From Salinicola sp. (GTDB lineage: Bacteria; Pseudomonadota; Gammaproteobacteria; Pseudomonadales; Halomonadaceae): a stretch of 34,034 nucleotides of DNA. The DNA lies in NCBI GenBank assembly GCA_002695065.1, contig NZNW01000091.1, forward strand, positions 1 to 34,034, in the 5' to 3' direction. This document shows positions 1 to 34,034 of this stretch, piece after piece; position 1 is the first letter of the stretch, and the number at the start of each line of letters is the position of its first letter. The notes under the pieces were generated by a model, which did no database searches, was not told the DNA's origin, and was given only the letters and a program-made list of their open reading frames with translations. Both the position numbers and the translations under genes were made by a program.

Positions 1-1157
1 GGGTGCGCTATACCGCTCCCGGCGCCGGCGAAGTGGTTGCCATCAATCGTGGTGAGAAGCGTCGCCTGTTGTCGGTCGTCATCAAGCTCGACGAAGAAGA
101 AGAGAGCGAAACGTTCACCGCGCATGGCGTGGACGGGTTGGCCTCGCTGACACGCCAGCAGGTGGTCGATCAACTGGTCGACTCCGGCCTGTGGACGGCG
201 CTGCGCACCCGGCCGTTTTCCCGGGTCCCGGCGCTCGATGCGGTGCCGGCGGACATCTTCGTGACGGCCATCGACACGCATCCGCTGGCGGCAGATCCCA
301 AGCTGATCATCGACGCCGACAGCGATGCCTTCCGCCACGGGCTGGCGGTGATCCGGCATCTGACACCCGGAAAACTGTTCGTGTGCCGCCGTGGCGACAC
401 CCCCTTGCCGGGAGATGATCTCGACGGCGTCGACGCCCAGGGCTTCGACGGGTTGCATCCCGCCGGGCTGGTGGGTACGCATATCCACTACCTGTCGCCG
501 GTCGGCCTGCAGCGTCAGGTGTGGCATCTCGACTGCCAGGACGTGATCGCCATCGGCAAGCTGTTCGTCGAGGGGCAGCTCGACCCGACCCGCGTCGTCG
601 CCATCGGCGGCCCGCGGGCCAAGAATCCCCGCCTGGTCCGGACGCGGCTGGGAGCGAGCAGCGAGGAGCTGCTCCAGGGCGAGATCGAGCAGCCGGAGGA
701 CACGCGGGTCATCTCGGGATCGATCTTCGGTGGCGCGCAGTGCGAGGGAAGCCGTCAGTTCCTGGGGCGCTTCCATCGCCAGTTCTCGCTGCTGGAAGAG
801 GGCAACAAGCGGGCCTTCATGGGCTGGCTATCGCCCGGTCGCAATCGCCATTCGGTGATGGGGATCTACGTCTCCCAGTTCCTGGGTCTGCCCAACTACG
901 CGCCCAACACCTCGACCAACGGCTCCGAGCGCGCCATGGTTCCGATCGGTGCCTATGAAAAAGTGATGCCGCTGGACATCATGCCGACCCAGTTGCTGCG
1001 CTCGCTGATCGTTGGCGACATCGAATCGGCCATGCAACTCGGCTGCCTGGAGCTGGATGAGGAAGACCTCTCGCTGTGCACCTATGTGTGCCCCGGCAAG
1101 TACGAGTATGGTCCCATCCTGCGCGACAACCTGACCATGATCGAGAAAGAGGCCTGA
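1..1157 (+). CDS. nqrA: NqrA, Na+-translocating NADH:quinone reductase subunit A (5' partial)
   Basis: Cytoplasmic-side, quinone-associated subunit of the Na+-NQR complex, which oxidises NADH, reduces ubiquinone and exports Na+. The reading frame is open to the window edge. The first full codon is at position 3, and by recalled alignment to Vibrio NqrA about 60 N-terminal residues lie upstream. Visible family signatures are the INRGEKR stretch near the start, [50 protein letters not shown], the [21 protein letters not shown] block and the C-terminal [22 protein letters not shown]. NqrA has no membrane segments, and none are seen here. It is the first gene of an operon continuing without a break into nqrB, two bases downstream. 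The promoter is outside the window. Confidence 0.97.
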
Positions 1158-1159
1158 CG

Positions 1160-2398
1160 ATGGGGATTCGCAATACGCTCGACAAGCTGGAGCCTCATTT
1201 CGAGAAGGGCGGCAGGTACGAGAAGTTCTACGCCCTCTACGAGGCGGTCGATACGATTTTCTATTCGCCGCCCAGCGTCACCAAGAGCATGACTCACGTG
1301 CGCGACGGGATCGACCTGAAGCGCATCATGATCACGGTCTGGGCCTGTACTTTCCCGGCCATGTTCTTCGGCATGTACAACGCCGGCTACCAGGCCAACA
1401 TGGCGATCGCCGATGGCTTCGGCGCGATCGGTGGCTGGCGCGAGACGTTGACCATGGCGCTGGCGGGCAGCCACGATCCGGCTAGCATCTGGGCGAACTT
1501 CGTCCTCGGCGCAACCTACTTCCTTCCCATCTACCTGGTCACGTTCGTGGTGGGCGGCTTCTGGGAAGTGCTGTTCGCGGTCAAACGTGGCCACGAGGTC
1601 AACGAAGGGTTCTTCGTCACCTCCGTGCTGTTCGCGCTGACGCTGCCGGCCACCATCCCGCTGTGGCAAGTGGCACTGGGCATCACCTTCGGTGTGGTGA
1701 TCGGCAAGGAGATCTTCGGCGGCACCGGCAAGAACTTCCTCAACCCGGCACTGACCGGGCGTGCCTTCCTCTACTTCGCCTATCCGGCCCAGATCTCCGG
1801 CGACAGCGTGTGGGTGCCGGCCGACGGCTATACCGGCGCCACGGCGCTCTCCAACGCCGCGCTCAATGGCATGGAGGGCCTGCATCAGCAGTACAGCTGG
1901 TGGGATGCCTTCTTCGGCTTCATCCAGGGCTCGGTGGGAGAGACCTCGACACTGGCGATTCTGATCGGCGCGGCGGTGCTGCTGCTGACGCGCATTGCCT
2001 CCTGGCGCATCATGGCCGGCGTCATGCTCGGCATGATCCTGACCTCCACGCTGTTCAACTTCGTCGGCTCCGACAGCAATCCGATGTTCGCGATGCCGTG
2101 GTACTGGCACCTGGTGCTGGGCGGGTTCGCCTTCGGCATGGTGTTCATGGCCACCGACCCGGTGTCGGCATCCATGACCGACCGCGGCAAGCTGATCTTC
2201 GGTGCGCTGATCGGGGTGATGACGGTGCTGATCCGCGTGGTCAACCCGGCCTTCCCCGAGGGCATCATGCTGGCGATCCTGTTCGCCAACCTGTTCGCGC
2301 CCCTCATCGATCACTACTTCGTGCAGGCCAACATCCGGCGACGCCAGAAACGGCTCGCGAGCCTGGCGCCGGTGCCCACCGAGAAGGAGGCTGTCTGA
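1160..2398 (+). CDS. nqrB: NqrB, Na+-NQR membrane subunit B
   Basis: Large membrane subunit of Na+-NQR carrying covalent FMN and riboflavin; with NqrD and NqrE it forms the Na+ pathway. The protein is 412 residues, near the usual length. The ATG at 1160 is chosen because it gives the conserved start [14 protein letters not shown]; a longer reading from 1076 would overlap nqrA. Multiple hydrophobic spans begin near residue 55 ([16 protein letters not shown]). The FMN attachment motif TGAT is at residues 225-228, with Thr228 the predicted acceptor. [19 protein letters not shown] around 191-209 is strongly conserved. The stop codon overlaps the nqrC start by one base, so translation is probably coupled. 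Confidence 0.97.
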
Positions 2399-3174
2399 TG
2401 GCGAGCAACAACTCGATCAAGAAGACGCTGATCGTCGCATTCTCACTTTGCGTCATCTGCTCGGTGGTCGTCTCTTCCGCAGCCGTGGTTCTCAAGCCGA
2501 AGCAGGTTCAGAACCAGGAGCTGGATCGCAAGAGCAACATCCTCCAGGTGACCCAGCTCTACAAGCCGGGCGACGATGTCGAGGAGAAGTACGCTGAACT
2601 GATCACCCCGCGTGTGGTCGATCTCAAGACCGGCGAGTACTCCGACGACCTGGACCCGGACAGCTACGACCAGTTCGATGCCGCCAAGGATCCGGCGACC
2701 TCCCGCACGCTGTCGGGCGAGGACGACATCGCCGGGATCGGCCGTCAGGAGAACTACTCCACGGTCTACCTGGTGGGCGATCCCGACGATCCGGAGCAGA
2801 TCGTCATGCCGATCCGGGGCCAGGGGCTGTGGGGCCTGATGGAAGGTTTCTTGTCCGTGCGCGGCGACGGCAATACCATCGTGGGGCTATCCTACTACGA
2901 CCAGTCGGAGACGCCGGGCCTCGGCGGTGAAGTCGACAACCCGCGCTGGAAGGCCCAGTGGGACGGCAAGAAAATCTATGAGGGCGGTGATTTCCAGGAC
3001 CCTCAGATTCAACTCGTGAAAGGCGGCGCCAGCGGCGAATACGAAGTCGACGCGCTGTCGGGAGCCTCGCTCACCAGCCGGGGCGTCACCAACATGTTGC
3101 GGTTCTGGCTGAGTGACGAGGGCTACGCCCCGTACCTCGCCCGATTCCACGACGATTCCCAAGGAGGTGCGTGA
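2398..3174 (+). CDS. nqrC: NqrC, Na+-NQR FMN-bearing subunit C
   Basis: Membrane-anchored, periplasm-facing flavoprotein subunit of Na+-NQR, 258 residues. One N-terminal membrane helix (about residues 9-31) is followed by an FMN-binding domain. The flavinylation motif near the C-terminus reads [10 protein letters not shown]. In well-studied NqrC proteins the acceptor is Thr (SGAT); here the codon at 3067-3069 is TCG, making residue 224 Ser. ApbE consensus motifs as I recall them allow T or S, so FMN attachment is still expected. The start ATG overlaps the nqrB stop. The gene ends just before an AAGGAGG ribosome-binding site for nqrD. Confidence 0.96.
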
Positions 3175-3176
3175 AG

Positions 3177-3857
3177 ATGGCTACCGACTCCGTGAAAGAC
3201 GTCGTCCTGTCACCGGTATTCAAGAACAACCCGATTGCCTTGCAGGTACTGGGGATCTGTTCGGCACTGGCGGTGACCAACTCCATGAGCGTATCGCTGG
3301 TCATGGGTCTGGCGGTGATCGCCGTCACGGCTTTCTCCAGCATGTTCGTGTCGTTGATTCGCAATCACATCCCATCGTCGATCCGCATCATCGTGCAGAT
3401 GACGATCATCGCGTCGCTGGTCATCGTGGTCGATCAGGTGCTGCGCGCCTACGCCTATGACATGTCCAAGCAGCTGTCGGTGTTCGTCGGCCTGATCATC
3501 ACCAACTGTATCGTCATGGGACGTGCCGAAGCCTACGCCATGCAGAACGGACCGGTGATGAGCTTCCTCGACGGTGTCGGCAACGGCCTGGGCTACGCGG
3601 TCATCCTGTTGATCGTCGGTTTCGTGCGCGAACTGCTGGGTTCCGGCAGCGTGTTCGGCCTGACGATCCTGCCCACGGTGCAGAATGGCGGCTGGTACGT
3701 GCCCAACGGCCTGATGCTGCTGCCGCCGTCCGCGTTCTTCGTCATCGGCCTGTTCATCTGGGTGCTGCGCTGGTTCAACCCGGAGCAGATCGAGAAGACG
3801 GAATATCGCATCGTTGCCAACAGCAAGGCCAAGATCAAGGAGACCGCCAATGTTTGA
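3177..3857 (+). CDS. nqrD: NqrD, Na+-NQR membrane subunit D
   Basis: Integral membrane subunit of Na+-NQR, 226 residues with six expected helices. Together with NqrE it forms the pseudo-symmetric core that holds the intramembrane iron centre. The candidate ligand cysteines are Cys28 ([10 protein letters not shown]) and Cys111 ([13 protein letters not shown]). The start is the ATG at 3177, because AAGGAGG at 3161-3167 sits nine bases before it; an in-frame GTG at 3171 would be only three bases away. The last eight bases overlap nqrE. Confidence 0.96.
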
Positions 3858-4470
3858 GCACTATCTCAGCCTGTTCGTGAAGGCGGTCTTCGTCGAGAAC
3901 ATGGCGCTGGCCTTCTTCCTCGGCATGTGTACTTTCCTGGCCGTGTCCAAGAAGATCTCCTCGGCCATCGGCCTGGGCATCGCCGTGATCGTGGTCCTGA
4001 CGATCACCGTGCCGGTCAACAATCTGATCCTCAACTACCTGCTCAAGGCGGGGGCGCTGAGCTGGACCGGCCTGGAAGGGGCCGAGAACATCGACCTCAG
4101 CTTCCTGGGACTGTTGAGCTACATCGGCGTCATTGCGGCGATCGTCCAGATTCTCGAGATGTTTCTCGACAAGTTCGTGCCGGCGCTCTACAACGCCCTG
4201 GGTGTGTTCCTGCCGCTGATCACGGTCAATTGCGCCATCATGGGGGCCTCGCTGTTCATGGTGCAGCGCGACTACACCTTCGGCGAGTCGGTGATCTACG
4301 GCGCCGGCGCAGGCGCCGGCTGGGCCCTGGCCATCATGGCGCTGGCGGGTATCCGCGAGAAGCTCAAGTACAGCGATGTACCGGGCAGCCTGCAAGGCCT
4401 CGGCATCACCTTCATCACGGCAGGATTGATGTCGCTGGGCTTCATGTCCTTCTCCGGCATCCAGCTCTGA
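3850..4470 (+). CDS. nqrE: NqrE, Na+-NQR membrane subunit E
   Basis: Integral membrane partner of NqrD, 206 residues starting [20 protein letters not shown], which is the typical NqrE N-terminus. Cys27 ([13 protein letters not shown]) and Cys128 ([14 protein letters not shown]) correspond to the second pair of iron-centre ligands. The start overlaps the end of nqrD by eight bases in another frame, which favours translational coupling. A longer reading from 3814 would add unrelated residues. It is followed by a 63-bp spacer containing a hairpin before nqrF. Confidence 0.96.
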
Positions 4471-4484
4471 CACCAACATGACCG

Positions 4485-4508
4485 GGTGGCGTCGTGACAG
4501 GCGCCACC
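4485..4508 (+). other. Inverted repeat between nqrE and nqrF
   Basis: A perfect 7-bp stem, GGTGGCG (4485-4491) with CGCCACC (4502-4508), encloses a 10-base loop in the only sizeable spacer within the nqr operon. There is no T-run, so it is not a typical Rho-independent terminator. It could stabilise or process the transcript between nqrE and nqrF; that role is inference. Confidence 0.4.
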
Positions 4509-4533
4509 GCAAACAGGGAAATAGGAATCCGAC

Positions 4534-5766
4534 ATGGTTGATACATCCATCATCGTGCTCGGCGTCGTCATGTTCACCGTGATCGTGCTGGGATTGGTGG
4601 CAATCATTCTGGCGGCGCGTAGCCGGCTGGTGAGCAGCGGCGACGTGGCGATCGAGATCAATGGCGACCCTGACAATACCGTGACCACTCAGGCCGGTGG
4701 CAAGCTGCTTCAGACCCTGGCTGCCAACGGTATCTTTCTCTCCTCGGCGTGTGGTGGCGGGGGCTCCTGCGCCCAGTGCAAGTGCCAGGTGAGCGATGGC
4801 GGCGGCTCGATCCTGCCGACCGAAGAGTCTCACTTCACGCTGCGCGAGAAGAAGGAAGGCTGGCGTCTCTCCTGTCAGGTGCCGGTCAAGCAGGACATGA
4901 AGATCCGCGTTCCCGACGAGGTCTTCGGGGTCAAGAAGTGGGAATGCGAAGTGACCCAGAACCCCAACGTCGCGACCTTCATCAAGGAACTCAACCTCAA
5001 GTTGCCGGAAGGCGAGGAAGTGGCGTTCCGTGCCGGCGGCTACGTGCAGCTGGTGGCGCCGCCCTACGACGTCAAGTTCTCCGACTTCGATATCGAGGAG
5101 GAGTACCGCGGCGACTGGGAGAAGTTCGGCCTGTTCGACATCTCTCACAAGAGCGACGAGGAGGTGATTCGCGCCTACTCGATGGCGAACTATCCGGAAG
5201 AGAAGGGGCTTCTCAAGTTCAACATCCGTATCGCCACGCCGCCCCCCAAGTCGAGCCATCCCCCGGGGCTGATGTCGACCTACGTGTTCGGTCTCAAGCC
5301 GGGTGACAAGGTCACCGTGATGGGGCCGTTCGGCGAGTTCTTCGCCAAGGACACCGAGGCCGAGATGGTGTTCATCGGCGGTGGTGCCGGCATGGCGCCG
5401 ATGCGCAGCCATATCTTCGACCAGCTCAAGCGGCTCAAGTCCAAGCGCAAGATGTCCTTCTGGTACGGTGCGCGCTCCTGGCGGGAGACGTTCTACAACG
5501 AAGAGTACGACCAGCTGGCCGAGGAGTTCGACAACTTCGAGTGGCACTTGGCGCTCTCCGATCCTCAGCCGGAAGACAACTGGGAAGGGCCCACCGGGTT
5601 CATCCACAACGTGCTCTACGAGAACTATCTCAAGGATCACCCGGCGCCCGAGGACTGCGAGTACTACATGTGCGGGCCGCCGATGATGAACGCCTCGGTG
5701 ATCAAGATGCTGACCGATCTTGGGGTGGAGCCGGAGAACATCATGCTGGATGACTTCGGCGGATGA
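4534..5766 (+). CDS. nqrF: NqrF, NADH dehydrogenase subunit of Na+-NQR
   Basis: Electron-input subunit of Na+-NQR: it oxidises NADH through FAD and passes electrons to a [2Fe-2S] centre. It is 410 residues. Order: one N-terminal membrane helix (about 5-28); a ferredoxin-like domain with Cys73, Cys79, Cys82 and Cys114 (motif [10 protein letters not shown] then LSCQV); an FAD-binding domain with the [11 protein letters not shown] motif; and an NAD-binding domain with [12 protein letters not shown] and YYMCGPPMM. The conserved tail DDFGG is intact. The start ATG follows TAGGAA at a suitable distance. The stop overlaps the apbE start (ATGA), so apbE belongs to the same operon. Confidence 0.97.
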
Positions 5767-6803
5767 TCGGATCGCAACGGCGCCGGGCGACAGGGCCGAT
5801 CCTTCTGGGGTTGGCCCTGTTGCTATTCGCACTGCTGGCCGGGTGCGAGCGCGAACCCGAGTCCTATCGGCTGGAAGGGCCGATCTTCGGTACCGGGTTC
5901 CATGTCACCTTCTACGGCGATTACGACGACGACCAGCTCGCCGAGATCGAGGGGTCGGTCAAGGCGGCGCTGGATCGGGTCGACCAGCTGATGTCGACCT
6001 ACAAGACAGGCTCCGAGCTCTCGAGGTTCAATCGGGCACCGGTGGGAGAGCCGTTCCAGCTCTCGCCGCAGACCGCGGAAGTGATCCGCGAGGCCATTCG
6101 GGTGGGCGACATGTCCGCTGGGGCCTTCGACGTGACGGTCGGCGCGGCGGTGAACCTGTGGGGATTCGGGCCGGACAAGCATCCGGATCGCGTGCCCGAC
6201 GACGACGCCATTGCCAAGGCGCTGAAAGAGGTCGACTACCAGGCGCTGAAGCTCGATGGCAACACCCTGACCAAGACCAAGCCGGTCTATGTCGATCTGT
6301 CGGGCATTGCTAAGGGATACGGCGTCGATGCCGTGGCGCGGGCGCTGGACGATCTGGGCGTGCAGCGCTACCTGGTCGAGGTGGGGGGCGAGATCCGGAC
6401 GCGAGGCAGCAAGCCCGGCGACGAGCCGTGGCGGATCGCGGTGGAAAAACCGGTCTCGAACGAGCGCAGCGTGCAGCGTATCATTGAGTTGGATGATTCG
6501 GCCGTGGCGACGTCGGGCGACTACCGTAACTATTTCGAAAGCGACGGCAAGCGATACTCGCACACCATCGATCCGCGCACTGGCCGGCCGATCAAGCATC
6601 ACTTGGTCTCGGTGACGGTGATCACGTCCGACTGCATGACGGCCGATGCGCTGGCCACGGCGATCGACGTCATGGGACCGGACGCGGGTTATGCCATGGC
6701 CGAGCGGGAAAACCTGGCGGTCTATCTCGTTGTCAAAACACCGGATGGCTTTGAAACCCGGGCCTCGACCGCGTTTCAGCGCTATCTGAAAGACTCGGAT
6801 TAG
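5763..6803 (+). CDS. apbE: ApbE, FAD:protein FMN transferase (lipoprotein)
   Basis: Periplasmic flavin transferase that splits FAD and attaches FMN to Thr/Ser of NqrB and NqrC. The protein is 346 residues with a lipoprotein signal: a hydrophobic stretch at 11-27 ends in LLAGC, so Cys28 is the predicted lipidated residue. Family motifs are [10 protein letters not shown], the [13 protein letters not shown] region, [37 protein letters not shown] and the metal-binding [14 protein letters not shown]. It overlaps nqrF by four bases and is followed after 11 bp by nqrM, a placement that fits a dedicated maturation role for the NQR complex. Confidence 0.96.
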
Positions 6804-6814
6804 GAGGGTCAGTC

Positions 6815-7072
6815 ATGACGATCTGGATTCTGGCTTTTGCCATCATGCTGCTGCTGGTCGGCGGCATGGCGATCGGCGTCATTCTCGGGCGCAAGCCCCT
6901 CGCGGGCTCCTGCGGCGGCCTCAATACGCTGGGCCTGAAGAACGGATGCGAAATCTGCGGCGGCAACGATGAGGTCTGCGAAGAAGAGAGCCGCAAGAAC
7001 CTGGCCGGAGCGCGTCGGCGCAGCGACGAGAACGGCGGTGCGGACCTGGGTTACAACGCCGTCAAGCGTTGA
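6815..7072 (+). CDS. nqrM: NqrM, Na+-NQR maturation protein (DUF539)
   Basis: Small membrane protein of 85 residues required in Vibrio for assembly of the NqrD/NqrE iron centre (established for the family). One N-terminal helix (about 3-25, ILAFAIMLLLVGGMAIGVILG) is followed by a Cys-rich segment with Cys33, Cys45, Cys48 and Cys55 (GSCGG, CEICGGNDEVC), probable iron-handling ligands. A strong AGGAGGG ribosome-binding site precedes the ATG. The C-terminal tail is hydrophilic and poorly conserved. It is the last gene of the nqr operon. Confidence 0.93.
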   Translation: MTIWILAFAIMLLLVGGMAIGVILGRKPLAGSCGGLNTLGLKNGCEICGGNDEVCEEESRKNLAGARRRSDENGGADLGYNAVKR

Positions 7073-7146
7073 GCGACATGCCGGCCGCAGGTGTCGCCAC
7101 GAGCCAATCGAATCGTAAGCCATCGGGTAAGGAGTAGGCGAAGCAC

Positions 7147-8538
7147 ATGGCAGTTCACAATTATGACCTCGTGGTCATCGGCTCGGGGCCCGCGGGAGAG
7201 AGTGCAGCAATCAATGCGGCGAAGCATGGCAAGCGTGTCGCCATCGTCGAGCGGCAGTCCTCCGTCGGTGGCAACTGCACCCACTGGGGGACGATCCCCT
7301 CCAAGGCGCTACGGCACCAGGTCAAGCAGATCATGCAGTTCAACACCAACCGCATGTTCCGCGATATTGGCGAGCCCCGCTGGTTCTCTTTTCCGAAGGT
7401 TCTGGAACGCTCCCGGGTGACGATCGATCAGCAGGTCGAACTCCGCACCAAGTTCTACTCCCGCAACCGCATCGACCTGTTCTTCGGCGTGGCGCGCTTT
7501 CGCGACGAGCACACCGTCGTGGTTCGGGACAATCACGAAGGGGCGGAAGAGCTCAGTGCACCGCAGTTCGTGATCGCCACCGGCTCCCGTCCCTATCGGC
7601 CGGCGGACGTCAATTTCCGTCATCCGCGGATCTACTGCTCGGACACCATCCTCGGCCTGTCGCATACGCCACGCACGCTGATCATCTACGGTGCCGGCGT
7701 GATCGGGTCCGAGTACGCCTCCATCTTCTCCGGCCTGGGCGTCAAGGTCGACCTGATCGACACCCGCGAGCGCCTGCTCTCCTTCCTCGACGACGAGATC
7801 AGCGACGCGCTCTCCTACGAGCTGCGCAACTACGGTGTGCTGATCCGGCACAACGAAGAGTATCGCAGCGTCGAGGGTGACGAGGCCGGCGTGGTGGTCA
7901 ACCTGGAGTCCGGCAAGCGCCTGCGCGCCGATGCTTTCCTGTGGGCCAACGGACGTACCGGCAATACCGACGAACTGGGACTGGAGAACATCGGGCTGGA
8001 GGCCAACGGTCGCGGCCAGCTGCAGGTGGACGATCACTATCGCACGGCGATCCCGCATATCTACGCGGTGGGGGACGTGATCGGCTGGCCGAGCCTGGCG
8101 AGCGCGGCCTACGACCAGGGCCGCAGTGCCAGCGACGAGTTCCTCGGCGAGGATTTTCGCTTCGTCGACGACATTCCCACCGGGATCTACACGATTCCCG
8201 AGATCAGTTCGGTGGGCAAGACCGAGCGGGAGTTGACCGAAGCCAAGGTGCCCTACGAAGTGGCCCAGGCGTTCTTCAAGGATACCGCCCGCGCGCAGAT
8301 CACCGGTGACACCGCCGGCATGCTCAAGATCCTGTTCCATCGCGAGACGCTGGAGATCCTGGGGATCCACTGCTTCGGCGACCAGGCGTCGGAGATCGTC
8401 CATATCGGCCAGGCCATCATGCAGCAGAAGGGCGAGGCGAATACGCTGCGCTACTTCATCAATACCACTTTCAACTATCCCACCATGGCCGAGGCCTATC
8501 GCATCGCGGCCCAGAACGGTCTGAACCGACTGTTCTGA
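7147..8538 (+). CDS. sthA: SthA, soluble pyridine nucleotide transhydrogenase
   Basis: Cytoplasmic FAD flavoprotein that exchanges hydride between NADPH and NAD+, balancing the two pools. The protein is 463 residues. The N-terminal FAD dinucleotide fold reads [11 protein letters not shown] (residues 11-21). The position that is a redox CxxxxC pair in lipoamide dehydrogenases reads [17 protein letters not shown]: one Cys is kept and the second is Thr, the usual SthA signature. A second nucleotide-binding motif is [14 protein letters not shown], the ATG motif is [10 protein letters not shown], and the C-terminal dimer domain is intact. TAAGGAG at 7128-7134 precedes the ATG at a rather long 12-base spacing. 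It follows nqrM by 74 bp and may be separately expressed. Confidence 0.96.
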
Positions 8539-8562
8539 AGCTGGCCAGCCAGCGCGCCTGGT

Positions 8563-8586
8563 CCACGCCGGGCGCGCCCAGCGTGG
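8563..8586. other. GC-rich inverted repeat between convergent sthA and tus
   Basis: CCACGC (8563-8568) pairs with GCGTGG (8581-8586) around a perfect 10-bp palindrome GGGCGCGCCC (8570-8579). It lies in the 64-bp gap between two convergent genes. There is no T-run on either strand, so it is at best a weak transcription barrier. Function is inferred from position only. Confidence 0.35.
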
Positions 8587-8602
8587 CTCCGGGCGGGCCG
8601 AA

Positions 8603-9514
8603 TCAGGCCTTCTCCTGCTGTTTCTGACGTTCGAGAGCGATCTGCAGGGCCGGATTGCGATAGCGATAGACACGCAGACTCTTCAGAAAGACATCGTCCT
8701 CCAGCCGCTGGTCTGACCGGCGGGCACGGGTTCGCGTCTTCGGCGGACGTGCCGGTGGATCGTTGAGATGCGGTAGCTTCAGCGCCGGGTCGGGAATGAA
8801 CAGCGGCAGCGGCAGGTTCATGGCCCGACGCATTCGCCCATCCTCCAGCGCCTCGCGGAAGAACAGGTTGGCTCGCATCACCGGCGCCTGCTGCTGGATC
8901 TGCGCCAGGGGTTCGTCGCTGGGGAGGTCGGCGAGCTTGCGCAGTTGGATCTGGATGTGCGATGCCGACAGATCCATCTGCTTCAACCGGGCCTCGGCAT
9001 CGGCAACGCTGAGGCGCTTGATCGAGCGGCCGCTGGTGTACCAGGCAAGCCTGATTCGCGAGAGCGGCGCGTCGGCGATCGGAAGCTGGCGCCAGCACTG
9101 CTTGAGATGCAGGCGGGCCAGCCCCTGGCCCCGGAGGTGGTCGTGCAGCACCGGGTGTCGGAAGGGCAGGACGGCCTTGATCTCGGGGATCAGTTTCGGG
9201 GCGGAGTGACGGATGCGTTTCAGGGTCGCGGCAAATCTTGCCTTGACGCGATTGACCGCTTCGACGGCTTCCATGATTGACGGCCCGGCGACGATCACGC
9301 CGATGTAGTTGCGCGTTTCGCGGCCATCCTGTCCGTCCTGGTACCAGAAGTCGGTCAGGGCGCGACGGAGCCAGCTGGCGTCGACGATCGAATTGCCCAG
9401 TGCCCAGGCGGGGGTGGGGTCGTCGGCGTAGGCCTTCGCCAGATGCTCGACCGCATCGATCAGGTGGTCGAAGTCGGATTCCAGCTCGGCCAGCAAGCGA
9501 TACTGCAGTTCCAT
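8603..9514 (-). CDS. tus: Tus-family DNA replication terminus site-binding protein
   Basis: Predicted to bind Ter sites and block DnaB-driven replication forks from one side. The length, 303 residues, is close to E. coli Tus (309). By recalled alignment, HDHLRGQGLARLHLKQ (residues 124-139) matches the E. coli segment HRHLPGLITLNAYRTL; Tus His144 and Gly149, which form the pocket locking the flipped Ter cytosine, correspond to His124 and Gly129 here. The following block DAPLSRIRLAWY...SIKRLSVADAEARLKQ matches [29 protein letters not shown]. A later block (MRANLFFREALEDGRMRRAMNLPLPLFIP) matches the Tus C-terminal DNA-binding region. It ends with a basic tail. It is convergent with sthA; its promoter candidate is at 9541-9570. 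Identity is low, so the family call is firmer than target specificity. Confidence 0.85.
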   Translation of the reverse strand: MELQYRLLAELESDFDHLIDAVEHLAKAYADDPTPAWALGNSIVDASWLRRALTDFWYQDGQDGRETRNYIGVIVAGPSIMEAVEAVNRVKARFAATLKRIRHSAPKLIPEIKAVLPFRHPVLHDHLRGQGLARLHLKQCWRQLPIADAPLSRIRLAWYTSGRSIKRLSVADAEARLKQMDLSASHIQIQLRKLADLPSDEPLAQIQQQAPVMRANLFFREALEDGRMRRAMNLPLPLFIPDPALKLPHLNDPPARPPKTRTRARRSDQRLEDDVFLKSLRVYRYRNPALQIALERQKQQEKA

Positions 9515-9540
9515 GGATGGCCCCGAGAAGTGAATTTCGG

Positions 9541-9570
9541 TTTATACCGTTATCCTAGCTGTTGTGACAG
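9541..9570 (-). promoter_or_regulatory. Candidate tus promoter
   Basis: On the minus strand CTGTCA (9570-9565; 4/6 match to the -35 consensus) is separated by 18 bp from TATAAA (9546-9541; 5/6 match to -10). The start of transcription would fall near 9534, about 20 bases before the tus ATG. A Ter-like core, TGTTGTGAC, lies on the plus strand at 9560-9568, overlapping the -35 element, which could allow autorepression as in E. coli. Confidence 0.45.
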
Positions 9571-9617
9571 CCCGCAGGAAAGGGGTGTGGCAGTGTCATG
9601 CCGGGCGCGGGTGGCAT

Positions 9618-9645
9618 TCGCTGCCGCCGCTATTGGCGGCAGCGA
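9618..9645 (-). terminator. Stem-loop downstream of aguB
   Basis: A perfect 11-bp stem, TCGCTGCCGCC (9618-9628) with GGCGGCAGCGA (9635-9645), has a 6-base loop. It lies about 15 bp beyond the aguB stop codon on the minus strand. The T-run expected of an intrinsic terminator is missing on both strands, so it may protect the 3' end or act with Rho. Confidence 0.45.
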
Positions 9646-9660
9646 TTCGACGCAACCCGC

Positions 9661-10560
9661 TCAGCGGTCGCGGTAGCGGCGGGTCAGGTCGCCGTAGGCG
9701 TCGATACGCCGATCACGCAGGTAGGGCCAGATTCGACGCACGTCCTCGCTGCGCAGCAGATCCACCTCGACCAGCAGGTTCTCGCTCTGTTCTCCCGCCT
9801 GGGCCAGAAACTCACCCTGCGGACCACAGACGAAACTGCCACCCCAGAAATCGATGCCTTCGCCGACCCGGGACGAATCGGGTTCATGGCCCACCCGGTT
9901 GGCGACGAGCACCGGCAGGCCGTTGGCCACGCCGTGCGATCGCTGAATCAGCGTCCAGGCGTCCTTCTGGCGCTGCTTCTCCGCGGTGTCGTCGGACGGG
10001 GTCCACCCGATCGCGGTGGGATACAGCAGCAGGTCGGCGCCGGCCAGTGCCATCAAGCGAGCCGCTTCCGGATACCACTGATCCCAGCACACCAGCACGC
10101 CGAGACGACCGACCGAGGTATCGATCGGTTCGAACCCCTGCTCGGCATCCTCGTCGCCCGGTGTGAAGTAGAACTTCTCGTAGAAGCCGGGGTCGTCGGG
10201 AATGTGCATCTTGCGATAGTGCCCGACGCGGCCTCGGGCGCGATCCAGCACGATCGCGGTGTTGTGATAGAGGCCGGCAGCCCGGCGCTCGAAGATCGAG
10301 CCGACGATGACGATGTCGAGCTCTCGTGCGAGATCGGCAAGCTTTTGCCCGGTGGGGCCGTCCAATGGTTCGGCCAGGTCGAACAGCGCGGTGTCTTCGC
10401 ACTGGCAGAAATAGTGGGTCGCGTGCAGCTCCTGCAGCAGTACCAGCTCGGCGCCCTGGGCGGCGAGCTCGCGGATGCCGGCTTCGCTCGCTTCGAGGCT
10501 GCGCTGTTTTTCCGGCCAGGCCTGCTGTTGCACCAGGCCGATTCTGAGCGTCTTGGACAT
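9661..10560 (-). CDS. aguB: N-carbamoylputrescine amidase
   Basis: Nitrilase-superfamily hydrolase converting N-carbamoylputrescine to putrescine, CO2 and ammonia, the second step of the agmatine route. It is 299 residues. The Glu-Lys-Cys catalytic triad is visible: Glu44 (VLLQELHATHY), Lys117 (YRKMHIPDDPGFYEK) and Cys158 (GVLVCWDQWYPEAARL). The segments GEGIDFWGGSFV and QRSHGVANGLPVLVANR are typical of AguB rather than other nitrilases. A strong TAAGGAGA ribosome-binding site overlaps the aguA stop codon, nine bases upstream of the ATG, so the two genes form one operon. Confidence 0.94.
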   Translation of the reverse strand: MSKTLRIGLVQQQAWPEKQRSLEASEAGIRELAAQGAELVLLQELHATHYFCQCEDTALFDLAEPLDGPTGQKLADLARELDIVIVGSIFERRAAGLYHNTAIVLDRARGRVGHYRKMHIPDDPGFYEKFYFTPGDEDAEQGFEPIDTSVGRLGVLVCWDQWYPEAARLMALAGADLLLYPTAIGWTPSDDTAEKQRQKDAWTLIQRSHGVANGLPVLVANRVGHEPDSSRVGEGIDFWGGSFVCGPQGEFLAQAGEQSENLLVEVDLLRSEDVRRIWPYLRDRRIDAYGDLTRRYRDR

Positions 10561-10569
10561 CGTCTCTCC

Positions 10570-11622
10570 TTACCGTTGGAAGAGCGCGGGGTCGAGCGAT
10601 CCGCGCGGCAGCTGCATGGTCAGGCAGTGCAGACTGCCATGCTGGCGAATGACGGCGCGGCAGTCGATGGGCACCACCTCTCGCCCCGGGAACGCTTGAT
10701 CGATTACCTGGAGCGCCCGGAAATCGGCGGCATCGCCATAGGTGGGCACCAGCACCGCGCCGTTGATGATCAGGAAGTTGGCATAGGTTGCCGGCAGGCG
10801 GTGGCCATCGTCGGGGTCGAAGCAGGCCTTGGGCCAGGGTAGCGCCAGCAGGCGATAGGGCGAACCGTCCTCGCGGCGAAGCGCCTTGAGCTCGGTCTCC
10901 ATGGCGGCCAGCGCTGCATGGTGCGGATACTGTGGGTCGTCGCAACGTACGTAGACGATCGTCGCGGGGTCGCAAAAGCGCGCCAGCGTATCGACATGGC
11001 TGTCGGTATCGTCTCCCTCGAGATGGCCGTGCTCGAGCCAGAGCATGCGAGCGATGCCGAGCTGTTCGCCCAGGCGAGCCTCGATGGCGTCACGATCGAG
11101 CCCGGGGTTGCGGTTGGGGTTGAGCAGGCAGGCGCTGGTCGTGAGCAGCGTACCTTCGCCATCGGACTCGATGGCTCCGCCCTCTAGGACCAATGCCTGC
11201 GATACCACCGGCGCCGCGAACACGCCCTGGGAGGCCAGCGACCGGGTCAGTGCGTCGTCCCGCGCCGCGGCGAACTTGCTCCCCCAGCCGGTGAACACGT
11301 AATCCAGGAGCTCGATACGGCCATCGCGCTCGACGGCGATCGGGCCGTGGTCACGGGCCCAGGTGTCGTCGCTGGGCGCCACCGCGAGATGGTAAAGGGA
11401 GGCATCGACCCCTAGTGACGTGAATCGGGCGCCCAGCCGAGCCCGCTGGCCATCGTCGTGGACGACGATCAGCACCGGCTGGTAGCGGGTGATGGCCACG
11501 ACCATCGCTTCCATCGTCGCCTCGATCTGCCCGAGCAGCGGCGCCCAGTCGCTGGTCGGCGTTGGCCAGGTCAGTTGAATGGCGTCCTGCGGATGCCATT
11601 CGGGGAACAGACGCGGGGTCAT
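10570..11622 (-). CDS. aguA: Agmatine deiminase
   Basis: Hydrolyses agmatine to N-carbamoylputrescine and ammonia. It is 350 residues and belongs to the guanidino-group-modifying (PAD-like) fold. Visible motifs are FPEWHPQDAIQLTWP at the N-terminus, WARDHGPI, EGGAIESDGEGTLLTT, EHGHLEGDDTDSHVDTLARF and the C-terminal HGSLHCLTMQLPRG, where Cys333 is the predicted nucleophile. The start at 11622 (MTPRLFPEW) is preferred over 11640 because GGAG sits five bases before it. First gene of the aguA-aguB operon; a promoter candidate lies at 11681-11708. No agmatine transporter or regulator gene is adjacent. Confidence 0.94.
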   Translation of the reverse strand: MTPRLFPEWHPQDAIQLTWPTPTSDWAPLLGQIEATMEAMVVAITRYQPVLIVVHDDGQRARLGARFTSLGVDASLYHLAVAPSDDTWARDHGPIAVERDGRIELLDYVFTGWGSKFAAARDDALTRSLASQGVFAAPVVSQALVLEGGAIESDGEGTLLTTSACLLNPNRNPGLDRDAIEARLGEQLGIARMLWLEHGHLEGDDTDSHVDTLARFCDPATIVYVRCDDPQYPHHAALAAMETELKALRREDGSPYRLLALPWPKACFDPDDGHRLPATYANFLIINGAVLVPTYGDAADFRALQVIDQAFPGREVVPIDCRAVIRQHGSLHCLTMQLPRGSLDPALFQR

Positions 11623-11680
11623 GGTGTCTCCATTGCGCATAAGGGCCGATGTGCGTCAGGGCCGATGTCGAGGACGCGGC

Positions 11681-11708
11681 ATTCTAGGGCCTGATCGTGG
11701 CGATGCAA
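11681..11708 (-). promoter_or_regulatory. Candidate aguAB promoter
   Basis: On the minus strand TTGCAT (11708-11703), a 16-bp spacer and TAGAAT (11686-11681; 5/6 match to -10) would start a transcript near 11674, about 50 bases before the aguA ATG. It lies in the 273-bp divergent region shared with lolC, whose own promoter I could not assign. Confidence 0.42.
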
Positions 11709-11895
11709 GCTGGAATTCGTCGTTCGCGTCGCCGTCGCGCGATTCTCTGCCGCCATTTATCGCGCCATCTATCGATAGGGCGTCAGTGTAGCTCCAGGCG
11801 CGCGCGTGGCAAGCGGCAAACCGCTCGTCAAACTGGCGTTTTCGGGAACCGCCAAAACCCGTAACATGAGCCGCTGCTGACAAGGAACCAACCCG

Positions 11896-13137
11896 ATGCT
11901 CGACCGTTTACCCTTTCTGGTGGGCCTGAGATACGTCCGGGCCAAACGACGTAATCATTTCATATCCTTCATCTCGCTCACTTCGATGCTCGGCCTGGCC
12001 CTGGGGGTCGCCGTCCTGATCCTGGTGCTGTCGGTCATGAACGGCTTCGACCACGAGCTGCGCACGCGCGTGCTGGGCATGGTGCCGCACACCCGCATCG
12101 AACAGCAGGGCGGCATGCAGGACTGGAAGGCGCTGGCCGAGAAGGTCGATCAGCACAAGGATGTGGTCGCCTCGGCACCCTATGTGCAGCAGCAGGGCAT
12201 GTTCTCCGCCAGCGGGCGCACCCAGGGGGCGATGGTCACCGGGGTACAGCCGGACTACGAGCGCCACGTCTCGATCATCGACCAGCACATGCAGGCCGGT
12301 TCGCTCGACGACCTCTCTCCGGGAAGCTGGCACGTGGTGCTGGGCTCGCTGCTGGCGCGTAATCTCGGCGTCGGCGTCGGTGATCGCGTGACGCTGCTGG
12401 TGCCGGAAGCCTCCATCACGCCGGGCGGCGTCTTCCCACGGCTGAAGCGCTTCACCGTCAGTGGCATCTTCAAGGTCGGGGCCGATCTGGATGCCAACCT
12501 GGCCTATGCCAACATCGAGGACATGCAGACGCTCGCCCGTCTCGGCGACAAGGTCGATGGCCTGCGCCTGGAGCTCGACGACCTGTTCAAGGCCGGGCCG
12601 GTGACCCGGGACATCGTCTCGAACCTGGGGGCCGGGTACCGGGGCATGGACTGGACGTACACCCACGGCAACCTGTTCCAGGCGATCCAGATGGAGAAGC
12701 ACATGATCGGCCTGCTGCTGATGGTGATCGTCGCGGTGGCGGCCTTCAACATCGTCTCGACGCTGGTCATGGTGGTCACCGACAAGCACGCGGATATCGC
12801 CATCCTGCGCACGATCGGGGCCAAGCCGAAATCGATCATGGGAATCTTCGTGGTGCAGGGGCTGGCGATCGGTGTCATCGGTATCGTGATCGGCGTCATC
12901 GCCGGGGTGATCCTGGCGCTGACGGTCTCCGACATCATCGCCTGGTTCCAGGCGGCGACCGGTATCCAGTTCCTCGATCCCAACGTCTATTTCATCAGCT
13001 ATCTGCCGTCGCGGCTCGAGATGAGCGACCTGGGCGTGATCGTCTCCAGCGCCTTCGGCCTGACCTTCCTGTCGACGCTCTATCCGGCCTGGCGAGCGGC
13101 GCGTATCCAGCCTGCGGAGGTGTTGCGCTATGAGTGA
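11896..13137 (+). CDS. lolC: Lipoprotein-releasing ABC transporter permease (LolC/LolE family)
   Basis: Inner-membrane permease that releases outer-membrane lipoproteins to LolA. It is 413 residues in the typical layout: a first helix at about 28-48 (SMLGLALGVAVLILVLSVMNGF), a large periplasmic domain, then three helices near 272-300, 318-342 and 375-400. N-terminal PFLVGLRYVRAKRRNHFISFIS and the C-terminal PAWRAARIQPAEVLRYE are family hallmarks. AAGGA precedes the ATG by ten bases. The stop overlaps the lolD start by eight bases. No second permease (lolE) lies in the operon, so this protein may work as a homodimer like LolF proteins, or lolE may be elsewhere. Confidence 0.93.
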   Translation: MLDRLPFLVGLRYVRAKRRNHFISFISLTSMLGLALGVAVLILVLSVMNGFDHELRTRVLGMVPHTRIEQQGGMQDWKALAEKVDQHKDVVASAPYVQQQGMFSASGRTQGAMVTGVQPDYERHVSIIDQHMQAGSLDDLSPGSWHVVLGSLLARNLGVGVGDRVTLLVPEASITPGGVFPRLKRFTVSGIFKVGADLDANLAYANIEDMQTLARLGDKVDGLRLELDDLFKAGPVTRDIVSNLGAGYRGMDWTYTHGNLFQAIQMEKHMIGLLLMVIVAVAAFNIVSTLVMVVTDKHADIAILRTIGAKPKSIMGIFVVQGLAIGVIGIVIGVIAGVILALTVSDIIAWFQAATGIQFLDPNVYFISYLPSRLEMSDLGVIVSSAFGLTFLSTLYPAWRAARIQPAEVLRYE

Positions 13138-13846
13138 GTCCAACTCTCGATCATCATCCGCCAGCGGAGACAACATCATGCTCGACTGCCGCCAGCTCAC
13201 GCGGACCTACAGCGAAGGCCCGCAGGATCTTACGGTTCTGGATCGCCTGGACCTGCAGGTGCGGGCAGGCGAGCGGGTGGCCGTCGTCGGCAGTTCCGGC
13301 TCCGGCAAGACCACGCTACTCAACCTGCTGGGTGGCCTCGACCGGCCCACCGGCGGCGAGGTCATCATTGGCGGCCAGTCGCTGGCGGGTCTGGGCGAGG
13401 CGGCGCTGGGCAGTTTCCGCAACCGCTATATCGGCTTCGTCTACCAGTTCCACCACCTGCTGGCGGAGTTCACCGCGGCGGAGAACGTCGCGCTGCCGCT
13501 GATCATCCGGGGGCAGGCGCGCAAGGTTGCGGTCGACAAGGCGCAGAGACTGCTGGATCGCGTCGGAATGGCCCCGCGGGGCGCGCACAAGCCGGGCGAG
13601 CTGTCGGGGGGGGAGCGCCAGCGTGTGGCCATCGCCAGGGCGCTGGTCACCGATCCCAGCCTGGTGCTGATGGACGAGCCCACCGGAAACCTGGATCAGG
13701 ACACGGCGGCCAATATCCTTGCCATGATGGACGAGCTGGCGGCGACCACCGACTGCGCATTCGTGGTGGTGACGCACGACCTGTCACTGGCGGCACACCA
13801 GGATCGTACGATGCGCCTGGACAGAGGCCAGTTGACCGCCGTCTGA
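13130..13846 (+). CDS. lolD: LolD, lipoprotein-releasing ABC transporter ATPase
   Basis: Cytoplasmic ATPase that energises lipoprotein release. It is 238 residues from the ATG at 13130; an equally well-placed ATG at 13178 (MLDCRQLTRTY, preceded by GGAG) would give 222 residues and resembles the start of other LolD proteins. Walker A is GSSGSGKTTLL, the signature is LSGGERQRVAIARAL, Walker B is LVLMDEPTGNLD and the switch His is in VVVTHD. FVYQFHHLLAEFTAAENV is the LolD-specific Q-loop region. It is followed by a strong intrinsic terminator that closes the lolCD unit. Confidence 0.95.
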   Translation: MSESNSRSSSASGDNIMLDCRQLTRTYSEGPQDLTVLDRLDLQVRAGERVAVVGSSGSGKTTLLNLLGGLDRPTGGEVIIGGQSLAGLGEAALGSFRNRYIGFVYQFHHLLAEFTAAENVALPLIIRGQARKVAVDKAQRLLDRVGMAPRGAHKPGELSGGERQRVAIARALVTDPSLVLMDEPTGNLDQDTAANILAMMDELAATTDCAFVVVTHDLSLAAHQDRTMRLDRGQLTAV

Positions 13847-13864
13847 CATCGCCGGCTAAAGCTG

Positions 13865-13904
13865 AAGCCGCCCTGGACGATCAATAGTCCAGGGCGGCTT
13901 TTTT
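13865..13904 (+). terminator. Rho-independent terminator after lolD
   Basis: A perfect 14-bp GC-rich stem, AAGCCGCCCTGGAC (13865-13878) with GTCCAGGGCGGCTT (13887-13900), has an 8-base loop and runs into TTTTTT (13899-13904). It lies 19 bp past the lolD stop codon, between convergent lolD and the DUF2062 gene. Confidence 0.95.
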
Positions 13905-13955
13905 GTGCGCGTGCGCTCGGTGGGGATGGCATCGATGGTGCCGGCGAGGCGGGGT

Positions 13956-14486
13956 TCACTGCCGTTGCCGGCGCTGGCGCCGTCTGGCGCGTCTTCGCCA
14001 GCTACGGTAGATCTGGAATCGCCAGACCAATCGCACCAGGACGTTGCTGGTGATGGCCAGTATCACGCCGACGATGACCGAACCGACCGCCAGTGGCAGG
14101 ACGATGTGAGCCATCTGCTCGGCGATCCACATGGTGGTGATGTGATCCGGCACCTGGCGCGCGGGGTAGTTCATGACCCAGGCGCCGACCCGATAGTTGA
14201 AGTAGAAGACCACCGGCATCGTCAGCGGGTTGGTCAGCCAGACGAGGCTGACGGAGAGCGGCAGGTTGGCGCGCAGGCAGTAGGCGCCGAAAGCCGCCAG
14301 CAGCATCTGGCCGGGGATGGGCAACATTGCCGCGAACAGGCCGACCATACAGGCGTTGGCGACACTACGGCGAGAGAGCACCCACATCGCCGGGTCGCCC
14401 AGCATGTGATGCATGAATCGCAACGAACGAGTGCGCTGCAGCCTCTCCTGGCTGGGGATGTAGCGTTGTAACCATCGACGAGACAT
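13956..14486 (-). CDS. DUF2062 domain membrane protein
   Basis: Inner-membrane protein of unknown function, 176 residues. The DUF2062 core is clear: the start MSRRWLQRYIPSQERLQ, the SLRFMHHMLGDPAMWVLSRRSVANACMVGLF block, a helix-rich MLPIPGQMLLAAFGAYCLRANLP segment, and SLVWLTNPLTMPVVFYFNYRVGAW. A C-terminal helix (about 125-150) is followed by a very Arg-rich cytoplasmic tail. The start at 14486 is chosen from family resemblance; ATG 14516 would add ten residues and neither has a strong ribosome-binding site. The frame stays open to 15350 only as an antisense shadow of comEC. It is divergent from comEC and is often its neighbour in Pseudomonas. Confidence 0.85.
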   Translation of the reverse strand: MSRRWLQRYIPSQERLQRTRSLRFMHHMLGDPAMWVLSRRSVANACMVGLFAAMLPIPGQMLLAAFGAYCLRANLPLSVSLVWLTNPLTMPVVFYFNYRVGAWVMNYPARQVPDHITTMWIAEQMAHIVLPLAVGSVIVGVILAITSNVLVRLVWRFQIYRSWRRRARRRQRRQRQ

Positions 14487-14606
14487 GAGGCCGCTCGCTG
14501 GACGAAGAAGGCCCATTATCCATACAACCCCAAGGGCCCGCCATGTTAAGTCCTCCATCGAGAAGCCTTGGCCTTGCCGACCCTTGAGGCGGAGAGATGG
14601 GCCTGG

Positions 14607-16940
14607 ATGCGGGCCCGTCGTGTCGGCTGGGCCATGCCGTTGGCCCTGGCCGCGATCGCTGGCGCTGTCGTCGGTTATCGCGTCGGCGGCGCTGAAGCGT
14701 CGCTCTGGGGTGTGCCGTGGGCCGTCGCGGCAGTCGGTCTGCTGCTGGCGCTGTGGAAACGGTCGCTGTGGGGAGGGCTGGCGACGCTGGCGTTCCTGGC
14801 TTGTGCCCATGATGTCGGTCAGCAGCGCCACGGCGTGCTGCCCCCGGCCCTGGCGGGGCACGAATTCGTGCTCTCCGGCCGCATCCTGTCTCTGGATGCC
14901 GATCAGCGCCGCTCCCGTTTTCTCTTCGACATCGACGCCTGCCGACCCGACGACCCGGACGACACCTGTCCCGCGGTCACGCGTGTCAGGTTGTCCTGGT
15001 ACGGCGCACCCGAGCTGCAGCCGGGGGAGCGCTGGTCGTTCGTTACCCGCCTGCGCGAGCCGCTGGGGTTTGCCAACCTGGATACCTTCGATTACGGCGC
15101 CTGGCTCTGGCGGGAGGGTATTCAGGCGCTCGGCTACGTTCGCGACGAATCGCCACGGCGCCTCACCGGGGCCGCTTTCTCCGTGCGTCGGGTGGCGCTC
15201 GGCCAGTTGGACGAGATGGCGCTGTCGGCCAGAGGCAAGCGCTGGCTGGCGGCATTGACGCTCGGCGCGGGGGACCGGCTCGACGATGACGACTGGCAGT
15301 TGCTGAATGCCACGGGCACGACTCACCTGATGGTGATCTCGGGCCTGCATGTCGGCCTCGTCGCGGCGCTCGTGCTATGGCTGCTGCGGCGACTGGCGCG
15401 TTGGCTCCAGCCGCTGTCCTGGCGGATGACGGTCTGGCCGTGGATCGGGGCGGGGGTGGCGGCGTTCGCCTATGCCGGTCTGGCCGGCTTCGAGCCTCCC
15501 GCCACCCGGGCCGCCATCATGACCGCGATCGGGCTCTGGGCGGCCAGCGGGCGTCACGCCCCCGGATGGTGGCAGGCCTGGTGGCTGGCACTGGGGCTGA
15601 TCGTGATCTGCGACCCCCTCGCGCCCTGGCGGCCGGGTCTATGGCTCTCCTTCGTGGCCGTTGCCGTCCTGATCATGGCGTGGTCGGGGCGCCCCCGTCC
15701 CACCGGTTGGAGAGGGTGGGTGATCGCGCTGCTGCGCAGCCAGTGGTTGCTGGCTCCCTTCATGGCGGCAGCGGTTCTTCTCGCCTTCGGACGGCTGTCG
15801 CCATTGGCGCCGCTGGTCAACCTGTTCGCGGTGCCGCTGGTCGGTAGCGTGATGGTTCCGCTCGGATTCGTCGGCTGGCTTTTCGGCGGCTGGCCGGCGG
15901 TGGCGAGCTGGGTCTGGTGGCCTTTCGACCACCTGGTGGCGGTGCTGGCCTTCGTGCTCGCCGGCGCCGCCGACGGCCTGCCGTTGTGGAGCCCTGCGCC
16001 CTGGTGGCGCTGGCCGATCGCGGCAGCCCTGGTGCTGTGGGGGCTGCTGTGGCTGTTACCCGGCGTGGAGCGCTCGACGCGGGCGTGGGTCTGTCCCACG
16101 CTACTGGCACTCGTCATGCTGCTGCGGGCGCCGGGCCTAGAGCGGAACCAGCTGGTGGTCACCGTCTACGATGTCGGCCAGGGGCAGTTGGTCGAGCTCG
16201 AGACGCGGGACCGACGCGTGCTGGTCGATACCGGCCCCCGTTTCGGTTCGGGGTTCATGCCGGCGTCGCTGCTGTGGCCGCCGGGTCAGCGATTCGACGA
16301 TGTGGTCGTCACCCACAGCGATAGCGATCACTCGGGAGGGATCGCCGCGCTGCGCCGGGATCATCGGGTGGAGCATTGGTGGGCGCCTCGGGGCAACGAT
16401 CTGGGGTTGCCATCGCGTCCCTGCGAGGCCGGTGGCGGTTGGCGGGACGGGGAGGCTGCCTGGCGGTTTCTCTCTCCGCCGGCCGGCGATGTCGCCACCA
16501 ACGCCAACGACCGCTCCTGCGTCCTGCTGGTGACGCTGGGCACGCGCCGGGTGCTGATTACCGGTGACGCCGAGGCGGGGCGGGAGCGTGAGTTCGTCAA
16601 GTCGCTGCAGGGCGGCCCGCTGGGGGGCCGCCGCCTGGACGTGCTGGTGGCCGGCCATCATGGCAGCCTCACCAGCTCCTCGCCGACCCTGGTCGCGGCG
16701 ACACGCCCACTCGAGGTGATCTTCAGCAGCGGACGCGGCAATCCGTTCGGTCACCCGGCGCCGGCGGTCGTGCAACGCTTCGTCGATGTCGGGAGCCGGG
16801 TCTGGAACACGGCCTATGATGGCGCGGTGCGTGTGGTGTTGACGCCATCCGGCCTCGAGGTTTCCACGCAGCGCCATCCGGGATGGTCTCGGCGGTCGGC
16901 TGTCGACCTCGGAGATGTTGGGGTAGAATCCAGCCCCTGA
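14607..16940 (+). CDS. comEC: ComEC/Rec2 family DNA uptake channel
   Basis: Inner-membrane channel for single-stranded DNA entry in natural transformation, 777 residues. Order: N-terminal helices; an OB-like DUF4131 region (GHEFVLSGRILSLDADQRRSRFLFDID); the membrane competence domain with HLMVISGLHVGLVAALVLWL and many helices to about residue 510; and a C-terminal metallo-beta-lactamase-like domain with VTVYDVGQGQLVELET, VDTGPRFGSG, VTHSDSDHSGGI and VAGHHGS. The metal-ligand motif HxDxDH is intact, suggesting an active nuclease-type domain. The ATG at 14607 with GGAGAG ten bases upstream is chosen over a TTG at 14568. Other competence genes are not in the window, so transformability is unproven. 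Confidence 0.92.
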   Translation: MRARRVGWAMPLALAAIAGAVVGYRVGGAEASLWGVPWAVAAVGLLLALWKRSLWGGLATLAFLACAHDVGQQRHGVLPPALAGHEFVLSGRILSLDADQRRSRFLFDIDACRPDDPDDTCPAVTRVRLSWYGAPELQPGERWSFVTRLREPLGFANLDTFDYGAWLWREGIQALGYVRDESPRRLTGAAFSVRRVALGQLDEMALSARGKRWLAALTLGAGDRLDDDDWQLLNATGTTHLMVISGLHVGLVAALVLWLLRRLARWLQPLSWRMTVWPWIGAGVAAFAYAGLAGFEPPATRAAIMTAIGLWAASGRHAPGWWQAWWLALGLIVICDPLAPWRPGLWLSFVAVAVLIMAWSGRPRPTGWRGWVIALLRSQWLLAPFMAAAVLLAFGRLSPLAPLVNLFAVPLVGSVMVPLGFVGWLFGGWPAVASWVWWPFDHLVAVLAFVLAGAADGLPLWSPAPWWRWPIAAALVLWGLLWLLPGVERSTRAWVCPTLLALVMLLRAPGLERNQLVVTVYDVGQGQLVELETRDRRVLVDTGPRFGSGFMPASLLWPPGQRFDDVVVTHSDSDHSGGIAALRRDHRVEHWWAPRGNDLGLPSRPCEAGGGWRDGEAAWRFLSPPAGDVATNANDRSCVLLVTLGTRRVLITGDAEAGREREFVKSLQGGPLGGRRLDVLVAGHHGSLTSSSPTLVAATRPLEVIFSSGRGNPFGHPAPAVVQRFVDVGSRVWNTAYDGAVRVVLTPSGLEVSTQRHPGWSRRSAVDLGDVGVESSP
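16900..16929 (+). promoter_or_regulatory. Weak candidate msbA promoter inside the comEC end
   Basis: CTGTCG (16900-16905, 3/6), an 18-bp spacer and TAGAAT (16924-16929, 5/6) lie within the last comEC codons. A transcript would start near 16936 and have a leader of about 125 bases before the msbA GTG. Supported by motif match only. Confidence 0.3.
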
Positions 16941-17062
16941 TGGGCGCCGCGGGTGCGCAACGGCGGAGCGGGACTTCGTCGACGCCTGCCCGCCCGGCGC
17001 CCTGGCCGATCGGCGCGCGCAGCGCCGCGGGCCAGACCTTTTCCCAGTCGAACGGAGTTACC

Positions 17063-18802
17063 GTGTCGCAAGCTTCCAGTTTGGCACTCTATCGGCGCCT
17101 CCTAGAATACGTCCGCGTAGAGTGGCGATCGTTCGCCCTGGCGGTGGTCGGCTACGTCATCTACGCCGCCTCGAGCACGGCCCTGGCGGAGATGATGAAG
17201 CGGCTGATCGACGGCATACAGAACCCCGATGCCTCATTTCGCCTTTTTCTGCCGCTATTCGTGATCGGCATGTTCGCCTCCCGCGGTGTGGGTACCTTCC
17301 TCGGTACCTATTTCATGAGCAACGTGGCGCGCAACGTGGTGCACCGACTGCGGTGCAACGTCTTCAACCACATGCTGCACCTGCCGGGCCGTTTCTTCGA
17401 CATGCACTCCAGTGGCCATCTCATTTCCCGGGTGACCTATCACGTCGAGCAGGTGACGGGCGCCGCCACCAATGCGATCACGATCATCCTGCGGGAAGGT
17501 CTTTTCGTGATCGGCCTGATCGGCTATCTGTTCTGGACCAACTGGCTGCTGACGCTGATTTTCATGTGCGTGACGCCGTTGATCGGGCTGGTGGTGCGCT
17601 ACACCAGCAAGCGTTTCCGCAAGATTTCCCGGCGTATCCAGAACTCGATGGGGGACGTGACCCACGTCGCTTCCGAGGCGCTGACCGGCTATCGGGTCGT
17701 GCGCACCCACGGCGCGGAGGCGTACGAGAAGCGCCGCTTCGAGGCCGCCAGCAACTATAACCGCGAGCAGAGCATCAAGGAGGCGATGACCAAGGCGACC
17801 AGCACGCCTGTCATCCAGCTGCTGGTGGCCCTGGCGCTGGCGGGGCTGGTGTGGCTGGCGATGGCGCCGGAGTTGATGAACGCCATGACGCCGGGCGAAT
17901 TCGTCGCCTTCATCACCGCGGCATCGCTGATGGCCAAGCCGATTCGCTCGCTGACCGACGTCAACAGCATCATCCAGAAGGGCTTGTCGGCGTCCCAGGA
18001 GCTGTTCGGACTGCTGAACCGCCCGACGGAGCACGACGAGGGCGAACGGATGCCGCAGCGTCTCAGTGGGGACGTTCGCTTCGAAGGGGTACGGTTCGCC
18101 TATGACGAAGATCAGCCAGAGGTGCTCAAGGGCATCGATCTCGAGGTGCCCGCCGGCCAGATGGTCGCGATCGTCGGACGCTCCGGGAGCGGCAAGTCGA
18201 CGCTGATGTCACTGTTGCCAAGGTTCTATCGACCCACCGGCGGTCGCATCCTGATCGATGATGTCGATATCCAGGAGTATCGCCTGTCGCCGCTGCGTCA
18301 GCAGATCGCCCTGGTCTCCCAGCAGGTGACGCTGTTCAACACCACGATCGCCGACAACATCGCCTACGGCGTGCCCGATGCCGGTCGCGAGCAGATCGAG
18401 GCCGCGGCCAAGGCGGCCTACGCCCACGAATTCATCGAGCAGTTGCCGAAGGGCTACGACACCCTGGTCGGCGACAACGGCGTCATGCTCTCCGGTGGCC
18501 AGCGTCAACGTCTGGCCATCGCCCGGGCCATCTTCAAGGATGCGCCGGTGCTGATACTGGACGAGGCGACATCGGCGCTGGACACCGAGTCCGAACGCTA
18601 TATCCAGCGCGCGCTGGAGGTGGTCTGCCAGGGGCGGACCACATTCGTCATCGCCCATCGGCTGTCCACCATCGAGCGCGCCGATCGAATCGCTGTCATG
18701 GATCAGGGCTGCCTGATCGAGAGCGGCACTCACGCCGAACTGCTGGAGAAAGGCGGCGCCTACGCCTCGCTTTACCAGCTCCAGTTCCAGGAGGAGGCGT
18801 GA
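17063..18802 (+). CDS. msbA: MsbA, lipid A export ABC transporter
   Basis: Inner-membrane flippase that moves lipid A-core to the periplasmic leaflet. It is 579 residues, like E. coli MsbA (582). Six transmembrane helices fill the first ~320 residues (LALVVVGYVIYAASST-like first helix, YFMSNVARNVVHRLR coupling region). The ATPase domain has Walker A GRSGSGKSTLM at about 372-382, Q-loop VSQQVTLFN, signature LSGGQRQRLAIARAIF, Walker B VLILDEATSALD and switch His in VIAHRLSTIE. The GTG at 17063 is chosen because GGAG is five bases upstream and the start VSQASSLALYRRLLEYV fits the family; the longer reading from 16883 has no support. The end overlaps lpxK by four bases. Confidence 0.95.
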   Translation: MSQASSLALYRRLLEYVRVEWRSFALAVVGYVIYAASSTALAEMMKRLIDGIQNPDASFRLFLPLFVIGMFASRGVGTFLGTYFMSNVARNVVHRLRCNVFNHMLHLPGRFFDMHSSGHLISRVTYHVEQVTGAATNAITIILREGLFVIGLIGYLFWTNWLLTLIFMCVTPLIGLVVRYTSKRFRKISRRIQNSMGDVTHVASEALTGYRVVRTHGAEAYEKRRFEAASNYNREQSIKEAMTKATSTPVIQLLVALALAGLVWLAMAPELMNAMTPGEFVAFITAASLMAKPIRSLTDVNSIIQKGLSASQELFGLLNRPTEHDEGERMPQRLSGDVRFEGVRFAYDEDQPEVLKGIDLEVPAGQMVAIVGRSGSGKSTLMSLLPRFYRPTGGRILIDDVDIQEYRLSPLRQQIALVSQQVTLFNTTIADNIAYGVPDAGREQIEAAAKAAYAHEFIEQLPKGYDTLVGDNGVMLSGGQRQRLAIARAIFKDAPVLILDEATSALDTESERYIQRALEVVCQGRTTFVIAHRLSTIERADRIAVMDQGCLIESGTHAELLEKGGAYASLYQLQFQEEA

Positions 18803-19812
18803 CCCCACTCGAGCGTGCCTGGTATCGCGACTCGGCCTGGCTCGGCCTGCTGGCGCCGCTGGAGTGGCTCTATCGCGCCGTCGTCGCGCGCCGGCGGGAA
18901 GCCTATCGGACGGGGCGACGGGCGGTATGGCAGCCGCCGGTGCCCGTGGTCGTGGTGGGCAACCTCTCGGTGGGCGGGACCGGCAAGTCCCCGCTGGTCG
19001 CCTGGCTGGTGCGCTGGCTGGGCGACAACGGCTGGCGGCCGGGCATCGTCTCCAGGGGGTACGGCGGCAAGTCCGAACGCTACCCGCTGGCGGTGACCGC
19101 GGAGACGCCGGTGGCGCAGAGCGGCGACGAGCCGCTGATGCTCGCTCGGCAGACCGGGGTCCCTGTGGTGGTTGACCCCGAGCGCTCCCGAGCGGCGCGC
19201 TGGCTCATCGAAGAGGCCAAGTGCGACATCGTGGTCGCCGACGACGGTCTCCAGCATTACGCCCTGGGGCGCGCACTGGAGCTGGTCGTCGTCGATGCCA
19301 GGCGCGGCTTTGGAAACCGGCACTGTCTGCCGCGGGGGCCGCTTCGGGAGCCCCTCCAGCGCCTGCGCGACGTCGATGCGCTGATCGGCAACGGCGGGGA
19401 TGTCCCGTCCGCCGGCGATGAAGAGGGCGTGACGCCCCGTTTCTCGCTGACGCTCGCTCCCTTGTCATGGCGACATCTGGCCAGCGGCGAGCGTCATCCC
19501 GTCGAGCGTCCGCCGTTCGCGCCGACCGAGTCGGTGGCGGCGCTGGCGGGTATCGGCCATCCGCAGCGGTTTTTCGACACGCTGGAGGCCCTGGGGATCG
19601 CCCATGAGAAGCACGCTTTCGGCGACCACCATCGCTTCTCGGCGGCCGACCTGCCCAAGGACGCCTCGGTGGTGGTCATGACGGCCAAGGATGCCGTGAA
19701 ATGCATGGATTTCGTCGACGAGCGCTGCTGGGCGCTAGACGTGGAGGCGATACCGGAACCGGCTTTCGTCGCCTGGTGGGCCGGCCGGGTCGAGGGTTGG
19801 AAGGGCGACTAG
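18799..19812 (+). CDS. lpxK: LpxK, tetraacyldisaccharide 4'-kinase
   Basis: Membrane-associated kinase that phosphorylates the 4' position of the lipid A disaccharide to give lipid IVA. It is 337 residues. The P-loop is GNLSVGGTGKSP (54-65), followed by SRGYGGKS, GDEPLMLARQTGVPVVVDPERS, VVADDGLQHYALGR and DARRGFGN, all LpxK signatures, and VVMTAKDAVKC near the C-terminus. The start is a GTG overlapping the msbA stop, with GAGGAGG immediately upstream. An N-terminal amphipathic helix (LGLLAPLEWLYRAVVARR) probably anchors it to the membrane. Coupling with msbA links lipid A synthesis to its export. Confidence 0.95.
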   Translation: MTPLERAWYRDSAWLGLLAPLEWLYRAVVARRREAYRTGRRAVWQPPVPVVVVGNLSVGGTGKSPLVAWLVRWLGDNGWRPGIVSRGYGGKSERYPLAVTAETPVAQSGDEPLMLARQTGVPVVVDPERSRAARWLIEEAKCDIVVADDGLQHYALGRALELVVVDARRGFGNRHCLPRGPLREPLQRLRDVDALIGNGGDVPSAGDEEGVTPRFSLTLAPLSWRHLASGERHPVERPPFAPTESVAALAGIGHPQRFFDTLEALGIAHEKHAFGDHHRFSAADLPKDASVVVMTAKDAVKCMDFVDERCWALDVEAIPEPAFVAWWAGRVEGWKGD

Positions 19813-19816
19813 CGGA

Positions 19817-19853
19817 CTGTACGCGCTATACGCCGTCGCGGCCGCGCGTACAG
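19817..19853. repeat. Perfect 10-bp inverted repeat downstream of lpxK
   Basis: CTGTACGCGC (19817-19826) and GCGCGTACAG (19844-19853) form an exact inverted repeat around a 17-base centre, four bases after the lpxK stop. No T-run follows. It could be a Rho-type hairpin or a dimeric regulator site ahead of the ycaR-kdsB group. The remainder of the 174-bp gap (19854-19986) shows nothing else I can support. Confidence 0.4.
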
Positions 19854-19986
19854 GGTGAACCGACCCTGGATTCGGCTCGCTCCTCTCTGGCGTATCGGCG
19901 ACGATGGCGCGATCATGGTGGCATGTCCCGGCGCGCCGGTTTGGCGAACACGCCGAGGTACTCGGAATCTCCGATAAGGAATGATC

Positions 19987-20187
19987 ATGGATAAGGAATT
20001 GATGACGATGTTGATCTGTCCGGTGAGCCATAGCGAGCTGACCTTCGATCGCGAACGTCAGGAGCTCAAGAGTTCGGTCAGCGGACTGGCCTATCCGGTT
20101 CGGGACGGGATCCCGGTGATGCTGGAGAGCGAGGCGCGTGTCATGTCGACCGAGGAAAAGCTCGGCAAGGCGGCCCCGACGTCATGA
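19987..20187 (+). CDS. ycaR: YcaR/UPF0434 Trm112-like small protein
   Basis: Small cytoplasmic protein of 66 residues, [20 protein letters not shown]...[16 protein letters not shown]. The pattern CPxxxxxL...L.YPxRDGIPxMLxxEAR is the Trm112-like/UPF0434 family. E. coli YcaR has CPVC; here the second Cys is Ser (CPVS) and no other Cys exists, so zinc binding by a knuckle is unlikely. AAGGA at 19976-19980 supports the ATG at 19987 (six-base spacing) over an ATG at 19981 (no spacing). The end overlaps kdsB by four bases. It sits beside kdsB in many gammaproteobacteria; the function is not established. Confidence 0.88.
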
Positions 20188-20957
20188 GCGATTTCGTTGT
20201 CGTGATCCCGGCCCGCTTCGGCTCCAGCCGCCTCCCGGGCAAGCCCCTGATGGAGATCGATGGCCTGCCCATGGTCCAGCACGTGTGGTTGCGGGCCAGG
20301 GAGAGCAGCGCTGCGCGGATCGTGATCGCCACCGATGATGCCCGTATCGAGCAGGCGGCGCGGGGGTTCGGCGCCGAAGTGGTCATGACGCGTGACGATC
20401 ACCACTCCGGCACCGACCGTCTGGCCGAGGTCGGCGCCAAGCTGGCGCTGCCGGACGAGACCATCGTGGTCAACGTCCAGGGCGACGAGCCGCTGCTGCC
20501 CGCCGCGGTGATCGATCTCGTCGCGGAGCGTCTCGCCGCCGATGAGCGGGCGTCGGTATCGACGCTCGCCGAGCCGATTCACGATGTCGATACGCTGTTC
20601 AATCCCAACGTGGTCAAGGTCGTGACCGACTTGAGCGGACGGGCGCTCTATTTTTCCAGGGCGCCGATCCCCTGGGATCGCAATGCCTGGAAGACCCAGC
20701 CGCCGACACTGCTCGAGACGGACGCCTGGCTGCGCCACGTCGGCCTCTACGCCTATCGTGCCGGATTCCTGAGCGATTACGTCAACTGGCCACCGGCGCC
20801 GCTGGAGCAGCTGGAGCAGCTCGAGCAACTACGGGCGCTGCAGCACGGCCATCTCATTCAGGTGGCAACGGTCTCGTCGTCCCTGCCTGGCGGCGTCGAC
20901 ACCCTGGAAGATCTGGAGCGGGTGCGTCAGCATTTTTCTCAGCGGGAGAAGGCATGA
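20184..20957 (+). CDS. kdsB: KdsB, CMP-Kdo synthetase
   Basis: Cytoplasmic 3-deoxy-manno-octulosonate cytidylyltransferase that activates Kdo with CTP for addition to lipid A. It is 257 residues. Signatures are [17 protein letters not shown] at the N-terminus, [42 protein letters not shown] and [12 protein letters not shown], with a C-terminal [13 protein letters not shown] short run of three LEQ triplets near residue 212 comes from 9-bp DNA repeats but does not lengthen the protein relative to the family. Overlaps of four bases on both sides (ycaR and the phosphatase gene) show tight coupling. Confidence 0.96.
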
Positions 20958-21448
20958 GTGATTCGCGTCCCGTATTGCGTGTCCTGTTCGTTTGCATGGG
21001 AAACATCTGCCGTTCGCCGACGGCGGAGGGCATGCTCAGAAAGCGTCTGCAGGACGAGGGGATAGGCGATGACGTCGAGGTGGACTCGTGCGGCACCGGG
21101 GCCTGGCATGTCGGCCAGGCGCCGGATCCTCGCGCCATCCGCGCCGCGTCGGAGCGCGGGGTCGACCTGAGTGGCCTGCGTGGACGCCAGCTGACGCGAG
21201 AGGACTTCGCGCAGTTCGACGAAATCCTGGTGATGGACACCGATAACCTCGATCACGTGCTGGCGCTTCGGCCGGAAGACAGCTGTGCACGGGTCTCCCG
21301 CCTGCTCCAGTACGCCAACCAGCCGGAGACGGATGTGCCGGACCCCTATTTCGGTGGCGAGGCGGGGTTTCTCCATGTTCTGGATCAACTGGAGCTTGCC
21401 GTCGAAGGGCTGACGGCGTCGCTTCGGCAGCGTGTGGGCGGCGCCTGA
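20954..21448 (+). CDS. Low-molecular-weight protein tyrosine phosphatase
   Basis: Cytoplasmic phosphatase of 164 residues. The P-loop [16 protein letters not shown] contains nucleophile Cys14 and Arg20-Ser21 (C-x5-R-S), and the general acid Asp130 lies in VPDPYFGG. These are the full catalytic set. It lies between kdsB and murB with overlapping starts and stops, so it is co-expressed with LPS and peptidoglycan precursor genes. The same position is occupied in Pseudomonas by a ptpA-like gene, as I recall. The physiological substrate (a tyrosine kinase or an envelope enzyme) cannot be told from sequence. Confidence 0.93.
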
Positions 21449-22482
21449 TGGCGGAGGCGATCCCTGGATTGCAAGTCGATCACGATCTAAGTCACGCCAA
21501 CACCCTGGCGTTGCCGAGCCGGGCGGAGCGTTTCTGGCTCGCCCGTTGCGAGAGCGACGTCGTCCGAGGGGTGGAACTGGCCAATCGACACGACTGGGGT
21601 ATCACGGTTCTCGGCGGCGGGAGCAACGTGTTGCTGCCGCCGCTGGTCGGGGGCCTCACGCTGCGTGCGGATCTCGCTGAGGTATCGTTCGCGGCGGGTG
21701 AAGAAGGCGTCGTGCATGTCGAGGTAGGCGCGGGTGCCGATTGGCATGCGCTGGTTCGACGCTGCGTGGAGCGCGAACTGTGGGGGATCGAGAACCTCGC
21801 TTTGATTCCGGGACTGGCCGGTGCCGCACCGATACAGAATATTGGCGCCTATGGTGTCGAGATTGCCGACGTGCTGGATTGGGTCGAGCTGGTCGACCGA
21901 AGAGACGGTCGGCCCCGCCGGTTGAGCCGGGAGGCTTGTGGACTGGGCTATCGCGACAGCGTATTCAAGCGCGAACTGGCCAATCAGGTCGTGATCACCC
22001 GGTTGGGTCTGATCCTCTCCACACGACCGTCGCCCAGGCTGGACTACGGTGCGCTGGGCGAGCGCGTTTCCGATCCGTCGAGCGCGCAGGCGATATTCGA
22101 GGCCGTCTGCGCCATTCGCCGGGAGAAACTACCCGATCCCGTCGTCACGCCCAATGCCGGCAGTTTCTTCAAGAATCCACTGGTCTCGCGGGCCAGGGCC
22201 GATGGGTTGCTGTCGGAGGCGCCCACGATGCCACACTACCCGCAGCCGGATGGCCGGGTGAAGCTGGCCGCCGGCTGGTTGATCGACCAGTGCGGGCTGC
22301 GGGGCTTGCGCAAAGGCGCGTTCGGCGTACACGATCGCCAGGCCCTGGTGCTGGTTCATTTCGGTGGGGGGACGCTGGCAGAGCTGTTGTCGTTCTCCGA
22401 GGAAATCGTCGACACCGTGCACGCGACTTTCGGGGTGGTGCTCGAGCGCGAGCCTCGCAGCATCCAGACCGCCGTCGCCTGA
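21448..22482 (+). CDS. murB: MurB, UDP-N-acetylenolpyruvoylglucosamine reductase
   Basis: FAD-dependent, NADPH-using enzyme that makes UDP-N-acetylmuramate for peptidoglycan. It is 344 residues, type I as in E. coli (342). FAD-binding motifs are LGGGSNVLLPPLVGGLTL and IPGLAGAAPIQNIGAYGVEI. YRDSVFKREL carries the type I Tyr loop, and NAGSFFKNPLVS contains the catalytic Ser. The C-terminal FSEEIVDTVHATFGVVLEREPR supplies the active-site Glu. The ATG overlaps the preceding stop by one base. It ends about 70 bp before a bidirectional terminator shared with rne. Confidence 0.96.
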   Translation: MAEAIPGLQVDHDLSHANTLALPSRAERFWLARCESDVVRGVELANRHDWGITVLGGGSNVLLPPLVGGLTLRADLAEVSFAAGEEGVVHVEVGAGADWHALVRRCVERELWGIENLALIPGLAGAAPIQNIGAYGVEIADVLDWVELVDRRDGRPRRLSREACGLGYRDSVFKRELANQVVITRLGLILSTRPSPRLDYGALGERVSDPSSAQAIFEAVCAIRREKLPDPVVTPNAGSFFKNPLVSRARADGLLSEAPTMPHYPQPDGRVKLAAGWLIDQCGLRGLRKGAFGVHDRQALVLVHFGGGTLAELLSFSEEIVDTVHATFGVVLEREPRSIQTAVA

Positions 22483-22552
22483 AGGGTGAAAGCGCTGTCG
22501 AGTGGCGAGAGCCGGCTCGGGCGCTGGAACCGATTCCGGAAGTTCGGCCAAT

Positions 22553-22585
22553 GAAAAAGCCCAGACATTTCGTCTGGGCTTTTTC
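22553..22585. terminator. Bidirectional intrinsic terminator between murB and rne
   Basis: A perfect 14-bp stem, GAAAAAGCCCAGAC (22553-22566) with GTCTGGGCTTTTTC (22572-22585), has a 5-base loop. The A-run on one side and T-run on the other let it work in both directions. It ends murB on the plus strand, and rne, whose stop is at 22601, on the minus strand. Confidence 0.95.
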
Positions 22586-22600
22586 GTGGCTGGAGGCGAC

Positions 22601-25600
22601 TCAGCTGTCGCTCTGGCCGGTCTCGCGGCGACGCTTCTCGCGCGGATCGTTGTGGGCGCGCCGACGACGCGGTCGTCGCGGTTCGCCCTCGTCGCCAGTC
22701 CTGCTGGCCGCCGGGCTCTCCGCGGCTTCGGCCGGACTCTCGTCGCTTTCGGCAGCGCCGGCCTGGTGGTGCGACTGCGCCTGGGTCGGAGTCGTGGCCC
22801 TGGTTTCATCATCCGACGAAGCGGGCGTTGCCGGCGCTTCGGATGCCGGTGTCGCCGGTGCGGTGTCGCGCGGCGCGCTTGCCACCGGCTCGGCCTCATC
22901 GACCCTGGTCACTTCGTCGACAGGCTTGTCTGCCGTCTCGTCCGTGTCCGGCTTGGCGGCGGCGGCCGACGAGGGGTTCTCCCCGGTCGCAGCCGTCGAA
23001 TCGGCGGCCGACTCGTGACCCGGTGACGCTTCACCGCGCTCCGGTTGCGAGGTCTCTTCGCTGTGTGTCGCAGGGGTAGCGACATCGCTGGGCGAGGGGC
23101 TCGCCGTTGCCGGCGATCTGGCGGTGTCGGTCGCACTGTCCTCGGCGGATACCGGAGTCGCTGGCGCCTCGACAGCCCGTTCGGCGGATTCGGCCTTGGC
23201 AGCGACGTTGCTGTCGCTCGTCCGCTGGTCGGTTTCCGAACCGATCTCCGCTGAAGTGGCCGTCCGGCTCGCTTCGATCGATGCTTCGGGTTGCGCCTCG
23301 GCCGTGTGATGCTCGTCCGCGACGGAGGGAGAGGAGGCGCTCTCTGTCGTCGTCGGCTCGGGCATGGACTTGGCGGCCCGCTCCGGCTTCCGCGAGGAGG
23401 CCGCTTTTTCGGGTTCGGCTGTCTCGGACGCCTTGGCCGTGGACCGGGAGTCTTCCGGCTCGCTCGTGGTCGCGGTCGTCTCGACCTGCTCGGCACGAGG
23501 ACCTTCGCGCTTCACGGCTTGGGTCTCGGCCGCCGGGGCGTGCCCCTCGGAAGAGGCCGTCTGGTTGTGGAGGGATTTGGCCTCGACAGACTCCGTCGGC
23601 TTCGCGTTGTCACCGGTATCGTTCGTCGCTGCCGCCTGCAGCTTCTGCTGCTCCTCGACGGCCGCCGGATTCAGGGCGTGCTTGCGCGAGCGGTTACGCG
23701 GATTGTTGCGTGTTCGCTTCGGCTTGCTCTCCCCGGTCTCCTTGGTGCCGCTGGCCGCGGGCGACGCGTCGCGGTTGTCAGTGCGCTGGGGTTTGACGTT
23801 GCCGGAGGGGCTGGTGCCATCGGCCTTTGCGGTATCGGCCTTCGCGGTATCGGCCTTGGCTTCGTTGCCGATCTTGTCGGCCTTGCCGCGACCCTCCTGA
23901 CGGTTGTCCTGGCGCGGCTGACGACCCTGGCCCTGACGACTGTCGTTGCGGGTGTCGTTTCCACCCTGACGATCGTCCTGACCGCGACGGCGCCGGTTGT
24001 TGCCCTGGCGATTGCCATCGCCACCACGGGCGTTGCTGTCACCACGGGCGTTGCTGTCGCCACGGGTGTTGTTGTTGTCGCCACGGGCGTTGCCGTCGTT
24101 GGATCGGGACTGACTGTCGCTGCGTTTGCCGCTGCTGTCGCGATCGCTCTTCTGGCCTGTCGATCGGGAAGAGCGGGAGCTGGCCGAGCCGCTGCCCGTG
24201 CCGTTACCGCGGGAAGCGCCCGTGGACCGGTTGCCACTCTGGCCGCCCTGATCGCGCTGGCCGGAGGTATCGTGGGATCCCGGCACTTCCTCGTCGGCAC
24301 GACGGCGCCCGAACAGACCCCGGAAGAGCTGCATCAGGCCGCCATTGGCCTGGGCCTGCGGAGTCGCCGCTGGCGTGGCTGCTGCACGCTCGGCGGCGGG
24401 CTGAGGGGCGGGCTGAGGGGCGGACTGAGGAGCGGGCTTCTCGGGTTCCTGATGCAGCGAGTCCGGAGCCGGGGCGGTGTGCTGGACCGTCTGCACGGCC
24501 GCCTGGGTGCGCTGGATCGGCTTGGCGAGCGTCGTTTCCGGCTCCTTGAACAGATCGCTATCGACGGAGAGTTCGAAGCTCGACTTGGTCTCGTCGCCAT
24601 CTTCGGAGACGTGATCGTCACGGAGGCGCTGGACATCGTAGTGTGGCGTGTCCATCTCCGGATTCGGCAGCAACAGAACCTTGACACCCTGGCGGCGCTC
24701 GACATCGGAGAGAACGTTACGCTTCTCGTTGAGCAGGTAAGTCGCCACCGGCACCGGCAGAATGGCGCGAATCTGGGCGCTGCGCTCTTTCATGGCCTCT
24801 TCTTCGATCAGGCGAAGAATCGACAGCGCCATGGAGCGCACGTCGCGAATGGTGCCCTGGCCATCGCAGCGGGGGCAGACGACGCCACTGGTCTCGCCGA
24901 GCGAGGGGCGCAGCCGCTGGCGCGACATCTCCATCAGCCCGAAGCGCGAGATACGACCGATCTGTACGCGGGCGCGGTCGAGCTTGAGCGCGTCGCGAAC
25001 GCGGTTTTCGACTTCGCGCTGGTTGCGTGCCGGCGACATGTCGATGAAATCGATGACCACCAGGCCGCCGATATCGCGCAGCCGCAGCTGGCGGGCGATC
25101 TCGTCGGAGGCTTCCAGGTTGGTCTGGAGCGCGGTTTCCTCGATGTCCGCGCCGCGAGTGGCGCGTGCCGAGTTGATGTCGATCGAGACCAGCGCTTCGG
25201 TGTGGTCGATAACCACCGAGCCACCCGAGGGCAGCTTGACCTCGCGCTGATAGGCGGTCTCGATCTGGGATTCGATCTGGAAGCGCGAGAACAGCGGAAC
25301 GTCGTCGGTGTAGAGCTTGATCTTCTGCTGATAGGACGGCATCACCTGGCGGATGAAGCTCAGCGCCTCCTCGTGCACGTCCGCACTGTCGATCAGCACC
25401 TCGCCGATGTCCTGGCGCAGGTAGTCGCGCATGGCGCGGATGATCACGTTCGATTCGCGGTAGATCAGGAACGGGGCAGGGCGCTTGACCGCTTCGGTGG
25501 TGATCGCGTCCCACACCTGGACCAGGTAGTCGAGATCCCACTGCAACTCTTCCGGAGAACGGCCGATACCCGCGGTGCGCACGATGACGCCCATCTTGTC

Positions 25601-26077
25601 GGGCAGGGTCAATTGACCCATGGCATCCTTGAGCTGGCTGCGCTCATCGCCCTCGATCCGGCGGGATATGCCGCCGGCGCGGGGGTTGTTGGGCATCAGT
25701 ACCAGGAATCGTCCCGCCAGGCTGATGAAGGTCGTCAGCGCCGCGCCTTTGTTGCCGCGCTCCTCCTTGTCGACCTGGACGATGACCTCCTGGCCTTCCT
25801 TCAGGACTTCCTTGATGTTGGGTCGGCCCGAAGGATCCTTGGAGAAGTACTCGCGGGAGATTTCCTTGAGCGGCAGGAAGCCGTGGCGTTCCGCGCCGAA
25901 GTCGACGAAAGCCGCTTCGAGGCTGGGTTCGAGGCGGGTGATTTTGCCCCGATAGATGTTGGCTTTCTTCTGCTCCCGGGCACCGGATTCGATGTCCAGG
26001 TCGTAAAGGCGTTGTCCATCCACGAGTGCGACGCGCAGCTCTTCCGGCTGTGTCGCATTGATGAGCATTCTTTTCAT
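22601..26077 (-). CDS. rne: RNase E
   Basis: Essential endoribonuclease for mRNA decay and rRNA/tRNA processing, and scaffold of the degradosome. It is 1158 residues, longer than E. coli RNase E (1061). The start [22 protein letters not shown] is almost identical to E. coli. Order: RNase H-like and S1 RNA-binding domain (about 36-125), 5' sensor, then DNase I-like catalytic domain with Asp300 ([13 protein letters not shown]) and Asp343 (VIDFIDM), and the zinc-link Cys401/Cys404 (CPRCDGQG). After residue ~500 the chain is low complexity: a PQ-rich linker, a probable amphipathic membrane-targeting helix ([15 protein letters not shown], about 579-593), Arg/Gly/Asn/Asp repeats, AKADT repeats, then a long acidic Ala/Glu/Ser region and an Arg-rich tail. 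A ~650-base leader is predicted. Confidence 0.97.
23816..23860 (-). repeat. 15-bp tandem repeats in rne (AKADT units)
   Basis: Three degenerate 15-bp units; the last two are GGTATCGGCCTTCGC (23831-23845) and GGTATCGGCCTTGGC (23846-23860), with a diverged unit before them. On the minus strand they encode consecutive A-K-A-D-T blocks in the disordered tail of RNase E. Confidence 0.85.
24024..24098 (-). repeat. 18-bp tandem repeats in rne (RGDSNA units)
   Basis: Four units begin CCACGGG at 24024, 24042, 24060 and 24081. Three are 18 bp and the third is 21 bp. The unit CCACGGGCGTTGCTGTCA/G encodes a G-D-S-N-A-R type hexapeptide on the minus strand, in a likely RNA- or protein-binding basic segment of RNase E. 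Copy number is prone to slippage. Confidence 0.88.
24398..24433 (-). repeat. 12-bp tandem repeats in rne (APQP units)
   Basis: Three units, GGGCTGAGGGGC (24398-24409), the same again (24410-24421) and GGACTGAGGAGC (24422-24433), encode the Pro-Gln-rich linker that precedes the predicted membrane-targeting helix of RNase E. Confidence 0.85.
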
Positions 26078-26853
26078 ACGGTCTCGCTAATTGAGCGTGC
26101 CGGTGGAAGGCGTGCTGCAATCGGCGACGACGAACCGCAAGCGGTCGTGCTGTGCTCGCGCACATTGGTGAAGCGACCCGGCAGGGCAAGCAGGCGCATG
26201 GTGTGCCGGAACGGGCTCAGCGTGTCACACGTAAGGGAACCCGCGTCAGGAACTCGAGGGGAATGTCCGAACAACGCAGTTCGAGTCGCGCGATGCGGCT
26301 ATCGGTGCGAGTTCGGGTCGACGCTCGTCGAGCCCAGTGGCGTGCTTGCTCATTACCATTACATCTTTGCTTTCATTACCTGCTTGCTAGGGACGCTACA
26401 CGAACATGGGTTGAGTACGAAACGGTGGCAGGACATGTCACGGCGCGTTTTTCGTCGACGCATCCGGTCCTGCAGACTGCCGTCTATATCACTTGGCATT
26501 GTTCGGTTCGGCGACGCCTTCCACTGGTACCTGTGGATTTCCCGCGAGCATGGCGATCTGATGTCAGTCGCACGGTCGAGTCGGGGCCTGGCGTTCCAAA
26601 CGTGTTTTGATCACTCCAGCAGCCGTGAGCGGTTGGCTTCGTTAACTCTCTGGAAGATCGAGACATTTTTTCACTTCGGTCAGCCTATGCAGTCGCTGAC
26701 GCCTGAATGGGTGATAAACCCATCGAGTGAGTCCGCAATATAACAGTAATGCCGAGGCAGCGGCAATTGAGCTCGCGCTACCGGCTGCGTGCGTTAGAAT
26801 GGCGCCCGGCGGCGCGCTGGTGTCGCCGCGCAGTGCCGTCGAGGGAGTCGAGC
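26078..26853. other. Long non-coding region between divergent rne and rluC (rne leader)
   Basis: This is 776 bp with no convincing gene. Open frames here lack ribosome-binding sites and family resemblance, and parts of it (about 26340-26750) are visibly more AT-rich than the neighbouring genes. With the promoter at 26737-26766, most of it would be the 5' untranslated leader of rne, about 650 bases. E. coli rne also has a long leader (about 360 bases) through which RNase E controls its own mRNA, and in E. coli rne and rluC are likewise divergent. A short stem CGCT/AGCG (26085-26097) lies just before the rne start. Confidence 0.75.
26737..26766 (-). promoter_or_regulatory. Candidate rne promoter
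   Basis: On the minus strand TTGCCG (26766-26761, 4/6), an 18-bp spacer and TATATT (26742-26737, 5/6) predict a transcript starting near 26730, about 650 bases upstream of the rne ATG. It lies in the most AT-rich part of the rne-rluC gap. Additional promoters closer to rne are possible. Confidence 0.55.
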
Positions 26854-27801
26854 ATGGCCGAAGGCCAGGAAGTACAGTTTATCGAGGTCAGCGAGTCCCA
26901 GCAGGGGCAGCGAATCGACAATTTCCTGCGGACGCGTCTCAAGGGCGCGCCGAAGTCGTTGATCTATCGCATCGTTCGCAAGGGCGAGGTACGTGTCAAC
27001 AAGAAGCGCATCAAGGCGGACTATCGCGTTCAGGCCGGGGACGTGGTCCGCGTGCCGCCGCTGCGGCTGGCACCAGAGAGTGCGGTGAAGGAGGCCAGCG
27101 AAAGCCTGCGCAACCTGCTGGCTGGCAGCGTCGTCATCGAGGGCCCCGACTGGCTGGTCATCAACAAGCCTTCGGGGCTGGCGGTGCACGGCGGCAGTGG
27201 CGTCAAGATCGGCCTGATCGAGGCGCTGCGCCAGGTACGCGAGGACCTGGACTTCCTCGAGCTCGTTCACCGTCTCGATCGCGACACCTCGGGCTGCCTG
27301 CTGTTGGCCAAGAACCGCGAATCGTTGCTGTCGCTCAATACCGCGCTACGCGAGCGCCGCATGGAGAAGGGGTATCTGGCTTTGGTGCAGGGCCGCTGGC
27401 CGGCACGTCGCGACTACGTCAGCGCCCGGCTGGAGCGTTACGACGCCGGCAACGGCGAGCGTCGGGTGCGGGTCGACGACAATGGCAAGGTATCGCGGAC
27501 CCGCTTCGCGGTGCGTGAAACGTTCCCGAAGGTGACGCTGATCGAGGCGGAGCCGGTCACCGGCCGCACTCATCAGATTCGTGTCCATGCCGCCCATGCT
27601 GGACACGCGCTGCTGGGTGACGACAAGTACGGCAGCGCCGAGGGGGCTCGCATCGCGAGGTCCCTGCGCCTGGATCGCCTGTTCCTGCATGCCTTGACCC
27701 TGACCTTCCCCGATCCCAGGACCGGGCGGCCCGTGCAGGCGAGAGCGCCGCTGGAACCCGGACTGGAGAAGGTGCTGGAGCGTGCGCGTCATGGCGGTTG
27801 A
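26854..27801 (+). CDS. rluC: RluC, 23S rRNA pseudouridine synthase
   Basis: Makes pseudouridines in domain V of 23S rRNA (positions 955, 2504 and 2580 in E. coli). It is 315 residues. An N-terminal S4 RNA-binding domain (about 18-80, QRIDNFLRTRLKGAPKSLIYRIVRKGEVRVN) is followed by the RluA-type catalytic domain with ELVHRLDRDTSGCLLLAKN, where Asp142 is the catalytic residue, and by EAEPVTGRTHQIRVHAAHAGHALLGDDKYG. The ATG at 26854 is supported by GGGAG six bases before it; the longer frame from 26749 is not. It is divergent from rne and is followed by a HAD gene whose start overlaps its last codons. Confidence 0.95.
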   Translation: MAEGQEVQFIEVSESQQGQRIDNFLRTRLKGAPKSLIYRIVRKGEVRVNKKRIKADYRVQAGDVVRVPPLRLAPESAVKEASESLRNLLAGSVVIEGPDWLVINKPSGLAVHGGSGVKIGLIEALRQVREDLDFLELVHRLDRDTSGCLLLAKNRESLLSLNTALRERRMEKGYLALVQGRWPARRDYVSARLERYDAGNGERRVRVDDNGKVSRTRFAVRETFPKVTLIEAEPVTGRTHQIRVHAAHAGHALLGDDKYGSAEGARIARSLRLDRLFLHALTLTFPDPRTGRPVQARAPLEPGLEKVLERARHGG

Positions 27802-28483
27802 GGCGCTGGCGGGCAAAGGCGTGTCGCGGCGCTGCCGCTACTCGCTGGTGATCTTCGATTGGGACGGTACGCTGATGGATTCGGCGGCGCGTATCGTGGC
27901 TTGCATGCAGGCCGCTGCGCGGGAGTTGCAGTGGCCGGTGCCGAGCGATGCCGCCGTTCGCGATATCATCGGCCTGGGCCTGCCGGAAGCCGTCGCCATG
28001 CTCTTTCCGGGGGTGACGGATCCCGAGCGGGACCGCTTGCGGGAAGCCTACGGCCATCAGTTCCGGATCGCCGATCGGATACCGACCCCGTTCTTCCCTG
28101 GCGTGGTGGAAGGCATCGGGTGCCTGCGCCAGGATTCCCGCTGCCGGCTGGCGGTCGCGACCGGCAAGAGTCGTCGCGGTCTGGATCGTGTCTTCGGTCA
28201 CGAATCCTGCGGCGGCTGGTTCGCGGCGAGCCGCACCGCCGATCTCACGCGTTCGAAACCGCACCCCCAGATGCTCGAGGAGCTGCTGGCCGAGTGCGAT
28301 GTGCCCATCGGCGAGGCCGTCATGATCGGCGATACCGAATATGACCTGGAGATGGCCAGGGCCATCGGCATGGATCGCGTCGCGGTGACCTACGGCGTGC
28401 ACGAACGCCAGCGTCTGCAGCACAGCGACCCCCGATTCGTCGCCGATGACTTTCCGTCGATCGTCGAGTGGTTGTTGGTGTGA
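27791..28483 (+). CDS. HAD-family phosphatase (phosphoglycolate phosphatase-like)
   Basis: Cytoplasmic hydrolase of 230 residues. HAD motif I is VIFDWDGTLMDS (nucleophile Asp23, acid Asp25), motif II AVATGKSRR, motif III the Lys in SKPHPQML, and motif IV IGDTEYDLEMA. The cap region between motifs I and II is helical (C1 type), as in Gph-like enzymes. The substrate cannot be assigned. The ATG at 27791 is preferred over a GTG at 27782 because GGAG is ten bases upstream of it. It overlaps the rluC end by 11 bases and precedes sppA, an arrangement shared with Pseudomonas as I recall. Confidence 0.88.
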   Translation: MAVEALAGKGVSRRCRYSLVIFDWDGTLMDSAARIVACMQAAARELQWPVPSDAAVRDIIGLGLPEAVAMLFPGVTDPERDRLREAYGHQFRIADRIPTPFFPGVVEGIGCLRQDSRCRLAVATGKSRRGLDRVFGHESCGGWFAASRTADLTRSKPHPQMLEELLAECDVPIGEAVMIGDTEYDLEMARAIGMDRVAVTYGVHERQRLQHSDPRFVADDFPSIVEWLLV

Positions 28484-28519
28484 TGACCCCGAGTGCGGGA
28501 TTTCAGCGAGGAGGCGGTG

Positions 28520-29584
28520 ATGAGCGACGATCGACGTGATGACTGGACGCAAGGGCCGGAGTTGAGCGGGACGGAGGCGGAGCGGCGCAGGACCACGGGC
28601 GCGCCTCGCGATGGCGAGCCGGCCAGTGCCGATACGGTGCGGCTGGCCGAGGTGCAGATGATGGATCGTTGGGTCGGCGGGGTGCTCGCCGAGCAGCGAC
28701 GTTCCCGGCGCTGGAAGATTTTCTTCCGGCTGCTGTTCGCGCTGATCGTGATCGCGGGGCTGTGTCTGAGCGCCTACGCCATGTTCCTGGCCCAGGGCGA
28801 CGGCGGATCCGCCAGTCGTCGACATCTCGGTGTCGTCGAGGTCAATGGACCCATCGACGCCAACGGCCAGGCCAATGCCGAACGCATCATCGAGGGGCTG
28901 CAGCGGGCGTGGAGGGATCCCGGTGCCGATGCCGTGGTGCTGCATGTCAACAGCCCTGGCGGAAGCCCCGTCCAGTCGCAGCGTGTCTATGACGAGATTC
29001 GCTATCTCGAGGCCCAGGGCGACAAGCCGATTCTGGCCGTCATCGAGGACATCGGTGCCAGCGGTGCCTACTACATGGCGTCGGCGGCGGACCGCATCTA
29101 CGCCTCGCCGGCCAGCCTGGTCGGTTCGATCGGCGTCATCAGCGCGGGCTTCGGCCTCGAGCACGCGATCGACAAGATCGGTGTCGAACGCCGTGTCTTC
29201 ACGGCAGGGGACAACAAGGCCTTCATGGATCCGTTCTCGCAGATATCGCCGGGGCAGCGCGAGTTCTGGCAGTCCGTGCTGGATACCACCCACCGGCAGT
29301 TCATCGATGCCGTCAAGGCCGGTCGGGGTGATCGCCTGAGCGACGATCCGGAGCTGTTTTCCGGCCTGGTCTGGACCGGTGAACAGGCCAAGTCGCTGGG
29401 GCTGGTCGACGACATTGCCAACCTCGAGCAGCTGTCGCGGGCGCGCCTGGGGGAGGTGAGTCTCGAGGATTACACGCCGTCCCTCGATCCCTGGTCGCTG
29501 TTCTCCAACAAGCTCACCAGCGCGGCGGCCCACTGGCTGGGACTGGACAGCGCCGCTTCTCCGGTGCGCTATCAGCTGCCTTGA
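28520..29584 (+). CDS. sppA: SppA, signal peptide peptidase (short form)
   Basis: Membrane-bound serine protease of family S49 that degrades cleaved signal peptides on the periplasmic side. It is 354 residues, the short single-domain form, about half the E. coli 67-kDa protein. A hydrophilic cytoplasmic N-terminus (1-65) precedes one membrane helix (about 66-91). The Ser/Lys dyad is predicted as Ser181 (DIGASGAYYMASAADRIYA) and Lys233 (TAGDNKAFMDPF). VNSPGGSPVQS is a further family motif. AGGAGG five bases before the ATG at 28520 fixes the start. The 3' end overlaps convergent maf by 13 bases. Confidence 0.93.
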   Translation: MSDDRRDDWTQGPELSGTEAERRRTTGAPRDGEPASADTVRLAEVQMMDRWVGGVLAEQRRSRRWKIFFRLLFALIVIAGLCLSAYAMFLAQGDGGSASRRHLGVVEVNGPIDANGQANAERIIEGLQRAWRDPGADAVVLHVNSPGGSPVQSQRVYDEIRYLEAQGDKPILAVIEDIGASGAYYMASAADRIYASPASLVGSIGVISAGFGLEHAIDKIGVERRVFTAGDNKAFMDPFSQISPGQREFWQSVLDTTHRQFIDAVKAGRGDRLSDDPELFSGLVWTGEQAKSLGLVDDIANLEQLSRARLGEVSLEDYTPSLDPWSLFSNKLTSAAAHWLGLDSAASPVRYQLP

Positions 29585-30180
29585 GGGGTTTCCCGGTGGT
29601 TCCCCAGCGGATTCACGCCAGCCTCCCTCAGTAGTTCGCACAGCTTGATGAGGGGGAGGCCGATCAGGGTGTTGGGGTCGTCACCCTCGAAGCGTTCGAA
29701 CAGGGCGATGCCGAGTCCCTCCATGCGAAAGCTGCCCGAGCTGTCGTAGGGCTGATCGCGGGAGACATAGCCCTCGATTTCCTCGTCACTCAGCGCTCGG
29801 AACCAGACGTGGTAAGTGTCGTTAACGACGCGGTGGCGCCCGGTCCGGGTATCGATCAGGGCCAGGCCCGTCATGAAGCTGACCTTGTGGCCTGAAAAGC
29901 GGCGCAGGTTGGCGCAGGCCGTATCGAAGTCGCCGGGCTTCCCCAGTATGTCGCCGTCGAACAGCGCTAGCTGGTCGGAGCCGATGACCAGATGGGCCGG
30001 GTAGTCTGCAGCGACTGCCTGGGCCTTGGAGAGAGCGAGGCGGTGGGCCAGGGTAACTGCATCTTCGCCCTCGCGCCGGCTTTCGTCGATATCCGGCGCG
30101 GTCCATTGATAGGGGATCTCGAGCCGGTCGAGCAGTTGTCGACGGTAGCGGGAGCTGGAGGCGAGTACCAATCGAGACAT
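29572..30180 (-). CDS. yceF: Maf-like nucleoside triphosphate pyrophosphatase (YceF type)
   Basis: House-cleaning pyrophosphatase of 202 residues; the E. coli YceF subgroup prefers m7GTP. Signatures are LVLASSSRYRRQLLDRL at the N-terminus, APDIDESRREGE, LALSKAQAVA, VIGSDQLALFDGDILGKPG (with the key Asp), VSFMTGLALIDT and the YceF-type C-terminal SGSFRMEGLGIALFERFEGDDPNTLIGLPLIKLCELL. AAGGA precedes the ATG at 30180. Open-frame extension upstream to 31092 is an antisense shadow of yceD and rpmF. It is divergent from yceD and overlaps the sppA end. Confidence 0.94.
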   Translation of the reverse strand: MSRLVLASSSRYRRQLLDRLEIPYQWTAPDIDESRREGEDAVTLAHRLALSKAQAVAADYPAHLVIGSDQLALFDGDILGKPGDFDTACANLRRFSGHKVSFMTGLALIDTRTGRHRVVNDTYHVWFRALSDEEIEGYVSRDQPYDSSGSFRMEGLGIALFERFEGDDPNTLIGLPLIKLCELLREAGVNPLGNHRETPQGS

Positions 30181-30298
30181 GAGGGTCCTTGTCTTGAAGT
30201 CGAGGCAGAGGGTGGAAGTCGGTGCAGCGAACATGATGAAGGGCATGGGCGACGCGCGTATGCCTTGTCGAACAACAGAATAGCGCGATTCAAGCGCT

Positions 30299-30327
30299 TT
30301 GACAGAGGCCCGGTGAATCCCTATGAT
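30299..30327 (+). promoter_or_regulatory. Near-consensus sigma-70 promoter of yceD-rpmF-plsX-fab
   Basis: TTGACA (30299-30304, perfect), a 17-bp spacer and TATGAT (30322-30327, 5/6) make the strongest promoter visible in the window. Transcription should begin near 30334, only about three bases before the yceD ATG at 30337. It probably drives the L32/fatty-acid cluster. It also excludes the in-frame GTG at 30313 as a start for this transcript, since that codon lies between the two elements. Confidence 0.82.
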
Positions 30328-30336
30328 GTCGCGCCT

Positions 30337-30864
30337 ATGTTGACCAGACGACTTCCCCCAACCGTCGAGCCTTACCGGGCAGCGGCTAACCAAGAAACGA
30401 TCGAGGGGCTTGTCGACCTCGAGAAACTGGCACGCCTCGCAGCCGAGATCGGGCCGCAGCAGGGCAGCGCCGTCGTCAGGCTGCAGTTCGACGTCGATAC
30501 GCAGCGTCGGCATCTGATCGACGGGGACCTGGAAGCGGATCTCATGATTCCGTGCCGGCGCTGTCTGAAGCCCATGGCGGTGTCGGTCGCCAGTCACTTC
30601 AAGTTGGCTGTCGTCAGCGACGATGCGTTGGCGGCGGCGGTGCCCAGCGACTATGAGCCGGTGCTGGTCGACAATGAACAGCTGGACCTGCTGGAAGCGA
30701 TCGAGGACGAGTTGATTCTCAGTCTGCCCCAGGTGGTCTACCACGACGAGGCGGAGTGTGCCGTCTCCCGTGAGCAGTTGAGCAGCGGTGAAGCCTCGAT
30801 CGAAGAGGCTGCCCGCCCCGACAACCCCTTTGACGTGCTGAAGTCGTTGAAGGGAAAACTCTGA
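30337..30864 (+). CDS. yceD: YceD/DUF177 protein (23S rRNA accumulation protein)
   Basis: Small acidic protein of 175 residues conserved next to rpmF in most bacteria and linked in E. coli to 23S rRNA accumulation. The CxxC-type element PCRRCLKPM (about residues 72-80) and the acidic EAIEDELILSLPQVVYHDEAEC region with the C-terminal DNPFDVLKSLK are family marks. The start MLTRRLPPTVEPYR fits relatives. There is no ribosome-binding site before it, and the promoter at 30299-30327 leaves almost no leader, so translation may be leaderless. It is followed after 30 bp by rpmF. Confidence 0.9.
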   Translation: MLTRRLPPTVEPYRAAANQETIEGLVDLEKLARLAAEIGPQQGSAVVRLQFDVDTQRRHLIDGDLEADLMIPCRRCLKPMAVSVASHFKLAVVSDDALAAAVPSDYEPVLVDNEQLDLLEAIEDELILSLPQVVYHDEAECAVSREQLSSGEASIEEAARPDNPFDVLKSLKGKL

Positions 30865-30894
30865 ACCCGAAGACATTGACGTTGGAGTCATATC

Positions 30895-31065
30895 ATGGCC
30901 GTTCAACAAAATCGTAAGACCCGTTCCAAGCGCGGCATGCGTCGCGCACACGATGCCCTGACATCCCCGGCGCTGTCCCAGGATCAGGAAACCGGCACTA
31001 CCCATCGCCGTCACCACGTGGCCCCCGATGGCTACTATCGTGGCCGCAAGGTCGTTGACGTTTAA
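30895..31065 (+). CDS. rpmF: Ribosomal protein L32
   Basis: Large-subunit ribosomal protein of 56 residues: [20 protein letters not shown] at the N-terminus, then a His/Arg-rich middle ([19 protein letters not shown]). The MAVQQNR.T.SKRGMRRSHD pattern is diagnostic. It is the Cys-free form, as in other gammaproteobacteria, so no zinc ribbon. GGAG seven bases before the ATG is a normal ribosome-binding site. It is co-transcribed with yceD and plsX, the usual link between ribosome and membrane-lipid synthesis. Confidence 0.97.
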
Positions 31066-31091
31066 ACAGACGTCGGGCGTTTGGTAGAGCA

Positions 31092-32210
31092 ATGCGCATC
31101 GCCATCGATGCCATGGGCGGGGACTTCGGTCCCCGCGCGACTATTGGTGGTCTGCTACTGGCGTTGAAACGCCATCCGGAACTCGAACCTTCGGTATTTG
31201 GTCCCAAGGCGGAGCTTCGCTCCCTGGTCTCGGAGTTGACCGGCGGGGAGGCGGAGGCGCCGCTTCTCGAGCGCATCGAGCTGGTGGATGCGCCACGGGT
31301 CGTGCTTCAGTCCACGCCGCCGATGGAGGCCTTCGAGGATCCATCGGCGACCAGCTTGTACGGCATGCTGGCGGCGGTGCGAGATGGCGAGGCCGATGCC
31401 GGCATCACCTGCGGCAACACGGGGGCGCTGGTAGCGCTGGCGCGGCGCGAGCTGGGGAGCGTCCCCGGCATTTCGCGGCCGGCGATCAGTACGGCGGTGC
31501 CGACCCGCAAGGGGGGGCGATGCTATCTGCTGGACCTGGGTGCCAGCGTCGATGTGCATGCCAGACATCTCGTCGACTTCGCCCATATGGGAGCATTGAT
31601 GGCGCGGGTCGTCGATGGCGTGGCGGTACCCAGGGTGGCGTTGTTGAATGTCGGTATCGAGGCGAGCAAAGGCGTGGCCCGCGTGCGGGAGGCGGACGCG
31701 CTCCTGAAGAGCCGTGGCGGTAGCGACTTCGACTATATCGGCTACCTCGAGGGCGACGCGATCTTTTCCGGTTCGGCCGACGTGGTGGTCTGCGACGGCT
31801 TCGTGGGCAATGCCGTGCTCAAGGCGAGCGAGGGCGTGGCCCAGATGTTGATGAAGCGACTCCAGGAGACCTTCGAATCACACTGGTCGACACGTTTGGT
31901 GAGCCTGCTGGCGCGACCCGCGCTGATGCGGTTCAAGGCGCAGCTGGATCCGGTGCGTCACAACGGTGCCAGCCTGCTCGGCCTCAACCGCATCGTGGTG
32001 AAAAGTCACGGCAATGCCAGTGCCCAGGCCTTTGCTTTCGCCATCGATCGGGCAGTGCGTGAAGTCGAGGTCGGATTGCCGGACCACCTTCGCGCGGCAT
32101 GGTCTCAGAACGCGGCGACGCCTGTTATCTCGTCGATCGTTACCGACGATCGAGTGGATAGCGGGTCTTGCGACACGACGGGATCCGACGGTCCATCATT
32201 TCAAGGGTGA
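31092..32210 (+). CDS. plsX: PlsX, phosphate acyltransferase
   Basis: Makes acyl-phosphate from acyl-ACP for phospholipid synthesis; a peripheral membrane enzyme. It is 372 residues versus about 356 in E. coli. Signatures are [12 protein letters not shown] at the N-terminus, [67 protein letters not shown] and [18 protein letters not shown]. The final ~30 residues (after AAWSQN) form a non-conserved Ser/Asp-rich extension. The ribosome-binding site is weak (GGTAGAG). It ends five bases before the fabD ATG. Confidence 0.96.
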
Positions 32211-32215
32211 GCGCG

Positions 32216-33178
32216 ATGACGCAATCACTGGCTTTGGTCTTTCCGGGGCAGGGTTCACAGCAGATCGGCATGCTGCGTGAACTGGCCGAACGTTACAGCG
32301 TAGTTCGCACGACATTCGACGAGGCTTCGGAAGCGCTTGGCTACGACCTGTGGCATGTCGTCCAGGAAGGTCCCGAGGAGAAGCTCAACGCCACCGCCTG
32401 CACCCAGCCCGCGCTGCTGACGGCAAGCGTGGCGATCTGGCGCGTGTGGCAGGAGCTGGAGGGGCCGCGGCCCTGCATGATGGCGGGCCACAGCCTGGGG
32501 GAATACAGCGCCATGGTCTGTTCCGGTGCGCTGGGCTTCGCCGAGGGTGTCCGGCTGGTGCGGCTGCGTGGCGAGGCGATGCAGCAAGCGGTGCCCGCGG
32601 GCGTGGGCGCGATGGCCGCGATCCTGGGGCTGGATGATGCAGCGGTCGAAACGGCCTGCCGCGAGGCGGCCCAGTCGGAGGTGGTCTCTGCCGTCAACTA
32701 CAATTCGCCGGGGCAGGTCGTCATCGCGGGCCATCGCGACGCCGTCGATCGGGCCATCGCCCTGTGCCAGGAAGCCGGGGCAAAGCGTGCGCTGCCTCTG
32801 CCCGTCTCGGTGCCCTCCCATTGTGCCTTGATGCAGCCTGCGGCCGAGGAGGTCGAGCAGGCGATGGGGGCGATGGAGTTCAAGCTGCCGCGTTATGCTG
32901 TCTATCAGAACGTCAATGCCCGGGTGCCCGAGACGACGGACGAACTTCGCCACCGGCTGGTCGAACAGCTCTACCGTCCGGTGCGCTGGACGGAGTGCGT
33001 TAACGCCATGTTCGATGACGGCGCTGCCGTCTTCATCGAATGTGGTCCGGGCAAGGTCTTGACTGGCTTGACCAAGCGCATCCAGCGGCAGGCCAAGGGG
33101 CTGGCGGTCAATGATCCCGATACGCTGACGGCTGCGCTCGAGCTGGCGCGTGAAACGCTGGACGTACAAGAGCCTTAA
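32216..33178 (+). CDS. fabD: FabD, malonyl-CoA:ACP transacylase
   Basis: Transfers malonyl from CoA to acyl carrier protein, supplying fatty-acid elongation. It is 320 residues. The N-terminal LVFPGQGSQQIGML and the catalytic GHSLGEYSAM (Ser93) are clear, and the catalytic His lies in VPSHCALM near residue 202. QNVNARVP and ECGPGKVLTGLTKRI are further marks. AAGGGTGAG before the ATG at 32216 decides the start; the longer frame from 32168 overlaps plsX without support. It is followed closely by fabG. Confidence 0.96.
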   Translation: MTQSLALVFPGQGSQQIGMLRELAERYSVVRTTFDEASEALGYDLWHVVQEGPEEKLNATACTQPALLTASVAIWRVWQELEGPRPCMMAGHSLGEYSAMVCSGALGFAEGVRLVRLRGEAMQQAVPAGVGAMAAILGLDDAAVETACREAAQSEVVSAVNYNSPGQVVIAGHRDAVDRAIALCQEAGAKRALPLPVSVPSHCALMQPAAEEVEQAMGAMEFKLPRYAVYQNVNARVPETTDELRHRLVEQLYRPVRWTECVNAMFDDGAAVFIECGPGKVLTGLTKRIQRQAKGLAVNDPDTLTAALELARETLDVQEP

Positions 33179-33189
33179 GGATGAATGAC

Positions 33190-33930
33190 ATGACCGAACG
33201 TAGAGTTGCGCTGGTCACCGGCGCGAGTCGTGGGATTGGGCGTGCCGTGGCGCATGAACTGGGCCGGCAGGGGCGTATCGTCGTTGCCACCGCCACCAGC
33301 GAAGCCGGCGCTGCCAGGATCGACGACGATCTCAAGGCCCAGGGCATCGAAGGGTTGGGATTGGCGCTGGACGTCACCGACCAGGCCAGTGTCGATGCGC
33401 TTTTCAAGCGCATTGTCGAGACCTTCGAGGCGCCGACCATCCTGGTCAACAACGCCGGTATCACGCGTGACAACCTGTTGATGCGAATGAAGGAAGACGA
33501 GTGGGATGCGGTACTCGATACCAATCTCAAGTCGGTCTATCGTGTCTCCAAGGCCAGTCTTCGGGGGATGACGCGGGCGCGTTTCGGTCGCATCGTCAAC
33601 GTCAGCTCCGTCGTGGCGATGATGGGCAACCTGGGGCAGGCCAACTATGCTGCGGCCAAGGCCGGCATGGAGGGCTTCACCCGGGCGTTGGCGAGAGAGG
33701 TCGCATCGCGTGCGATCACGGTCAACGCCGTGGCGCCCGGCTTCATCGACACCGACATGACACAATCCCTGCCGGAAGCTCAGCGGGAGGCGCTGCTCGG
33801 GCAGATTCCGCTGGCCCGCCTGGGGCAGCCGGAAGAAATCGCCGCCGCCATCGGGTTTCTCGCGAGCGATGCAGCCGGTTATATTACCGGTGAAACGCTG
33901 CAGGTTAATGGCGGCATGAACATGCGGTAA
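33190..33930 (+). CDS. fabG: FabG, 3-oxoacyl-ACP reductase
   Basis: NADPH-dependent short-chain dehydrogenase that performs the first reduction in fatty-acid elongation. It is 246 residues from MTERRVALVTGASRGIG. Cofactor motif TGASRGIG (10-17), NNAG motif at 87-90, and catalytic Ser140, Tyr153 and Lys157 (NVSSVV...QANYAAAKAG) are all present, and the C-terminus ITGETLQVNGGMNM is typical. An ATG at 33181 is possible, but the fabD stop/ribosome-binding element TAAGGA touches it; spacing of eight bases favours 33190. It is the last complete gene before acpP. Confidence 0.96.
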   Translation: MTERRVALVTGASRGIGRAVAHELGRQGRIVVATATSEAGAARIDDDLKAQGIEGLGLALDVTDQASVDALFKRIVETFEAPTILVNNAGITRDNLLMRMKEDEWDAVLDTNLKSVYRVSKASLRGMTRARFGRIVNVSSVVAMMGNLGQANYAAAKAGMEGFTRALAREVASRAITVNAVAPGFIDTDMTQSLPEAQREALLGQIPLARLGQPEEIAAAIGFLASDAAGYITGETLQVNGGMNMR

Positions 33931-33947
33931 TCCTCCCGCGACGCGGG

Positions 33948-33976
33948 TTGCGTCGTCTGGGGGCGGTCTATAAACT
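33948..33976 (+). promoter_or_regulatory. Candidate acpP promoter
   Basis: TTGCGT (33948-33953) is followed by TATAAA (33969-33974) at a short 15-bp spacing, or by the overlapping TAAACT (33971-33976) at 17 bp. A dedicated promoter between fabG and acpP is common because ACP is needed in large amounts. A small hairpin, CAGCT (33982-33986) with AGCTG (33991-33995), would lie in the leader. Confidence 0.42.
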
Positions 33977-34026
33977 ACCCGCAGCTTTTTAGCTGGCGGA
34001 TTCGTACCACTAGGAGTAACGACATA

Positions 34027-34034
34027 ATGAGCAC
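34027..34034 (+). CDS. acpP: AcpP, acyl carrier protein (first codons only)
   Basis: Only ATG-AGC-AC is inside the window (Met-Ser-Thr, matching the usual MST start of AcpP). The call rests on this start, on an AGGAG ribosome-binding site at 34012-34016, and on the fixed fabD-fabG-acpP order of gammaproteobacteria. The remainder lies beyond the window edge. Confidence 0.8.

Follow-up and report, generated by a model that had tools for sequence, protein, structure and literature searches.

A 34,034-nt stretch of Salinicola sp. DNA (contig NZNW01000091.1), which we call the window, carries a chromosomal gene for a remote homologue of the replication terminator protein Tus, and this protein and a set of asymmetric Ter sites very probably make up a polar replication fork trap (Table 1). 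Homology, predicted fold, sites, their polarity, their centering on the terminus and the co-occurrence of gene and sites are all observed, and by this anatomy the system is probably a fork trap with a Ter sequence of its own.

Table 1. Features of the window discussed in the text (window coordinates)
Feature	Coordinates	Strand	Evidence and remarks
SthA, Si-specific NAD(P)(+) transhydrogenase, convergent neighbor	7147..8538	+	Over the NCBIfam cut-off; synteny only
Tus-like replication terminator protein gene, 303 aa	8603..9514	-	ORF, homologues, profile and fold evidence
Ter-like site AGGATAACGGTATAAA, proposed Ter and operator	9541..9556	-	One mismatch to AAGATAACGGTATAAA; 26 bp upstream of the start codon
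N-carbamoylputrescine amidase-like gene, upstream neighbor on the same strand	9661..10560	-	Below the equivalog cut-off; synteny only

The Tus-like gene and its homology to Tus

The ORF, which starts with ATG, is a real and conserved gene. It has a single match in the genome of the window (a draft assembly of 153 contigs), and homologues were found at E<=0.001 in 47 of the 194 genomes of an order sample. A survey of its own family found the gene in 194 of 201 genomes; the seven others are all six genomes sampled from the genus g366 (G564, G585, G599, G611, G622 and G633) and one genome that is 77% complete. The absence of the gene across g366 is apparently a lineage-specific loss, and this genus would serve as a naturally occurring control for site loss. 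Among named relatives from Salinicola and Halomonas 92 loci with the gene were found, 80 of which were kept; the nearest relatives of the protein belong to Salinicola (96% in S. corii).

The 80 named loci show two types of context. In the first type genes for an AguB-like protein and SthA adjoin the Tus-like gene, both of them in 29 loci and only one in seven. In the second type, seen in 44 loci (L064 and 43 further ones, many of the Halomonas type), a gene which we take, from its peptide, to be yacG lies at most 1.5 kb ahead, and six of these loci have SthA downstream. YacG is a gyrase inhibitor, and the pairing of a gene for a terminator protein with one for a gyrase regulator is possibly meaningful. 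By the criteria for a resident tus named in passages of Galli et al. (PMC6549158), a congruent distribution and a conserved context, the gene looks resident.

The first-pass annotation had described the protein as a divergent Tus homologue of Tus-like length, encoded on a chromosome that is likely not enterobacterial. The length (303 aa vs. 309 aa) and the named relatives, which are Salinicola and Halomonas, agree with this, and so does the evidence on homology, which, because PF05472 misses the protein, is visible only through profiles, intermediate sequences and the fold. A match to this Pfam model, by which the same annotation had suggested checking the homology, was found neither for the window protein nor, at E<=1, for any of 52 family members, and a search of the window genome with PF05472 gave no match, although the E. 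coli control was detected. Single-sequence searches with the window protein in NCBIfam, in PHROGs and, by phmmer, in the PDB yielded no match to Tus, nor was Tus found among the PDB sequences with the HMM of A1. The best phmmer match in the PDB (7xz3, E 0.16) and a match of this HMM (8ek4, E 0.17) are at the chance level and were discarded. Thirteen of the 52 family members match UreE_N (best E 3e-4), of which the fold matches listed show no sign.

In a profile-profile comparison by hhalign, the family of 110 members was aligned with six Tus sequences at a probability of 99.1% and E 1.9e-18, over 259 columns covering residues 5-284 with 17% identity; the match to E. coli Tus alone was weaker (probability 53, E 1.3e-4). 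The HMM of the 110-member family matched nine class proteins (L111-L119) at E 1e-18 to 1e-67, six order proteins at E 1e-15 to 4e-4 and E. coli Tus at E 2.8e-4, all these E-values referring to a small search set. The nine class proteins had been brought in by PF05472, eight of them scoring over the Pfam cut-off, and so connect the family with the Pfam model. The AlphaFold (AF2) model of the window protein (pLDDT 86.6, pTM 0.75) matched only four PDB entries at E<=0.001, all of them E. coli Tus (TM 0.58-0.63, rmsd 6.4-7.8), with 1ecr as the best match (E 1.3e-12) and the next match at E 0.11. Taken together, profiles, intermediates and predicted fold support the conclusion that the window protein is a remote and very divergent homologue of Tus.

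A His and a Gly of the pocket support the lock in E. coli Tus, and the first-pass annotation had pointed to His124 and Gly129 of the window protein as their counterparts. In the profile alignment, which has gaps in that region, the two residues do fall opposite His144 and Gly149 of E. coli Tus. As evidence for Tus identity they appear weak, since both columns vary among proteins whose genomes share an identical Ter: Asp, Asn, Arg, Ala or Gln occurs in the His column, and residues such as Arg, Tyr, Gln or Ser occur in the Gly column. His124 is kept in 72, and Gly129 in 71, of 87 Halomonadaceae-type rows, which include a few duplicate genomes; the 23 other rows have mostly Arg or Asn in place of His124, and five of them keep Gly129. 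Strongly conserved positions outside this pair include Asn88, Arg142, Trp158, Pro211, Pro237, Arg266 and Asp268.

Ter-like sites around the terminus

Footprinting of the DNA upstream of orthologues revealed an asymmetric element with the consensus AAGATAACGGTATAAA. In many of the orthologues listed, which come from Salinicola, from Halomonas-type genomes and from much more distant genera, GATAACGGTATAA lies within 150 bp of the start codon. The copy in the window contains the exact 12-mer at 9542-9553, and its orthologue in the S. corii genome G130 is the minus-strand site at position 141,992 of scaffold C24. Outside the 12-mer pattern, G is found at position -1 in 68 and A at position -2 in 63 of 70 sites; these 70 were drawn from 83 12-mer sites, the 13 sites of G155, G162 and G030 being omitted. 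The logo was made from 79 sites, nine of them G036 sites from a search with a 13-mer that already contains G at -1, and it is the count on 70 sites that is unbiased. The E. coli-type Ter was rejected as a site of the window, where it occurs at chance frequency (one match with three mismatches vs. 1.79 expected).

A copy of the site lies within 200 bp upstream of the gene in 36 of the 39 named loci that are not close behind yacG, and autorepression is likely at such loci because one copy falls in the promoter region of the gene. In the other 41 of the 80 named loci a yacG-like gene precedes the Tus-like gene at a distance of at most 300 bp, and none of these 41 has a site within 200 bp upstream, so that autoregulation cannot be general.

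The exact ATAACGGTATAA was present in all 16 gene-bearing genomes first searched, with 2-10 exact copies per chromosome, vs. 0 or 1 match per genome for the reversed pattern used as a control in the same genomes. On each of the 14 contigs holding sites on both strands, all minus-strand sites come before all plus-strand sites, an order that is independent of contig orientation. Ten chromosomes, nine of them complete or in one contig and the tenth represented by the main of two contigs (G075), were analyzed as a set, using 12-mer sites for six genomes and 13-mer sites for the four named complete chromosomes S. tamaricis CP023559, H. socia CP048812, H. beimenensis CP021435 and Halomonas sp. A40-4 CP065230. 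All 52 exact sites of these ten chromosomes have uniform polarity and are separated perfectly (p 2.7e-11 given the counts). When sites with at most one mismatch were counted in the four named chromosomes, all 28 were correctly turned, the reversed control giving 0, 3, 0 and 2 matches.

The antipode of dnaA is located inside the innermost pair of sites in four of the ten chromosomes and at a distance of 0.2-4.8% of the chromosome in the remaining six. A search pattern that we take to represent dif matched seven of the 13 genomes searched. In all six genomes with a dif match on the contig of the sites, the innermost pair encloses dif, and each of the 31 exact sites on these contigs turns its AAG end to dif. 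An oriented motif near the terminus, which the first-pass annotation had expected of a fork trap with its own Ter, is therefore present, and the fork trap itself emerges as an anatomy of oriented sites around dif and the dnaA antipode. With one mismatch allowed, G036 has 10 sites on one side of dif and seven on the other, all correctly turned, and in G177 two of 13 sites among the matches listed have the wrong polarity. With two mismatches allowed, the totals are near the reversed control (higher in six and lower in three of nine genomes), and these searches were set aside as close to background.

The contigs of the window genome are short, and its sites were placed by alignment onto a scaffold of a near relative, C24 of S. 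corii (G130). The order on C24 is 141,992(-), 264,241(-), dif at 319,192, 370,758(+) and 387,180(+). Four of the six exact sites of the window genome map to C24, on both sides of dif and with the correct polarity; of the other two, the site on contig C93 maps to scaffold C27, and for the site on contig C19 no alignment was obtained in the stretches fetched. In S. corii (G130), G036, G075, G111 and S. tamaricis another site lies further inward than the gene-adjacent one.

Site and polarity are kept in five families of the order (f1, f6, f31, f37 and f38), and the proteins of the four families outside f1 are 33-46% identical to that of the window. The oriented array is also present in genomes with no site before the gene, namely G073, H. 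socia and A40-4, in which the gene closely follows yacG, and H. beimenensis and G102, in which yacG lies slightly further upstream. Since yacG-adjacent genomes keep the array, the sites are not merely the promoter of the gene.

Co-occurrence of gene and sites, and what they may do

At least three exact sites were found in 23 of 27 order genomes with a strong homologue, in two of 20 with a weak one and in three of 147 with none, the split between strong and weak at E<=1e-30 having been chosen after inspection of the list; for all 47 homologue-bearing genomes together the count is 25 of 47. The difference between strong and no homologue is highly significant (Fisher 1.5e-21), and according to these counts it is only with the closer branch of homologues that the array is associated. 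The reversed control reached three matches in none of the 27, three of the 20 and 10 of the 147 genomes, respectively. The mean numbers of exact sites are 5.0, 1.1 and 0.31 for genomes with a strong, a weak and no homologue, and those of reversed-pattern matches are 0.52, 1.0 and 0.71.

Exceptions occur in both directions. Four of the 27 strong-homologue genomes have fewer than three exact sites (G033 has none), and G011, G034 and G072 have at least three and no homologue at E<=0.001. These three and G068, which likewise is without a homologue at this threshold, contain 2-4 exact copies of the motif; in G068 one minus-strand site is followed by one plus-strand site 90 kb away. G034 has a weak match to PF05472, and a more divergent terminator may be present in these four genomes.

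In the more distant f16 genomes G144, G168, G189 and G015, the homologues (L280-L283) have a common upstream element, TTGATAACGAYTTATTAAGTG...ATAAT, one of the four copies beginning with TTGGTAACG. It occurs once in the 0.8 Mb of G144 examined, which we assume to include the terminus, and to us it looks like a sigma-70 promoter and probably does not form a Ter array. The DNA upstream of six other distant homologues (L284-L289), inspected by eye, has no such element.

From this anatomy we infer Ter binding, polar arrest and autorepression. The protein, presumably monomeric as Tus is, would bind the asymmetric site 5'-AAGATAACGGTATAAA-3'. By analogy with E. coli, forks heading to dif would pass the sites, and forks that have gone past dif and head on to the origin would be stopped, so that both forks would be confined to the terminus. 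E. coli Ter contains a G6-C6 pair, and the near-invariant G at -1, at the putative blocking end of the site, may be its counterpart. The blocking face is predicted to be the AAGATAAC end, which faces dif, according to the fork-trap logic found in passages of Galli et al. (PMC6549158). Where a site lies in the promoter of the gene, as in the window and many relatives, expression of the gene is probably repressed by its own product. E. coli tus is autorepressed in this manner at TerB, as described in passages of PMC10331603.

Other explanations of gene and sites can be considered. The core of the motif resembles a -10 box (GGTATAAA), a copy stands shortly upstream of the gene in the 36 of 39 loci mentioned above, and the protein has a DNA-binding fold, all of which would suit an operator or promoter element of an ordinary regulon with the protein as a plain repressor. 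A regulon would not, however, be expected to flip its polarity at dif or the dnaA antipode, as happens in 10 of 10 chromosomes and for 52 of 52 exact sites, and G073, H. socia, A40-4, H. beimenensis and G102 keep the array without the gene-upstream site, which makes this explanation highly improbable. We see an equally slim chance that the sites belong to another system organizing the terminus (KOPS-, matS- or dif-associated) and that the Tus-like gene is linked to them by phylogeny only. The sites do center on dif, as such elements do, but KOPS are numerous and matS is palindromic, whereas only 2-10 exact copies are present per genome; moreover, a site is found at the promoter region of the gene itself in distant genera, the presence of sites follows the gene across 194 genomes, and the protein has the fold of Tus.

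The protein could also be a Tus relative that binds the sites and no longer blocks forks, the array then being a relic or serving terminus organization. The variation of the pocket His and Gly in the family is in line with this, but site and polarity are kept in five families despite 33-46% identity of the proteins, which suggests selection on a polar function, and we regard a non-blocking protein as unlikely.

Relation to known termination systems

The polar fork trap proposed here resembles Tus-Ter of E. coli (PF05472, TerA-J) in the fold (1ecr) and length of the protein and in profile similarity over the full length, in having asymmetric sites in two opposed clusters that flank dif, and, in many members, in having a site in the promoter region. 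In the five genomes named above the gene-adjacent site is, as in E. coli, not the innermost, an arrangement that is type II-like in the terms used in passages of PMC8707476 and PMC10331603. Unlike in E. coli, the sequence of the site is a different one, the pocket His and Gly are not conserved, and the protein, 17% identical, is missed by the Pfam model. B. subtilis RTP-Ter, according to passages of PMC10331603, is likewise a fork trap of polar action whose terminator gene is autoregulated; unlike the presumably monomeric protein of the window, RTP is described there as a dimer acting on paired half-sites, and none of the best 50 of 142 fold matches is RTP.

Homologous proteins are encoded by plasmids of Halomonas, Marinobacter and Pseudomonas (for example WP_304526807.1, WP_035564265.1 and WP_058341907.1), in contrast to the chromosomal gene of the window. 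The identity is 35-54% for three Halomonas plasmids and about 26-31% for the other 17, and several of the plasmid homologues are already annotated as "DNA replication terminus site-binding protein". No copy of TAACGGTATA was found in the 8.5-12.9 kb fetched around each of five plasmid homologues, and the Ter sequences of plasmids may differ. These five (L133, L134, L135, L136 and L137) are from plasmids of Halomonas, Vibrio, Marinobacter and Pseudomonas.

According to passages of Galli et al. 2019 (PMC6549158), where PF05472 was used, a resident tus is found only in most Enterobacteriales, in Pseudoalteromonas and in nearly all Aeromonadales, and was recently domesticated. The same distribution is given in passages of PMC10331603 and is repeated in those of a paper from 2026 (PMC12809603). 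The gene described here is present in 194 of 201 family genomes, with recurrent neighbors and an oriented array, so this published range is probably too small, a branch of the family having escaped the Pfam model. Among the open-access papers listed, judged by titles and the beginnings of abstracts, we found no report of a fork trap in Halomonadaceae or of this Ter; a search for ATAACGGTAT returned nothing relevant by title among the matches listed, and TTATACCGTTAT had no occurrence. The label of the protein, in contrast, is already known from the public annotation of some plasmid relatives.

Halomonadaceae and several sister families may possess a fourth and older chromosome-resident lineage of Tus-Ter, with the near-invariant Ter AAGATAACGGTATAAA, proteins with only 33-46% identity from one family to another and a polarity achieved without the lock residues of E. 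coli; to us, the existence of such a lineage is about as probable as its absence. If it is true, fork traps have a wider distribution and a greater age than the view of just three recent domestications of tus implies. The Ter sequence reported here is exact and testable in culturable halophiles, represents a second Tus-Ter specificity for the study of the lock mechanism, and could possibly be a source of orthogonal barriers where Tus-Ter is employed in other hosts.

Elsewhere in the window, at 22601-26077 and 23291-26743, the minus-strand ORF encodes RNase E, and the plus-strand frame of 1150 codons opposite it, which has no NCBIfam match, is probably a shadow ORF.
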